Shown: positions 1-64,000 of the stretch, one piece after another
Numbering within the stretch: the stretch's first letter is position 1
Layout of the letters: each line of letters begins with the position of its first letter
Source: Verrucomicrobiales bacterium
Lineage (GTDB): Bacteria > Verrucomicrobiota > Verrucomicrobiia > Limisphaerales > UBA11358
Length of the DNA: 64,000 nucleotides
Reading direction: 5' to 3'
Assembly (NCBI GenBank): GCA_028712475.1
Contig: JAQTQB010000002.1
Span: 62,001 to 126,000, forward strand
Translations under genes and position numbers: made by a program
The notes under the pieces: model-generated
Databases searched by the model: none
Seen by the model: only the letters and a program-made list of their open reading frames with translations
Told to the model about the DNA's origin: nothing

Positions 1-2384
1 AAATTAAACTGGCCGGCCAGGTTCTTCTGCAAACCGGCGCCGGTGACGCCCGCGCCCTTGACCTGCACGCCGATGCTGGTCGTGCCGGCAATCTGTCCTT
101 TACGATCCGGGGCGAAACTGTTCACGAGCGGGGCGAGCGGAATGGCATCGGCATTGAAGCCGACATCGTAAGTGTAGCCCGGCACGCTGAGATTTAAGTC
201 GGTCGTTGCCTTGACCGGCGCGCCGTTGAGAGTGAGTTCACAGGGTTTGACGACGACGTGGCCGCCGTCGAGCAGGGCGGTCGTCTGCCAGTTGGCGATG
301 TCCACTTCGCGCAGGAACAGATGACCGATGTTCAGGTCAAAGGTGAAATTCTTGAGCGGCAGCTTCATCGCGTCCGGTTCCTTGTCCGGACTGGAAGCAG
401 GCGCTCCGCTTGTGGCTGCGGTTGGATTGTTGGTCGCGGCGGGTTTGATGCTGGAAAGCAGATCGTAATAATGCGTCACGTCCAATGATTCCGCCGCCAG
501 TTTGAAACTGCCGGTGATGGCGTCGGCCTGGGCAATATCCACGTCACCGTTAAGTTGCAGCGTGTTTTTTGCACGACCGGTCGGCGTCAAAGCCAGCTCA
601 CCGGTCAGGCCGATTTTCTTTTGTTTGCTGGTGACGTGGCCTTTGAAGCCAACCGCCCCATCCGCCGGACTGGCACCGGGAACGGCCATCAATTGTGCCA
701 GCGCGGCCTGCACCGCCACTTGTAAATCCGCATCCTGGGTGGTGCTGTCAAACGTGGCGCTGCCGGATACTTTCACCAGGGATTTTCCCTGCCGCACAAC
801 ATCCACTTGATAATCGTCCAGCTTGACCAGTTTCATGTCCGCCACGCTGCCGCTGACCTGCACACGCACGTTGCCCTGGTTGACGCTCGCGCTGCCGGTG
901 CCGGTCGTAAGATTGTCCAGATGCGTGTCCACTTGAAATCCGAGCTGCTGGCCGGCCTTCTGCGAAAGCAGTTTTACGGTCAGGTTGAGAACGCCGCCGG
1001 GTGCAGCCTCGCCGGCGAACGACTTCCAGTCGGCCAGATTCAGGTTGTTGACGTTGAGATTGAGCGCGGCATCACCAACTCCACTGCTCGTGCCGCCCAA
1101 GGGAATCGTCATGGGGCTGGACAGGCTTATTTGGAGCAGGGCGCGCGAATCTTGCGTGCCGGCGAGGTTCAGCTTCTGAAGCACGGCGGATTGTGCCGTC
1201 TGATCCACCGTGACGGAATAATCGCCGTGCAGATCCAGCATGGGCGAAGTCTGCGTCTTCTGTTTCACCTGGAGATGCGCGAGGTCGAAATTTCCAGCCA
1301 ATGAAATCATCCTGCCGCCTTTGCCAAGCTCGATGTCGTTGGTGCAATTGAAGGTGGTGGGGCCAAAATCCATGCCGCTGGCCGCGCCGGCGAGGTTCAA
1401 TGTCTTTTTGTCCACCCCGGAAATTTCCAGCTTCAATTTGCCCTCGGTCTTCGCCGCGTCGAACGGCCCGCTGATGCGAATTTGCGCGAGCAGCGCATCG
1501 GCCTTGGTCAAACGAAATGCCAGCTCCTTTAAATCCGTGGCGGTCAGGTCGCAGTTAAGCATCGCCGCAAACGCGTTGAAATCCGCCATCAAACCGGCCG
1601 CCTGGTTGACGGTGAAACTGGTGCTGCCCTTGACGGACGCCGGTTTCAAATCCTGCGTGAGGGCAAAGTCAAATCCACCGTTCAGCCCGGCCTGCAACGA
1701 ACCGGCGGCGGCGTTGGTTTGAGCGGCTGTTTTTACAGCGATTGCCGCGGCAAGGGCGATCTTGCCGGACTGGCCGTTCTTCAAGCCGTTGACGGTGAAA
1801 TTCAATCCTGACACTTCCGTCACGTCCTGCCCGCCGTTGGGATATTTTTTCACGAGCCGGACGGTGGCGTTGTTCAGCGACACTTTCTTGATGTCAATCT
1901 GCGGGGGCCTGGACGGCGTGGAAGGAGCGGGCGTTGCGGGTTTCGTTTCTTTCGCGGACGGTTTGGTCAACGCATCGAGATTGCAGGTGCCGTCAGCATT
2001 CTGAACCACGGTCACGACTGGCGATTCAATGGCGACTTCCGACACCACAATATTGCCGCCGATGATGGCCAACAGGCTGTAATTCGCATGCATCTCCCGG
2101 ACGGTCAACAGCGGCTCGCCCCCGGGCGGCTGGACTTTCAAATCGCGCAGTTGCACATGGCTGAACGGACTGATCTGCGCTTCGGCCACGGTCACGTCTG
2201 CGCCGAGGGCTTTGCTGACCCTGGGCAGGATGACGCCTTTCAGAAACGCCGAACTGGTGGCGACGAAAAAAACGACAACCAGCAGCACGACCAGCAGCAC
2301 GACCAGAATGCCGGCGAGCCGGACGAGCTTGCGCAGCCAGCCGCCATATCTGGGAGAATTGGTTCTTAGATTATTTTTGGACAT
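1..2384 (-). CDS. AsmA-like large exported/membrane-anchored protein (3' truncated by window edge)
   Basis: Minus-strand frame opens at 2384 (MSKNNLRTNSPRYGGWLRKLVRLAGILVVLLVVLLVVVFFVATSSAFLKGVILPRVSKALGADVTVAEAQISPFSHVQLRDLKV...), N-terminal TM then AsmA-style sequence, open to window start; absent from ORF track because it has no stop in the window. Confidence 0.75.
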   Translation of the reverse strand, partial: MSKNNLRTNSPRYGGWLRKLVRLAGILVVLLVVLLVVVFFVATSSAFLKGVILPRVSKALGADVTVAEAQISPFSHVQLRDLKVQPPGGEPLLTVREMHANYSLLAIIGGNIVVSEVAIESPVVTVVQNADGTCNLDALTKPSAKETKPATPAPSTPSRPPQIDIKKVSLNNATVRLVKKYPNGGQDVTEVSGLNFTVNGLKNGQSGKIALAAAIAVKTAAQTNAAAGSLQAGLNGGFDFALTQDLKPASVKGSTSFTVNQAAGLMADFNAFAAMLNCDLTATDLKELAFRLTKADALLAQIRISGPFDAAKTEGKLKLEISGVDKKTLNLAGAASGMDFGPTTFNCTNDIELGKGGRMISLAGNFDLAHLQVKQKTQTSPMLDLHGDYSVTVDQTAQSAVLQKLNLAGTQDSRALLQISLSSPMTIPLGGTSSGVGDAALNLNVNNLNLADWKSFAGEAAPGGVLNLTVKLLSQKAGQQLGFQVDTHLDNLTTGTGSASVNQGNVRVQVSGSVADMKLVKLDDYQVDVVRQGKSLVKVSGSATFDSTTQDADLQVAVQAALAQLMAVPGASPADGAVGFKGHVTSKQKKIGLTGELALTPTGRAKNTLQLNGDVDIAQADAITGSFKLAAESLDVTHYYDLLSSIKPAATNNPTAATSGAPASSPDKEPDAMKLPLKNFTFDLNIGHLFLREVDIANWQTTALLDGGHVVVKPCELTLNGAPVKATTDLNLSVPGYTYDVGFNADAIPLAPLVNSFAPDRKGQIAGTTSIGVQVKGAGVTGAGLQKNLAGQFN

Positions 2385-2495
2385 AAATAACGGGGGTTAA
2401 ATTTTGCACTGCAATTGCCGGACACATCCTCATCTGACGGCAAGCTTTAGCCTATCACAACGCGGACAAGGTTCAATTGCCAAACGGCCCGGCTG

Positions 2496-2849
2496 TTATT
2501 TTGGCTTTGGAGGTCTGCGCCGCCCCGCCTTGCTTCCGGCCAGCAGGATCGCGCGCCGTGCCCATTCTACCAGCTCCGGCGCATTTTCCAAAACATCCGG
2601 CGGCACCTCGTGATACGCCATCGTCATCACCTTGCCCTTCATTTCGTAAGTGAACGGCCCCATGCCGCGCGCCGTATAATCCGCCTGCGACGACGCGTCC
2701 GTTTTGAAGAACAGCCGCCCCTCGTCCAGAATCCCGAAGAATTTTTCGCCGGAATAAAGACCATGCGCGCCGAACATCGCCTTCGCGCGCAAGTCCGGCA
2801 GCGCGCTCAACTGGTCGAGCACAAATTCTTTGAAGGAGTCGTCAGGCAT
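2496..2849 (-). CDS. TfoX/Sxy N-terminal domain family protein
   Basis: MPDDSFKEFVLDQLSALPDLRAKAMFGAHGLYSGEKFFGILDEGRLFFKTD resembles TfoX N-domain. Confidence 0.8.
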   Translation of the reverse strand: MPDDSFKEFVLDQLSALPDLRAKAMFGAHGLYSGEKFFGILDEGRLFFKTDASSQADYTARGMGPFTYEMKGKVMTMAYHEVPPDVLENAPELVEWARRAILLAGSKAGRRRPPKPK

Positions 2850-2873
2850 AAATTTGTCGCAATAATCATTGTT

Positions 2874-2925
2874 GTAGCGTCGAGCCTGTGGCTCGATTGC
2901 GGTTGAGTCGCAGGCTCAACGCTAC
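2874..2925. repeat. REP-like palindrome flanking RAYT transposase
   Basis: gtagcgtcgagcctgtggctcga...ttgagtcgcaggctcaacgctac; imperfect inverted repeat, near-copy at 3496-3546. Confidence 0.8.
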
Positions 2926-3422
2926 ACCCGATCAATCACATGAACCTCGCCTTGATACGGCCAATCTTCCGGCTGCGTCACCAACTTCGCCCGCACCGGA
3001 TTGCGCCAGACATAATCCCATTTCTGCGCGTAACTTTCATCGCGCCGCAGCAAATGATCAAAAAATCCCGGCTGCCAGAAACTTTTTAGCTTCGCCCCCG
3101 GAATCGTCGTCGGCTCATGGCCGAGCGCGGAGATGGTCTTGCCCAGACATTGCTTCAAGCCGCTTTCCCAGCGGCGCAACGTCATGTCGTGTCCGATGCG
3201 GACAAAAACGTGGACGTGATCCGGCATCAAAACATAACGTCCCGTCGCCACATTGAATTCCAATCCACGCTCCGCATAGCTGCGGAACGCGGCGTGAACG
3301 GGAGCATTCGCCAGCAAAGGATGCTTCAACAGCGTGTTGAATGTCACAAAATAAAGCGGTGCATCAAAACGCTGGAAGATGACGGGCAAACGCGGCGGCG
3401 TCCCTTTGAACTTGCGTTCCAT
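2922..3422 (-). CDS. REP-associated tyrosine transposase (RAYT, Y1_Tnp/IS200-like)
   Basis: RYVLMPDHVHVFVRIGHDMTLRRW (HUH-type HVH motif), ...YVWRNPVRAKLV; bracketed by REP palindromes. Confidence 0.88.
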   Translation of the reverse strand: MERKFKGTPPRLPVIFQRFDAPLYFVTFNTLLKHPLLANAPVHAAFRSYAERGLEFNVATGRYVLMPDHVHVFVRIGHDMTLRRWESGLKQCLGKTISALGHEPTTIPGAKLKSFWQPGFFDHLLRRDESYAQKWDYVWRNPVRAKLVTQPEDWPYQGEVHVIDRV

Positions 3423-3495
3423 GAATGGAAAAATCCGGCGTTTGCAAATCCTTGTCGAGTCAAAATGTAGCGTCGGCCTACGGCCAGATTGGATT

Positions 3496-3546
3496 GTAAC
3501 GTCGAGCCTGTGACTCGACTGAGTTGAGCCACAGGCTCAACGCTAC
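3496..3546. repeat. REP-like palindrome flanking RAYT transposase
   Basis: gtaacgtcgagcctgtgactcgactgagttgagccacaggctcaacgctac. Confidence 0.8.
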
Positions 3547-3564
3547 ATCATGGCACAAATGTTT

Positions 3565-5394
3565 TTAACTTTTCTGCGCTTCCTTCGCCCAAGTGTCCTT
3601 CAATGTGATTGTCCGGTTGAAGATTAGTTGAGAGTTGTTGGTTGAGAGTTGAGAGTCTTTGTCCAAGGTGAAATAGCCGACGCGCTCGAATTGATAGCGC
3701 AGTTCGGGCTTCGCGTCTTTCAGGCTCGGCTCGCATTTCGCCGTCAACACTTCCAGCGAGTGCGGGTTGAGGACGGATTTGTAATCGCGCCCGTCCTTCT
3801 CCGGCTCGGCTTCGGTGAAGAGGCGGTCGTAGAGGCGCACTTCGGCGTCCACGGCGTGCGCGGCGCTCACCCAATGAATCGTGCCCTTGATCTTGCGGCT
3901 GGAGGTCGCCCCGCCGCTCTTGCTGTCGAGGTCGGCGGTGCAGCGCAGTTCGATGATGTTGCCGGCGGCGTCCTTCACCACTTCGTCGCACTTGATGATG
4001 TAGGCGTATTTGAGCCGGACTTCGCCGCCGGGTTTGAGCCGGAAAAATTTCGGCGGCGGCACCTCGGCAAAATCCTCGCGTTCGATGAACAATTCGCGGC
4101 TGAAGGGAATCTGCCGTTTGCCCGCGCTTTCGTCGGCGGGATGATTCACGGCTTCAAGTTCCTCGGTCTTGCCTTCGGGAAAATTCGTGATGACAACCTT
4201 GATCGGATGCAGCACGGCCAGGCGGCGAAGCGCACGCTTGTTCAGGTCGTCGCGGATGGCGTGTTCATACACGGCCACGTCGGTGAGGCTGATATATTTT
4301 GTGACGCCGATGTGATAGGCGAAGGCGCGCAAGGCTTCCGCCGTCACGCCGCGCCGCCGGATGCCGCTGATGGTAGGCAGGCGCGGATCGTCCCAGCCGG
4401 TGACGATTTTATCCTGGACGAGCGAGATGAGCTTGCGCTTGGAGACGATGGTGTGGCTGGGAATCAACTTCGCAAATTCATATTGCTTGGGCAGCGCACG
4501 GGGCAGGCCGAGATTTTCCAGGATCCAATCGTAAAGCGGGCGATGCACTTCAAACTCCAGCGTGCAGATGCTGTGCGTGATGCCTTCAATGTAATCGCTC
4601 AAGCAATGCGCGAAGTCATACATCGGATAGATGCACCATTTGCCGCCGGTGTGATGATGCTCGGCGTGCTTGATGCGGTAGATGATCGGGTCGCGCAGCC
4701 AGATGTTCGAGGACGCCATGTCAATCTTCGCGCGCAAGGTGCGCGTGCCGTCGGGGAATTCGCCCGCCTTCATGCGCGTGAACAGATCCAGATTTTCTTC
4801 CGGGCTGCGGTCGCGGAACGGTGAATCTTTGCCGGGCCGGTCGGGTGCGCCGCGATAGACTTCCATCTCTGCCGCCGAAAGGTCGCAGACAAAGGCCTTG
4901 CCCTTTTCAATCAACTGCTCGGCGTAATCATAAATCTGGTCGAAGTAATCGGAGGCGTAAAAAGGTTCTAGGTTCTGGGTCCTGGGTTCTGGGGTTTCGA
5001 TAATAGGCGCGAGATAAAAATCCCGTCTGCCTTCTTCGGCGATGGTTTCGGGAGCCGCGCCTTTGGGCTTCATGCCGAGTTTGTCGTCAGCCCAGCCGGC
5101 GATGAGCCAGTTCACATCGGTCAGGATGGACTCGACGTATTCGACTTCTTCCTTGGCCGGATTCGTGTCGTCCATCCGCAGATTGCAGACGCCGCCGAAC
5201 TCGCGCGCGATCCCGAAGTTCAGGCAGATGCTTTTCGCGTGGCCGATGTGAAGATAACCGTTCGGCTCCGGCGGAAAACGCGTGTGGATCTTCGGATATT
5301 TTCCCTCGGCAACATGCTGGGCAACGATGTCGCGGATGAAGTCAGAAGGTTTTGGGGCTTCGGCAGCACCGGCAATGTTTTTCGGTTCCGTCAT
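3565..5394 (-). CDS. glnS: glutamine--tRNA ligase
   Basis: MTEPKNIAG...[29 protein letters not shown] (KMSKS-equivalent); start chosen at 5394. Confidence 0.93.
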
Positions 5395-5503
5395 AATTTT
5401 AAGCGGGCGCAGTCTGCCAGAAGAATCGCCACAGGAACAGAAATTTGCGAACCGGAATTCCGGGGAATGGCTGGCGGTTTGCCACCACCTCAACGGGCGT
5501 TGA

Positions 5504-5983
5504 TCAGGACTGGCCCGGCTGACCGCCCGCCGGATTTCCGCCGAGGGCTTGCTGGACGGCTGCGAGCAGCGATTCCTTGTCCAGCGGCTTGTGCAGGCAC
5601 GCCTTGATTCCGAAGGCGTCAGCGCGCTCCTTGTATTTGGCCGGATCCGTCCCTGAGATGATCATGACGGGAGTTTTTTCAAATCCCGGCGTGCTGCGGA
5701 TCCAGTCCATGACAGAATAACCGTCCTGCATCGGCGCGGCGATGTTGACCGTGTCCATCGGGAAAGAAAGATCCACCAAAATCAAATCCGGATGCTCGGC
5801 ACGGATGATTTTGAAGGCGTCGGGAATCTCGCCGGCCATCAGAACCTTGTAGCCATGGTCGCGCAGGGCAAAATAAACAGCGCGCTGGATGATCGGATTA
5901 TCATCAATCACCAGGATTTTACCGCGCACTGGAACTGCCGGTTGAGTCGTCATGGGCGCAATGTAAACATTGCGCGCCAGCAA
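5504..5983 (-). CDS. response regulator receiver-domain protein
   Basis: [26 protein letters not shown]...[11 protein letters not shown]...PVMIISGT. Confidence 0.85.
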
Positions 5984-6087
5984 ATCCAGACGCAGTTTTA
6001 AAAATGAGGCGCGCGGACGGACGCGGCAAAATGCCGCGCAGTCACAATGGATTTGAATAGTCGCGTCCGCTTTGTTATCCAGTCGCG

Positions 6088-6711
6088 GTGAGCAATAAAT
6101 TTCGTCTCGGCATTCTCGGTTCCGGCAAAGGCTCGAACTTTGTCGCGATTGCCGATGCCATTGCGGCGGGGCAAATCCCGGCGGAAGCTGCCATCGTGTT
6201 GAGCGATGTCGAGACTGCGGGAATTCTGGCGCATGCCAGCGAACGAAAAATCCCGGCGCAGTTCATCCCGCCGGGAAAATTCCGCACGAAGCTGGAGGAG
6301 GAGGCCGAACACGCCGTCGTCGAGGCCTTGCGCGCGGCGCAGGTGGATTTGATCGTGCTGGCGGGTTTCATGCGCGTGCTGAAAGGGGAGTTTCTGCGCG
6401 CGTTTGAAGGGCGCATCGTGAATGTGCACCCGTCGCTGCTGCCGTCGTTTCCCGGCCTCGAAGCATGGAAGCAGGCGTTGGATCACGGCGTGAAGGTCGC
6501 AGGCTGCACGGTGCATTTCGTGGACGCGGGCGTGGATTCCGGCGCGATCATCGGCCAGCAAACCGTGCCGGTGCTGGACTATGACGTGCCGGAAAGTCTG
6601 CACGCGCGGATTCACGCGGCGGAACACGAGCTTTATCCAAAGTGCGTGGCGGCGATTGCGCGCGGGGAGATTTCCGTGCAAGGGCGGCGGGTGATTTGGA
6701 AAAAGAATTGA
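6088..6711 (+). CDS. purN: phosphoribosylglycinamide formyltransferase (GTG start)
   Basis: RLGILGSGKGSNFVAIADAI...GRIVNVHPSLLPSFPG...AGCTVHFVDAGVDSGAII. Confidence 0.92.
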   Translation: MSNKFRLGILGSGKGSNFVAIADAIAAGQIPAEAAIVLSDVETAGILAHASERKIPAQFIPPGKFRTKLEEEAEHAVVEALRAAQVDLIVLAGFMRVLKGEFLRAFEGRIVNVHPSLLPSFPGLEAWKQALDHGVKVAGCTVHFVDAGVDSGAIIGQQTVPVLDYDVPESLHARIHAAEHELYPKCVAAIARGEISVQGRRVIWKKN

Positions 6712-6800
6712 ACCACGAATGAACGCCAACCAACACGAATTCAAATATTCCTGTCGCAAATTCTAAATTATCAGTGTCCATTCGTGTTTATTCGTGGTTA
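6711..6800. repeat. palindromic dispersed repeat (ccacgaatgaacacgaat family)
   Basis: aaccacgaatgaacgccaaccaacacgaatt ... gtgtccattcgtgtttattcgtggtt, inverted arms. Confidence 0.75.
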
Positions 6801-6806
6801 AAAATT

Positions 6807-7340
6807 ATGAAGGGAGAATCTCAATTTGTTTTCGGGCTGCTGTTCGTGTTGCTCGCAGCAGGCTGCTCCACGAACAAGCAGGGCATTTATTTTATCAGTG
6901 ACGAACAGTTGAAACCCTCCGTCCATCCGGCTGAACAGACGGTTCCGGCACCGCCCCAAAAACTGGCCAAGGAGGACTGGTTCAAGGTGCAGGTCGCGAT
7001 TTACGGCTACCTCCTGCAGCGACATTTCCTGGAGGATGGTGAATACGCGGCGGTTTTTGTGCAGGGCGACGACGAGGAAGTGGCGGCGTTGATCAAACAA
7101 TTTCCAAATCATGTTCCGCCGATCAAGACCAGCGACCAGGCGGATTTGCGACCGAACCGCACGCCGCTGGACAAACAGACGGGCAAGCCGGCGATGATCT
7201 TCAGTGTGGACGCCCTTGACCCGGTGGACGACTTGGTGCTGGCGATCGGCCGATGGTATGCGGGCGGCGCGGTGTCGGGGTTTTACACGTTCGCCCTGAA
7301 AAAACAGGGCGCGGATTGGGTGATTGAAAGTGTGAAATGA
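6807..7340 (+). CDS. hypothetical lipoprotein
   Basis: MKGESQFVFGLLFVLLAAGCSTNKQG: signal peptide with lipobox. Confidence 0.7.
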   Translation: MKGESQFVFGLLFVLLAAGCSTNKQGIYFISDEQLKPSVHPAEQTVPAPPQKLAKEDWFKVQVAIYGYLLQRHFLEDGEYAAVFVQGDDEEVAALIKQFPNHVPPIKTSDQADLRPNRTPLDKQTGKPAMIFSVDALDPVDDLVLAIGRWYAGGAVSGFYTFALKKQGADWVIESVK

Positions 7341-7466
7341 AAAAGCCGCCGAAGAAGAAAGTGGCGTTTCCGCGCCGGACTTGGCAGATTAACCCGGTCA
7401 CGCGCGTGAAGCCTTCGGCAAAAAAGCATTCGCGGCCGCGCATCAAAGACGATTTGAAGAAGTTAG

Positions 7467-8342
7467 ATGAGTAAAAAATTACGATTTGGACTGCCCAAAG
7501 GCAGCTTGCAGGAAGCCACCATCCAGAAGATGGCGAAGGCGGGCTTCAACATTTCCGTGAGCAGCCGCTCCTATGTGCCGTATGTGGACGACGAGGAGCT
7601 GGACATCCGGCTCATCCGCGCGCAGGAAATCAGCCGCTACGTCGAGCATGGTTTTCTGGATTGCGGCATCACCGGCCACGACTGGGTGATTGAAAACGGT
7701 TCCAGCGTCCACGAGGTCGGCGAATTTCTTTTCAGCAAAGCCACGCGGCAGCCCGCGCGCTGGGTGTTGTGCGTGCCGGAAAATTCAAAAATCAAATCGG
7801 TGAAAGATTTGCAGGGCAAACGCATCGCGACGGAAGTCGTGAACCTCACCAAGAAATATCTGCGCAAGCATGGCGTGAAGGCGGACGTGGAATTTTCCTG
7901 GGGCGCGACGGAGATGAAGGCGCATGAACTGGTGGACGCGATTGTCGAGCTGACCGAGACCGGTTCATCGTTGCGGGCGAACAAGCTCCGCATCGTGGAC
8001 ACGTTGCTGACCTCGACCCCGCGCCTGATCGCAAACCAGACGGCGTGGAAAAATCCGTGGAAACGGCAGAAGATCGAGACGCTGGCGTTGCTGCTCAAAG
8101 GCGCGCTGGAGGCCGAGGCAAAAGTCGGTTTGAAGATGAACATCGCCGAGAAAAACCTCGCGTCGCTGCTGAAAAGCCTGCCCGCGCTGCGCAATCCGAC
8201 CATTTCCAATTTGAGCCTCAAGGGCTGGGTGGCCGTGGAAACGATCATTGACGAGCACATCGTGCGGGAGATGATTCCGAAATTAAAGGCTGCGGGCGCA
8301 GAAGGAATCATTGAATATCCGCTGAACAAAGTAGTATACTGA
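7467..8342 (+). CDS. hisG: ATP phosphoribosyltransferase
   Basis: [23 protein letters not shown]...[10 protein letters not shown]...[14 protein letters not shown]. Confidence 0.92.
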
Positions 8343-8356
8343 CCGCGCAACAATTT

Positions 8357-8458
8357 ATGGGTTCAATCAAAAAACGCCGCAAGGCCAAGATCAATAAACA
8401 TAAACGTCGTAAGAAGCTGCGCTTGAATCGTCACAAAAAGCGCACCTGGCAGAAGTAA
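8357..8458 (+). CDS. small highly basic AURKAIP1/COX24-domain (bS22-like) protein, 33 aa
   Basis: [33 protein letters not shown]; below ORF-track length cut-off. Confidence 0.75.
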
Positions 8459-8554
8459 TTCTGGCTTGCGGTTCCATTCATCCGTTCGCGGGCGGTCGCA
8501 TTTTTGTGGCCGCCCGCGAATGGCCTTTTTATTCAGGCCGGGTATTTTTTGCAG

Positions 8555-8938
8555 ATGAAACATCATTTTGAAAAACATTACACCCGCGAGGAAGCCAACG
8601 CGCTGCTGCCCCAGATCCGCAAGTGGCTGGAGCGGTTGAACCGGTTGCGCGAAGACTTGCAGCGCTGTGAAAAGCGTTTGAGCGGGCTGACCGAGCAGGG
8701 AAATGACATCGGTGGCGAAACGGTCAACAACTGGATTCGTGCGCTGGCGGACATGCAGGAACTGCTTGCCGAATTTCAACGCCGCGAAATTTTCATCAAG
8801 GATCTGGAGCGCGGCCTGCTGGATTTTCCTGCGCTCATCGGTGGCAAGGAGGTTTTTCTCTGCTGGGAATCGGACGAGGAGGCTGTTGAATTCTGGCATG
8901 ACCTCGAAACCGGCTTCGGTGGCCGTGAACGCTTGTAA
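8555..8938 (+). CDS. DUF2203 family protein
   Basis: HYTREEANALLPQIRKWLERL...FLCWESDEEAVEFWHDLETGFGGRE. Confidence 0.8.
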   Translation: MKHHFEKHYTREEANALLPQIRKWLERLNRLREDLQRCEKRLSGLTEQGNDIGGETVNNWIRALADMQELLAEFQRREIFIKDLERGLLDFPALIGGKEVFLCWESDEEAVEFWHDLETGFGGRERL

Positions 8939-8940
8939 TT

Positions 8941-10062
8941 TCAATTCCCGGTTGCTACCCGTCCCGTGTGACGCGGATTGGCGCGGAACATCGGCCAGGA
9001 ACTTTTCGCCGGCGGCGCACTGTTCGTGGCGATTACTGCCAGGAGGATTCTTCCCTCCGTTGTGTAAATCGTTCCGTCGCCGCCGATGACCGGCGAAGCC
9101 CGGATGGGTGCCTCTTCCAAAATCTCCCATTGCAGGGCGCCATCCGGCTGAAAGGCGAATATGCTTCTCCAAGGCGAGGCGCAATACACAGTGCCGCTGG
9201 CTGCGACGGCGGGCGAAGCATCAATCACGTCCGCAGCGCCCCGCTCCCACACTTTTTTCCCATGGTTGCTCACGCAAATGTTGAACTGGTTCGCTCCAAG
9301 ATAAATTGCGCCATTTTCAGCAAGCACGGGCGAAGATTCCGTCATCCCGCCGGTGTGCAGACGCCACTTCTCTGTTCCGTCCGGTTTTAATGCGTAAAGA
9401 TTGCCATCCGTCGAAGTCAGATAAATCGTGCCGTCCGCATTGATGGCGGGCGACGAGATGATTTGTCCGCCGGTCAAAAACTCCCAGCGGATCGCGCCGT
9501 CCGGCTTCAGCGCATAGAATTTTTTGTCATGCGAACCGAAATAGATTGTCCCGTCCGCGCCGATCGCCGGCGAGGAATCAACAATGCCGCCTGTGGCAAA
9601 GATCCATTTCTTCGAGCCATCGGGATTGAGCGCGTAAAAATTCTTGTCCCACGAACCGAAATAGATTGTCCCGTCCGCGCCGATCGCCGGCGAGGAATCA
9701 ATCCAAGCACCCGACGGGAAAGTCCATTTGAGTTTGCCTTCCGGCGTGATGGCGTAAAATTTCCGGTCGCGCGATCCGAAATAAATCGTCCCGTCATCGG
9801 CAATGGCCGGCGACGATTTGATTTCCCGCCCGGCTTTGAAAGTCCATTTGATTTCGCCCCGTGGTGTGACGGCCACAAGCTTGCCGTCAAAGGTCGCCTG
9901 ATAAATCGTGCCGCCGGTCGCGAGCGCCGGGGATGAATCGCAATCGTAATTCGCCAGCAGCAGCGTCCACAAATTCGTGGCGGCGGGCTGCGCGCTGCTG
10001 ATGAGTGGCGCGCACAGGCAAAAAATGCCGACGACAAACCAGACTGGCCGGGAAGTTTTCAT
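8941..10062 (-). CDS. PQQ-like beta-propeller repeat protein, exported
   Basis: Tandem DGTIYFGS..KFYALNPDGSKKW repeats; N-terminal signal peptide. Confidence 0.88.
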   Translation of the reverse strand: MKTSRPVWFVVGIFCLCAPLISSAQPAATNLWTLLLANYDCDSSPALATGGTIYQATFDGKLVAVTPRGEIKWTFKAGREIKSSPAIADDGTIYFGSRDRKFYAITPEGKLKWTFPSGAWIDSSPAIGADGTIYFGSWDKNFYALNPDGSKKWIFATGGIVDSSPAIGADGTIYFGSHDKKFYALKPDGAIRWEFLTGGQIISSPAINADGTIYLTSTDGNLYALKPDGTEKWRLHTGGMTESSPVLAENGAIYLGANQFNICVSNHGKKVWERGAADVIDASPAVAASGTVYCASPWRSIFAFQPDGALQWEILEEAPIRASPVIGGDGTIYTTEGRILLAVIATNSAPPAKSSWPMFRANPRHTGRVATGN

Positions 10063-10109
10063 TTCGGGCGCCAGTTAACCGTCAAAACCGAAAAACGGCA
10101 AATTCAAAC

Positions 10110-10134
10110 GGTGGGGCGAGCGTCCTCGCGAGCC
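10110..10134. repeat. short dispersed repeat upstream of trxB
   Basis: ggtggggcgagcgtcctcgcgagcc; 23/25 match to reverse complement of 17640-17664. Confidence 0.6.
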
Positions 10135-10222
10135 GATTGAAAATTCCGGCCATGTCCCGCCGGTGGTTTTGCCTCACCAAAACTTGCCAGTGACGCATTT
10201 GCAAACTACCTTGCGCGTCCTT

Positions 10223-11152
10223 ATGGAAAAAGTTGTCATCATCGGATCGGGTTGTGCGGGCTGGACGGCGGCGCTTTACACGGCGCGCGCGGATTTGAAG
10301 CCGCTGGTGCTGACCGGCAAACAGCCCGGCGGCCTGCTCACCACCACCAGCATCGTGGAAAATTTCCCCGGCTTTCCCGAAGGCGTGGACGGCTACGAAC
10401 TCATGACGCGGATGCAGAAACAGGCCGAGCGCTTCGGCGCGCGCGCCAGCTTTGGCCTCGTCGAAACCGTGGACTTTTCCAAAAATCCTTTTGCGCTCAC
10501 CGTGGATGGCGAAAAAGTCGAAGCGGAAACCGTCATCATCGCCACGGGCGCGAGCCATAAGCATCTGGACGTTCCCGGCGAAGATTTATTGGAAACAAAG
10601 GGCGTGACGTATTGCGCCACCTGCGACGGCGCGCTGCCCGTTTTCCGCAATCAGCCGCTCGTCGTCGTGGGCGGCGGTGATTCCGCGTGTGAAGAGGCGA
10701 TGTATCTCACGCGCTTCGGCTCGGTGGTTTATTTGGTTCACCGCCGCGATTCGTTGCGCGCCTCAAGAATCATGGCCGACCGCGCGCTCGCCAATCCCAA
10801 GATCAAACCCATCTGGGATTCTGCCGTGACGGAAGTGCTCGATGTGAAACAGGACAAAGTGACCGGCGTGAAATTGAAAAATCTCAAGACCGGCGCGGAA
10901 TCGGTTCTGGACTGTGCGGGCGTGTTCATCGCCATCGGTCACGGGCCGAACACGGAAATTTTCAAGGGCCAGATTAAAACAGACGCGCTTGGCTTCATCA
11001 TTCCACAGCAAGGCACGATGACGAATGTGCCCGGCGTGTTTGTGGCGGGCGACTGCGCGGACCACGTTTACCGGCAGGCCGTCACGGCGGCGGGCGCAGG
11101 CTGCGCGGCGGCGATTGACGCGGAGAGGTTTCTGTCGGCGCGGAATGAATGA
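10223..11152 (+). CDS. trxB: thioredoxin-disulfide reductase
   Basis: VVIIGSGCAGWTAALYTARADLKPLVLTG...CATCDGALP...GGGDSACEEA. Confidence 0.93.
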   Translation: MEKVVIIGSGCAGWTAALYTARADLKPLVLTGKQPGGLLTTTSIVENFPGFPEGVDGYELMTRMQKQAERFGARASFGLVETVDFSKNPFALTVDGEKVEAETVIIATGASHKHLDVPGEDLLETKGVTYCATCDGALPVFRNQPLVVVGGGDSACEEAMYLTRFGSVVYLVHRRDSLRASRIMADRALANPKIKPIWDSAVTEVLDVKQDKVTGVKLKNLKTGAESVLDCAGVFIAIGHGPNTEIFKGQIKTDALGFIIPQQGTMTNVPGVFVAGDCADHVYRQAVTAAGAGCAAAIDAERFLSARNE

Positions 11153-11176
11153 GGATATTCTTGTTGCCGGATTGGA

Positions 11177-11692
11177 ATGAAAAGCGTCCTTTTTTGCATG
11201 AAAACAATATTTCCCGTCCTGCTCATCGCCGCGACACTCGCAATCAGATTGTCGGCGGCAGATACCAACGCGCCTGTGCCGTCAAAAACCGGCAGCCCCG
11301 CGCCGTTGAAAATCGGGGCCTTGGAAGCGACCAACTATTACAATCAAACGATGATTGTGACCGGCAAAGTCGCACAAGTCACCATCCGGCCCAGCGTGAC
11401 TTTTTTGAATCTCGACAAGCCGTTTCCCCATTCGCCGTTCGCGGTGGTGATCATTCACGGCAAGAGCAGTTACTATGGCAATGTGAATGCGCTGAAGGGA
11501 AAATCCATCGAGATTCGCGGCAAGATCAAAAACTATCATGACAAACCGGAGATCGTGCTGGACAGCGCCAATCAACTGACCGTTTTGAATTTCACAAACT
11601 CCATCGTCCTGACCAACGCCCCGGCAATTCCGTCGCCGACCAATGCGCCGCCGTCCGCGCCTTCAACCAACAGCTTTTCTGAAATCATGTGA
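11177..11692 (+). CDS. exported hypothetical protein
   Basis: Signal peptide, ITGKVAQVTI-like OB-fold-like segment; Asn/Pro/Thr-rich tail. Confidence 0.55.
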   Translation: MKSVLFCMKTIFPVLLIAATLAIRLSAADTNAPVPSKTGSPAPLKIGALEATNYYNQTMIVTGKVAQVTIRPSVTFLNLDKPFPHSPFAVVIIHGKSSYYGNVNALKGKSIEIRGKIKNYHDKPEIVLDSANQLTVLNFTNSIVLTNAPAIPSPTNAPPSAPSTNSFSEIM

Positions 11693-11724
11693 TTGCCGCC
11701 GCCAGCCACTGCGGTAACGGCCGT

Positions 11725-13398
11725 TCATGTCTTGCAGTAATCGGGATATTCCGGCTTGAACATCTGCGAGCGGATGTAGCCGGGCAGATCCGCGGGACGC
11801 GGCTGCGAATTTAACTTTTCGGCAAACACTTCCTCGGCCACCGCGACGGCGATGGCGTGCGACACTTCGTGGATGCGCTGGAGCGTCGGATAGACGCGGC
11901 CCTCGGCGAGTTCACTCTCACGGATGAGCGAGGCGAGCGCGCGGGCGGCCTTGATGAACATGGCATCGGTCACGCGGCGCGCGCCGGTGCAGACCACGCC
12001 CAGGCCAACGCCGGGAAAAATGTAGGCGTTGTTCCCCTGCCCTGGCACGAGCGTCCTGCCGTTGATCGTCACGGGCGCAAACGGGCTGCCACTGGCGAAC
12101 ACCGCGCGGCCTTCGGTCCAGGTGTAGGCCTCCTCGGCGGTGCATTCGGCCTTGGAAGTCGGATTGGAGAGCGCAAAAATCACCGGGCGCTGGTTGAATT
12201 CGCCCATCGCCTTGATGATTTCCTGCGTGAAACTTTTCGCCTGGCCGGACGCGCCAACGAGCATGGTGGGCTTGATTGATTTGATGGCGAAAAGCAGGTC
12301 GGCACACGGAGCATGTTCGTGGGCGTAAGGCAATTTGTGTTCGTTGAGATGGTCGCGGCCTTTGACAATAAGGCCTTTGGAGTCCACGAACCAGCAGCGC
12401 TGGCACGCCTCGGCCGGCGTGAGTCCCTCTTCGACGAGGACATTGACGATGTTGCCGGCGATGCCCATGCCGGCCTCGCCCGCGCCAAGGAGCAGCACGC
12501 GCTGGTCGCGCAATTTCCCGCCGGTGATGCGCAGCGCGGACAAAATCCCCGCGAGTGCCACGGCGCCGGTGCCCTGGATGTCGTCGTTGAAAGTGCAGGC
12601 GCGGCCGCGATATTTTTCCAAAAGGCGGAAGGCGTTCTGATTGCCAAAATCCTCGAACTGCACGAGCACGCCGGGAAATCTTTTTTCAACCGCGACCATG
12701 AACTCCTCGATGAGCGCGTCATATTCCGCGCCGCGAATGCGCTCCTGGCGCAGGCCGGTGTAGAGCGGGTTGTTGAGCAGGGTCGCGTTATTGGTGCCGA
12801 CATCAATCGTGATGGGCAGGCATTGCGTGGGATGAATTCCCGCGCAGGCCGTGTAAAGCGAGAGCTTGCCGACGGGAATGCCCATGCCGGACGCGCCGAG
12901 ATCGCCAAGGCCGAGGATGCGTTCGCCGTCCGTGACGACGATCACCTTCACATCACGCGTCGGCCAGTTGTGCAGGATTGCATCAATCTGGCCGGCATCC
13001 TTGCTGGAAATATAAATGCCCCGCGAGCGGCGGAAAATGGAGCCGTATTCCTGGCACGCGCGGCCGACCGTCGGTGTATAAATGACCGGCATCAATTCTT
13101 CGAGATTGTCCATGACGACGCGGTAAAACAGCGTCTCGTTGCGGTCCTGCAGGTCGGCGATCTGGACGTAGCGTTCGAGGTCGTTCGGCTTGTTGCGGAA
13201 GTTCGTCATCACGCGCAACACCTGTTCCTCCATGGTGCTGATGTGCGGCGGAAGCAGGCCGCGCAGGCCGAGGGCGTCGCGCTCGGCGGCGGTGAAGGCG
13301 GTGCCTTTGTTGAAGACGGGGTTGTGCAGCCAGTCCACGCCCTTGACTGGCCGGGCGCGGTTGTGACGGTTGGGTTTTTGATTCTCTGCGGTTGTCAT
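11725..13398 (-). CDS. NAD-dependent malic enzyme
   Basis: YTPTVGRACQEYGSIFRRSRGIYIS...ILGLGDLGASGMGIPVGKL...CTFNDDIQGTGAV. Confidence 0.93.
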   Translation of the reverse strand: MTTAENQKPNRHNRARPVKGVDWLHNPVFNKGTAFTAAERDALGLRGLLPPHISTMEEQVLRVMTNFRNKPNDLERYVQIADLQDRNETLFYRVVMDNLEELMPVIYTPTVGRACQEYGSIFRRSRGIYISSKDAGQIDAILHNWPTRDVKVIVVTDGERILGLGDLGASGMGIPVGKLSLYTACAGIHPTQCLPITIDVGTNNATLLNNPLYTGLRQERIRGAEYDALIEEFMVAVEKRFPGVLVQFEDFGNQNAFRLLEKYRGRACTFNDDIQGTGAVALAGILSALRITGGKLRDQRVLLLGAGEAGMGIAGNIVNVLVEEGLTPAEACQRCWFVDSKGLIVKGRDHLNEHKLPYAHEHAPCADLLFAIKSIKPTMLVGASGQAKSFTQEIIKAMGEFNQRPVIFALSNPTSKAECTAEEAYTWTEGRAVFASGSPFAPVTINGRTLVPGQGNNAYIFPGVGLGVVCTGARRVTDAMFIKAARALASLIRESELAEGRVYPTLQRIHEVSHAIAVAVAEEVFAEKLNSQPRPADLPGYIRSQMFKPEYPDYCKT

Positions 13399-13594
13399 TT
13401 TCTTAAAAAAGTTTTGATTAAAGACGGATTACAACGATTTCAGCCAACTAAACTGACGCCTTAATAATTAACAACGCACAATGGCAGCCTGCTGGACGTT
13501 ATTTGGCAAATTCGACCTCTTTTTTGCCATATCCAGCGCGGTTTGCTTTTTCACCGCTTGCAGGCTCAAGCGTTTTGAGATAACAATAAATCAA

Positions 13595-13822
13595 ATGACT
13601 GCCATCGCCGAAAAACTTAAAACGGAGCTGGTTGAACTTCCCGCCAATGACCGCGCACGTCTGGCCCATTTTTTAATTCAGTCCCTGCCACTTCCCCCCG
13701 CCATGTCAGAACATGAATTTGACGCGGAATTGGAAAGGCGCGCGCGCGAAATCCGGGAAGGCAAAGCCAAAGGCGGGCCGGTTGAAAAAGTCATCGCGGA
13801 GTTGCGCGAAAAAATTTCGTGA
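13595..13822 (+). CDS. addiction-module antitoxin-like protein
   Basis: MTAIAEKLKTELVELPANDRARLAHFLIQSL...LERRAREIREGKAKGGPVEKVIAELREKI. Confidence 0.75.
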   Translation: MTAIAEKLKTELVELPANDRARLAHFLIQSLPLPPAMSEHEFDAELERRAREIREGKAKGGPVEKVIAELREKIS

Positions 13823-14123
13823 AACCCGTCAATGTTCATTCCGCCGCGCGCCCGAACTGGCCGAAGCGATGGCGTGGTATGACGAACGATGCAAAGGCCT
13901 GGGACTCGACTTGCTGGCGGAATTTCAAAAGGCCGCCGCCCGGCTGCAACGGCAGCCCGGACTTTGTTCGCGTTACAAGCGCACGGATTTCCGCAAGCAA
14001 CGAATGAAACGATTCCCTTACTTGGTCTTTTTCCTTGAATTGCCGGACTGCATTTGGATTGCAGCAATTGCCCACGGCGCACGGCAGCCTGGTTATTGGA
14101 AAGAAAGAAAACTGGAAACATGA
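13713..14123 (+). CDS. RelE/ParE-type toxin (true start uncertain, probably overlapping the antitoxin 3' end)
   Basis: ELAEAMAWYDERCKGLGLDLLAEFQKAAARLQRQPG...RFPYLVFFLE...AIAHGARQPGYWKER. Confidence 0.7.
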   Translation: MNLTRNWKGARAKSGKAKPKAGRLKKSSRSCAKKFRETRQCSFRRAPELAEAMAWYDERCKGLGLDLLAEFQKAAARLQRQPGLCSRYKRTDFRKQRMKRFPYLVFFLELPDCIWIAAIAHGARQPGYWKERKLET

Positions 14124-14869
14124 AAATTCTCGGCATCATCCCCGCGCGGTTTGCCTCCACGCGGTTTCCCGGCAAGCCGCTCGCGCTCATCGCGGGCAAG
14201 CCGCTCATCCAGCACGTCGTCGAGCAATGCCAGCACGCCAAGTCGTTGAGCGAAGTCATCGTGGCCACCGACGACACGCGCATCTGGGAGGTGGCGCAAA
14301 ATTTCTGCCGCGTGGAGATGACGCGCCCGGAACATCCGAGCGGTTCGGATCGCATCGCGGAAGTTTGTGAACGCTGCAAATGCGACGCGGTCGTGAACAT
14401 CCAGGGCGATGAACCGCTGATTGATCCAGCGGTGATTGACGCGGTGGCGAACGCATTGGCGCAAAACGAAATGTCCACGGCGGCGACGCCGATCAAAAAT
14501 CTTTCCGAGTTGGACAACCCGAACGTCGTAAAAGTCGTTGTCAACGCCGCCGGTCGCGCGCTATATTTTTCCCGGCGCACGATTCCGTATTTGCGCGAGG
14601 CCGCCAGCCGTCCGGTGCCGGAGCAGTTGGCGGCGTTTCCTTTTTTGAAGCACCTTGGCATTTACGGCTTCCGGCGCGAAACGCTGCTGCGGCTGGTGAA
14701 ATTCCCGGTGTCGCCGCTGGAAAACGCGGAGAAGCTGGAGCAGTTGCGCGCGCTGGAAAACGGCATCCAGATCGCCGTCGTGAAAGTGAATTACGACAGC
14801 ATCGGCGTGGACATGCCGGAAGATGTGAAACGGGTGGAAAAGATTTTAACCACGAATGGGCACAGATGA
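14120..14869 (+). CDS. kdsB: 3-deoxy-manno-octulosonate cytidylyltransferase
   Basis: MKILGIIPARFASTRFPGKPLALIAGKPLIQHV...VNIQGDEPLIDP. Confidence 0.93.
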   Translation: MKILGIIPARFASTRFPGKPLALIAGKPLIQHVVEQCQHAKSLSEVIVATDDTRIWEVAQNFCRVEMTRPEHPSGSDRIAEVCERCKCDAVVNIQGDEPLIDPAVIDAVANALAQNEMSTAATPIKNLSELDNPNVVKVVVNAAGRALYFSRRTIPYLREAASRPVPEQLAAFPFLKHLGIYGFRRETLLRLVKFPVSPLENAEKLEQLRALENGIQIAVVKVNYDSIGVDMPEDVKRVEKILTTNGHR

Positions 14870-14879
14870 ACACGGATGC
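14847..14879. repeat. dispersed ccacgaat-type repeat, left arm
   Basis: ttaaccacgaatgggcacagatgaacacggatg; encodes kdsB C-terminus and stop. Confidence 0.65.
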
Positions 14880-14888
14880 TTGAAACAA

Positions 14889-15257
14889 ATGAAAGCGACC
14901 GAGGCACAAATCGAAGAGCGTATGCCAGCGTGGGAAGCTCTCTCCGACTTTTTCCTCGATAATGTATTGCAGCCGGACGATTACGAACGCATTGCTCAAA
15001 CACTTGCAGCGACTGCTTATACAGAAAAAGAAATTGAAGACATTCTGATTGGCGAGGTTTGTCCCGCCTGTAGTAATTTGTTTTTAATCGCGGGTGAATG
15101 GGCGGGCTTTGATCGAGACTGGCTTAAGGAAAAAATCAGCCCACGCATCGGAAAGCGTCCCAAATTCAGGTCGCTATTTATTTTAAGGCATCCTTGGGTG
15201 TATGCTCGGCAGTGGAATAAAGTTAAGACACGAATGTCAGAAATCAGAACCAAATGA
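14889..15257 (+). CDS. hypothetical protein between inverted repeat arms (exact start uncertain)
   Basis: MKATEAQIEERMPAWEALSDFFLDNVLQPDDYERIAQTLAATAYTEKEIEDILIGEVCPAC. Confidence 0.65.
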   Translation: MKATEAQIEERMPAWEALSDFFLDNVLQPDDYERIAQTLAATAYTEKEIEDILIGEVCPACSNLFLIAGEWAGFDRDWLKEKISPRIGKRPKFRSLFILRHPWVYARQWNKVKTRMSEIRTK

Positions 15258-15264
15258 AGTTTTT

Positions 15265-15296
15265 TTATCCGTGTTTATCCGTGTCCATCCGTGTTG
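15265..15296. repeat. dispersed repeat, right arm (inverted relative to 14847-14879)
   Basis: tatccgtgtttatccgtgtccatccgtgttg. Confidence 0.6.
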
Positions 15297-15309
15297 AAAG
15301 AAATTTAAG

Positions 15310-16923
15310 ATGAAATTCATATTCGTAACCGGCGGCGTGGTGAGTTCGCTCGGCAAAGGCTTGACCGCCGCCGCGCTTGGCACGTTGCTCGAAAACCGCG
15401 GTCTCAAGGTCGCGCTGCAAAAGTTCGACCCGTATCTCAACGTGGATCCGGGCACGATGTCGCCGTATCAGCACGGCGAGGTTTATGTGCTCGACGACGG
15501 CGCGGAGACCGACCTCGACCTCGGCCATTACGAGCGGTTCACCAACGTCAAGCTCACGCGGCTCAACAACCTCACCAGCGGCCAGGTGTATCAAACCGTG
15601 CTCAACAACGAGCGCGAGGGGAAATACCTCGGCAAGACCGTGCAGGTGATTCCGCACGTCACGGACGAGATCAAAAACCGCATCCACGTCCTCGCCGAAA
15701 AATCCAAGGCCGACGTCATCATCACGGAAATCGGCGGCACGACCGGCGACATTGAAGGCCTGCCGTTTCTCGAAGCCATCCGCGAGTTCGCGCTGGAAGT
15801 CGGCTACAACAACGCGATTTTTCTGCACGTCACTTACGTTCCGTTCATCAAGGCCGCCGGCGAATTGAAGACCAAGCCCACGCAGCAGTCCGTCGCCAAG
15901 CTGCGCGAAATCGGCATCATGCCGCATGTTCTGGTCTGCCGTTGCGAGAAGCCGCTGGACAAGGAATTGCGCCAGAAAATTTCCATGTTCTGCAACGTGC
16001 CGCTCGAAGCCGTCATCGAGGAAAAGGACGTTGACCATTCCATTTACGAGGTGCCGCTCATGCTCCAGCGCGAGCGGATGGACGACCTTGTCTGCCGCCT
16101 GTTGCATCTCACCACGCCCGTGCCGAACATGACGCACTGGCAGGAGATCATCCGCAAGCTCATCGCTCCACAGCACCGCGTGCGCGTCGGCGTCGTCGGC
16201 AAATACATTGGTTTGCAGGACGCCTACAAATCCGTTTACGAGGCGATCATCCACGGCGGCGTGGCGAATGACTGCGGCGTGGAAATCGTGCAGGTGGACG
16301 CCGAGGAAATTGAGAAGGAAGGCCCGGGGAAAATCCTCAAAGGCCTTGGCGGCATCCTCGTCCCCGGCGGTTTCGGCGAACGCGGCATCGAAGGGAAGAT
16401 CCTCTCCGCGAAATACGCCCGCGAAAATAAAATCCCCTACCTCGGCCTCTGCCTCGGCATGCAGATCGCCACCATTGAATTTGCGCGCAATGTCTTGAAG
16501 CTGGAGAAGGCGGACTCGACGGAATTCAATCTCGACACGCCGCATCCCGTCATCGCGCTGCTCGATGCGCAGAAAAAAGTCACCAAGAAGGGCGGCACGA
16601 TGCGCCTCGGCGCGCAGCCGTGCCAGCTCGCCCTCGGCACAAAGGCGGCGGAACTCTACGGCTCGTTTGTCATCAACGAACGCCACCGGCACCGCTACGA
16701 ATTCAACAACGCCTACCGCGAGAAATTCGAGAAGGCCGGCTTCGTTTTCAGCGGCACGTCACCCGACGGCAAGCTGGTCGAGATCATCGAACTCAAAGAC
16801 CATCCGTTCTTCGTTGCGAGCCAGTTCCACCCGGAATTTTTGAGCAAGCCGCACCAGCCGCATCCGCTGTTCAAAAGCTTCATCGCCGCCGCGCACGCGC
16901 ACATCCACCACAAGCCGCTTTAG
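15310..16923 (+). CDS. pyrG: CTP synthase
   Basis: [34 protein letters not shown]...[10 protein letters not shown]. Confidence 0.96.
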
Positions 16924-16942
16924 CCAAAAGGATGAAGGCAGA

Positions 16943-18235
16943 ATGAAGAATGATGAAAAGCTGGCTTACTCCGCTGCCATCGAATTTCTTTATGACCTCC
17001 AAGTCTTCGGCGCGAATTTCGGACTGGAAAACACACGCAAGCTCGCCGCGCTGGCGGGCAATCCGCAGGAAAAACTCCGCTTCATCCACGTTGCCGGCAC
17101 CAATGGCAAAGGCTCGACCTGCGCGATGCTCGAAAGCATCTATCGTGCGGCAGGATTGCGCGTCGGGCTGTTTACCTCGCCGCATCTCGTTTCATTCCGT
17201 GAACGGATCCAAGTGAACCGGCAGTTGATCCCGGAAGGTGAACTCATCCGGCTCGTTGAAGAAATCCAGCCGCTGCTTAAACAATTCCCCGCTGATAATC
17301 ACCTGACGCTGTTTGAGGTGGTCACGGTCATGGCGCTGAAATTTTTTGCGGAACAGAAATGTGACCTGGTGATCTGGGAGACCGGCCTCGGCGGACGGCT
17401 CGACGCGACGAACATCGTCACGCCGCTGGCCAGCGTCATCACCAACATCGCGCTGGATCATCAGCAATGGCTCGGCGACACGCTGGAGAAAATCGCAGCG
17501 GAAAAGGCGGGCATCATCAAGCCGGGAATACCCGCTGTGACCGCAACCAGCGAACCGTCGGCGCTGGCCGTCATTGAAAACATCGCGAAGGAGAAAAATG
17601 CGCCGCTGACGATTGTGACGGCGAAAGATGTCGAGTCACGGCTCGCGGGGACGCCCGCCCCACCGCTGCCAGGCGAACATCAAAAGCTCAACGCCGCGCT
17701 CGCGCTGGCGACAGTGGAAGTGTTGCAAAAGCAGATTTCCGTCACGGACGAAAAAATCCGCGAAGGCCTGGCGAACGTCCATTGGCCGGGCCGTTTGCAG
17801 TTGATCCAAAAACCGAACGGTCAAAAAATTCTGCTGGATGGCGCACACAATGTGGCGGGCGTGGAAGCTTTGCGCGCCTCACTGGCAGGTGGAACACCGA
17901 AACCCACATTCATCGCCGGCTTTCTTGGCGACAAGGACTGGCGGCCGATGTGCGAAATCCTTGCGCCGCTCGCCGTGAAAATTTTCACCGTGCCGGTCGC
18001 CAGCGGTCGCACCGCCGATGCAAGCGAACTGGCAAAAGTTATTCGTTCCGCGAATCCGGCGGCGGAAGTCATCGTCTGTAGAAATCTGGCGGAAGCGCTG
18101 GATGCCAGCAAGGATGAGGCTTTCGTTGTGGTCACAGGTTCATTGTATCTTGTCGGTGAGGCGCTGGAACTGCTTGGGCTTTCGCCGGTGCATCCGGGCG
18201 AGCGCGGCCTGAACGAATGGTCGGCGACGCGATAA
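16943..18235 (+). CDS. folC: bifunctional folylpolyglutamate/dihydrofolate synthase
   Basis: FIHVAGTNGKGSTCAMLESIYRAAGLRVGLFTSPHLVSFRERI. Confidence 0.92.
   Translation: MKNDEKLAYSAAIEFLYDLQVFGANFGLENTRKLAALAGNPQEKLRFIHVAGTNGKGSTCAMLESIYRAAGLRVGLFTSPHLVSFRERIQVNRQLIPEGELIRLVEEIQPLLKQFPADNHLTLFEVVTVMALKFFAEQKCDLVIWETGLGGRLDATNIVTPLASVITNIALDHQQWLGDTLEKIAAEKAGIIKPGIPAVTATSEPSALAVIENIAKEKNAPLTIVTAKDVESRLAGTPAPPLPGEHQKLNAALALATVEVLQKQISVTDEKIREGLANVHWPGRLQLIQKPNGQKILLDGAHNVAGVEALRASLAGGTPKPTFIAGFLGDKDWRPMCEILAPLAVKIFTVPVASGRTADASELAKVIRSANPAAEVIVCRNLAEALDASKDEAFVVVTGSLYLVGEALELLGLSPVHPGERGLNEWSATR
17640..17664. repeat. short dispersed repeat inside folC
   Basis: ggctcgcggggacgcccgccccacc, encodes ...RLAGTPAPP. 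Confidence 0.5.
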
Positions 18236-18322
18236 GCCGGCGGCAAGTTGCGTCCAAGCGCGGCTTATAATGTTTTTCCCACGTTGACGCTGGGCTAACG
18301 CCTGACTAGCCTTTGAACGATT

Positions 18323-19174
18323 ATGGCCTACGCAGACACGCTTCCCAAACAACGCCCGTTCGGCGCAACGACCCGTCCTGATGCGTGGTGGCTTCAGCCG
18401 CTCGTGGTCTTCCTTGGTTTCTCCGCGTTCATCGTCTATTCGACGTGGGCGGCGTTTCAGGGAGTCGCTGACATGCACAACCACACCTGCAGTTATTGGT
18501 ATGGCGGCATCAACGGACAGGGTGCCAACTATCTCTCCCCGTTTTACTCGCCGGAATTCTGGGGCACTTCGCCGCACGCGATCGGCAAGCTGCCGGACTG
18601 GTGGCCGGGCTGGGCGCCGTTCTCCCCCGCATTTCTGATTTTGTGGGCGCCGGCCGGGTTCCGGTTCACCTGCTATTATTATCGTGGCGCATATTACAAG
18701 GCGTTCTGGGCCGACCCGATCAACTGCGCCGTCGGCGAGCCACGCAAAAAGTTTCTCGGCGAACATTCGTTCCCGCTCATCATCCAAAACATCCATCGCT
18801 ATATGTTCTATCTAGCGGCCCTGTTCATCGTGATCCTTTCCTATGATGCCTGGTTGGGCATGTGGTTCACCGATCCACTGACGGGCAAGGAACATTTCGG
18901 CGTCGGCGTGGGAACGATTGTGCTGACGTTGAACGCGGTTTTTCTCGGCCTTTACACTTTCGGTTGCCACTCGCTGCGGCATTTGATCGGCGGATTCCTT
19001 GATTCCAAATCCAAGGCGCCGACCTGCGCGAAAGCTTACAACTGTGTGAGCTGCCTCAACCACCGCCACATGATGTGGGCGTGGATCAGCCTGTTCTGGG
19101 TTGGATTTACGGATGTTTATATCCGCCTCTGCACGAGCGGCACCATCCACGATTTCATTTTCTTCAAATTCTAA
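18323..19174 (+). CDS. sdhC: succinate dehydrogenase cytochrome b subunit-like protein
   Basis: Multi-TM, FPLIIQNIHRYMFYLAALFI..., immediately upstream of sdhA. Confidence 0.82.
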   Translation: MAYADTLPKQRPFGATTRPDAWWLQPLVVFLGFSAFIVYSTWAAFQGVADMHNHTCSYWYGGINGQGANYLSPFYSPEFWGTSPHAIGKLPDWWPGWAPFSPAFLILWAPAGFRFTCYYYRGAYYKAFWADPINCAVGEPRKKFLGEHSFPLIIQNIHRYMFYLAALFIVILSYDAWLGMWFTDPLTGKEHFGVGVGTIVLTLNAVFLGLYTFGCHSLRHLIGGFLDSKSKAPTCAKAYNCVSCLNHRHMMWAWISLFWVGFTDVYIRLCTSGTIHDFIFFKF

Positions 19175-19198
19175 AACCCGAACCGAAAAAAATTCCCT

Positions 19199-21028
19199 GT
19201 GGCTACTAATTACGAAACTCACGAATACGACGTGCTGGTCATCGGCGCGGGCGGCGCGGGACTGCGCGCGGCAATCGAAGCCTCGGCGGCGGGAGTCAAG
19301 GTCGGGCTGATCTGCAAATCGCTCCTCGGCAAGGCGCACACGGTCATGGCCGAAGGCGGCATGGCGGCGGCGATGGGCAACGTGGACGACCGCGACAACT
19401 GGAAAGTCCACTTCGCCGACACGATGCGCGGCGGGCAATACGTCAACAACTGGCGCATGGCCGAGCTGCACGCGAAGGAAGCCCCGGCACGCGTCCATGA
19501 ACTCGAAGCTTGGGGCGCGGTGTTTGACCGCACGAAGGACGGGAAAATTCTCCAGCGCAATTTCGGCGGACACAAATATCCCCGGCTGGCGCATGTCGGC
19601 GACCGCACGGGATTGGAAATGATCCGCACGCTGCAGGATCACGGCATTCATCAGGGCATCACCGTCCACATGGAATACACGGTTGTCGCCCTGCTCAAGG
19701 ACGGTGATCGCGTGGCCGGCGCGTTTGGCTACGATCGCGAACGCGGGCGTTTCCGCATTTTCAAGGCGAAGGCGGTTGTCGTTTGCACCGGCGGACTGGG
19801 TCGCGCCTACAAGATTACCACCAACTCCTGGGAAGGCACAGGCGACGGCGTATCGCTGGCGTATCATGCGGGCGCGGAACTGCTGGACATGGAATTCATC
19901 CAGTTTCATCCGACCGGAATGGTTTGGCCGCCCAGCGTGCAGGGGCTTTTAATCACCGAGGCTGTGCGCGGCGAGGGCGGTGTGTTGCGCAACAAGGACG
20001 GCAAGCGCTTCATGTTCGACGACATTCCTGACAATTACAAATCGCAGACCTCAACCGACCCGGAAGAAGGCTGGCGCTACACGCAGGGAGACAAAAACGC
20101 CAAGCGCCCGCCAGAACTGCTGACACGCGACCACGTCGCCCGCTGCATCATGCGCGAAGTGAAAGCGGGGCGCGGCAGCCCGCACGGCGGCGTGTTCCTC
20201 GACATTTGCTGGATCAAGGAAAAAATCCCGAACGCGGCGGAGCACATCAAAAAGAAGCTCCCGTCCATGTATCACCAGTTCATGCAACTGGCGAACCTCG
20301 ACATCACCAAGGAACCGATGGAGATCGGCCCGACCACGCATTACGCGATGGGCGGCATCCGCGTGGAAGGCGAGACGCAGGCGACGAACATTCCCGGACT
20401 TTTTGCCGCTGGCGAGTGCGCTGCCGGCCTGCACGGCGCGAACCGTCTTGGCGGCAATTCCCTTTCCGACCTGATCGTCTTCGGCAAACGCGCCGGGGAA
20501 TTTGCCGCGAAATTTGCGAAGGAAAATTCCGCCAGCCAGATCAATGACGCCCAGGTCGAGGCCGCCGCGCGCGAGGCGCTCGCCCCGTTTGAACGCGGCG
20601 CAAAAACCGGCGCGACTGCCGACGGGCCGTATCAAGTGCAGCATGAGTTGCAAGAAATGATGCAAAAACTTGTCGGCATTGTGCGGCGCGAAGACGAGAT
20701 GAAGCAGGCGCTGGACGGGCTGGGAAAACTTTACGAACGCGAGAAACAAGTCGCCGTTTACGGCCATCGCGAATACAACCCCGGCTGGCACACGGCAATT
20801 GACTTGAAACATCTGCTCACGATTTCCGAGGCCATCACCCGTGCGGCGCTGGACCGCAAGGAAAGCCGCGGCGGTCATTTCCGCGAAGATTTCCCGGACA
20901 AGGACCCGGCGGCGGCCAAATACAACAGCGTGATTTCAAAAGGCGCGGACGGTCTGATGCAGTTGCGCCGCGAACCGATCCCGCCGATGCGTGAAGATTT
21001 GAAACAAGTCATCGAGGAGATGAAATAA
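19199..21028 (+). CDS. sdhA: succinate dehydrogenase/fumarate reductase flavoprotein subunit (GTG start)
   Basis: YDVLVIGAGGAGLRAAIEA...HTVMAEGGMAAAMGN...GLHGANRLGGNSLSDL. Confidence 0.95.
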   Translation: MATNYETHEYDVLVIGAGGAGLRAAIEASAAGVKVGLICKSLLGKAHTVMAEGGMAAAMGNVDDRDNWKVHFADTMRGGQYVNNWRMAELHAKEAPARVHELEAWGAVFDRTKDGKILQRNFGGHKYPRLAHVGDRTGLEMIRTLQDHGIHQGITVHMEYTVVALLKDGDRVAGAFGYDRERGRFRIFKAKAVVVCTGGLGRAYKITTNSWEGTGDGVSLAYHAGAELLDMEFIQFHPTGMVWPPSVQGLLITEAVRGEGGVLRNKDGKRFMFDDIPDNYKSQTSTDPEEGWRYTQGDKNAKRPPELLTRDHVARCIMREVKAGRGSPHGGVFLDICWIKEKIPNAAEHIKKKLPSMYHQFMQLANLDITKEPMEIGPTTHYAMGGIRVEGETQATNIPGLFAAGECAAGLHGANRLGGNSLSDLIVFGKRAGEFAAKFAKENSASQINDAQVEAAAREALAPFERGAKTGATADGPYQVQHELQEMMQKLVGIVRREDEMKQALDGLGKLYEREKQVAVYGHREYNPGWHTAIDLKHLLTISEAITRAALDRKESRGGHFREDFPDKDPAAAKYNSVISKGADGLMQLRREPIPPMREDLKQVIEEMK

Positions 21029-21091
21029 GTCTGTTAAAGAGGTAAAGCGATGAAGCGATGAAGCGGATTATTGTTTCGCACCTAACATAAA

Positions 21092-21562
21092 ATGGAAGTT
21101 CAAACAAAAGCATATCAGACCTTCGAGGACTTGGACGCCTACAAGGCGGCACGCGAGTTTCGCAAGGCCATGTATGCGGTCACCCGCCAACTCCCCGACT
21201 TTGAAAAGTTCGAGCTGGCCAGTCAAATCCGTCGGGCGGCGGTTTCATTGACGGACAACATTGCCGAGGGACACGGGCGTTTTCATTATCTCGACCAGAT
21301 AAAATTCATGCTCCATTCGCGCGGTTCGCTGGAAGAATTGCAGGACGACCTCAATGTCTGCGAGGATGAAAAGTATTTGCCGGCACCGGACATTGCCAGG
21401 CTCAAGGATGACGCGTGGCGCGTTCACAAAATTCTCAACGGCTACATCCGCTATTTGCGCGGACGCAAGGCCAGCGAACCTTATGTTTTACGCGATGAAA
21501 AACGACCGGACGATTTTTCTGCGGACGAACTAAACGAACTCTTAACCGCTTCAACTCTTTAA
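21092..21562 (+). CDS. four helix bundle protein (S23/IVP family)
   Basis: FEDLDAYKAAREFRKAMYAVTRQLP...LASQIRRAAVSLTDNIAEGHGRFH. Confidence 0.9.
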   Translation: MEVQTKAYQTFEDLDAYKAAREFRKAMYAVTRQLPDFEKFELASQIRRAAVSLTDNIAEGHGRFHYLDQIKFMLHSRGSLEELQDDLNVCEDEKYLPAPDIARLKDDAWRVHKILNGYIRYLRGRKASEPYVLRDEKRPDDFSADELNELLTASTL

Positions 21563-21580
21563 CCTTTTTAACTCATTACC

Positions 21581-22327
21581 ATGAAAACGGTAGTTTTCAG
21601 AATCTGGCGCGGTGATGCCACCGGCGGCAAGTTCGTGGATTATACCACGGAGATCACCGAGGGACTCGTCGTCCTTGATGTCGTGCATAAAATCCAGGCC
21701 GATCAGGCGAACGACCTTGCGTGCCGCTGGAACTGCAAGGCCGGCAAGTGCGGCTCCTGTTCCGCCGAGGTCAACGGCATCCCGAAGCTCATGTGCATGA
21801 CGCGCATGGACACGCTGAACACGGACAAGCCCATCACCATCGAGCCGATGCGCGCCTTCCCCAGCATCCGCGACCTCGCGACGGATGTGTCGTGGAATTT
21901 TCGCGTCAAAACCAAGATCAAGAAATTCAAGCCGCGCAAGCCCGACGCCGAGGACGGCACCTGGCGGATGCAGCAGGAAGACGTGGACCGCGTGCAGGAA
22001 TTCCGCAAGTGCATCGAATGTTTTCTCTGCCAGGACGTCTGCCACGTCCTGCGCGACCATCACAAGCACGACGAATTCATCGGCCCGCGTTTCCTCGTTT
22101 ACACCGCCGCGCTGGAGATGCACCCGCTGGACACCGAGGATCGTCTGCCGGAACTCAAGCAGTCGCAAGGCATCGGCTTCTGCAACATCACCAAGTGCTG
22201 CACCAAGGTCTGCCCCGAGCATATCACGATCACCGACAACGCGATCATTCCCTTGAAAGAACGCGTGGTGGACGAATTCTACGATCCGTTCGGCTGGCTC
22301 TGGAAAAAGATCCGGCCGAAAAGTTGA
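21581..22327 (+). CDS. sdhB: succinate dehydrogenase/fumarate reductase iron-sulfur subunit
   Basis: DLACRWNCKAGKCGSCSAEVNG (2Fe-2S), CIECFLCQDVC, CTKVCPEHI. Confidence 0.93.
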   Translation: MKTVVFRIWRGDATGGKFVDYTTEITEGLVVLDVVHKIQADQANDLACRWNCKAGKCGSCSAEVNGIPKLMCMTRMDTLNTDKPITIEPMRAFPSIRDLATDVSWNFRVKTKIKKFKPRKPDAEDGTWRMQQEDVDRVQEFRKCIECFLCQDVCHVLRDHHKHDEFIGPRFLVYTAALEMHPLDTEDRLPELKQSQGIGFCNITKCCTKVCPEHITITDNAIIPLKERVVDEFYDPFGWLWKKIRPKS

Positions 22328-22461
22328 ACCGGCTGCCTTGTAGTCCGCCACCAACTTGTCCCAAAAGCGACCAACCAGCTTCAATCTGCTTGTCGCCGGT
22401 GAGAAATGCTGCATATTTGCGCGCAAATCAAGGGAACAATTCCTGCTTAACCGTCAAGGCC

Positions 22462-23988
22462 ATGCATCAACGATTGTCAGCTCGATTTGCCGGTTTGAAA
22501 ACCGGAGGCAGGTTCATCGTCGGCTTGTGCGTCCTCGTGTCTGTCGCAATTCCGTGGCTGGCACAGGCGCTTCCTCTCGGCCCTCTGGCAGCTTGGACCA
22601 CCATGGATTTCAAGGGCAACAATGTCACCGTGGACAGCTTCAACTCGTCTGACCCCGCCGCTAGTCTCTGGCAGACGAACAGATTCTACCAAGGCACCAA
22701 TTATGGCATTTACACCTCTGCCAAGCGCCAAGCCAATGCCGTCGTGGGAACGGATGGTCTGATCATCAATGTGGGTTACGCCAACATCTACGGCTATGTG
22801 GATACCGGTCCAGGTGGCACCGCCAACATCAATGCCAACGGCACGGTCGGAGACATTGCTTGGATAGATGGCGGCAATTTCGGCATTCAAACCTCGCCTA
22901 TCATTCATGCGCGAGATGACATGAATGTCAATTTCCCCAATGCGACGCTACCCAACCCAACGAATGGCTGGATTACCCTGCCACTTATCATCAGCGGCAC
23001 GAACATTGGCGGCACAACCTATTATTATTACATCACCAATAATCCGGCCAAGCGCGATCTGAACAGCATGACTTACTATGTAATTAGCAACCAGCTTACC
23101 AAGAGCATCTACTTTGGGGCAACAAATGCCATTCTATACCTCCCCTCTGGGCTGAAATTCAGCAGCGGCGCAAATGTTTTGACCGGTTCAACCAACAGCG
23201 ACATCACCATTTACGCGGCAGCCGGCATTGATACTGGACTTGGCATCTTCAATAACGTCAGCCAATATGCTCCAGCGTTAAAACTTTATGGCCTGTCGGC
23301 TTGCACCTCAATTAATCTCGGCAGGAATACGGTTTGGAGTGGCTATCTATACGCCCCCTCAGCCAGTGTGAATTTCAATGGCGGTGGCACCCCCAGCGTC
23401 CCCCAGGATGTGATCGGCTCACTCATCTGTCACGATGTGCGGGTCAACGGTCACTATAACTTCCATTTTGACGAGGCTCTGGCAAGTTACGAACCAGTCT
23501 CATTTTATCCTCAACCGAAAAGCCAGGCCGCTCCAGTCGGCTCCGATGTCACCTTCAGCGCCTCAATCGGCGGTGGCTTGCCTTTGGATTATCGCTGGCT
23601 TTTCGATCAAACAAATCTGCCCGCCAGTTATGACAATCAGGCCGGCAGCGTTTCGTTATTGCTGACCAATGTGCAATTGACGGACGCTGGCAATTATTCC
23701 GTTGTCGTCACAAACTTGTTCAATGCAGTCACCAGCGCCCCGGCCCTGTTGTTTGTCTATACCAACATCAACCAGTTGGTTCCGCAGCTTGGTTCGGGCG
23801 CTGGCATCACCAACGGACAGTTCCAACTGACCATCGCCGGTGTGGACGGATTGAGTTACGCCATCCAGTCCTCCACCAACCTGACGGACTGGACCGCCAT
23901 CGCCACCAATACGTCCCCGTTTAACTTTCTGGACACGAATGCAGATGTGTTCCCGCAACGGTTTTTCCGCTCCATTTATCTGCCCTAA
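22462..23988 (+). CDS. exported protein with Ig-like domain and C-terminal SSTNLTDW...QRFFR domain
   Basis: Signal peptide; QPKSQAAPVGSDVTFSASIGGGLPLDYRWLFDQTNLP...LTDAGNYSVVVTN (Ig-like); upstream part of listed ORF 21721-23988 is out-of-frame with sdhB and rejected. Confidence 0.78.
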   Translation: MHQRLSARFAGLKTGGRFIVGLCVLVSVAIPWLAQALPLGPLAAWTTMDFKGNNVTVDSFNSSDPAASLWQTNRFYQGTNYGIYTSAKRQANAVVGTDGLIINVGYANIYGYVDTGPGGTANINANGTVGDIAWIDGGNFGIQTSPIIHARDDMNVNFPNATLPNPTNGWITLPLIISGTNIGGTTYYYYITNNPAKRDLNSMTYYVISNQLTKSIYFGATNAILYLPSGLKFSSGANVLTGSTNSDITIYAAAGIDTGLGIFNNVSQYAPALKLYGLSACTSINLGRNTVWSGYLYAPSASVNFNGGGTPSVPQDVIGSLICHDVRVNGHYNFHFDEALASYEPVSFYPQPKSQAAPVGSDVTFSASIGGGLPLDYRWLFDQTNLPASYDNQAGSVSLLLTNVQLTDAGNYSVVVTNLFNAVTSAPALLFVYTNINQLVPQLGSGAGITNGQFQLTIAGVDGLSYAIQSSTNLTDWTAIATNTSPFNFLDTNADVFPQRFFRSIYLP

Positions 23989-24090
23989 ATGTTGTCGGAG
24001 AAGCCGGGGCTGGCTGTTATTTCCTCTTAATTCCGGCGCTTTCCGGCTTCCCGACAAGATCACCGTGGAGATTCATTTCAGACAGAAAAT

Positions 24091-24136
24091 GGTGCGCGAT
24101 ACAGGGTTCGAACCTGTGACCCCTACCGTGTCAAGG
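24091..24136 (-). pseudogene. displaced tRNA-Val 3' half (attL)
   Basis: Reverse complement reads ccttgacacggtaggggtcacaggttcgaaccctgtatcgcgcacc: anticodon-arm 3' side, T-arm and acceptor 3' side only. Confidence 0.85.
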
Positions 24137-24185
24137 GAAGGGTCAGGCTCGACCGCAGCGTCACATCGCGTTACGCTCCGCTTCC

Positions 24186-25070
24186 GTGCTGCCAAGTTGC
24201 GAGTCCCTCAAAAAATGCCTGCTGTCGGAAACGGCAGCGCGGCTGCAAACCACCCAACGAAATTTCCCTTTCGACGTAACTTTAGCGCGAGCCGTGGAAG
24301 AGTTGCTCTCGTCAAAACGCGCCGCGAACCGCAGGCCGGATTACATCAAGAGTCTCTTGCACTACATTGACCGCTTCGCCGCTGGCCGCGAACACTTGCC
24401 GCTGTCCAGCATCACCACTGCCGACGTTGAGGCGTGGCTGTCACAATTCCCCGTTCCCGACTCCCGCAAAACTTGGCTCACTCGGATTTCAACCCTCTTT
24501 TCCTTCGCCGTCCGGCGCGATTATCTCCCGGCCAATCCGTGCGATAAAATTGAGCGCGTCACCATTGACCGCAAACCGCCGATTATCTTCACGCCCGATC
24601 AGTCACGCGAACTGCTCGCCATGTGCCCGACGATTTGCAAGCCGTGGCTCGTGCTTACGATGTTCGCGGGCATCCGGCCTGATCGTGAAATGCGATTGCT
24701 GAAATGGGAACACATCAACCTCGACACGGCCACGGTGCAAATCCTTTTCCCGAAAGTGCGGAAGCATCGTCGCATCGTGCCGCTCGAACCGATTGTGGTG
24801 AAGTTGCTGCGCGAGCATCCGCTGAAAACGGGATTCGTCGCCCCGAGCAATTCCACCTTGCGCCGGTTCAAGCGGAAAATGCGGGCGGTGCTGGGCTTCG
24901 CCAGATGGCCGCAGGACGTGACGCGGCACACGGCGGCGAGTTATCTGATGGCTTTGCACCAAGACGCGGGCAAGGTCGCGGCGGGGCTGGGAAACTCGGT
25001 TGCCGTGCTGATGAATCATTACATCGTCCCGGTGGAAAAGAAAATCTGCGAAGTGTTCTGGCGTGACTGA
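24186..25070 (+). CDS. tyrosine recombinase/integrase of the element
   Basis: FAGIRPDREMRLLKWEHINLD (Arg box I), PKVRKHRRIVPL (Lys), DVTRHTAASYL (Arg box II), LGNSVAVLMNHYIVPV (Tyr). Confidence 0.88.
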   Translation: MLPSCESLKKCLLSETAARLQTTQRNFPFDVTLARAVEELLSSKRAANRRPDYIKSLLHYIDRFAAGREHLPLSSITTADVEAWLSQFPVPDSRKTWLTRISTLFSFAVRRDYLPANPCDKIERVTIDRKPPIIFTPDQSRELLAMCPTICKPWLVLTMFAGIRPDREMRLLKWEHINLDTATVQILFPKVRKHRRIVPLEPIVVKLLREHPLKTGFVAPSNSTLRRFKRKMRAVLGFARWPQDVTRHTAASYLMALHQDAGKVAAGLGNSVAVLMNHYIVPVEKKICEVFWRD

Positions 25071-25228
25071 ATTAGGGCCTGTCACAGCCGGCCAGTCACT
25101 TGTTTTTGGTGCAGCAACGTCATAAACGGCGTTTCGGACCGAAAGCGGCCGGGAACGTCATTTTCGACGCGCTAGGCTGCGATATGCGCGGCGATTCTGA
25201 AACGGCGCGATAGATGGGATGGGGTGAA

Positions 25229-25618
25229 TCAGGGTGTTTGCAGATTGATCACCCGGTAGAACTTCTGGCGGTTCGTCATTGGGAATTCAGCCTGGTTGGT
25301 CACGTCGAGTTCCCGCCCGTTCAGCATTTCGATTTTCCAGAACTTCAAATCCGACGAACTCAACACGAGTGCCGAGCAGCCCTTCGTCGGCGTCCATGTG
25401 AATTTGAGCATCGGCGGCTGTGACGTTGCCGGCGGAGATACCAGGCGCGGCGTCACAGAAGGAAATACCGCCGCCTGTGGCAACACAGACGGCGGCAACG
25501 GCGGGGAAACCTGTCGGGGCTGTGCTAGGCAGCCGGACATAAAGCCCTCCAAAGTAATCAGCCAAACAGCGAGCCAAAGAAGCCCACCTTGACCTTGCTT
25601 TTTTTGTAGGCTTTGCAT
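25229..25618 (-). CDS. element-encoded putative lipoprotein with C-terminal host-like SSDLKFW...QKFYRV domain
   Basis: MQSLQKKQGQGGLLWLAVWLITLEGFMSGC lipobox; ...LVLSSSDLKFWKIEMLNG...PMTNRQKFYRVINL. Confidence 0.6.
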   Translation of the reverse strand: MQSLQKKQGQGGLLWLAVWLITLEGFMSGCLAQPRQVSPPLPPSVLPQAAVFPSVTPRLVSPPATSQPPMLKFTWTPTKGCSALVLSSSDLKFWKIEMLNGRELDVTNQAEFPMTNRQKFYRVINLQTP

Positions 25619-25692
25619 TTTCCTTTGCTTGCGAATCTGCCGGACTTGCGGCCACGGCAGACGGTGCGTTTTGATTTCCACGTTTTTTTCAT
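25558..25692 (-). CDS. 44-aa highly basic protein (putative DNA-condensing/virion protein)
   Basis: Manual translation MKKTWKSKRTVCRGRKSGRFASKGKCKAYKKSKVKVGFFGSLFG (16/44 K+R), overlaps next gene in another frame; below track length cut-off. Confidence 0.6.
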   Translation of the reverse strand: MKKTWKSKRTVCRGRKSGRFASKGKCKAYKKSKVKVGFFGSLFG

Positions 25693-25979
25693 GCGACATT
25701 CGAGGTTGCGGCCTTGTGCAGGAACGTGCCAAGCGGCACTTCCGGCGCGGGTGCAGGAGCATCAGCCTGGACCGTCACAGCCGGCGCGTCATGCAACTGC
25801 CAAGCCGGGTCAAGTGATTCGCTGGCGAGCTTCGCCTGAAAATCGGCTTCGATTGATTCCGTCCACTCGCCGGACTGTTTGGCGGCGGCGCGGACACTGG
25901 TTATCCATTTCCAACCGGCTTCGCCGGTTTGGATGATGGTCGGGAGGTTGGCGAGAATGAGGGCGATGGCAGTTTCCAT
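25689..25979 (-). CDS. hypothetical phage protein
   Basis: METAIALILANLPTIIQTGEAGWKWITSVRAAAKQSGEWTESIEADFQAKLASE...; in tight minus-strand gene array. Confidence 0.6.
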   Translation of the reverse strand: METAIALILANLPTIIQTGEAGWKWITSVRAAAKQSGEWTESIEADFQAKLASESLDPAWQLHDAPAVTVQADAPAPAPEVPLGTFLHKAATSNVA

Positions 25980-25980
25980 T

Positions 25981-26592
25981 TTATTTTTGGGTTGAGGTTT
26001 CGGTGATGAATTTTTGAGCCTCGACAGTGACGCTCTCGACAACAGCAAGCGACGAAATAAGGAGCGCATAATCGTTCGTTGAATTGGTGGATTTGTAGGC
26101 GTTCTTCACGGCGTCGGCACTCGACACGATGGCAATGCCGCGCGGGTAAATGTTCGTGAGCGGCACCATTAAGACCGGCGTGCGAAGCCATTCGCAGAAC
26201 CGGTGAAAGGCCGGGGCGTTCGTTCGGAAAAATGCCGTGTTGGCATCGTCAATGTGGACGGCGGCGTCGAACGTGGCGTTCGCAACGGTGATGCTTTGCT
26301 CTGCGCGCACGACTACGGCGCGGGAGCCGGGGTCAAGGCTCGTGCAGCCGGTGAAGAGAAGCGACGGCAAGGCGAGCGCGAGCAGGAGCGCGGCCATGCC
26401 GCCGCCAGACGAGGCGTCGGGAGATTTGTGGGCGTAGTGTGACCAGATTATCGAGACAATCAGCAGCACGGCGGAGATCACGTCCGGCGCGTTGACGATG
26501 CTGGCCGTGTCGGTGAGGCCGTGCGCGGCGAAGATGCCCGCGAGAATTTTCATGCAGGTGCGGACGAGGGAGGCGATCTGGTCTAGGTTCAT
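25981..26592 (-). CDS. holin-like N-terminus (Pam3_gp28-like) followed by lipoprotein-like segment
   Basis: MNLDQIASLVRTCMKILAGIFAAHGLTDTASIVNAPDVISAVLLIVSIIWSHY... then MAALLLALALPSLLFTGCTS (lipobox). Confidence 0.55.
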   Translation of the reverse strand: MNLDQIASLVRTCMKILAGIFAAHGLTDTASIVNAPDVISAVLLIVSIIWSHYAHKSPDASSGGGMAALLLALALPSLLFTGCTSLDPGSRAVVVRAEQSITVANATFDAAVHIDDANTAFFRTNAPAFHRFCEWLRTPVLMVPLTNIYPRGIAIVSSADAVKNAYKSTNSTNDYALLISSLAVVESVTVEAQKFITETSTQK

Positions 26593-26596
26593 ATTT

Positions 26597-26737
26597 TTAG
26601 TTTCTGGTGGTTTGTGGCGTTGCCGCTTTGAGTGCAGCAACGTCGGTTTTCAAATCAATCACGGCCATGATGAGCCATCCTTGCGAGGCGAAGGCGGCTG
26701 TGACGATGATGCTGGCGAGCCATACTGGTATTTTCAT
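26597..26737 (-). CDS. 46-aa single-TM protein
   Basis: Manual translation MKIPVWLASIIVTAAFASQGWLIMAVIDLKTDVAALKAATPQTTRN; TAATG junction with upstream gene. Confidence 0.55.
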   Translation of the reverse strand: MKIPVWLASIIVTAAFASQGWLIMAVIDLKTDVAALKAATPQTTRN

Positions 26738-26838
26738 TAAATTTGATGCGATGATTTGAGGAACAATGCGCGCGAATACAATTTCACGCCGATTAGCACA
26801 GCGGCCAGAATCACAGCGACGATGATGACTGTTTTCAT
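26737..26838 (-). CDS. 33-aa single-TM protein
   Basis: Manual translation MKTVIIVAVILAAVLIGVKLYSRALFLKSSHQI; ATGA overlap with upstream gene. Confidence 0.5.
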   Translation of the reverse strand: MKTVIIVAVILAAVLIGVKLYSRALFLKSSHQI

Positions 26839-27203
26839 TTTGATTTTCTAAACAGTGCCGCTCCGCCGATCAGGAAAAACAACGCACCACCAATCGCCAG
26901 CACGGTGACGAGGAAAGCGGGGTTTTTGAACGCCGCAGCGAAGCCGTTGCTCGCAATTTTGTTAGCCTGTTCAATCGGCGCGGCGAACGGGTCATTGTAG
27001 AGCTGGCTGCCTAAAATGCTCAAGAGCGATTCGTTGAGCGGGCCGCCGTTCTTCACTTGCACCAAGGCGGCGTTGATTTGCGTCTCGTCGCCAGTGTTGG
27101 CTGCGGTGGCAATCGTGTTCGCGCCCGACTCGCCGTAATGCTTGGCGATCGTGGCGTAAATGTCACCGCCGGGCTGATAGCGTTGGATGGTGTCGGTGGT
27201 CAT
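26835..27203 (-). CDS. virion-type membrane protein, C-terminal TM
   Basis: ...NPAFLVTVLAIGGALFFLIGGAALFRKSK. Confidence 0.65.
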   Translation of the reverse strand: MTTDTIQRYQPGGDIYATIAKHYGESGANTIATAANTGDETQINAALVQVKNGGPLNESLLSILGSQLYNDPFAAPIEQANKIASNGFAAAFKNPAFLVTVLAIGGALFFLIGGAALFRKSK

Positions 27204-27268
27204 AAAATCAGTGGTTTGAATGTAAAGCTATTCGTATCCGGTAAACTAGTCTTGGAGGAGGCTCATGT

Positions 27269-28906
27269 TTAGTAGGGTTTAACAGTGTAGTTAAAACTAG
27301 CGCCGGTGTTGACGTAAATCAATTTCCAGACTTCGTTTGTTTGAAGAGGTATGGTTGACGATGACGCAGAGAAACCGGACGAAAAAACCGAGCCGTTGAC
27401 AAAATTCGTGTAACTTAAGATACCGCTACCAGAGGGCGTGACTGCCACAAACACGCTGCCGCCAGTTTTGTTGGTGTAAGAGCCTCCGTTGTTCATGACC
27501 GTTGCCGCCAGCGCCAGTCCGTTGGAAAGCGTTGTCGTCAGATTCACTGCCGAGAAAGTTCCCGCGAACGTGCCGGTAAAAAAATTGTTCCGGTTTGTCG
27601 CGTTGAATCTATATGTGTCCAGCCCCGTCGTGAGTTCGGCCACGGTGACAAGACCGGTATCGGACTGGAAGGCATAGGAAAAGTTCGCCGTGTTCGTGAT
27701 GTCGTAAAAAAGCATCGGAGACACGCAATGAGTCCAACCGCCAAAAGTGATTGGACACACGGTGGCGATGATATTCCCGGAGGTCTCAAACTGGTCACTC
27801 CATATCATTTTAGGTGGAGTTGTGAAACCCACGTTGAACAGGTAAGAGCCGGCGTTGCTGACAAAGAAATTCTGGCCGATGTGCCAAGTGGTTCCGTTGT
27901 TGTAGGTGATGCCGCCAACCGGCTCTTGGAAGATTACTACATAGCCTGATCGGCGCGGATCAGTTACCGGCCAGTCGTTCACGCCAGACCCCGGTTCGGT
28001 GCCGCACCCTTCAAACGAGTTTTGCCACAGACTCAAATGATCATTGGCCAGAACGATGTTCCCGACGAATGTGAATTGGTTTTTTTCGATGGTCAGGAAA
28101 TCGCCCAAATTATTGTTGTAATAGATTGCTGTTAAATTCTGCTTTCCGTTGGAGTTGGCAACGTCAGGGGTTAAACCGTAGATGCTTGGTGCGGCGTTCG
28201 TCATTTTTTCCCACCATCCGAACCAACACCTTTGGATATCGCAGCGCGATATATTGCCCCGGTAGGGCTGCCCGGTCTGGATCGGCCCGTTCATCGAAAC
28301 CAGATTCGTGCAGGCGTTTGTTACGCTGGCATAAAACATATCGTGCGTGTTAAAAATCCACCCGTTTGTGGTTCCTAGCGCGTCCATAGAAAACACGCAG
28401 GCTGGAATGTTATTCGTGATTAAAATTCCAGTTGCGCTCATGCCCTCTCCGCGCAGCGTGAGCGAGAATGCGGTGGATGCTATGTTGGAATTTACGGTGA
28501 TGGTTGCGGCGGTTTTGAAAAGACCTGGCGAAAGTTGAACAGTGCCTCCTCCGGGCGAATAACGATTGGTTGCTTTGGGCAGCGAATTGATGGCCTCCTG
28601 TATGCCACAGGTCAACGTGCCGGGCGTGTCAGGGCCGAACATAAACCCTGCATTAGTAACAGTGGAAAGACCATTGATTATTCCGGCAGCGGATACGGTT
28701 GTTACGGGCAGCGTGCTGCCGCCGGACGTGGTGACGGGCAGCGTGCCGCCGGAAGGGGCGGCGATGAACTGACGCCATTTGCCGTTCGCGTCCTGACGCA
28801 TGTAAACCGCCTGATCTCCACCCGTCACCGTGTCGGCGGGAATTGGATTTTCAGCCCGGACAGTCACAGCCGCCAGCGCGACCAGAAAGATAAGAAAATT
28901 TTTCAT
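27269..28906 (-). CDS. beta-helix (pectate-lyase-like) spike/receptor-binding candidate with signal-like N-terminus
   Basis: Repeating short beta strands (TVQLSPGLFKTAATITVNSN..FSLTLRGEGMSATGILITNN..), MKNFLIFLVALAAVTVRA. Confidence 0.6.
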   Translation of the reverse strand: MKNFLIFLVALAAVTVRAENPIPADTVTGGDQAVYMRQDANGKWRQFIAAPSGGTLPVTTSGGSTLPVTTVSAAGIINGLSTVTNAGFMFGPDTPGTLTCGIQEAINSLPKATNRYSPGGGTVQLSPGLFKTAATITVNSNIASTAFSLTLRGEGMSATGILITNNIPACVFSMDALGTTNGWIFNTHDMFYASVTNACTNLVSMNGPIQTGQPYRGNISRCDIQRCWFGWWEKMTNAAPSIYGLTPDVANSNGKQNLTAIYYNNNLGDFLTIEKNQFTFVGNIVLANDHLSLWQNSFEGCGTEPGSGVNDWPVTDPRRSGYVVIFQEPVGGITYNNGTTWHIGQNFFVSNAGSYLFNVGFTTPPKMIWSDQFETSGNIIATVCPITFGGWTHCVSPMLFYDITNTANFSYAFQSDTGLVTVAELTTGLDTYRFNATNRNNFFTGTFAGTFSAVNLTTTLSNGLALAATVMNNGGSYTNKTGGSVFVAVTPSGSGILSYTNFVNGSVFSSGFSASSSTIPLQTNEVWKLIYVNTGASFNYTVKPY

Positions 28907-29511
28907 GCAAAAATAAGTTGTCCGACGTAAAGGTCGGCCCCGCCGCCGTCGCCACAGGCACGAAAGGGAGCGCCGGACTCGATGGGCGGATAGGCCGTGT
29001 CAGGTTTAAGGCTGAACATGGTGTTTCCGTCAACGTCCAGAATTAGGAGTTGGTTTGCGCTGCTGAAAGGGCAGCTAATGATTAGCGTCTTGCAATGCTT
29101 GGCTCCGCTGCCGGGCGTGATGAGTGTCGAAACCGCCTTGTTCTGTGCGGGCGTGTTGTTTACGCTGCCATTGCCCAAGTTGACGAATTTTCCACCCTTG
29201 AACACGGTGTCTTCGGGTCGAAGCTTGTTCGTGCCGACGTAATCAACCGAGCCGTCGCCGACATAGAACTGGATGTCGAACGCATTCGCCGTATCGTTGA
29301 AAAAAAAGATTTTCTCGAACGGGGCGTTTGGATCCCTGAACTTGAATCCTTTCTCGCAATCAACCGGCGAGTTGTTGTCAAAACCGACTCGGAAAATATC
29401 ATCCGCTTTTTTGCAGTAGAACATCGAGCCGGGCATTTGCACCGAGGCGGAGCCGGGCGCTCCGTTGGCGTAGGCCGCAACTGTGACGGTTTGTATTTTC
29501 AGGCGGTTCAT
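28903..29511 (-). CDS. structural protein candidate (minor capsid/vertex)
   Basis: 202 aa beta-rich, ATGA-coupled to neighbour; lies in structural block. Confidence 0.45.
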   Translation of the reverse strand: MNRLKIQTVTVAAYANGAPGSASVQMPGSMFYCKKADDIFRVGFDNNSPVDCEKGFKFRDPNAPFEKIFFFNDTANAFDIQFYVGDGSVDYVGTNKLRPEDTVFKGGKFVNLGNGSVNNTPAQNKAVSTLITPGSGAKHCKTLIISCPFSSANQLLILDVDGNTMFSLKPDTAYPPIESGAPFRACGDGGGADLYVGQLIFA

Positions 29512-29972
29512 GCGGTCTTGGATTTGAAAAGTTTAGGTGCAAACAAAATGAGTCCGATGATGGCCGCTGCGATGCCGAGCACTTTCAACAGCGTGGCGTT
29601 TTGTTCAGATTGACCGTCGCTCTGCACGTTCGCGGCCAGCTTGGACTGTGACGCCAGCAGGGCGGCGAGCTGGGCGTTGGAATCCCCGGCGCTGCTCGCA
29701 GCCTGGTCAGTCACCGCCGCCGTCGCTTTACCCGACAGGTTCAACGCCGAGGCCGCCACGTCGCGCAACGCTTGCAGCGATGCCAGCGTGACCGCGCTCG
29801 AATCGGGGTTCGTGATGGAGAACTTGCCTTTCTTGCCGACCACCGTGCCGGTGCCGGTCAAGAGCGCGCCGTCGCCAGCGACAGCCGGGGAGCTTGCGCC
29901 GCCCGTAGTGGCTGTCGGCGTGATGACCGTCGAGCTGGCCTCGCTGCCGCCTGATGATAAAATTCCGGCCAT
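29508..29972 (-). CDS. virion membrane protein candidate, C-terminal TM
   Basis: Ala/Thr/Ser-rich N-part then LLKVLGIAAAIIGLILFAPKLFKSKTA. Confidence 0.6.
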   Translation of the reverse strand: MAGILSSGGSEASSTVITPTATTGGASSPAVAGDGALLTGTGTVVGKKGKFSITNPDSSAVTLASLQALRDVAASALNLSGKATAAVTDQAASSAGDSNAQLAALLASQSKLAANVQSDGQSEQNATLLKVLGIAAAIIGLILFAPKLFKSKTA

Positions 29973-29973
29973 G

Positions 29974-30240
29974 TTATTTTTTTGGGATGAAGAAAAACCA
30001 GATCGCCAGCGCGGCTCCGACAATCAAAAGAATCGTCGTGCCGGAAATGCCGCTGCTGCCGCCCACGATGAAGTTGGTGGGGCCTTTAACGCTCTGCGCG
30101 CCGGTTGCCGCCGAGGACGACTGGCTGGCGGAAACGCCGATGCCGCATTTCATTTCCGGCTTCAATCTGACGCGCGGCGTGCAGCCTTCGGGCGCGGACA
30201 ATTCGTGACGGAAATTTCGCGGCTGATAAAAAGGTTTCAT
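29974..30240 (-). CDS. virion membrane protein candidate, C-terminal TM
   Basis: MKPFYQPRNF...GISGTTILLIVGAALAIWFFFIPKK. Confidence 0.6.
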   Translation of the reverse strand: MKPFYQPRNFRHELSAPEGCTPRVRLKPEMKCGIGVSASQSSSAATGAQSVKGPTNFIVGGSSGISGTTILLIVGAALAIWFFFIPKK

Positions 30241-30241
30241 G

Positions 30242-30394
30242 TTATTTCTTTCTGAAGGCCAGAATCGCCACAACGGCCAGAACGATGACCGCGCCGCCGA
30301 TGATGACCGGGATGACCCACGACGAGGCCGCTTCCGTGATGCTGCCGCCAGAGGCCGCGCTGGCCGCTGACGATGATGGAGAATCGCCGCCCAT
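30242..30394 (-). CDS. 50-aa tail-anchored membrane protein
   Basis: Manual translation MGGDSPSSSAASAASGGSITEAASSWVIPVIIGGAVIVLAVVAILAFRKK; below track cut-off. Confidence 0.6.
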   Translation of the reverse strand: MGGDSPSSSAASAASGGSITEAASSWVIPVIIGGAVIVLAVVAILAFRKK

Positions 30395-30396
30395 GT

Positions 30397-30684
30397 TTAT
30401 TTCCCCCGGCGAATGAACATGAGAACGCCGAACAGAAAGACGGCGGCGATTCCCATGACGATGTAGATCATGTTTCCCGACGCAGCAGAGGCGAGCGTCG
30501 GCTTGGCGGCGGGAAGTTTAGTCCCGCCTGAACCTTTGAGCGCCGTGATGACCGGCGCGGCCACTCCGGCCACTCCGGTGATGGCACCGAGGAAGTCACT
30601 GATGCTCGATGACGGCGCGGGCGTCGAGCCGGCGGCGGCGGGCACCGGCGTGTAATTGAGAAAATCGTAAAGTGAATTGTTCAT
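30397..30684 (-). CDS. virion membrane protein candidate, C-terminal TM
   Basis: ...GNMIYIVMGIAAVFLFGVLMFIRRGK. Confidence 0.62.
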   Translation of the reverse strand: MNNSLYDFLNYTPVPAAAGSTPAPSSSISDFLGAITGVAGVAAPVITALKGSGGTKLPAAKPTLASAASGNMIYIVMGIAAVFLFGVLMFIRRGK

Positions 30685-30746
30685 AAAAAAAGTGGGCGGC
30701 AGCTATTCACCGCCGCCCACAGCGGTCTCGTATTTTTGGCAGTCGT

Positions 30747-31712
30747 TTACGCCAGCGCGTCGAGATAAACCTGTGACAGAATCACAAGCGTCTTGTTGGC
30801 GGCGGCGGCGGCGGAAAGTTGCAGCTTCAACTCGAACAGCACGCCGTCTTGAACCTGAAGCACGTCGCCCGGATTGTCGGTGTAATCGGCGGCGATGTCG
30901 CAACGGTCGGCGTTCTTGCCCGCCGCGTTCCAGTTGTGCCGGTCGCAGAGCAGGTCAAAGCCGATTTTCGTTTCATCGAAAATGATGGCGTTTCCATTCT
31001 TGATTACCGCCTTCAAAACGTCGTCATTCGGCTGGCAGAAAATGGTCATCTGCTGAATGAGACCGGTGAAGCTCCACTTGCGGATGGCCGGATTGAGTCC
31101 GGCGTAAATTTCCGGCTGACGAACCCATGCGGTCATCGGCAGCGAATCTTTTCCGTTGACTACCGGGCCGAGAACAAAGTCAATTGACTCTTGCGCCGTG
31201 ATGACAGGATTCACGACGCCAGCGACGACGGGAACCTTGAGCTTGATTTGGATTTTCGCGGTTCGGCCAGATGCCCATGCGGTCGGCCAGGCGAACTTTT
31301 CACGGTCGGCGTTTAGGATGCGCGACGGCTCGGCAAAATTGACCGTGAGGACAAACGTGGTCGTGCGGGTCGTGTTGCCGCCGACAACCACGTCGGGAAC
31401 GGCGGTCATCAAATCGTTTCCGATCTGGTGGTTTGCGGCGACGGCCAGCGATGCCTGCCAGCGCGTCTGGATCGCGTCAAGCTCCGTCGCCAGATGCACG
31501 CGGCGTTCGGAGTCGTTGACCAGCACGACGATGTTGTCCAGCGCGTCCGCGAGGGTGGGAACGAAAGCGTTGCCCGCCGTTGCGCCGGTTTTGGTGACGG
31601 TGACGTTGTAGGTGACGTCATGGTAACGAGGGCCGCGCACAAGCTCGTGAGTGGCGACCTGCCCTGCAACGACGTTGACGACGGGCGATGATGGTTGGCG
31701 AATTTTATACAT
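30747..31712 (-). CDS. putative double-jelly-roll major capsid protein
   Basis: 321 aa, no TM or signal, beta-rich; GPRYHDVTYNVTVTKTG...DALDNIVVLVNDSERRVHLATELDAIQTRW resembles the N-terminal DJR capsid pattern; near ATPase gene. Confidence 0.65.
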   Translation of the reverse strand: MYKIRQPSSPVVNVVAGQVATHELVRGPRYHDVTYNVTVTKTGATAGNAFVPTLADALDNIVVLVNDSERRVHLATELDAIQTRWQASLAVAANHQIGNDLMTAVPDVVVGGNTTRTTTFVLTVNFAEPSRILNADREKFAWPTAWASGRTAKIQIKLKVPVVAGVVNPVITAQESIDFVLGPVVNGKDSLPMTAWVRQPEIYAGLNPAIRKWSFTGLIQQMTIFCQPNDDVLKAVIKNGNAIIFDETKIGFDLLCDRHNWNAAGKNADRCDIAADYTDNPGDVLQVQDGVLFELKLQLSAAAAANKTLVILSQVYLDALA

Positions 31713-31738
31713 AATCTGGAATCAGGGTTGCGGTTGGT

Positions 31739-31987
31739 TCAGTCAAGCCACTCGCCGACCAGTGGAATTTTCGAGCCGAACTTTTTCAGTCCGACGAAAA
31801 CCAAGGCGGCGATGACGGCGACGGTGATGATTGTTTTGATGGAGGGCATGGGTGTGATGGCCTTTTGGCCGATTTTAGACTGGCGAGATTGCCGGTCGGT
31901 GAGTTCGTTTGCGGCCTTCAAAGACGCCCACGGATTTTTGCCCGTCGCTTGCGTCGTTCCAGTCCGCTTGAACTGATGCCAAGACAA
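31739..31987 (-). CDS. small membrane protein
   Basis: ...MPSIKTIITVAVIAALVFVGLKKFGSKIPLVGEWLD. Confidence 0.5.
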   Translation of the reverse strand: MSWHQFKRTGTTQATGKNPWASLKAANELTDRQSRQSKIGQKAITPMPSIKTIITVAVIAALVFVGLKKFGSKIPLVGEWLD

Positions 31988-32003
31988 CTACCACACGTCC
32001 CGT

Positions 32004-32031
32004 TGTCACAGTTAGTGACAATTCGTGACAC
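32004..32031. promoter_or_regulatory. 28-bp operator-like repeat copy A
   Basis: tgtcacagttagtgacaattcgtgacac; 26/28 identical to 33949-33976; contains TGTCAC-N5-GTGACA symmetry. Confidence 0.5.
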
Positions 32032-32676
32032 CTAAAAAAGCTTCCCGCGATAGATGTTTTTCGTTCCGTCCGGTCGCGTCGGGTTCACGCGGTTGTAGGA
32101 GATGAACGAGCCGAGCGGCAAACGTGACACCGCGTCCGCGTCCGCGCCGAGGCCTTGAATTTTTTTCAGGTCAATCGAATCTTGCAGCCGGAAACAAATC
32201 AGTTCCGTCGCCGAACCGAGCAGCGCGGAGTTCATCCGGTGCGGTTCCAGCGTCGTCGTCAACTGTTCGATGTTTTCCGAGCGGCCCATCTGTGACAGCA
32301 CCGACATTTCCTGTGAGATGTTTTCGCGGTCTTGGAATCGCCACGCCTCGTCCGTAAACGCAATTTTTTTGTGACGCGTCCTTCGGGATGTTTCAAAAAC
32401 CCACTTGCACCAAAACTCGTGAGCGGCGTTCACGTCACCGCGAAACATCGGATGCGGATTGAAACACGACCAGCGGGTTTGCAGCGAGGCCTCCAGTTGC
32501 TTTGGGGTCGAGACGTGGGGAAGTTTCAACCGCGCCGCCGCCTGCCCCATGTCGTCGAAAATAAAACGGCACGCGCACGGCGTCTTAAGCAGGTGAAGAA
32601 ACGCGAGAGTCGTTTTGCCGGTGCCCGTCATGCCGGTGATGACCGTCGAACACGGCTTGAGGGTGAAGTCAGACAC
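32032..32676 (-). CDS. FtsK/HerA-superfamily (A32-like) packaging ATPase
   Basis: Walker A TGMTGTGKTT, Walker B KKIAFTDEA; 214 aa, no TM; upstream of capsid candidate. Confidence 0.75.
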   Translation of the reverse strand: MSDFTLKPCSTVITGMTGTGKTTLAFLHLLKTPCACRFIFDDMGQAAARLKLPHVSTPKQLEASLQTRWSCFNPHPMFRGDVNAAHEFWCKWVFETSRRTRHKKIAFTDEAWRFQDRENISQEMSVLSQMGRSENIEQLTTTLEPHRMNSALLGSATELICFRLQDSIDLKKIQGLGADADAVSRLPLGSFISYNRVNPTRPDGTKNIYRGKLF

Positions 32677-32839
32677 GGCGGAAGGCGGAAATTTTCACGT
32701 GTGGAAATTTTGACGAGAAGATTTTCAATGCTTCTTTGACAGCTGCGTCCACTTGTTCGGGCGAAAGCTTGCGGTGGTATTTTTTGCCGTCGTAAAATCG
32801 TTCCGCCGCCGCTGGGGTGATGGTTAGAAATCTGTTCAT
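32669..32839 (-). CDS. 56-aa hypothetical protein
   Basis: MNRFLTITPAAAERFYDGKKYHRKLSPEQVDAAVKEALKIFSSKFPHVKISAFRRV. Confidence 0.45.
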   Translation of the reverse strand: MNRFLTITPAAAERFYDGKKYHRKLSPEQVDAAVKEALKIFSSKFPHVKISAFRRV

Positions 32840-33606
32840 GATTTTTCCTCCTGGTCGGTCACAGGAGCCGTCCCCTGCAACTTGGCTTCTTTGGCGATGG
32901 TTCGACCTCGCCGGTATTTGTCCCACGCGTAAATCAGAATCCCGATCAGGATGGCCGAGCCGTCCGATTTCACCGGGTTTAATTTCGCCTCGTTCAGTTT
33001 CCGCGCGATGAACTTTGGCAGGAATTTTTTGAAGAACTTTTTGCTGATTTTTGGTATGCCCGCGTCTTCCTCGACCACCTTGATGAACGCGGCGGACAGT
33101 TTGGCCAGCTTCGCCGCCTTCACGTCGGACAGCTTGTCCTCATCGTCCGCCCAATCAATCAGGTCGTCGGTGATTTCCGCGACTTCCTCATCCGTCCAAT
33201 CCAGCATCGCAGCAACCATAGCAGCGTCCTCGCTGTCCACAAAAGCAGTCGGCGGCAAATCCGTTGTCTCACCCGGACTAGGCGCGGATGGAATCGGCGG
33301 CGGGTCTTTTCGCACCACTGGACGGGACGCGACCGGCGCACGCTGTCCACGAGGCGGCAAAAGATGTTCTTCAGGATGTGTCTGACCCGGATGACGCGAC
33401 TGCCATTTGCGGATGCGTGCGCGCATCCTTTTTGTCTCGGCTGTGACTTCGGCGGTGTCGCCTCCATAGTCCGCAGCGATGACCGCAGCATCATTTTCAG
33501 CGGGAGCAGTTCCAAGCGCGTCCGCAGTCGTGACAACTTCCAGCGGCGGACTTGCTGTCGCTCCGTCTGCCACTGGCGGAATCGGTTTATTTTCGTCCGT
33601 GTCCAT
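32836..33606 (-). CDS. hypothetical phage protein
   Basis: 256 aa, acidic/proline-rich N-half, KKFFKKFLPKFIARKLNEAKL... basic C-half. Confidence 0.6.
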   Translation of the reverse strand: MDTDENKPIPPVADGATASPPLEVVTTADALGTAPAENDAAVIAADYGGDTAEVTAETKRMRARIRKWQSRHPGQTHPEEHLLPPRGQRAPVASRPVVRKDPPPIPSAPSPGETTDLPPTAFVDSEDAAMVAAMLDWTDEEVAEITDDLIDWADDEDKLSDVKAAKLAKLSAAFIKVVEEDAGIPKISKKFFKKFLPKFIARKLNEAKLNPVKSDGSAILIGILIYAWDKYRRGRTIAKEAKLQGTAPVTDQEEKS

Positions 33607-33609
33607 GTC

Positions 33610-33906
33610 TCAATCGAGGTCTTCACATTCCCAGCCAGTTTTCTTTTTCTCGGTCACAACCGGCGCGGGCTTGGCGGGGGACACTTTTTTTTGTTCGCGC
33701 AACGTCCGCAGCCTGTCCTCGGCCACGCTGATTTCAGTTTCCAGCCACTTTTCGTCTTTGACAACGGACGCGGGCGCGGCGGCGGCGGGTTTGGCAGGCG
33801 GCGTGACTGGCGGCGTGAGCTTGTCCAAGTCTGTCTCACCTGTGACGGCGGTTTTCGCGGCAGGATGTCCCGGCGCGGAATCGGAATTTAGCAGGATTCG
33901 TTTCAT
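33610..33906 (-). CDS. hypothetical phage protein
   Basis: 98 aa Pro/Ala-rich, in tight array. Confidence 0.45.
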   Translation of the reverse strand: MKRILLNSDSAPGHPAAKTAVTGETDLDKLTPPVTPPAKPAAAAPASVVKDEKWLETEISVAEDRLRTLREQKKVSPAKPAPVVTEKKKTGWECEDLD

Positions 33907-33936
33907 GGTAGGATGCGTTTCACGGTTCGGAATCTG

Positions 33937-34377
33937 TCACAGTTCCCCTGTCACAGGTAGTGACAAGTCGTGACACGCGGACAACGGGACATGGGCAATC
34001 AACTCTGGCTGGTGTGACTGGCCGGTGTGACTGGAAACAAATCTGGAAACAGCCAGGGGAACCGGAATGACCGGAATCGGGACGGGTATTTCCGACTGAA
34101 GCACGATGTTGAATTGTTTCGGGGAACCGGCGCGGAGCGCGTCACGTTCGCGCTGAAGACGCTTTCGGCAGGCAGTCCCGGCGGACTTCTCTTTTCCGTG
34201 GATTGGCTCTCCACAGCCGCACTCGCACCTCTTGAACGGCGTCACACTTCGCGACAGGAGCGCTACAATGGCAAGTGTGACGAGGACACGCGGGGGCAGT
34301 TCCGGAAATTCTTTCAGGAGTTCGGTCACACTTACGACCGAGGCCGTCCGCTCGAATCCGAGTTCAACGTCCATCAT
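33937..34377 (-). CDS. Cys-rich putative zinc-binding protein
   Basis: RCECGCGEPIHGKEKSAGTACRKRLQRERDAL. Confidence 0.5.
   Translation of the reverse strand: MMDVELGFERTASVVSVTELLKEFPELPPRVLVTLAIVALLSRSVTPFKRCECGCGEPIHGKEKSAGTACRKRLQRERDALRAGSPKQFNIVLQSEIPVPIPVIPVPLAVSRFVSSHTGQSHQPELIAHVPLSACHDLSLPVTGEL
33949..33976. promoter_or_regulatory. 28-bp operator-like repeat copy B
   Basis: tgtcacaggtagtgacaagtcgtgacac. Confidence 0.45.
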
Positions 34378-35162
34378 TTTTTCCTCCTTAAAAGCGTCTT
34401 TGCTTTTCCCCGTTTGGCTTTCTGCCGGATTGCTATGCCGCTTTGCTGGATCAGCTCGCTGCCTAAATCCAACTGTGACTTAGCGCTGGCCCAATGCCGT
34501 TTGATTTCCTCCGTTGTCATCTTTCGTTTCTCCGGCGAAGCCGATTTCCCATCCACAACCCGTTCTTGTGAGCGGAGCGAACCATCAAAATCCCCTCGTT
34601 TCTCCGCGCGGAGCGCGCCATTTCTTCTTTCATTCCTGAAAGGAATTTCTTCCGTAGGAACAGTATTAGTTAGGGGGGCGTCTTTTTTGGCAACCCTTGG
34701 GGTAGCTCTTTTGGCAACCCTAGGAGTGCCGTGGCTGGCAACCCTAGGAGTGCCGTGGCTGGCAACCCTAGGAGTGCCGTGGCTGGCAACCCTAGGAGTG
34801 CCGTGGCTGGCAACCCTAGGAGTGCCGTGGCTGGCAACCCTAGGAGTGCCGTGGCTGGCATCCCTCAATTCAGGCAAAATCAGCCGGAAATGTGCTTTGC
34901 CGGGGCAACCTTTAATTCCCTCGTAAGCAAAATGGCCGCGATCAACCAGCTCGCGCACGTTGCGATAGCTCTCCCGTTTACTCATGCCCCAGCAAAGATG
35001 GCTGCATAGCGTCCACGGCAGCGGAAATGAATCAAGCGGCCAAATGTGCGGATCGTTGTAAACGTAGCTACCGACACGCAAGCCGAGCGTCCGCGCGCCG
35101 TGGCTCAATTTGCTGTCGCTTTCAATGGCGAGCTTCAACCGGAAAATGCTTTTTAGTTTCAT
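34374..35162 (-). CDS. wHTH putative replication-initiation protein with internal octapeptide repeat
   Basis: LSHGARTLGLRVGSYVYNDPHIWPL...MSKRESYRNVRELVDRGHFAYEG (wHTH) then (ASHGTPRV)x6; start placed at 35162. Confidence 0.6.
   Translation of the reverse strand: MKLKSIFRLKLAIESDSKLSHGARTLGLRVGSYVYNDPHIWPLDSFPLPWTLCSHLCWGMSKRESYRNVRELVDRGHFAYEGIKGCPGKAHFRLILPELRDASHGTPRVASHGTPRVASHGTPRVASHGTPRVASHGTPRVASHGTPRVAKRATPRVAKKDAPLTNTVPTEEIPFRNERRNGALRAEKRGDFDGSLRSQERVVDGKSASPEKRKMTTEEIKRHWASAKSQLDLGSELIQQSGIAIRQKAKRGKAKTLLRRKK
34713..34856. repeat. six perfect 24-bp tandem repeats (plus degenerate copy 34689-34712)
   Basis: ggcaaccctaggagtgccgtggct x6. Confidence 0.97.
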
Positions 35163-35277
35163 CGCGCCAGTGCCGTGGTGAATGTGGAAATTCGGTCGAG
35201 AAGTCCCGCGCCGCTGAAAAGTGACAGCACGGGTTTCATTGATAAAGTTCCAGCCTGACCTTTCGCGCCGGGATAGC

Positions 35278-35655
35278 TCATTGCCCGAACCTTTTGAACC
35301 ACGCCGGTTCTGTGTCTTCCTGCACCTGCTTGGCCGTTCCGCGTAAGGCAGTCGCGGACGGCTTGCCGCCCGCCGCTTGAAATTCCCCTGGGGTTTCAAA
35401 GTGCAGGTGATCATCCGCCGCGATGGTGGCGGCGTCCGCCCAAACGACCTGTGGACGCCCGCGATGGCCTTTTACGCGCAAGCCGGTGTCACGGATGCGA
35501 TGTTCGGCGTAGAGGTCGGAGAAACGCGGCTGGATTTGTTCCAGCGGCTTGTCGAGGTCAGCGGCGATTTCGCGCGCCGTGGCCCGCCCGCCGAGTTGTT
35601 TTAGACGCAACAGGCAGAGATTTGCCAGTGCCGCGCGAGCTTTTAGTGATGCCAT
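35278..35655 (-). CDS. wHTH DNA-binding protein
   Basis: LCLLRLKQLGGRATAREIAADLDKPLEQIQPRFSDLYAEHRIRDTGLRVKGHRGRPQVVW. Confidence 0.6.
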   Translation of the reverse strand: MASLKARAALANLCLLRLKQLGGRATAREIAADLDKPLEQIQPRFSDLYAEHRIRDTGLRVKGHRGRPQVVWADAATIAADDHLHFETPGEFQAAGGKPSATALRGTAKQVQEDTEPAWFKRFGQ

Positions 35656-35845
35656 TTTTTCTAGTCTCCCAAAGGTAGATGGTTTGAACTGTCCAGCGCA
35701 CGAGACCGAGAACGTCAATGTCCGGCGTCGGCACTGTGCCACTTTCGCGTCGCCGATACAGTGTGCGGACTGAAATTTTCAGATGCCGCGCCAAGTCCTG
35801 ATTTGTCAGTGTGTCCGCCAGCTCCTGTTTGGTGGGGAACTTCAC
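35558..35845 (-). CDS. HTH (excisionase/MerR-like) protein
   Basis: MKFPTKQELADTLTNQDLARHLKISVRTLYRRRESGTVPTPDI. Confidence 0.6.
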   Translation of the reverse strand: MKFPTKQELADTLTNQDLARHLKISVRTLYRRRESGTVPTPDIDVLGLVRWTVQTIYLWETRKNGITKSSRGTGKSLPVASKTTRRAGHGARNRR

Positions 35846-36027
35846 GAGATGCGTTTGACTTTAACTTGCAACTTTTTGCCGCCCGGTTCGTAGCAGCGGA
35901 ACTCCAATTCCGACGCAATTGCCCGCGCAAATTCCTCTGCCGTGGGGGGGCGCTCAATCCCGGCCTCCTCTATTTTCAGGTTTTGATAGCCGGAAAATTC
36001 CAGTTGAAAAACGATGGGCTTGCTCAT
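35842..36027 (-). CDS. hypothetical phage protein
   Basis: 61 aa, 4-bp overlaps with neighbours. Confidence 0.5.
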   Translation of the reverse strand: MSKPIVFQLEFSGYQNLKIEEAGIERPPTAEEFARAIASELEFRCYEPGGKKLQVKVKRIS

Positions 36028-36230
36028 GTGGTTTGGCGTTTAAGAAACGGTTCGGGCGTTGTGACGCGGCGCGGACGCGGACTGTATTGCAGGAACACGG
36101 CGGAATTGTTCCCGCAGTCCGGGCAACGCTGCACGCTGTCCGCGTCGTTGACGATGGCGAGAATCTTCACGTCACGTTTGCAGTAGGAACAATACCAGCG
36201 CGGCGTGGTTTTCATTCGGCCATCCCCCAT
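36024..36230 (-). CDS. zinc-ribbon protein
   Basis: WYCSYCKRDVKILAIVNDADSVQRCPDCGNNSAVFLQ. Confidence 0.55.
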   Translation of the reverse strand: MGDGRMKTTPRWYCSYCKRDVKILAIVNDADSVQRCPDCGNNSAVFLQYSPRPRRVTTPEPFLKRQTT

Positions 36231-36409
36231 GAGGCGTTGCCGGTTTCCTCCATCGTGGCGGCGAGCGTCTCCGCGTTCTCAATGGCGATGGCGGCGACTT
36301 CTTTTTTGAGCTTCTTATCCACCGCCGGATTTTCCGCGAGAAACTTGGCGGCGGTATGCTCCACGAACTGACGGCGGCGAAGCTGACGGTCGAATTCTCT
36401 AGCTGTCAT
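36212..36409 (-). CDS. hypothetical phage protein
   Basis: MTAREFDRQLRRRQFVEHTAAKFLAENPAVDKKLKKEVAAIAIENAETLAATMEETGNASWGMAE. Confidence 0.45.
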   Translation of the reverse strand: MTAREFDRQLRRRQFVEHTAAKFLAENPAVDKKLKKEVAAIAIENAETLAATMEETGNASWGMAE

Positions 36410-36612
36410 GGTGTGGTTATCCTCCAGAGTTGAACCGGCGCACAACGCAGTTGCGCGAGCAGTGCTGAAAGTGCGGTTTTTTTGTTTGGGTAGTGAATCG
36501 CCAATCCGTCTGGCCGGATAAGCAGGAAACCTTTTTTTGAGCGTGTTCGCCGCGTCACAATCACACCAGCTTTGCGACGGGCCACGGCGCGGATTCGGGT
36601 TTCAAGTTTCAT
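36406..36612 (-). CDS. hypothetical phage protein
   Basis: 68 aa, overlapping array. Confidence 0.45.
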   Translation of the reverse strand: MKLETRIRAVARRKAGVIVTRRTRSKKGFLLIRPDGLAIHYPNKKTALSALLAQLRCAPVQLWRITTP

Positions 36613-36802
36613 TTATCGTCCTTTCCAATGCGAACGCGCTGCCCGCGCTCATCGCCATTTCGTGACGGCCAAACTGTTTGACCCAGCGGACGCGGCGATC
36701 TGGGAAATCACCAATCACAACCCAGCCGTGTTCCGTCAGAAACCGCTCCCGCTTGTCCCGCGCCTGATGAAACGACCGGCGCACGTCGTCAATGGTGATC
36801 AT
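36602..36802 (-). CDS. hypothetical phage protein
   Basis: 66 aa, overlapping array. Confidence 0.45.
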   Translation of the reverse strand: MITIDDVRRSFHQARDKRERFLTEHGWVVIGDFPDRRVRWVKQFGRHEMAMSAGSAFALERTINET

Positions 36803-36964
36803 GGCGTGGTGTGTTTTCCGTTCAGCCCGTTTTCCAGCGCGACGACGCCGCGTTCGATGGCGGCGGTGAAGAATATGCCGTGATTGGCTTTGATGCGGCG
36901 GAGCGCGCAGCGCGCCGGAGCAGACAACTCCAGAGAGGTCTGCTTCCGTCGTGATTTTTTCAGT

Positions 36965-37201
36965 TTAGTTTTCGGCATAATTGAGTTCGGTTTGCGGTTG
37001 CGGTTTGTCCAGGCTGATCCAGTCCAGGTGTTCCGGGTCAACGTGACGCCCGGCGATTTCCTCCAGGGCAATCTGCGCGATGCACTCCTCATAGAACGGC
37101 GCGAAGCGGTTGGTTTCCGTGTCCCGGATGCCCGGCCCGCCCTGGTATTGGAAAAGCTCGTAACGTGTTTTTTTGGCAGTCGTGTCGCTCATTGGTGTCA
37201 A
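36965..37201 (-). CDS. hypothetical early phage protein
   Basis: 78 aa, first gene of minus-strand array, divergent from 37274. Confidence 0.5.
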   Translation of the reverse strand: MTPMSDTTAKKTRYELFQYQGGPGIRDTETNRFAPFYEECIAQIALEEIAGRHVDPEHLDWISLDKPQPQTELNYAEN

Positions 37202-37273
37202 GGTATCACAGTCTCACGAAACGAGTCAAGAGAAACCTTGATTTTTCTTTTGTGCGTGTTATCGTGTGCCTGT

Positions 37274-37534
37274 ATGAATAAATCACCAGTTCAAACCAAG
37301 CTGAAAAAACAAACCTTTTGCTCGTTCCGGCCTTCACCTGAAAACGCACAAAGACTTGAGTTGGCCAAGAAATTTGGGTTCAACGTGAGTGAGTTGATAA
37401 ACGAGGCTTTGAAGGAGAAGCTGCCCGACGCGCTGACGCAGAGATCGAGACTTCTTCAGTCCGACTTGCAAACTTTTGAGAAGATGGTGCGCGGTGGAGG
37501 GTTTGAACCTCCGACCCCTACCGTGTCAAGGTAA
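37274..37534 (+). CDS. ribbon-helix-helix-like putative repressor whose 3' end crosses attR
   Basis: QTFCSFRPSPENAQRLELAKKFGFNVSELINEALKEKLPDAL; divergent from minus-strand array; ends ...FEPPTPTVSR antisense to tRNA-Val. Confidence 0.55.
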   Translation: MNKSPVQTKLKKQTFCSFRPSPENAQRLELAKKFGFNVSELINEALKEKLPDALTQRSRLLQSDLQTFEKMVRGGGFEPPTPTVSR

Positions 37535-37559
37535 TGCTCTACCACTGAGCTAACCGCGC
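37485..37559 (-). tRNA. tRNA-Val(GAC), CCA encoded, hybrid host/element gene
   Basis: GCGCGGTTAGCTCAGTGGTAGAGCATTACCTTGACACGGTAGGGGTCGGAGGTTCAAACCCTCCACCGCGCACCA; cloverleaf folds, anticodon GAC. Confidence 0.95.
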
Positions 37560-37825
37560 AACCGAAAGGGCGGTTAGTGTCATTTTTCCGCCGCGTTTTG
37601 GCAAGCTTGAATTCTTGTTTCCGGCCTTGCTTCGATGTGACAGCAAGTATTTTGCAGGGCTGGATTCCCAAAAACAAGTTGCCATTTGAACATGCAGGCA
37701 CTAGAACAAACAATGAATTGCCGCCCTAGCCAGTTTTGGCGATTCTCAAGTGCAATAATATCAAATAACTCATATGGCACTTTTTGGCAAAAGTTTGCCA
37801 GATTGTGCGCACTCAACCGACATTT

Positions 37826-39088
37826 ATGAATCAATGCCTGCCGCTGGGGAAATTATCGTTTGGCATGGGCGACCGTTTCGGTCATCAGGGCAAGGCGCAG
37901 CTGCGCGCGTGCGTGCTCGCCACCGAACTGGGCGCGCATTTTGTGCCCGTCTGGAACAAATCCAACCGCGAACACTCCTTCATCGGCACCGAACCGTCCA
38001 GTTTACGCGCCGAGGCCGACGACGCGGTGAAGGCGCTCGGCTGGAAAAAAAGTTATCATGTGGATGCCGACCACATCCGCCTCGAAACGGTGGATCGTTT
38101 CATCGCGCCCTCGGATTTCTTCACGATTGACGTGGCGGACAGCATCGGCAAGCCCGCCAGCGTGACGGACGTGAAGGCGTTTGCGGCCCGGCATCCCGAA
38201 CTGAACGGCACAGTTTCCATTCCGAACATTGACAAACCATTTGTGATTTCGCGCACCGAAGTGGAACGGGTCGCCAATAAATTCCTGCTGGCCGTGCAGG
38301 ATGCCGGCAAGATCTATCGGCACATCCTGGCGGCCAAAGGCGCGGAGAATTTCATCACCGAGGTTTCGATGGACGAAACCGACAGCCCGCAGACGCCGAC
38401 GGAACTGCTGATCATTCTGGCCGCAATCGCAGACCAGAAAATCCCGATCCAGACGATCGCGCCCAAGTTCACCGGCCGTTTCAACAAGGGCGTGGATTAC
38501 GTCGGCGATGTGAAGCAGTTTGAGAAGGAATTCAACGATGACCTCGCCGTCATCGCATTCGCCGTCAAGAAATACGGCCTGCCGCCGTCGCTGAAATTGA
38601 GCGTTCATTCCGGCAGCGACAAGTTTTCCATTTATGAGCCGATGCGCCGCGCGCTCAAGAAATTTGACGCGGGCGTCCACATCAAGACCGCCGGCACAAC
38701 CTGGCTGGAAGAACTCATCGGCCTGGCGGAGGCGGGCGGCGACGGTTTGGAAATCGCGAAGGAAATATACGCGTGCGCGATGGAGCACGTGGACGAATTC
38801 TGCGCGCCTTACGCCAGCGTCATTGATATTGATAAAGCGAAACTGCCGGGCGCGGCGGTGGTGAACGGCTGGAATTCCAAGCAGTTCACCGATGCGCTGC
38901 GTCACGACCAGAAAAATCCCGGCTACAATTCCAGCTTCCGCCAGTTGCTGCACGTCAGCTTCAAGGTCGCGGCTAAAAAAGGCGGACGTTATCTGAACGC
39001 GCTTAAAAAGCACGAAGCCATTGTCGCCAGGAACGTGACGAAAAACCTTTTCGAGCGGCACATGAAGCCGTTGTTACTTGGGAAATAA
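37826..39088 (+). CDS. uxaE: tagaturonate epimerase family protein
   Basis: LGKLSFGMGDRFGHQGKAQLRAC...VDADHIRLETVDRFIAPSDFFTIDVAD; directly upstream of uxaC. Confidence 0.8.
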   Translation: MNQCLPLGKLSFGMGDRFGHQGKAQLRACVLATELGAHFVPVWNKSNREHSFIGTEPSSLRAEADDAVKALGWKKSYHVDADHIRLETVDRFIAPSDFFTIDVADSIGKPASVTDVKAFAARHPELNGTVSIPNIDKPFVISRTEVERVANKFLLAVQDAGKIYRHILAAKGAENFITEVSMDETDSPQTPTELLIILAAIADQKIPIQTIAPKFTGRFNKGVDYVGDVKQFEKEFNDDLAVIAFAVKKYGLPPSLKLSVHSGSDKFSIYEPMRRALKKFDAGVHIKTAGTTWLEELIGLAEAGGDGLEIAKEIYACAMEHVDEFCAPYASVIDIDKAKLPGAAVVNGWNSKQFTDALRHDQKNPGYNSSFRQLLHVSFKVAAKKGGRYLNALKKHEAIVARNVTKNLFERHMKPLLLGK

Positions 39089-39090
39089 TT

Positions 39091-40545
39091 ATGGCTTTCA
39101 TCCACGACGACTTTTTGCTGGGCACAAAAACGGCGCGCAGGCTGTATCACAAATACGCCGGGGCCGAGCCGATCTTTGATTATCACTGCCACATTCCGCC
39201 GCGCGAGATCGCCGGCAACCGCCGGTTCAACAACCTGTTTGAAATCTGGCTGGAAGGAGATCATTACAAATGGCGCGCGATGCGGGCAAACGGCGTCGCG
39301 GAAAAATTCTGCACCGGCGACGCCTCGCCGCATGACAAGTTTCTCGCGTGGGCCAAAACTGTTCCGCACACGCTGCGCAATCCCCTGTATCATTGGACGC
39401 ATCTCGAACTGACGCGCTACTTCGGCATCACGGACCTGCTCGATGAAACCACGGCGGAAAAAATCTGGAAGCAGGCGAATGAAAAGCTCGCCACGCCCGC
39501 GCTCACGACCCAGGGCATCCTGAAAAAATTCCAGGTCAAGGTCGTCTGCACGACGGACGATCCGGCGGACAATCTGGAACATCACCGTGCCTTTGCCAGG
39601 CAAAGGCATCCGACGAAGATGCTGCCCGCGTTCCGCCCGGACAAGGCGTTGACGGTGAACCAGCCCGCCGGTTTTAACTGGTGGGTCGAACAGCTTTCCG
39701 CCGCCGCGAACATTGACATCAACAGCTTTGGCGCGTTCATCATGGCCTTGCAGAAGCGGCACGACTTTTTTCATTCGCAAGGCTGCCGGTTGTCCGATCA
39801 CGGCCTGGACCATTGCTTCGCGGATTTTTGTTCCGAAAAGATTGCCGCCGGAATTTTCGACAAGGCGCGCCAAGGCGGACCGGTTTCACCGCTGGAACAT
39901 TCGCAGTTCGCGTCGTTCATGATGCTGTTCTTCGGCCGGCTCGATGCCAAACGCGGCTGGACGAAGCAGCTTCACCTCGGCGCGCTCCGCAGCAACAACA
40001 CGCGCCTGCTCAAGCAGCTTGGGCCGGACACGGGCTTTGATTCCATCGGCGATTTTCCGCAGACACAGCCGCTCGCAGCCTATCTGGACAAACTGGATTC
40101 GGAGAATTCCCTGCCGAAAACGGTCATTTATAATCTGAACCCGGCGGACAATTACGCCTTCGCCGCGATGATCGGGAATTTTCAGGACGGCACCATTCCC
40201 GGCAAAATCCAATACGGTTCCGGCTGGTGGTTTTTGGACCAGAAGGAAGGCATGGAAATGCAGATCAACGCGCTCTCGAATCTCGGCCTGCTCTCGCGGT
40301 TCATCGGCATGATCACGGATTCACGCTCGTTCATGAGCTATCCTCGCCACGAGTATTTCCGCCGCACGCTCTGCAACCTGATCGGCCGCGACATCGAAAA
40401 CGGGGCAATTCCCAACGATGAAGGCCTGGTCGGCCCGATGATCAGAAACATCTGCTACGCGAACGCGAAGAACTACATGGCCTTCCCCGGCGTGGACGAA
40501 GCCGCGCCCAAGAATAAAAAATCCGGCGGAAGGCCGCGGAGATGA
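39091..40545 (+). CDS. uxaC: glucuronate isomerase
   Basis: FIHDDFLLGTKTARRLYHKYAGAEPIFDYHCHIPPREIA...WHRA-type isomerase core. Confidence 0.93.
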   Translation: MAFIHDDFLLGTKTARRLYHKYAGAEPIFDYHCHIPPREIAGNRRFNNLFEIWLEGDHYKWRAMRANGVAEKFCTGDASPHDKFLAWAKTVPHTLRNPLYHWTHLELTRYFGITDLLDETTAEKIWKQANEKLATPALTTQGILKKFQVKVVCTTDDPADNLEHHRAFARQRHPTKMLPAFRPDKALTVNQPAGFNWWVEQLSAAANIDINSFGAFIMALQKRHDFFHSQGCRLSDHGLDHCFADFCSEKIAAGIFDKARQGGPVSPLEHSQFASFMMLFFGRLDAKRGWTKQLHLGALRSNNTRLLKQLGPDTGFDSIGDFPQTQPLAAYLDKLDSENSLPKTVIYNLNPADNYAFAAMIGNFQDGTIPGKIQYGSGWWFLDQKEGMEMQINALSNLGLLSRFIGMITDSRSFMSYPRHEYFRRTLCNLIGRDIENGAIPNDEGLVGPMIRNICYANAKNYMAFPGVDEAAPKNKKSGGRPRR

Positions 40546-40605
40546 ATTTCCGGACAGGTCAATTTCAACTTTGAAGTCGCCGCGTTGAACGGTTACGCTG
40601 TCGTC

Positions 40606-43293
40606 ATGTCACGCAAGTCGGCTTCAGATTCAAAAAACGGTTTCGGCGATATCATCGGCGTCGCGCTGCTGGCCATCGCATTGCTGCTGCTCGTCGCGCA
40701 GCTTTCCTTTGACCGCTACGACATCTCCCTTTTCCGCGACCCGCACAACAAGCCGGTGCATAACTGGATCGGGCCGCTGGGCGCGTATCTGGCGTGGGGT
40801 TCGTTCCTGCCGCTAGGGCTGGTCGGCTATCTTTTGCCGTGGCTGCTCGCGGCGTTCGGCGTGGCGTATCTGCTGAATTTTCTTGGCTATTTGCGCGAGC
40901 ATCTGCGCTGGTCGCTGCTCTGGACCGCCATGCTGGTCGTCTCGCTCACCGGCCTGCTTTACATCATGGAAAAGGCTGGACTGCTCGGGAAAATCCATCT
41001 GCGTATCGGTTCCTTATGGGGTGCGGGCGGCTGGCTCGGCTACGCGACCTTCGGGCAGACCCAAAATTACAATTTCGGCCTTTCCCTGCTTGGCTCACTG
41101 GGCGCGACGATTGTTTATGCCGCGCTGTGTCTCATCAGCCTGCTGTTCCTGACCAATTTCCAGCTCGGCGAATGGATCCGCGCCTTTCTGGAAAAAGAAA
41201 ATGCTCAGCAATCCGACCTCGAAAAAACGCAGCCCAAGACCAGCGAGGAAATTGCGCTGGAACGCCGTGCCCGTGACCTCGAAAAGCAGGCGAGAAAATT
41301 GCAGGAGGAAGTCGCTGAAGCCACACGTTCCGGCTTGGGCGCAGATTTACAGCCTGTTCCCGAACCGACCGTCCGCGATTTGAGCGTGCCGCAATCCAAG
41401 TCCGCCAACGCTCCGCGCTTCCGCAAGACCACCTTCCCCGGATCATCCAAAGCACCCGAACCGCCGGACGAAGTCGAAGTGATTCCCGCCCGGGAAATCG
41501 TCGCCGCCACGACCGGGGTCATTCTCGGCAAAAAAGCGGACGAGGAAAAACCTCTTGAGGAAAAAATTGAAGAGCCGGTCGCCGAAAAAGCCGATGCTGA
41601 AAAAACCGGCGAGGAAAAAGCCGAATCGGAAATCAAGATCACCGGAATTGCGCCGACGCGAAGCCGGCTGCCGCGCAAACCCAAGCCCATCACCGTCGCG
41701 CAGACGCCGATGATCGGGAATTATCAGTTGCCGCCGATGGATTTTCTCCAGCACGCGGACATGACCGTCAAGCCCACCGAGACCAAGGAGGAATTGATGG
41801 CCAACGCGCGGCTCATGCAGCAGACGCTCGCGCAGTTCGACATCGAGGTGCAGCTCGGTGACATCACCAAAGGCCCGACCATCACGCGCTACGAACTGCA
41901 TCCCGCTCCCGGCGTGAAGCTGGAAAAAATCGCCGCGCTCAACAACAACATCGCCGCCGTGCTCAAGGCCGAACGCATCAACATCCTTGCGCCCGTGCCG
42001 GGAAAAAGCTCCGTCGGCGTCGAGGTGCCGAACGCCATCAAGACCAAGGTCATCATGCGCGATCTGTTCGAGTCGGACGAATGGCGCAACACCAAGGCGC
42101 GCATTCCCATCGCGCTCGGCAAGGACGTTTACGGCCATCCCATCATCGCCGACCTCGCAGAGATGCCGCACTGCCTCATCGCCGGCAGCACCGGTTCCGG
42201 CAAATCCGTCTGCATCAATTCCATCATCGCGTCGCTGCTCTACCGCTTCTCGCCGGATCAACTGCGCTTCGTGATGATTGATCCCAAGGTCGTCGAGCTT
42301 CAGCAATACAACGCCCTGCCCCACCTCGTCGTGCCGGTCGTCACCGATCCGAAAAAAGTTCTGCTCGCCCTGCGCTGGGTCGTCAACGAAATGGAAAAGC
42401 GCTACCAGATTTTCGCGCGCGTCAACGTCCGCAACATCAAATCGTTCAACGACCGCCCGAAGGACAAGCTCGCGCCGCCGCAGGAACCTGAATTGCCGCT
42501 CATGGCGAAAAAAGAAAAAGTCGAGCCGGGCGCGGATGGTTTCGCCGTGGAAGTGGACGAGCAGATCGTCGTCCCGCGCGACGAGGACATCATCATCCCC
42601 GAAAAGTTGAGCTACATCGTCGTCATCATTGACGAACTCGCGGACTTGATGCTCGTGGCGCCGGCCGACGTGGAGATGGCCATCGCCCGCATCACGCAAA
42701 TGGCGCGCGCAGCGGGAATCCATTGCATCGTCGCCACGCAGCGGCCTTCCGTGGACGTCATCACCGGCGTCATCAAGGCGAACATTCCGGCGCGCATCGC
42801 GTTCCAGGTCGCGGCCAAGGTGGACTCCCGCACGATTCTCGACGCGATGGGTGCCGACAAATTGCTCGGCAAGGGCGACATGCTGTATCTCCCGCCCGGC
42901 TCCGGGAAATTGATCCGCGCACAAGGCGCGCTCATCACCGACCACGAAATCCAGAGCGTCGTGGACTTCATCGCCAAGCAGGGCAAGCCGAGTTACGAGG
43001 CGGAAATCCACAAGCAGCTTTCCAAACCCGTGGCCAGCTTCGGCGACGAAAGCGGCATTGATGAGGACGAGGAAATCATCCAGCAATGCATCGAAGTCAT
43101 CCGAAGTGAACAGAAGGCGAGCGTCTCGCTCTTGCAACGCCGTCTGCGCCTTGGCTACGGCCGCGCCGCGCGCATCATGGACGAACTGGAAAACCGCGGC
43201 ATCGTCGGCGAGAGCAAAGGCGCCGAACCGCGTGAAATCCTGATTGACCTCGACGGCGAAGGCCACGACGGCGCGGGGCAAAGCGCGGTGTGA
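40606..43293 (+). CDS. ftsK: DNA translocase FtsK
   Basis: 4 TM N-term; MPHCLIAGSTGSGKSVCINSIIASLL; C-terminal gamma winged-helix ASVSLLQRRLRLGYGRAARIMDELENRGIVG. Confidence 0.95.
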   Translation: MSRKSASDSKNGFGDIIGVALLAIALLLLVAQLSFDRYDISLFRDPHNKPVHNWIGPLGAYLAWGSFLPLGLVGYLLPWLLAAFGVAYLLNFLGYLREHLRWSLLWTAMLVVSLTGLLYIMEKAGLLGKIHLRIGSLWGAGGWLGYATFGQTQNYNFGLSLLGSLGATIVYAALCLISLLFLTNFQLGEWIRAFLEKENAQQSDLEKTQPKTSEEIALERRARDLEKQARKLQEEVAEATRSGLGADLQPVPEPTVRDLSVPQSKSANAPRFRKTTFPGSSKAPEPPDEVEVIPAREIVAATTGVILGKKADEEKPLEEKIEEPVAEKADAEKTGEEKAESEIKITGIAPTRSRLPRKPKPITVAQTPMIGNYQLPPMDFLQHADMTVKPTETKEELMANARLMQQTLAQFDIEVQLGDITKGPTITRYELHPAPGVKLEKIAALNNNIAAVLKAERINILAPVPGKSSVGVEVPNAIKTKVIMRDLFESDEWRNTKARIPIALGKDVYGHPIIADLAEMPHCLIAGSTGSGKSVCINSIIASLLYRFSPDQLRFVMIDPKVVELQQYNALPHLVVPVVTDPKKVLLALRWVVNEMEKRYQIFARVNVRNIKSFNDRPKDKLAPPQEPELPLMAKKEKVEPGADGFAVEVDEQIVVPRDEDIIIPEKLSYIVVIIDELADLMLVAPADVEMAIARITQMARAAGIHCIVATQRPSVDVITGVIKANIPARIAFQVAAKVDSRTILDAMGADKLLGKGDMLYLPPGSGKLIRAQGALITDHEIQSVVDFIAKQGKPSYEAEIHKQLSKPVASFGDESGIDEDEEIIQQCIEVIRSEQKASVSLLQRRLRLGYGRAARIMDELENRGIVGESKGAEPREILIDLDGEGHDGAGQSAV

Positions 43294-43299
43294 AAAAAA

Positions 43300-43360
43300 T
43301 TAGCCACAGATGAACACAGATTTACACAGATGTGTTTCATCTGTGAAAATCTGTGGCTAA
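43300..43360. repeat. palindromic dispersed repeat between convergent genes (possible terminator)
   Basis: ttagccacagatgaacacagat...atctgtgaaaatctgtggctaa. Confidence 0.7.
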
Positions 43361-43373
43361 AAACCCTGCGGCT

Positions 43374-44963
43374 TTATTTCTGCGGATACTGCCAGACCCA
43401 GTCGCCTTTTTCCCGGTCAACTGAACCGCCTTTGGTAAGGACAATTTTCCCGCCATCATCCTTTTCATCCCAGCCGACGGAGTAGAGGACAAATTTTCCA
43501 TCGTCCGTGCGGCGATAATGCAGCGGCTTGCCGTTGATGATGTCGTGCGGTAGTTGCGCGATGAACTGCGGCACAAGCGCGTCGAGCGTTTCGGGATAAT
43601 TGCCATGCGCGAGGCTGAAACGTTCGAGCGCGCAAGCTGTGCGCGCCAAATCCACCTGCGACTGGATGAGCGCAAATTTTATCACCGCCTTGCCTACAGC
43701 GGGAAAAATCATCCGTGCCTGAACGTTGTAGAGCGACCAGTGTTTCGCCTCCTTGAAATCCGCCTCGGTGGTGCGGTAGGCGGCGACGGAGACCGTGCGA
43801 TTCGTCATGTCCACTAGCGGCAGCATGAACTGGTCATACATCTGCGCGAAGGATAGTTCGTTCCTGTAAAAGAAAGCGCTCGGCGTCCAGCGCAGGCTGA
43901 TGGTCGTGACCTTGCCCGAATCAGGGTCGGAATATTTGATTGCGCGCGTGGTTCTTTGATCTTCGAGAGTGGTGATGGCAAACGCGCGTTCGCCGCGCAT
44001 GGCGCATGGGTAGTTTGACAACATGTCCAATGCGGCCAGCGCCTGCTCCAGCTCCGCCAGTTGGGCGTCATTCCAACGGTGTTGTGCCAGCCCTTCATAA
44101 ACGGGCTGGAGCGTCATGGCGGTTTCCGCGATGCCGACCAGTTGGGCAATCAACAACGGCATCTGGCATTGCTCGTCATCAAGCCGGAGCATCAGTTGGA
44201 TGTCCTCCAAAGCCGCAGCGGGCTGTTCGTCCGCCAACTCCGCCACGGCGCGCAGTTGAAGCACCTGACAACGGCTTTTGGTTGCGGAATAATATTCCAG
44301 CGAGGCGGAGATAAACGATTCATCCAATTTGCTGCCGGCAAAAAGCGAGAGCATCTGGTTGGTGCCGCCGCGCAGTTTTTCAATGTCCGCGTCATACTTG
44401 CTCAACGCCAGCAGCACATCCTTGGCCGGTGTCTGCGGTTGCGGTGCCACGGGAAATTCATCCGGCGAATTCGTCGTCGGTGTCCGGTAATACTCCTGCC
44501 AGATTTTCAAATCCGTCAGCCTGCCCCTCGTCCAGTCGCCGGAAGTCTGCTTGGGCCAGGTGCCGTCATCGCGAGTGATGCGGAAATTTCGCTCGCCGAA
44601 AAAGTTTGTTTCCGGCGTTTTCCGAATGTGGCTGGCGCTGTTTTTTATGAAGTCGTTGACGTTGGTTCCGCCCATCTTGAGAATTTCCCCGGTTCGTTCG
44701 TTAAATTGAATCTTTACGAAATCCTTCAACCCCGGCGCGTTGGTGATGGCTGTGCCGCCCGCCGCGCCTACCGGCAACAAGGCCGACCACTCAAACCGTT
44801 CACCGTGCGCCTCGGCAGCACGCTTGTAATTTTCCCACGCGCGTTTGCCGCGCCAGTTCTCCTCGGTGACAAGCACCGCCGCGAGCGTGATCAGCACGGC
44901 GAGGCCGATCAGTCCCCAGCGCAGCAGACGCCAGCCGAGTTTGCGTTTTGGTTTTTCGTTCAT
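43374..44963 (-). CDS. hypothetical membrane-anchored protein
   Basis: 529 aa, N-terminal TM, in operon with ECF sigma factor. Confidence 0.75.
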   Translation of the reverse strand: MNEKPKRKLGWRLLRWGLIGLAVLITLAAVLVTEENWRGKRAWENYKRAAEAHGERFEWSALLPVGAAGGTAITNAPGLKDFVKIQFNERTGEILKMGGTNVNDFIKNSASHIRKTPETNFFGERNFRITRDDGTWPKQTSGDWTRGRLTDLKIWQEYYRTPTTNSPDEFPVAPQPQTPAKDVLLALSKYDADIEKLRGGTNQMLSLFAGSKLDESFISASLEYYSATKSRCQVLQLRAVAELADEQPAAALEDIQLMLRLDDEQCQMPLLIAQLVGIAETAMTLQPVYEGLAQHRWNDAQLAELEQALAALDMLSNYPCAMRGERAFAITTLEDQRTTRAIKYSDPDSGKVTTISLRWTPSAFFYRNELSFAQMYDQFMLPLVDMTNRTVSVAAYRTTEADFKEAKHWSLYNVQARMIFPAVGKAVIKFALIQSQVDLARTACALERFSLAHGNYPETLDALVPQFIAQLPHDIINGKPLHYRRTDDGKFVLYSVGWDEKDDGGKIVLTKGGSVDREKGDWVWQYPQK

Positions 44964-45388
44964 GCGATGAGCGGTTGATAATTTTCCGTGCGCGGTTTGG
45001 GTGAAAATGTCTTCGGCGGCTCGGCCTCAACCGTCGGCGCGCGGTCGGCGAACAGCTCGTTCATCCAGCGCTGTTGTTCGCGGAAGCTCATCATCGCCGG
45101 GGCGGCGGTCATCTTGCCGGCGGGCGACGGCTCATGTTGCGCGAGGTTGATCGTGAGGATCAGCAGCCAGACCGCCGCCAGTCCCGTCCAAATCCGGCGG
45201 CACGGCCAGACCAGTTCCAGCCAGATATTATTTAAGACACAAAGGCGCAAAGGCGCAAAGCTGGTCAGCAAACTTTGCGTCTTCGCGCCTTGGTTGTTCA
45301 ATTCCGCAACGACCTCGCGGCGGAGGGCGTCGAGCTTGGGCGCGGCAGCCTGATGGCGGGCAAACAAAATGTTACGCGGCGTTTTCAT
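44960..45388 (-). CDS. hypothetical membrane protein (possible anti-sigma)
   Basis: ATGA overlap with downstream gene, single TM, downstream of sigma factor. Confidence 0.6.
   Translation of the reverse strand: MKTPRNILFARHQAAAPKLDALRREVVAELNNQGAKTQSLLTSFAPLRLCVLNNIWLELVWPCRRIWTGLAAVWLLILTINLAQHEPSPAGKMTAAPAMMSFREQQRWMNELFADRAPTVEAEPPKTFSPKPRTENYQPLIA
45234..45292. repeat. palindromic dispersed repeat inserted in CDS
   Basis: aagacacaaaggcgcaaaggcgcaaagc...actttgcgtcttcgcgcctt. Confidence 0.65.
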
Positions 45389-45929
45389 TTTTCACCTCCA
45401 GTAATTTTCTCAAAGATTTCTTGGCGTAATGCAACCGGGACTTCACGGTGCCAAGCTGGGTTTCCGTGATGCGGCCAATTTCTTCCAGCGAGAACTCCTC
45501 GACGAAATGCAGCAACAGGACGGAGCGCTGGGGAAGCGGCAGTTGATTCAGTAAATTCATAAACTCGGCTTCCTGTTCCTGCCGGATGAGCAAATCGTCC
45601 GGGCCGGTTTCAAAGTCATCCGCTGCTTCGGGAATTTCATCAAACAGAATTTCCCTCCGTTTGCGCCAGACCTGAATGCATTTCTGATGCGCGATGCCAA
45701 AGAGCCAGCTTCCAAACTTATTGTCCTCCCGCAGTCCGCCGATGTGCCGGACGGCGGCGATGAATGTCTCCTGCACGAGGTCGAGGCCGGCCTGTTCGTC
45801 GCGGACGAGTTCAAAGACATAGACATAAAGCGGCAGTTGGTAGCGCCGGAAGAGCGCGTCCCAAGCCGCCGGTTCACCGGCGCGGGCTTGGGTCACGGGC
45901 AGTTGTTCGGGTTCGGCCACGTCCGGCAT
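45372..45929 (-). CDS. ECF-family RNA polymerase sigma factor
   Basis: LFRRYQLPLYVYVFELVRDEQAGLDLVQETFIAAVRHIG...LPQRSVLLLHFVEEFSLEEIGRITETQLGTVKSRLHYAKKSLR. Confidence 0.92.
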   Translation of the reverse strand: MPDVAEPEQLPVTQARAGEPAAWDALFRRYQLPLYVYVFELVRDEQAGLDLVQETFIAAVRHIGGLREDNKFGSWLFGIAHQKCIQVWRKRREILFDEIPEAADDFETGPDDLLIRQEQEAEFMNLLNQLPLPQRSVLLLHFVEEFSLEEIGRITETQLGTVKSRLHYAKKSLRKLLEVKNENAA

Positions 45930-46074
45930 GTTCAACAAGTGGAATGGCCGAGGCGAGCAAAGGTTCAATCTAAATCAAAAAAGTTTTCCAAGATTGCCAA
46001 GCGCGCGGCCAATCCGCAAATTAAGCGCACGCCGACGGTTGCTGGATCATTCCGCGCCCCGGGCAAGATTTAAA

Positions 46075-47538
46075 ATGCTTTCATTCCTCCGCCAAACCAG
46101 CCCCGCGCGGCTCGTGATTTTTTTGCTGTTCGCACTGACCTGCTACCGGTTCTGGTTCGCCACGCATCTGGAGCTTGTGCCGGACGAGGCTTATTACTGG
46201 CTCTGGTCAAAACATCTGGCCGCGTCGTATCGCGACAAAGGCCCGGCCATCGCCTGGACCATCGCGGCGGGGACAAAAATCTTTGGCGACACGGTTTTGG
46301 GCATCCGCTTTTTCGCCGTGATCTTGAGCACGGGCATCAGCGCCCTGCTCTTCCTGCTGGCGCGGCGGATGTATGACGACCGCGTGGCGCTGTGGTGCGT
46401 GGTGCTGGCCTCGGTCATCCCGATGATGGCGGTGGGTTCGATCCTGATGACGATTGATTCGTTGAGCGTCTTTTTCTGGGCGCTGGCCGTGCTGATTTTT
46501 TGGAGGGCGATTCAACGCGACAAAACTTCCGACTGGTTCTGGCTGGGGCTGGCCATCGGCGCGGGTTTTCTCGCGAAGTTCACGAACGGCGTGCAGCTCG
46601 GCTGCATCGGATTTTTCCTGCTCTGGTCCAAGGAACATCGGCGGCTGTTGTTCAGCCGGAAAATGCTGGTGCTGGGCGCGGGGTTCGGCCTGTGCATCCT
46701 GCCGATTCTTTGGTGGAACATGCAGAATGGCTGGGTTCATGCCATCGCCTTGCATTCCCGCAGCGGCGTGAAAAGTTCGTTCCAGATCCATCCAGTCCAG
46801 TTGCTGAAATTTATCGGCGGGCAATTCGGAGTAATGTCGCCGCTGATCATGGCGGGCATTTTCGTGGCATCCATCGCTCTCCTCTGGAAACAGCACAAGG
46901 ATTTGCGTGTGCGCTTTCTGTTGAGCCAGTTTCTGCCGGTCTATGGGCTGTTCATGTTTTTCAGCCTGAACAGCGCTGGCAAGGAGAACTGGGCGGTGCC
47001 GGCGCTGGTCACGGGCATCATTTTCACAGTGGTCTGCTGGCGGGAGATCGTGGCGCGTCATCCAGCGTGGCGTTGGGGCGTCGGCGCGGCGTTTGCCATC
47101 GCGCTGCTGATGACGATGGTGATGCATGACACGGAATATCTGAACCTGCCGCCCGGAAAAGACCCGTTGCGCCGAGCGCAGGGCTGGAAGGATTTCGCGG
47201 CGCACGTCCAGACGGCCCGCGAGAAACACGACGCGAACCTGTTGATCGGCGATCATTATTCGCAGGCCAGCATGATGGCGTTTTATCTGCCGGATCAGCC
47301 GACGACTTATCTGCTGCCCGCACCCTACGGCGCGTCGCAGTTCACCCTCTGGCCCGGCTACAATAAACAGCCTGACACCCGCGCCTTGTATGTGACCGGC
47401 CAGACAAATCCGGCAAAGGCCGTCCCCCAGGCGTTGCGGGACGAATTCAGCAACGTGGAGCTGGTAGATGACTTCTGGTCGCAGCATCATGGCCGGCCCA
47501 TGACCCATTTTTACATCTACCTTTGCACCCGCAGTTGA
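46075..47538 (+). CDS. glycosyltransferase family 39 (ArnT-like) membrane protein
   Basis: LVPDEAYYWLWSKHLAASYRDKGPAIAWTIAAGTKIFGDTVLGIRF. Confidence 0.9.
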   Translation: MLSFLRQTSPARLVIFLLFALTCYRFWFATHLELVPDEAYYWLWSKHLAASYRDKGPAIAWTIAAGTKIFGDTVLGIRFFAVILSTGISALLFLLARRMYDDRVALWCVVLASVIPMMAVGSILMTIDSLSVFFWALAVLIFWRAIQRDKTSDWFWLGLAIGAGFLAKFTNGVQLGCIGFFLLWSKEHRRLLFSRKMLVLGAGFGLCILPILWWNMQNGWVHAIALHSRSGVKSSFQIHPVQLLKFIGGQFGVMSPLIMAGIFVASIALLWKQHKDLRVRFLLSQFLPVYGLFMFFSLNSAGKENWAVPALVTGIIFTVVCWREIVARHPAWRWGVGAAFAIALLMTMVMHDTEYLNLPPGKDPLRRAQGWKDFAAHVQTAREKHDANLLIGDHYSQASMMAFYLPDQPTTYLLPAPYGASQFTLWPGYNKQPDTRALYVTGQTNPAKAVPQALRDEFSNVELVDDFWSQHHGRPMTHFYIYLCTRS

Positions 47539-47584
47539 AAATGGTTTTTTTCCAAGATTGCCAACCGCGCCGCAAACCCGCTAA

Positions 47585-48082
47585 ATGAAGAGGATGTCAA
47601 CGGTTGCCGAACAGCTCCGCGCCGCGCGCGAAGCAAAAAAACTCACGGTCGAACAGGTCGCGGACATGACCAAGATCCGCACCGACCACGTCCGCGCCCT
47701 CGAAGAAGGAAACTTCAGCGTGTTCTCCGCGCCTGTTTATATCCGCGGCTCGGTTAAAAATTACGCCTCGCGCCTCAAACTCGACGTGCCGCAAATCATG
47801 GCCGAACTCGACGCGGAACTGGGCCGCACGGAAAATTTCAGCGAGCCGCCGGCGTTGAGCGAGGAATCCAACAAGCCGCTCGACCACGTCACATTTTTAC
47901 TGGCGAAACTGAATCTGAAAATGGTGCTGGCCGGAGCCGTGGTGCTGGGGATCATTTTGCTCGTAATGCTCATCAACAGTGTGTTGCGGCATCACAAGAA
48001 AAGCGATCCCCTGGGCAATCTGCCGCCCGCCCGCGTTGAACCGGCCAATCCCGGCAACACCCTGCCGCTGCCGAAACGGTGA
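47585..48082 (+). CDS. RodZ-like HTH transmembrane protein
   Basis: AEQLRAAREAKKLTVEQVADMTKIRTDHVRALEEGNFSVFSAPVYIRGSVKNYA plus TM. Confidence 0.87.
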   Translation: MKRMSTVAEQLRAAREAKKLTVEQVADMTKIRTDHVRALEEGNFSVFSAPVYIRGSVKNYASRLKLDVPQIMAELDAELGRTENFSEPPALSEESNKPLDHVTFLLAKLNLKMVLAGAVVLGIILLVMLINSVLRHHKKSDPLGNLPPARVEPANPGNTLPLPKR

Positions 48083-48171
48083 TTGAACTTACCATTTGCG
48101 ACATACGGTTTACGAGTCTCCCTGCCATTCCACGCGGCGCGTCAATCGCATATCGTAAATCTGAATCCCGT

Positions 48172-48774
48172 TCACATGTCGTCCAAATAAATCCGGCGGT
48201 TGCGCCACAGATAAATCATGCCCGACATCGCCGTCAGCACGACGGTGAGCCACAGCATGACTTCCGCAAACGCCGGCACCCACGGCGTGAACAAATCACT
48301 CAACGCCACCGGCCATTCCCGGCACGCATCCACCACGAGCAACGCGATGATGCAGACGATCTGCGAGACGGTCTTGTGTTTCCCGTAGCGTTCCGCCGCA
48401 AGCACGATGTTCTTTGACGCCGCGAGCATGCGCAACCCGGTGATGGCGAGTTCGCGCCCGACAATGATGACGACCATCCACGCCCCAACCTTCACCGGCG
48501 CGCTCGGGTTCATGTGCGTGCTTTCCACAAAGGCCACGAACGCCGAGCAAGTCATGATCTTGTCCGCGAGCGGGTCCATCAACTTGCCGAAGTTCGTGAT
48601 GAGGTTACGCGCGCGGGCAATCCGGCCATCGAGAAAATCCGTTACGCCCGCGAGGCAGAAAAAAAACAGCGCGAAGGTGTAGCGGTATGGAATCGCCCAT
48701 GGCCAGAACATCGCCCAGAGAAAAACCACTGTCAGCGCAAAGCGCGAGACGGTGAGTTTGTTGGGCAGGTTCAT
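48172..48774 (-). CDS. pgsA: CDP-diacylglycerol--glycerol-3-phosphate 3-phosphatidyltransferase
   Basis: NLPNKLTVSRFALTVVF...TDFLDGRIARARNLITNFGKLMDPLADKI. Confidence 0.93.
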   Translation of the reverse strand: MNLPNKLTVSRFALTVVFLWAMFWPWAIPYRYTFALFFFCLAGVTDFLDGRIARARNLITNFGKLMDPLADKIMTCSAFVAFVESTHMNPSAPVKVGAWMVVIIVGRELAITGLRMLAASKNIVLAAERYGKHKTVSQIVCIIALLVVDACREWPVALSDLFTPWVPAFAEVMLWLTVVLTAMSGMIYLWRNRRIYLDDM

Positions 48775-48787
48775 TTTTTAAATAATT

Positions 48788-48858
48788 GTAGCAGCCGACG
48801 TGAGGAGGCTCAAACTTTGGTTGTCATTTGAAGTGAGCCTCCTCACGTCGGCTGCTAC
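48788..48858. repeat. long hairpin: 25-bp perfect inverted repeat, 21-nt spacer
   Basis: gtagcagccgacgtgaggaggctca ... tgagcctcctcacgtcggctgctac. Confidence 0.9.
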
Positions 48859-48868
48859 GCAAAATGGA

Positions 48869-50092
48869 CTACGCGCCAAACTTGTCGAACATCTTCGCGT
48901 TCGCCTGCATCAGGCGGATCATGAATTTCGCCGGGATGATGCCGAGCGAACCGCTGTTCGCGCCGGTTTCCGTGAAACGTTCCAGCTTGTCCGAACCGCT
49001 CGCGGCGGAATGGATCATGACCGGCTGCGGATGCCACGAATGACCGTGCAACGCGCACGGCGTCGAATGATCGCCGGTGACGACAAGCACGTCCGGTTTC
49101 TTCTTCAACAGGATCGGCAATGCGGCGTCGAAATCTTCGATGGCTTTTTTCTTCGCGGCGAAGTTGCCGTCCTCGCCGTATTTGTCGGTGTATTTGTAAT
49201 GGATGAAAAAGAAATCGTAATTGTCGTATTCCTTCAGATAGCGTTCGAACTGCTCCTTGATAGTCTGCGGCCCTTCGATTTTCACCATGCCCACAAGCTG
49301 CGCGAGGCCTTTATACATCGGATAAACCGCGAGGCACGCTGGCTTGAGCAGATAACGGTCAGCGAACAGCGGGATGTGCGGCTGGTGCGCGATGCCGCGC
49401 ATGAGAAAACCGTTCGCCGGTTTTTCCTTTGCCAATATCGGCAGCGCGGCCTTGTAAAAATCCGCGATGAGCTTCGCCATTTTCTTCTGCTTCAGATTTT
49501 TCGCATCACGCGGCTTCACGGTCGGAATCGCAAAACCTTCGCGGTTCGGGTCGGCATCGGTCAACGGCCCTTCCAGCCCCTTGCCACGGAACACGACGAC
49601 GAACCGATGTTCCTTGCCCGCCTTGATGATGACCTGCGTGTCGCCGATTTTTTTTATTTTCGCGGAAAGCAGCGCCACGAGTTTCTCGCACGTTTCCGTC
49701 GGGATGCGTCCGGCACGGCGGTCGGTGACAATTCCCTTCACGTCGAGCGTGGCAAAATTGGCGCGGGCACAAACATCGCCGGGCTTCAATTCAAGCCCAA
49801 GCCCAAGCGCTTCGATGACACCACGTCCAACTTGAAATTCCAGCGGGTCGTAACCGAAGAGGCCGAGATGGCCGGGCCCGCTGCCGGGCGTGATGCCGGG
49901 CGCGACGGGAATCATGCGTCCCTGCGCGGAATTTTTAGCGATCTTGTCGAGGTTCGGCGTCGCTGCGGCTTCGAGCGGCGTGAGATAATTCTGTTCCTTC
50001 GTCGCGATGTCGCCGAGGCCGTCGAGCACGACGAGGACGTGTTTCGTTTTGGTTTTGAGTGTCAGTTCCGAATAAAGCGAATCTAAATTCAT
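48869..50092 (-). CDS. apgM: archaeal-type 2,3-bisphosphoglycerate-independent phosphoglycerate mutase
   Basis: HVLVVLDGLGDI...TPNLDKIAKNSAQGRMIPVAPGITPGSGPGHLGLFGYDP. Confidence 0.92.
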   Translation of the reverse strand: MNLDSLYSELTLKTKTKHVLVVLDGLGDIATKEQNYLTPLEAAATPNLDKIAKNSAQGRMIPVAPGITPGSGPGHLGLFGYDPLEFQVGRGVIEALGLGLELKPGDVCARANFATLDVKGIVTDRRAGRIPTETCEKLVALLSAKIKKIGDTQVIIKAGKEHRFVVVFRGKGLEGPLTDADPNREGFAIPTVKPRDAKNLKQKKMAKLIADFYKAALPILAKEKPANGFLMRGIAHQPHIPLFADRYLLKPACLAVYPMYKGLAQLVGMVKIEGPQTIKEQFERYLKEYDNYDFFFIHYKYTDKYGEDGNFAAKKKAIEDFDAALPILLKKKPDVLVVTGDHSTPCALHGHSWHPQPVMIHSAASGSDKLERFTETGANSGSLGIIPAKFMIRLMQANAKMFDKFGA

Positions 50093-50176
50093 GCGCGCAT
50101 GATGCAAGAAATCCGCCGCAAATCAATTCGATTCCATTTTGCAGCGTGACGAAACGGTGACATTATTTTGCCAGCG

Positions 50177-51394
50177 ATGAATCCACTGATGTTGCACGAA
50201 TTCCACCACAGCCTCGGCGCACGGTTTGCGGAACTGAACGGTGCACAGGCCGTCAACGATTATGGCGACTGGCTAGGCGAACACGCCGCGCTGCGTGAAA
50301 CGGCTGGCGTGATTGATTTGAGCTTTCGTTCGCGCCTCTGTCTCGTTGGCGCCGACCGCGCGCGGTTTTTGCACGGACAGGTGACGAACGACGTGAAAAA
50401 ACTCCGCACCGGCGAAGGCTGCTACGCCGCAATCACCACGGCCAAAGGCAAAATGGAAAGCGACCTGAACATTTTTGCGCTCGCGGATGAACTGCTTTTG
50501 GACTTCGAACCGGGCCTGACGGGAAAAATTTCTGCGCGGCTGGAAAAATTCATCGTGGCTGATGACGTGCAGATCGTGGACGCCGCGCCGCATTACGGCC
50601 TGTTGAGCGTGCAAGGGCCGAAGGCGGCGGATGTCATCCGCGCGCTGGGACTGTTTGAAGAAATTCCCACCAAACCGTTCGCCTCCATGAAAATTTCCGA
50701 CGCCACGCTTGGAGAAATTTATCTGATGAACCAGCCGCGCCTCGACTCAAGCTGGTGGGGCGAGACTCCGTCGAGCCCTGATCTTTCTGAAACGGGATCG
50801 AGAGGACTCTCGCCCCACCAAAAAATTGAAGGCTTCGACTTGTTCGTCCCGATCAATTCCCTCGGCGCAGTTGCGGACAAATTGATTGCCGCTGCGAAAG
50901 CGATTGGCGGACGCGCGTGTGGCTGGCAGGCGTTTGAGACCGCGCGCATCGAGGCTGGCATTCCACGGTTTGGTGCGGACATGGACGAGACGAACATCCC
51001 GCTCGAATGCGGCATCGAGAGCCGCGCCGTGACTTACAATAAAGGCTGCTACATCGGGCAAGAAGTCATCAACCGCATCCACAGCGTCGGCCACGTCAAC
51101 CGCGAACTGCGCGGCCTGCGCCTCGCCGATGATTTGAAATCATTGCCCGCGCGCGGCGACAAGCTGTTTCACGCGGGCAAGGAAGTCGGCTATGTGACCA
51201 GCGCGGTGAAATCGCCGTCGCTCAACGCAAATATCGCGCTCGGCTATTTGCGCCGCGAAGCTAATCAAATTGGAAACGAACTGGTGTTGCGCACGGCGGC
51301 GGGCGAAAGTCCGGCGAAAATATCATGTTTCTTGCCTCACGATAGCTTAAAGGTATGCTCGCGTTATGGTCGGTGGTGGTGTGAAAAAATCTGA
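50177..51394 (+). CDS. ygfZ: YgfZ/GcvT-family folate-binding protein
   Basis: FLHGQVTNDVKKLRTGEGCYAAITTAKGKMESDLNIF...KGCYIGQEVINRIHSVGHVNRELRGL. Confidence 0.9.
   Translation: MNPLMLHEFHHSLGARFAELNGAQAVNDYGDWLGEHAALRETAGVIDLSFRSRLCLVGADRARFLHGQVTNDVKKLRTGEGCYAAITTAKGKMESDLNIFALADELLLDFEPGLTGKISARLEKFIVADDVQIVDAAPHYGLLSVQGPKAADVIRALGLFEEIPTKPFASMKISDATLGEIYLMNQPRLDSSWWGETPSSPDLSETGSRGLSPHQKIEGFDLFVPINSLGAVADKLIAAAKAIGGRACGWQAFETARIEAGIPRFGADMDETNIPLECGIESRAVTYNKGCYIGQEVINRIHSVGHVNRELRGLRLADDLKSLPARGDKLFHAGKEVGYVTSAVKSPSLNANIALGYLRREANQIGNELVLRTAAGESPAKISCFLPHDSLKVCSRYGRWWCEKI
50753..50820. repeat. palindromic repeat inserted in frame in ygfZ
   Basis: tggtggggcgagactccgtcgagccc ... gggatcgagaggactctcgccccacca. 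Confidence 0.8.
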
Positions 51395-51516
51395 AACGGA
51401 CTCGATGAAAAATTTCATCGCATCGAATTTGGCGAAAGATTAGAAATAGCTTGGCAACATCAGGCAAACGGTGAGAATTCGAGCAAACGAAGTAAGCTTA
51501 TGGGCTTTCTAACTTT

Positions 51517-52785
51517 ATGGCAGAACCAACTATCATCTGTCCGAAATGTAAAAATGAGATCAAGCTGACGGAATCGTTGGCCGCACCACTCATTGAATCC
51601 ACACGAGTTGATTTTGAGAAGCGGCTGGCACAGAAAGATCTCGATGTTGCCGGACGTGAAAAATCAATTCAAGAACGTGAGGCTGCTCTTTCCAAAGAGA
51701 AAGGCTCGCTCGAAATTCAGGTAAATCAGCGGGTGCAGCAGGAGCGTGGAAAAATTGCTGCCGAAGAAGCCAAAAAAGCCAAGCTTGCCCTATCAAACGA
51801 TATTGATCAAAAAACAAAAGAGGTTGCCGATCTTCAGGAGATTCTAAAACAAAAGGACGCGAAACTAACTGAAGCCCAAAAAACACAAGCCGATTTGCTG
51901 AAACAAAAACGCGAACTCGACGACGCCAAACGCGAACTCGACCTGACTGTTGAGAAACGTATTCAAGAAAGTTTGACCGTGACCCGCCAGCAGGCACGGA
52001 AGGAAGCGGAAGACGAATTGAAGCTTAAAGTATCTGAAAAAGAACAGACAATTTCTTCGATGCAAAAGCAGATTGAAGATTTGAAACGCAGAGCTGAGCA
52101 AGGTTCGCAACAGCTTCAAGGCGAAGTCCAGGAACTTGAACTCGAATCCCTGCTCAAAGCAAAATTTCCGCATGACACGATTGCACCAGTGCCGAAAGGC
52201 GAGCATGGCGGCGACGTTTTGCAGCGGGTTGTCAGTGCGATCGGGCAGAGCAGCGGAACAATTCTTTGGGAATCCAAGCGCACTAAAAATTGGAGCGACA
52301 GTTGGCTGACAAAACTCCGCGATGACCAGCGGACGGCCAAAGCGGAAATTGCCGTTATCATCAGTCAGATGCTTCCCAAGGGCGTTGAAACTTTTGGCTT
52401 GGTGGAAGGTGTTTGGGTTGCGCATCCGCAGGCGGCATTGCCCGTCGCCGTGGCATTGCGCTTTACGCTTATTGAAACTGCTACCGCGCGCGTTGCTTCC
52501 GAGGGACAGCAGACAAAGATGGAATTGGTTTATCAATACCTCACCGGCCCGCGCTTCCGGCAACGGGTGCAAGCCATCGTTGAGGCTTTCAGTTCAATGA
52601 AGGAAGACCTTGATAAAGAAAAAAAGGCCATAACCAAGCAATGGGCAAAGCGTGAGGAGCAAATCGAGCGTGTTATGCAATCCACGGTCGGAATGTATGG
52701 CGATCTGCAAGGCATCGCTGGTAAGACCATCCAGGAAATTGACGGATTGGAAATGAAAGCCCTTGAAGAAGGAGTGCCAAAATGA
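51517..52785 (+). CDS. DUF2130 domain protein (coiled-coil plus PD-(D/E)xK-like region)
   Basis: ICPKCKNEI zinc motif, long coiled coil, LESLLKAKFPHDTIAPVPKGEHGGDVLQRV...GTILWESKRTKNWSDSWLTKLRDDQ. Confidence 0.85.
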   Translation: MAEPTIICPKCKNEIKLTESLAAPLIESTRVDFEKRLAQKDLDVAGREKSIQEREAALSKEKGSLEIQVNQRVQQERGKIAAEEAKKAKLALSNDIDQKTKEVADLQEILKQKDAKLTEAQKTQADLLKQKRELDDAKRELDLTVEKRIQESLTVTRQQARKEAEDELKLKVSEKEQTISSMQKQIEDLKRRAEQGSQQLQGEVQELELESLLKAKFPHDTIAPVPKGEHGGDVLQRVVSAIGQSSGTILWESKRTKNWSDSWLTKLRDDQRTAKAEIAVIISQMLPKGVETFGLVEGVWVAHPQAALPVAVALRFTLIETATARVASEGQQTKMELVYQYLTGPRFRQRVQAIVEAFSSMKEDLDKEKKAITKQWAKREEQIERVMQSTVGMYGDLQGIAGKTIQEIDGLEMKALEEGVPK

Positions 52786-54773
52786 AATTGACGCAGCTGC
52801 GAATTCAGAACTTTCGTTCTTGTCGCGACGTGTCCTTGGAGATCGGGGATATGCAAGCACTGGTCGGGGCAAATAATGCCGGTAAGTCCGCAGTGCTTCG
52901 CGCACTTGATTTTTTATTCAATCCCAGCACAAAGTCTCTCAACGAAGAATCCTTTTGGAACAAAGAAACGACTTTGGAAATCCGCGTTGAAGCACTCTTC
53001 ATGGATCTCAAGGAAAAGGAAAAGGAAGCGCTGGCTGGTTGTTTGAAACCCGACGGAACATTCCACATGGCTCGCTCGGCCAAAATGGTCGTAAAGACCG
53101 GCGAAGATGATGCGGATGATGGCGAAGAAAAAATTGCAATCGGCCAGCACTACAAACAGCCTATTCCAAAACTGGAGTGGCTTCAGGAATCCAAAATCAA
53201 CGGAAAAACAACTGCAGAGTGGTGGAAATCCAGAGACCAATTGGCAGTAAATGGTGTTTCGTTTGCCGCCTCCTGGCCTGCTGATGCGAAGAGACCGGGC
53301 GTTGAAGATTGGAAGGAAAAAGCAAAACAGTTTGCTACCACCAATGCGGCGAACATCCCGATGGATGATGCATGGATTGATAATCCGAAAGGTTACGCAA
53401 ATGTCCTGAAAGCAACGCTGCCATTCTTCATTCTTGTTCCTGCTGTCCGGGATGTCACGGAAGAGTCCAAAGGGACAAAGTCTAGTCCGTTCGGAAAATT
53501 ACTCTTTGCGATTCTCGACACCGTCGCCGCAGAAAAGAAAAAGAAAATCGAACTAATTCTTTCGGAAGTTTCCAAGCAGATGAACCGGCTAGGAGGCACG
53601 AAACGTGTGCCGCTGATCGCTGACACCGAAAATCGGTTGAATAAATTGTTGGGGGATTTCTTTGTCGGCTGCGATTTGGAGATCGAATTTCAAACGCCAA
53701 CTTTGGAGGCTCTTTTGAGCGCGCCGAAACTTTTCATTGATGATGGTTTCAGAAACTCGGTTGAAAACAAAGGACATGGATTACAACGGGCGGTCATCTT
53801 CACGATTTTGAGACGTTACGCCGAGTTTATGACATCCTCACCGGAGGGCAGAAAACGGAATCTGATCCTCGCAGTTGAAGAGCCAGAACTTTACATGCAC
53901 CCCCAAGCGCAACGAACAATTCGACGCGTTTTCCGCAAGATTGCCGTAGGCGACGACCAGATTGTTTTTTCTACGCATTCCTCCTTGTTGGTGGATGTGG
54001 CTAATTTCGACGAAATCATCCGGCTCGAAAGTCGTGTGGAAAAGGTGGGTGGAAAAAAAGTAACCCAAAGCGACGCATGGCAGTTGCCGATGGCGAAAAT
54101 GATGGAGGACTTGGAGGTTCGATTTCCGAAGCTCAAAGGCAAGGTCACGCCGGAATCCGTGCGTGACCGCTATTCGCACGCATACAATCCGCGCCGCAAC
54201 GAGGGCTTCTTTGCATCGAAGATCATCTTGGTCGAAGGGCTTACCGAGGAATACAGCCTTCCGATTTATGCGGATGCGATTGCGGAGTGTGCCTTTGATC
54301 CACAAAACATCAGTGTCGTCGAGTGCGGCGGCAAAGGGGCTATGGATCGACTGTTCAGGATTTTTAATGAGTTGCACATTCCCTGCTACCTGCTGCTGGA
54401 TTTTGACAGCGGAAACGTGGACAAGAATATCATCGAAAAGTCGAAAGAGCTTCTTACATTAGGCGGTGAAGCTCCAAACGAGCCGAAAGGACTCCTCTTG
54501 GCAGATGGCGTAGCGTGTTTTCAAAAAAAATGGGAAACGGACTTACACGGGGAAACCCCTGATGTTGATGCCTTGACGGCTGCGGCTGGAAAGGAACTCG
54601 GTGGCGATGTTGGAAAACCGTTAGTCGCCCGGTATATCGCCCGAAAACTTACGTCTCAAAATCCAGCCATCGTTCCGGCAAGTTTACAAAAAATCATTCA
54701 GAAGGGCGTTGCTGTTACTTGGAAGAAAAGCTGTCTTCAGAAAGCAGCAGCCGATCCGGCTGTGGTGATTTAG
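52782..54773 (+). CDS. OLD-like AAA ATPase with C-terminal TOPRIM
   Basis: Walker A VGANNAGKS, Walker B NLILAVEEPELYMHPQAQRT, TOPRIM KIILVEGLTEEYSLPIYADAI...YLLLDFDSGN. Confidence 0.88.
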   Translation: MKLTQLRIQNFRSCRDVSLEIGDMQALVGANNAGKSAVLRALDFLFNPSTKSLNEESFWNKETTLEIRVEALFMDLKEKEKEALAGCLKPDGTFHMARSAKMVVKTGEDDADDGEEKIAIGQHYKQPIPKLEWLQESKINGKTTAEWWKSRDQLAVNGVSFAASWPADAKRPGVEDWKEKAKQFATTNAANIPMDDAWIDNPKGYANVLKATLPFFILVPAVRDVTEESKGTKSSPFGKLLFAILDTVAAEKKKKIELILSEVSKQMNRLGGTKRVPLIADTENRLNKLLGDFFVGCDLEIEFQTPTLEALLSAPKLFIDDGFRNSVENKGHGLQRAVIFTILRRYAEFMTSSPEGRKRNLILAVEEPELYMHPQAQRTIRRVFRKIAVGDDQIVFSTHSSLLVDVANFDEIIRLESRVEKVGGKKVTQSDAWQLPMAKMMEDLEVRFPKLKGKVTPESVRDRYSHAYNPRRNEGFFASKIILVEGLTEEYSLPIYADAIAECAFDPQNISVVECGGKGAMDRLFRIFNELHIPCYLLLDFDSGNVDKNIIEKSKELLTLGGEAPNEPKGLLLADGVACFQKKWETDLHGETPDVDALTAAAGKELGGDVGKPLVARYIARKLTSQNPAIVPASLQKIIQKGVAVTWKKSCLQKAAADPAVVI

Positions 54774-54780
54774 AACAAAT

Positions 54781-55890
54781 ATGGGAAAACTTCCTGATAA
54801 CTACGATTGGCGTCATTCGCCGGGACATCTATGGTGCTTGCATTGGTTTCGTAATCCCAATGCTGGGAAGTTTTCGGGCTGGGAAGTTGCGGCCAAGGAG
54901 TCGGGACAATTTGCCATCGAGCGGTTCATAAAAGATGGAGCTATAGTCGTGTGCGAGCTGCCAGAGTTGGTTGCCCACAAATTCAAAGTGCCCGAATTAA
55001 AAAAAATATTGCAACGCCATGGTCAAAAAGCGACTGGTAGCAAAACTGAACTCGTGGACTTAGCCTTGTCTGTAGCGAGAGATGAAATGGAGGAAGCAAC
55101 CCGCAAGCTAAAGCTCTACAAATGCACACAATTGGGACTGGATGTTATTGACGAACATGAACGTAATAAAGCTGCGGCGGAAGTGCTTGCACAGAATGAG
55201 TCTCATAAACAATTGTCCGCAGGAAATGCCAAAGAGGCCTACGCAACGTTCGTCGCCTTTCGTCGAAGGTTTTCAGAATATGAATATTCTGGCAGCCCGC
55301 TGGAAGTGGAGCGGTTGCGATCTATTTTCAAAAGTGCACCTAAAGTAATCGGTCATCTTGAAATTGGTGATTGGCGGACTTTGCAAGCCGCCGCCGCTAT
55401 GAAATTGCTTTGGCGAGAGCGTAATGAAACCAGATGGCTATCGGAAACATTTGCCACGCCAATCAATGATAACGCACGGGCTATCCGGCTTCTGATAGCA
55501 AACGCAGAATTCCGCTCACAACTCGCAAATGCTGCACGTTCGTGCAAGAAGGTGAAACTCGTATTTGAACCGGACGACGTTGATCTCTGCGAACAATGCG
55601 CGACGCTCGATGGCAGTGTGCATAAAATTGATAGAGTCCCGGAACTCCCGACGGAACACTGCACAAGTTCGGTTGGGTGCATTTGTCGGTTTGAAGATGC
55701 CGCTGGGCAAGATGAAACAAAAAGCTCTACAATTTCGGTGGTCATGGATACCGAAGCTTATGACTTCCCGAATGATGTCCAAGACGACCCAGTTGCGGTA
55801 TTAAGGCAACTCAAACAGATGCTCGACGAGAATCTTATTGATCAGTCCGAGTATGATGAGAAGAAAAAGGAAATCGTTGCACGGATGTAG
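54781..55890 (+). CDS. SAP-domain/SHOCT-domain protein with Cys/His cluster
   Basis: VAHKFKVPELKKILQRHGQKATGSKTELVDLAL (SAP), CEQCATLDGSVHKI...HCTSSVGCICRF, VAVLRQLKQMLDENLIDQSEYDEKKKEIVARM (SHOCT). Confidence 0.7.
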   Translation: MGKLPDNYDWRHSPGHLWCLHWFRNPNAGKFSGWEVAAKESGQFAIERFIKDGAIVVCELPELVAHKFKVPELKKILQRHGQKATGSKTELVDLALSVARDEMEEATRKLKLYKCTQLGLDVIDEHERNKAAAEVLAQNESHKQLSAGNAKEAYATFVAFRRRFSEYEYSGSPLEVERLRSIFKSAPKVIGHLEIGDWRTLQAAAAMKLLWRERNETRWLSETFATPINDNARAIRLLIANAEFRSQLANAARSCKKVKLVFEPDDVDLCEQCATLDGSVHKIDRVPELPTEHCTSSVGCICRFEDAAGQDETKSSTISVVMDTEAYDFPNDVQDDPVAVLRQLKQMLDENLIDQSEYDEKKKEIVARM

Positions 55891-55902
55891 TAACGTGGGC
55901 AT

Positions 55903-55962
55903 ATGGAACTTCGCCATCTCCGTTATTTTGTCGCCGTGGCTGAAGCAGAAAATCTGACGGAC
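55903..55962 (+). pseudogene. truncated LysR-family 5' end
   Basis: Encodes MELRHLRYFVAVAEAENLTD, near-identical to 56706 MELRHLRYFVAVAEAENVTR. Confidence 0.85.
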
Positions 55963-55964
55963 TT

Positions 55965-56336
55965 TCAAGCCAAAACCAGGCCGTCGGGAAGGAAGGGTTG
56001 AAAATCAGCGGTGTTGCTGGTCGCCAGTTTTGCCCCGCAACGGATGGCCACCGCCGCGATCATGCAATCGGCAAGACTGCGGGAACGGCGGCCAGTCTGA
56101 TTGAACAGGCGCGCAGCCAGCGCGGCATCAGCGGACAAAAACGGTTCGGGATGCAGGAAGATTTGTCGTGCGATGGCTTCGGCGGGTGCATCCAGCGGCC
56201 CGCATAAAAATTCCGCCCAGGCAATGCTGCTGGTGTTGCAGTCTTCGCGTGTCTCTGTCCAGCCCCGGAATCTTTCATGCGCCGCCGAACCGGCCACGAC
56301 GGTTTGAATGAGAAAGTTGGTGTCGAAATGAATCAT
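55965..56336 (-). CDS. PIN-domain (VapC-like) toxin
   Basis: MIHFDTNFLIQTVV...SSIAWAEFLCG...SRSLADCMIAAVAIRCGAKLATSNTADF. Confidence 0.88.
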   Translation of the reverse strand: MIHFDTNFLIQTVVAGSAAHERFRGWTETREDCNTSSIAWAEFLCGPLDAPAEAIARQIFLHPEPFLSADAALAARLFNQTGRRSRSLADCMIAAVAIRCGAKLATSNTADFQPFLPDGLVLA

Positions 56337-56342
56337 GGGGCA

Positions 56343-56573
56343 TCAACGTCTGGCTTCGCGCACGGAGGCCATCCATTCCGCCGCCTTGGCCGCATCGAGC
56401 CGGAGATGTTTTTGCAACGACTCCAAAGCCTGCAACGGGGAGATGGCGGCGCTGTTCACCGCCTCCGCCTGGAAAATAGTGAGCAGGCCGGAGGCTTTTT
56501 CGGGCAAACTCTCCGCGCCTTTGGCCAGAACGTGTCCGTGGTCAATTTCGACTTCAACGGTCAGATAACTCAT
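56343..56573 (-). CDS. putative VapB-like antitoxin
   Basis: 76 aa, immediately upstream of PIN toxin. Confidence 0.65.
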   Translation of the reverse strand: MSYLTVEVEIDHGHVLAKGAESLPEKASGLLTIFQAEAVNSAAISPLQALESLQKHLRLDAAKAAEWMASVREARR

Positions 56574-56705
56574 GCGACGAAATTACGCCGTCACCCGGCT
56601 GCCCGCAAGCGGTGATTTGCATCAGGGAAAAATTGAAGTCCTTCACGCGACGGCTGAAATTTTCCGTTTCGACTCAAACCACAAACCGGGCATACTCATC
56701 CGCGC

Positions 56706-57599
56706 ATGGAACTCCGCCATCTCCGTTACTTCGTCGCCGTGGCTGAAGCGGAAAATGTCACGCGCGCCGCGCTGAAGCTGCATGTCTCGCAACCGGCCTT
56801 GAGCCGGCAGATCCACGACCTCGAAGATGAAATCGGCTTTCCGCTTTTGGAACGCAGCGCCAAGTCAGTCAGGCTCACGGCCGCCGGGCGGTTTTTTTTG
56901 AACGAAGCCCGCGCCGTGCTGCAACGCGCCGGGGACGCGGTGAAAGCCGCGCGCGCGGTTGCCGGTGGAACACGCGGCGAAATCCATGTCGGCTACGCGC
57001 CATCCATCACCGTGCAGATTCTGCCGCCGACGCTGCGGATTTTTCAGGCGGAATTTCCCGGCGTGAAAGTGGCGTTGCACGATCTGTCCACGGAAGAAAT
57101 GCTGACGCAATTGCGCGTTGGCAAACTGGACGTCGCCCTCGTCGTCCGGCTGCGGGAAAAGGAACTGCGCGGATTGCGTTTTGAAGAACTGGCGCGCTAT
57201 CCCATGTGCGTGGCGGTCGCGCCCGGACACCCGCTTGCGCGCCTGCGCAAAGTCAAACTGGCGGCGATCGCCGATGAACCTTTGATCGGCTATGAGCGGG
57301 AAAATTATCCCGAATATCACGAGCGCCTGGAAAAGTTGTATGGCGAATTTGGCCGGAAACCGCCCGTCGCCGAGGAACACGAAGGCGTGTCCAGCCTCAT
57401 CGCGGCGGTCGAGGCGGGACGCGGCATCGCGCTCGTGCCGGACTGTCTGGCGTGCATGGTCGGCCCGCGATTGAAACTGATTCCGCTGGTTCCAGCCGGG
57501 CCGCCCGTCATCGTCGGTGCGGCGGTTTGCAAAGGGCCGGTTCCAATCACCGTGGAAAAATTCATCGCGGCGGCCCGGCCGAAACCGCGCAAGCCGTAA
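56706..57599 (+). CDS. LysR-family transcriptional regulator
   Basis: MELRHLRYFVAVAEAENVTRAALKLHVSQPALSRQIHDLEDEIGFPLLER. Confidence 0.95.
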   Translation: MELRHLRYFVAVAEAENVTRAALKLHVSQPALSRQIHDLEDEIGFPLLERSAKSVRLTAAGRFFLNEARAVLQRAGDAVKAARAVAGGTRGEIHVGYAPSITVQILPPTLRIFQAEFPGVKVALHDLSTEEMLTQLRVGKLDVALVVRLREKELRGLRFEELARYPMCVAVAPGHPLARLRKVKLAAIADEPLIGYERENYPEYHERLEKLYGEFGRKPPVAEEHEGVSSLIAAVEAGRGIALVPDCLACMVGPRLKLIPLVPAGPPVIVGAAVCKGPVPITVEKFIAAARPKPRKP

Positions 57600-57675
57600 T
57601 TTCCGGTTTGAACGAATCGCGGCTGCGGTCACGCTGGCTTCCGGCGCGAATCTTGTTATCCTGCCGTCCGTTTCG

Positions 57676-59475
57676 ATGAATCCAATCCTCAACATCGCCG
57701 CCTACAAGTTTATTGCGCTGCCGGAACTGCGTTCGCTGCGCGCCCGGCTGCTGGCGTTGTGCAAAAGCTGGGAACTCAAGGGCACGATTCTTTTGAGCGC
57801 GGAGGGCATCAACCTTTTCGTCGCCGGCGAGCGGGAGAAAGTTGACCTGCTGCTCACGGAATTGCGCCGCTTGCCCGGTCTGGAGGATTTGTCGCCGAAA
57901 ATCAGCGAGACGGAACACCAGCCGTTCACGAAGATGCTGGTGCGGATCAAGAAGGAGATCATCGCGTTCGGCGTTGAAGGCATCGAGCCGGGCAAACGCA
58001 CGTCGCCCAAACTCGCGGCGAAGGATTTGAAACGGTGGCTGGACGAAGGCCGCCCGTTGACGCTGCTCGACACGCGCAATGATTACGAGGTGAAGCTCGG
58101 CACATTCAAGAACGCGCTGCCGATTGGCGTGGAGCATTTCCGCGATTTTCCCGACGCGGTGCGCAAACTCCCGCCGCAACTGAAAGAGCAGCCCATCGTC
58201 ATGTTTTGCACCGGCGGCATACGGTGTGAAAAGGCCGGGCCGTTCATGGAGCGCGAGGGGTTCAAACAAATTTTCCAACTCGATGGCGGCATCCTGAAAT
58301 ATTTCGAGGAATGTGGCGGGGCGCATTACGACGGCGAATGTTTTGTGTTCGACCAGCGCGTGGGCCTTGACCCCAGCTTGCAGGAGACGGAATCCACGCA
58401 ATGTTTCCGCTGCCAGACGCCGTTGAGCGAGGCAGATCAGGAGGACAAGCGCCACGTCCCCGGTCAATCATGTCCGTATTGTTTCAAGACGCCCGCCGAG
58501 CAGATGGCGTTCAACATCGCGCAACGTCACGAAGCGATCCGCCGCGTCACCACGCCGCTGCCGGGCAGCGAGCCGCGCGAGAATTACAAATCCATCAACG
58601 TCCCCCAAGGCTGCGACGGCACGACGTTGCTGGAGGCGCTTTGCCTCGTGGTGAAAGAGGTGCCGCGCGCGTATTGGGAAAATGAGTGTGCGCACGGTCT
58701 GGTGGTGAACTTGCAGCGCGAACCGGTGGCCGCCACGCAAATCGTCCGCGCCGGTGAGCGTTACCGGCACCTGTTTCCCAACGTGACCGAGCCAGACGTG
58801 AACGGGCGGATAGAAATTTTGCACGAGGACGAGGCGTTGATTGTGGTCAACAAACCTGCGCCGTTGCCGATGCACGCGGGCGGGCGGTTCTATCGCAACA
58901 CGCTCCGTCACATCCTTAGTCTTGTTTACCACCCGCAGCGACCGCATCCGGCACATCGGCTCGACGCGAACACGACGGGGATCGTGCTGGTCACGCGCAC
59001 ACAGCATTTCGCCGGACGGCTGCAGCCGCAATTCGCGCGCGGCACGGTGGAGAAACTTTATCTCGTCCGCGTGCAAGGACAGCCGCCGGCAGATGTGTTC
59101 TGTTGCGACGCGCCCATCAGTGCGAAGTCCGGCGAACTGGGTTCACGCACGGTGGATGAAGAATCAGGGAATGACGCGCGCACGGAATTTCGCGTGCTGA
59201 AAAGAAACGCCCACGGCACGGCGTTGCTGGAAGCGCGGCCGTTGACCGGGCGCACGAACCAAATCCGCGTGCATCTCTGGCATCTCGGTTTTCCCGTGTG
59301 CGGCGATCCGGTTTATCTGCCCGGCAAGAAAATCGGCGACACGCAGACACTGGCTGTCGGTGATTCCCCGCTTTGTTTGCACGCCTGGCAGATCAAATTT
59401 TTGCATCCGCTGACCAGGCTGCCGTCGCATTTCACCGCGCCGCCGCCGGATTGGGCCGGGGATTTTGCGAAGTGA
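57676..59475 (+). CDS. TrhO (rhodanese, tRNA U34 hydroxylase)-RluA pseudouridine synthase fusion
   Basis: KFIALPELRSLRARLLALCKSWELKGTILLSAEGIN...PIVMFCTGGIRCEKA...; then HRLDANTTGIVLVTRT...PLTGRTNQIRVHLWHLGFPVCGDPVY. Confidence 0.9.
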   Translation: MNPILNIAAYKFIALPELRSLRARLLALCKSWELKGTILLSAEGINLFVAGEREKVDLLLTELRRLPGLEDLSPKISETEHQPFTKMLVRIKKEIIAFGVEGIEPGKRTSPKLAAKDLKRWLDEGRPLTLLDTRNDYEVKLGTFKNALPIGVEHFRDFPDAVRKLPPQLKEQPIVMFCTGGIRCEKAGPFMEREGFKQIFQLDGGILKYFEECGGAHYDGECFVFDQRVGLDPSLQETESTQCFRCQTPLSEADQEDKRHVPGQSCPYCFKTPAEQMAFNIAQRHEAIRRVTTPLPGSEPRENYKSINVPQGCDGTTLLEALCLVVKEVPRAYWENECAHGLVVNLQREPVAATQIVRAGERYRHLFPNVTEPDVNGRIEILHEDEALIVVNKPAPLPMHAGGRFYRNTLRHILSLVYHPQRPHPAHRLDANTTGIVLVTRTQHFAGRLQPQFARGTVEKLYLVRVQGQPPADVFCCDAPISAKSGELGSRTVDEESGNDARTEFRVLKRNAHGTALLEARPLTGRTNQIRVHLWHLGFPVCGDPVYLPGKKIGDTQTLAVGDSPLCLHAWQIKFLHPLTRLPSHFTAPPPDWAGDFAK

Positions 59476-59478
59476 TAA

Positions 59479-60030
59479 TCACTGCCGCGAGACGAACGGA
59501 TTTCCCTTGATGTAAAACCGCAGATGCCGTTTCGCCCAATGCTTCGCGTAGTCCACGCCGATGCGCGGGCGTTTGACGGTGAGGAACGGCTCAACTTCTT
59601 CTGGTGCGCCTATGAAGAAATCGTCGCTCAACAAATCATGTTCGTTCAGCCGCCGGTCAATTTCCATGGCGCGGCAGAGCAGTCCCGGGCCTTGTGTCCG
59701 CCCCTCGACATTTTCCACCGGCTCAATGGCGCGCAGCAAAACCGCCGAAGCATGGCCTTCGCGCTCGGTCACGACATTCATGCAATGATGCATTCCGTAG
59801 ATGAGATAAACGTAAGCGTGACCCGGCGGGCCAAACATGGTTTTGGTGCGCTCCGTCCGTCCTTTGGCCGAGTGCGCGGCGAGGTCGTGCGGGCCGAGGT
59901 AAGCTTCGACTTCGACGATTTTGCCGACGCGTTTCACGCCGCATGACTGGTGGACGAGAAGTTTTCCGAGCAATTCACGGGCGACAACAATCGTGTCCCG
60001 GTCGTAAAATGAGCGCGCCAGCTTTCGCAT
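59479..60030 (-). CDS. DNA-3-methyladenine glycosylase (AAG family)
   Basis: FYDRDTIVVARELLGKLLVH...IVEVEAYLGPHDLAAHSAKGRTERTKTMFGPPGHAYVYLIYGMHHCMNVVTE. Confidence 0.93.
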   Translation of the reverse strand: MRKLARSFYDRDTIVVARELLGKLLVHQSCGVKRVGKIVEVEAYLGPHDLAAHSAKGRTERTKTMFGPPGHAYVYLIYGMHHCMNVVTEREGHASAVLLRAIEPVENVEGRTQGPGLLCRAMEIDRRLNEHDLLSDDFFIGAPEEVEPFLTVKRPRIGVDYAKHWAKRHLRFYIKGNPFVSRQ

Positions 60031-60229
60031 GGCGGGAGGGTAGCAGATTGCCGCCAAAGAAAAACCTTGCTATTCCGCCGCCATAATCTATTCTTCACCC
60101 ATCTGTTAGATAGCTTGTCAGTCCCACGGCATGGTAAATCTTCAAGTGAACTTGGTTCAGTGATGATTTGAAATCCGAAAGTCGGAAACAGTCTGGTGAG
60201 TGCAGTGTTAGTCGGACAGTAAAACATCA

Positions 60230-60556
60230 ATGAGCAATAAATTATTCGTAGGAAATCTTTCCTTCAATACCACTGAAAACGACCTGCAGGACGCCTTTGC
60301 GGCGCACGGCACGGTCACGGAAACCAACCTGATGATGGACCGCATGAGCGGCCGTCCGCGCGGTTTCGGTTTCATCACCATGAGCACGGCGGAAGAAGCG
60401 CAGAAAGCCATTGCCGCCCTGAACGGCGCGCAGTTGGACGGTCGCGCCCTCACCGTTAACATTGCCAAGCCGCGTGAAGAGCGTGCGCCCGGCGGCGGCG
60501 GCGGCGGTCGTCGTGAATACGGCGGCGGCGGCGCGGGTCGTCGTGAACGCTATTAA
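60230..60556 (+). CDS. RRM RNA-binding protein with Gly-rich tail
   Basis: [29 protein letters not shown]...RGFGFITM...[14 protein letters not shown]. Confidence 0.94.
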
Positions 60557-60577
60557 TAATAGTCGTTAAGTTTTCAG

Positions 60578-60612
60578 AGCGGGGCTTGGGTAAAACCAAG
60601 CCCCGCTTTTTT
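60578..60612 (+). terminator. rho-independent terminator
   Basis: agcggggcttgg-gtaaaa-ccaagccccgct-ttttt, 12-bp stem with T tract. Confidence 0.92.
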
Positions 60613-60698
60613 GTGGTTATTGCGCCAGCCTGTTTCGGTTTGCGGTTCAGGTTTGACAGCGCACGAAATGTCCGCAAAATATGAGACCGTTTTCGGTG

Positions 60699-60773
<75 letters not shown>

Positions 60774-60835
60774 CTTGAACGTGCGCTTCAAATTAGCAGG
60801 ACAAGAAGTTTTATTTCATTCACCATAAAAAACGT

Positions 60836-62476
60836 ATGGCACTCTCACCTCTCGCAGGCAGACCGGCACCCAAATCCATGCTGGTGGATCTGGCGCGGCT
60901 CGAACGCGATTACTACGAACGCACGCCCGACGTGGCCGACCCGACCCAACTGGTCAGCTTCGGCACGAGCGGGCATCGCGGCTCGTCGTTGCACGGCACG
61001 TTCACCGAGGCGCACATTCTCGCCATCACGCAGGCGATTTGCGATTACCGTTGCAGCCACGGCACCGATGGCCCGCTCCAGATGGGCAAGGACACGCACG
61101 CGTTGTCGTCGCCGGCGCAGCGCACCGCGCTCGAAGTCCTTGCGGCCAACGATGTCGAGACGGTCATCCAGCGCGACGATGGCGTGACGCCGACGCCGGT
61201 GATTTCGCGCGCCATCATTGTTCACAATCGCGGACGAACAACCGGCCTCGCGGATGGCATCGTGATCACGCCTTCGCACAATCCGCCGGAAGATGGCGGC
61301 TTCAAATATAATCCGGTTAACGGCGGCCCCGCCGACACCGACGTGACCAAATGGGTGCAGGACCGCGCGAACGAACTGTTGCGCGGAAACAATTCCGGCG
61401 TGAAGCGCGTGTCGTTCGCTGCCGCGCTCAAGGCCGCGACCACGCATCAGGAAGATTTTATTCTGCCCTACGTCGAGGATTTGAAAAACGTCGTGGACAT
61501 GGACGCCATCCGCGCCGCTGGTTTGAAGCTGGGCGTGGATCCGCTGGGGGGTGCCGCCCTGCCCTGCTGGGAACCGATAAACTCGATTTACAAAGTGGAC
61601 ATCACGGTCGTGAATCCAAAGCTTGATCCGACGTTCTCGTTCATGACGGTGGATCACGACGGGAAAATCCGCATGGACTGCTCCAGTCCATATGCGATGG
61701 CCAGCCTTGTCAGCCTCAAAGACAAATTCCGCCTCGCGTTTGCCAATGATCCCGACTCCGACCGGCATGGAATCGTCACGCCGTCGGCAGGGTTGATGAA
61801 CCCGAATCATTATCTCGCGGTGGCCATTGGTTATCTGCTGACGCACCGTCCGCAGTGGCCGGCGAACGTGGCGATCGGCAAGACGCTCGTGAGCAGCAGC
61901 ATGATTGATCGCGTGGTGAACAAGCTGGGCCGGCGGCTGTGCGAAACGCCGGTGGGCTTCAAATGGTTTGCGCCGGGATTGTTCGACGGTTCGTTTGGGT
62001 TCGGCGGCGAGGAAAGCGCCGGTGCAAGTTTTCTGCGGCACGACGGCACGGTGTGGACGACCGACAAGGACGGCCCGATCATGAACCTGCTCGCGGCGGA
62101 GATCACCGCCGTCACCGGCAAAGATCCGGGCGAACATTTCCGCGAACTGACGGCGGAATTCGGCACGCCCTATTACACGCGCATTGACGCGGCGGCGACG
62201 CCGGAACAGAAGGCGAAGCTGTCCAAACTTTCGCCCGAAGCCGTAAAGGAATCGAAGCTGGCGGGCGATGCCATCACCGCCAAACTGACGCGCGCGCCGG
62301 GCAACAACGCCGCCATCGGCGGTTTGAAAGTCGTGACGGCGAGCGGATGGTTCGCGGCGCGTCCGTCCGGCACGGAAAACATCTGCAAGATTTACGCGGA
62401 GAGTTTCAAGGACGAGGCGCACTTGAATGCCATCGTGAAAGAGGCGCAGGAGATTGTCAGCAACGCGCTCGGTTGA
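60836..62476 (+). CDS. pgm: phosphoglucomutase (alpha-D-glucose phosphate-specific)
   Basis: [20 protein letters not shown]...[17 protein letters not shown]...[11 protein letters not shown]...[17 protein letters not shown]. Confidence 0.95.
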
Positions 62477-62650
62477 AGTCCGGCTGCCACGCGGAATTTT
62501 TTGATAAGCAGCCGGTTCTGGAGATTGTTTTTTTCTTGCACCGAAACGGGAAAAGCTGTCGAATCGGTTCAATAACTTTTTGGCAATCCGTCAGGTGATG
62601 GATTGCGAATTGCCAGTTGCAGGGGGCAAAAATCAAAACCAAGGAATAAA

Positions 62651-64000
62651 ATGAAAACAACCAATAATACGCTGTTGCGCGGAATGCTCGCTGCCACCGT
62701 CGTGGCCGGCATGTCTTCCGCCAGCGCACAAATCCAAACCACGGGCACACCGGGTTCGCCCGGCGCCACCACCACCATCAGCGGCAAGCAACTGCCCGCG
62801 CCCGATCCGAAGTTCGGCGGCGTGATCAAGGAAACCGCGCAACAGTCCAAGGCGTGGTGGGCGCCGCGCATCGTGCCGCCCAAGGGCGCGCCCAACGTCC
62901 TGCTCATCATGACGGACGACGCCGGTTACGGCGTGTCGAGCACCTTTGGTGGCGTCATCCCGACACCGGCCATGGACCGGATCGCGACGAATGGTCTGCG
63001 TTACACGCAGATGCATTCCACCGCGCTGTGTTCGCCCACGCGTGCCGCGTTGATCACGGGACGCAACCATCACTCGGTCGGGTTTGGTGTCGTCTCCGAA
63101 ATCTCCACCGGCTTCCCCGGCTACAACAGCGTCATCACCAAGGACAAGGCCACGATCGGCCGCATCCTCAAGGATAACGGTTACCGCACGGCCTGGTTCG
63201 GCAAGGAACACAACACGCCTTCGTATCAAACCAGCCAGAACGGACCGTTCGACCAGTGGCCCATCGGCATGGGCTTCGAATACTTCTACGGCTTCATGGG
63301 CGGCGACACCAGCCAGTGGCAGCCGAATCTCTTCCGCAACACGACGCAAATCTTCCCGTTCGAGGGCAAGGCGCCGGGCACTTGGAACCTGACCACGGCG
63401 ATGGCCGACGATGCGATTGATTACATGAACCGAATCAACGCGTTGAATCCTGATCAGCCGTTCTTCATTCATTATACGCCCGGCGGCACGCATGCGCCGC
63501 ATCATCCGACCAAGGAATGGGTGGACAAAATCAGCGCCCTGCACCTGTTCGACAAGGGCTGGAACGATCTGCGCGATCAAATTTTCGCCAACCAGAAAAA
63601 GCTTGGTGTCATTCCGCCCGACACGCAGCTGACGCCGTGGCCCAAGGACCTGCTCAAGGACTGGGACCATCTCAACGCCGACGAGAAAAAGATGTTCATC
63701 CGTCAGGCGGATGTGTTCGCCGCTTACGTGGCTTACACCGACGATGAAATTGGCCGTGTCATCCAGGCGGTTGACGACATGGGCAAGCTCGACAACACGC
63801 TCATCATCTACATCTGCGGTGACAACGGCACCAGCTCCGAGGGCACGGTGGTGGGCACGCCCAACGAGATCGCGATGTTCAACGGCGCCGTAGTGCCCGT
63901 GGAAGATCAGCTCAAATATTTTTACGATGTATGGGGCACGGAAAAAACCTACAACCACATGGCCGTCGGCTGGGCCTGGGCGTTTGATACGCCGTTCCCG
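62651..64000 (+). CDS. arylsulfatase-type sulfatase, exported (3' truncated)
   Basis: Signal peptide; PNVLLIMTDDAGYGV...CSPTRAALITGR formylglycine motif. Confidence 0.92.
   Translation, partial: MKTTNNTLLRGMLAATVVAGMSSASAQIQTTGTPGSPGATTTISGKQLPAPDPKFGGVIKETAQQSKAWWAPRIVPPKGAPNVLLIMTDDAGYGVSSTFGGVIPTPAMDRIATNGLRYTQMHSTALCSPTRAALITGRNHHSVGFGVVSEISTGFPGYNSVITKDKATIGRILKDNGYRTAWFGKEHNTPSYQTSQNGPFDQWPIGMGFEYFYGFMGGDTSQWQPNLFRNTTQIFPFEGKAPGTWNLTTAMADDAIDYMNRINALNPDQPFFIHYTPGGTHAPHHPTKEWVDKISALHLFDKGWNDLRDQIFANQKKLGVIPPDTQLTPWPKDLLKDWDHLNADEKKMFIRQADVFAAYVAYTDDEIGRVIQAVDDMGKLDNTLIIYICGDNGTSSEGTVVGTPNEIAMFNGAVVPVEDQLKYFYDVWGTEKTYNHMAVGWAWAFDTPFP

Follow-up and report, generated by a model that had tools for sequence, protein, structure and literature searches.

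A stretch of 64,000 nucleotides from a Verrucomicrobiales genome (the window) contains three consecutive genes that code for a DUF2130 protein, an OLD-family protein, and a protein with SAP and SHOCT domains. A sequence-only reading had proposed that they form a distinct OLD-based antiphage system, in which the DUF2130 and SAP-SHOCT proteins replace the helicase of Gabija. Do these genes constitute a defence system, and if so, which of them belong to it?

Composition of the locus

The gene for the DUF2130 protein (positions 51517 to 52785; 422 amino acids), the gene for the OLD-family ABC ATPase and TOPRIM nuclease (52782 to 54773; 663 amino acids), and the gene for the SAP-SHOCT protein (54781 to 55890; 369 amino acids) are all located on the forward strand. 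Genes 1 and 2 are joined by a 4-bp ATGA overlap and genes 2 and 3 are separated by 7 bp, in agreement with the ORF list and with the arrangement first described. The lower GC content noted for the trio was also borne out: values in 1-kb bins were 0.48 to 0.50 across 51 to 56 kb versus 0.55 to 0.61 for 45 to 51 kb and 56 to 64 kb. This 4.6-kb low-GC block coincides with a break in same-genus synteny. Synteny in seven same-genus genomes stops at positions ∼51290 to 51321, followed by the left junction at 51322 to 51516. At the right junction lies the 57-nt 5′ end of a truncated LysR-type gene (55903 to 55959, forward strand); it shares 89% identity with the beginning of the complete LysR gene at 56706. 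Given the low GC content, the break in synteny, and the absence of DUF2130 from the nine other same-genus genomes listed, the block was probably imported horizontally.

The DUF2130 domain (Pfam PF09903; E = 1e-78) spans residues 169 to 414 of gene 1, and the protein is composed, in order, of a single N-terminal CPxC motif, a long coiled coil, a PD-(D/E)XK-like core, and a helical C terminus. E206, D233, E252, and K254 were invariant in an alignment of 30 homologues, from which L085:236-1528 was left out. Of these residues, D233 and E252-x-K254 (52213 to 52278, forward strand), with E206 upstream, make up the predicted active site. The D...ExK-like region that had been recognized by eye thus consists of invariant residues within a core that was modeled with confidence (AlphaFold pLDDT mostly 93 to 97 in the core blocks). 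As in the PD-(D/E)XK superfamily, the conserved D...ExK residues lie on a predicted beta-sheet core with flanking helices. The best Foldseek matches of the model were PD-(D/E)XK nucleases, although with weak scores (best E value, 0.016; none below 0.001); BstEII, SPARDA, DdmD, Bax1, McrBC, and MspJI were among the top matches, at E values of 0.016 to 0.06. A PDB profile search returned no solved DUF2130 homologue and mainly low-scoring matches to helices of long proteins. The DUF2130 protein is thus a predicted PD-(D/E)XK nuclease with a coiled coil.

Gene 2 was identified from Pfam matches to AAA_15 (E = 3e-38) and OLD-like_TOPRIM (E = 3e-19) and from a match to the PADLOC Old profile (3e-83). 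Both the Walker A/B motifs and the TOPRIM motifs expected from the initial inspection were located. The ATPase domain has a Walker A motif, GANNAGKS (residues 29 to 36; 52866 to 52889, forward strand), a Walker B motif with EEPE at residues 366 to 369 within VEEPELYMHP, and an H-loop, STHSS. The C-terminal TOPRIM domain has the acidic motifs VEGLTEE (residues 484 to 490) and DFD (residues 540 to 542; together 54231 to 54407, forward strand) as candidate metal-binding residues. DFD aligns with D431/D433 of the Thermus scotoductus (Ts) OLD protein, and E485/E489 are spaced i/i+4, as are its E377/D381. This Class 1 OLD protein was also the closest solved relative (6p74; 4.5e-26), and by this best structure match gene 2 appears to code for a Class-1-type OLD protein.

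The third protein consists of a SAP domain (E = 4e-6, above the Pfam cut-off), a helical region, a Cys/His cluster, and a SHOCT domain (E = 2e-5; 24.4 bits, slightly below the 27-bit cut-off), essentially the composition originally read from it. The cluster includes a putative zinc site, C-x2-C...C...C-x-C (residues 270 to 302; 55588 to 55689, forward strand), in a region with weak resemblance to Phage_Mu_F (E = 0.08). A single-sequence structure model was poor (pLDDT 39) and was left out of the evidence.

It is conceivable that the SAP-SHOCT protein is an essential DNA-binding or membrane-associated sensor of a three-gene system, because its gene is on the same strand, begins 7 bp after the OLD gene, lies within the same low-GC block, and codes for SAP, a DNA-binding domain. 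However, matches to gene 3 in 388 genomes of the phylum were in the SHOCT region only. These (L002 to L010) were rejected as relatives, the likeness of L007 being confined to SHOCT. Relatives of the body of the protein were limited to one Neisseria record and one Marinobacter plasmid homologue, which is 32% identical and lacks SHOCT but conserves the Cys cluster. None of these relatives, in the phylum genomes or in the other collections searched, adjoins an OLD or DUF2130 gene, and gene 3 is missing from the other DUF2130-OLD pairs. With all three genes not found together elsewhere, the trio as a co-conserved unit was rejected, and a three-gene system seems very unlikely. The SAP-SHOCT protein is best read as a lineage-specific accessory or passenger.

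Recurrence of the DUF2130-OLD pair and other partners of DUF2130

Within the phylum, two further genomes have an OLD-like gene directly next to DUF2130. In one (G599, locus L126) DUF2130 precedes OLD with a 4-bp overlap, and in the other (G013, locus L069) it precedes an AAA_15 ATPase with the TOPRIM-like motifs VEG..D and DRD. Outside the phylum, the search covered collections of plasmids, E. coli genomes, phages, and viral contigs. The reversed order, OLD then DUF2130 with a 2-bp gap, was found on a Citrobacter plasmid and in E. coli islands, with ET245 and H6 among the strains that carry it, and the reversed pair was also present on three IMG/VR viral contigs (L170, L172, and L173); the Citrobacter-type DUF2130 had no match in the phage collection. 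Thus, the adjacency occurs in two DUF2130 clades, in opposite gene orders, and in unrelated genomes. DUF2130 does not adjoin the nearest phylum relatives of the window OLD gene in the loci examined. The proposal of an OLD-based system is supported for the pair, as a candidate defence unit, by its recurrence, by the intact PD-(D/E)XK-like site of DUF2130, and by the presence of close DUF2130 relatives in defence loci, but not for the three genes as a unit.

The partner of DUF2130 varies among loci. A 4-bp ATGA/GTGA overlap between DUF2130 and the next gene was present in all six clade-I loci with an ABC-ATPase-type partner (the window, G013, G207, G289, G120, and G599). In five of these loci the DUF2130 proteins are 69 to 77% identical, whereas the products of the next genes are 22 to 25% identical or unrelated. 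The partner is a PDC-S06-type (SMC-like) ATPase in G207 and a Ppl/TrlF-related ATPase in G289. SIR2 and HerA are the partners in G139, in which both ORFs were checked directly with Pfam, and in G417. DUF4297 with HerA (Paraburkholderia) and TrlF are partners outside the phylum.

Close DUF2130 relatives precede the SMC-like ATPases and SIR2 with HerA mostly inside helicase/type III restriction-modification (R-M) operons. The window locus could be the remnant of a larger operon, with DUF2130 derived from a DrmD-like helicase plus type III methylase/ResIII system. The embedded ATPase would then have been a back-up abortive module for when phages block restriction, and the window would have lost the R-M part. 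Type III methyltransferase and ResIII genes accompany four of the six coupled operons (G013, G207, G289, and G120), and back-up OLD-ABC modules with variable nucleases (HNH, PD-(D/E)XK, or PIN) have been described in BREX systems (PMC12839542). However, within the neighbourhoods examined, no type III R-M genes were seen near the G599 pair or near those of E. coli ET245, which adjoins a type I R-M system, and the IMG/VR contigs; DUF4297-HerA and TrlF likewise partner DUF2130 without R-M genes in the stretches examined. A remnant of this kind is considered unlikely.

DUF2130 also stands alone on rhizobial plasmids, and on viral contigs it has replication-type neighbours (genes for DNA polymerase, exonuclease, and helicase), which indicates that it has OLD-independent uses. 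Since ATPase effectors other than OLD are served by the same subfamily, DUF2130 probably acts as a general adaptor for DNA processing, with the ATPase giving the specific response, and the window module is best read as one form of a wider architecture of DUF2130 plus an exchangeable ATPase. More tentatively, DUF2130 may be a general, translationally coupled nuclease adaptor in bacterial immunity that joins with four or more families of ATPase effectors unrelated to one another (OLD, SMC-like PDC-S06, Ppl/TrlF-like, and SIR2-/DUF4297-HerA), possibly recruited from phage DNA-replication gene sets, of which the window would be a compact OLD-type version.

A constant upstream protein that is translationally coupled to diverse toxic effectors might alternatively be an antitoxin-like restraint or repair factor that shields the host from its partner, rather than an effector. 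P2 Old, for example, kills recBC cells (PMC10568477). Such a role is quite improbable in view of the invariant predicted nuclease site and of the lone DUF2130 genes on plasmids and viral contigs, with no partner needing restraint.

Defence context and a possible mechanism

A defence homologue was located within 6 kb in 9 of 13 loci of close DUF2130 relatives versus 0 of 20 control loci (Fisher P = 1.9e-5), with a small control set and with defence queries that came partly from the loci under test, although no query was scored against its own locus. No enrichment for nearby defence genes was seen in more distant DUF2130 clades (2/14 and 1/12). The replication-type neighbours on viral contigs could suggest that these are DNA-metabolism genes of mobile elements, side by side by chance and with no role in defence. 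This is extremely unlikely, considering the defence context and the conserved overlap with different defence ATPases.

These results suggest, with a probability of roughly 0.6, that DUF2130 and OLD are the core of a horizontally acquired candidate two-nuclease antiphage module. The DUF2130 nuclease would be translationally coupled to the OLD ATPase, with which it may form a complex, and the OLD TOPRIM domain would provide the second nuclease. A dimer of the OLD ABC ATPase may sense a phage-specific DNA state, such as ends or replication/recombination intermediates; alternatively, it might respond when a host repair nuclease is inhibited, as P2 Old does in the case of RecBC. Once the trigger is recognized, the ATPase would license cleavage. 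DUF2130 may bind and process this DNA as well, and thereby generate the OLD substrate or signal or else complete the degradation.

PADLOC-DB gave no defence model for DUF2130 apart from weak coiled-coil matches, and the literature search found no paper ascribing a defence role to this domain, which makes DUF2130 a candidate missing marker of defence loci. That the overlap is conserved although the ATPases are unrelated suggests a DNA-processing step common to several defence machines.

Comparison with known OLD and related systems

The window protein shares its ABC ATPase and Class 1-type TOPRIM domain with Class 1 OLD proteins (P2 Old and T. scotoductus OLD). However, Class 1 is defined as single-gene (PMC10568477), whereas the window OLD gene overlaps DUF2130 upstream and is followed 7 bp downstream by gene 3. 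The same 2023 review leaves open whether Class 1 OLD alone gives broad antiphage defence (PMC10568477), and a recurring nuclease partner makes this question directly testable with two genes.

Like Gabija (Class 2 OLD; GajA plus GajB), the window combines an OLD-type ATPase/TOPRIM protein with a partner gene, and GajA profiles match gene 2 at up to 5e-43 (PADLOC). In the window the partner is a predicted PD-(D/E)XK nuclease encoded upstream, whereas GajB is encoded downstream. The suggested replacement of the helicase holds in that no UvrD-like GajB was found among the ORFs of the locus, but DUF2130 is no simple substitute, as SMC-like ATPases and SIR2/HerA modules are among its partners too.

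The AriA profile of PARIS (AriA/AriB; Class 4 OLD) matches the window ATPase domain (7e-43), and PARIS occurs embedded in larger defence operons (PMC12839542). PARIS has separate genes for the AriA ATPase and the AriB TOPRIM protein, whereas in the window ATPase and TOPRIM are fused in one ORF, and the DUF2130 protein is not AriB. Retrons (Class 3 OLD) are marked by an adjacent reverse transcriptase and ncRNA; no reverse transcriptase is present among the three proteins of the locus. The SIR2-HerA (G139 and G417) and DUF4297-HerA (Paraburkholderia) modules have a close DUF2130 partner in common with the window but differ in effector and ATPase and have no OLD. Although the window is without BREX genes and DUF2130 is not named in PMC12839542, the OLD-ABC modules of BREX and BREX-related systems follow the same design idea as the window, an OLD-ABC ATPase with a second nuclease.

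Anatomy and borders of the locus

Three consecutive forward-strand genes encode a DUF2130 protein (gene 1, 51517-52785), an OLD-family ATPase/TOPRIM protein (gene 2, 52782-54773) and a SAP-SHOCT protein (gene 3, 54781-55890). The ORF map confirmed the gene anatomy described in the sequence-only reading, with an ATGA overlap of genes 1 and 2 at 52782-52785 and a 7-bp gap before gene 3, and the claimed drop in GC relative to the flanks was also found (0.48-0.50 in 1-kb bins of 51-56 kb versus 0.55-0.61 in the bins just outside). Pfam profiles identified gene 1 as DUF2130 (1e-78), gene 2 as AAA_15 (3e-38) plus OLD-like_TOPRIM (3e-19), and gene 3 as SAP plus SHOCT, the latter near threshold. With PADLOC profiles, gene 2 matched Old first (3e-83), followed by GajA and AriA; the DUF2130 protein had weak coiled-coil matches only and gene 3 had no match.

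Synteny with seven same-genus genomes was kept up to 51290-51321, where a GcvT/YgfZ-like ORF ends, and stopped there. In the window, the C terminus of this ORF has been replaced (alignment with relatives extends to residues 386-394 of 408). At the right border, five bases past the stop codon region and immediately behind the low-GC block, lies a 57-nt 5' stub of a LysR gene (55903-55959). It is a direct repeat, 89% identical, of the start of an intact LysR gene (56706-56762) 803 bp away, and may be a recombination scar. These features, and the absence of DUF2130 from all nine other same-genus genomes listed, indicate that the locus was acquired horizontally. Neither an integrase nor an att site was found at the locus. 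An ORF between the stub and the intact LysR gene (55965-56336, reverse strand) resembles, by eye, a PIN-domain VapC toxin.

Predicted nuclease fold of DUF2130

In an alignment of 30 homologues, comprising the window protein and loci from IMG/VR, ten residues were invariant in 30/30 (G202, E203, E206, G231, D233, E252, K254, T256, K257, and D270), and a CPxC motif at 8-11 was nearly so. An AlphaFold model built with the same alignment (mean pLDDT, 80; core blocks mostly 93-97) has N-terminal helices (17-149 and 156-216) followed by strands 221-224, 234-239, and 245-254, helix 262-274, and strand 278-283. The top Foldseek matches were mostly PD-(D/E)XK nucleases (BstEII, SPARDA, DdmD, Bax1, McrBC, and MspJI). 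Because the best E value was 0.016, it is the fold and the invariant residues jointly that predict a PD-(D/E)XK nuclease.

DUF2130 neighborhoods and possible partner exchange

DUF2130 matches were present in 20/376 sampled genomes of the phylum and 28/384 of the class. Close relatives (58-76% identical to the window protein) had the following neighbors. The G013 locus encodes a DrmD-like helicase, DUF2130, an AAA_15/TOPRIM-like protein, a type III MTase, and ResIII; G207 follows the same plan with a PDC-S06-type ATPase and YhcG, and G289 follows it with Schlafen, an SMC-like ATPase related to Ppl/TrlF, and a DUF4062 protein. G139 has DUF2130, SIR2, HerA, an MTase, YhcG, and ResIII; G417 has YhcG, DrmD, DUF2130, SIR2, and HerA; and the G120 version of the G013 plan includes an N-terminal fragment of OLD/AriA, a split MTase, YhcG, and ResIII. 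DUF2130 is paired with OLD in G599 and adjoins HsdM/S/R in G451 and MmeI in G405. Five loci (L069, L071, L072, L070, and L074) share an operon plan of DrmD-like helicase, DUF2130, variable ATPase or SIR2/HerA, type III MTase, YhcG or DUF4062, and ResIII, which may be a distinct multigene defense system in its own right.

With queries from a locus itself left out, a defense homologue lay within 6 kb of 9/13 close DUF2130 loci versus 0/20 control stretches taken from genomes that carry DUF2130 (Fisher P = 1.9e-5); the counts were 2/14 for distant clade I and 1/12 for clade II.

The stop of DUF2130 overlaps the next start by 4 bp (ATGA or GTGA) in the window, G013, G207, G289, G120, and G599, while SIR2 partners begin 18-19 bp downstream without overlap. 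Among five overlap loci (G120 left out), DUF2130 was 69-77% identical; the following gene of the window was 22-25% identical to those of G013 and G599, and the others had no convincing similarity. Conservation of DUF2130 and its junction while partners change suggests partner exchange under constraint.

The OLD pair, gene 3, and known systems

Outside the phylum, OLD-DUF2130 pairs occur on a Citrobacter plasmid and in E. coli H6 (helicase, DUF4391, OLD, DUF2130, MTase, and ResIII), in E. coli ET245 (on an island linked to integrase and tRNA, next to a type I R-M system), and on IMG/VR contigs L170, L172, and L173. All place OLD first with a 2-bp gap, and their DUF2130 is about 20-24% identical to the window's; thus, the pairing is present in two DUF2130 clades in opposite gene orders. 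In the enterobacterial operon (L011 and L089), helicase and OLD flank a DUF4391 protein that matched no PADLOC model. Other DUF2130 partners are DUF4297+HerA in Paraburkholderia and TrlF in Lactococcus.

Neither gene is confined to the pair, however: DUF2130 stands by itself on several rhizobial plasmids, an E. coli prophage region carries OLD but no DUF2130, and the phylum's other OLD matches had no DUF2130 alongside within the stretches examined. On viral contigs (IMG/VR L142-L168), the conserved neighbors tested for clade I DUF2130 were DNA polymerase, exonuclease, helicase, and methylase genes, which suggests a role in DNA metabolism in phages.

Gene 3 relatives did not recur with either gene. 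Matches in 388 genomes of the phylum covered the SHOCT region only, and the single near-full-length relative, a Marinobacter plasmid protein (L012:9959-10939; 32% identical over residues 9-304), shares the SAP-like region and Cys/His cluster but lacks SHOCT and has no OLD or DUF2130 alongside. These two proteins form a small unnamed family, and a Neisseria record contains a partial, unannotated match. Gene 3 was therefore treated as accessory. Of the undescribed OLD-based operon initially proposed, the DUF2130-OLD pair recurs and the trio as the unit does not stand; the finding is this pair and a wider DUF2130-plus-ATPase architecture.

We infer a defense function for the pair. Papers that mention DUF2130 (COG4487, PF09903), from a full-text search with subscription papers and recent preprints largely outside it, had no defense theme in title or abstract; an earlier description may therefore exist. 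OLD classes are set by genetic context, namely, single gene, helicase, retron, or PARIS (PMC10568477), and BREX systems contain OLD-ABC modules with alternative nucleases (PMC12839542). Among solved structures, the best match to the gene 2 protein is T. scotoductus OLD (6p74), a Class 1 OLD.
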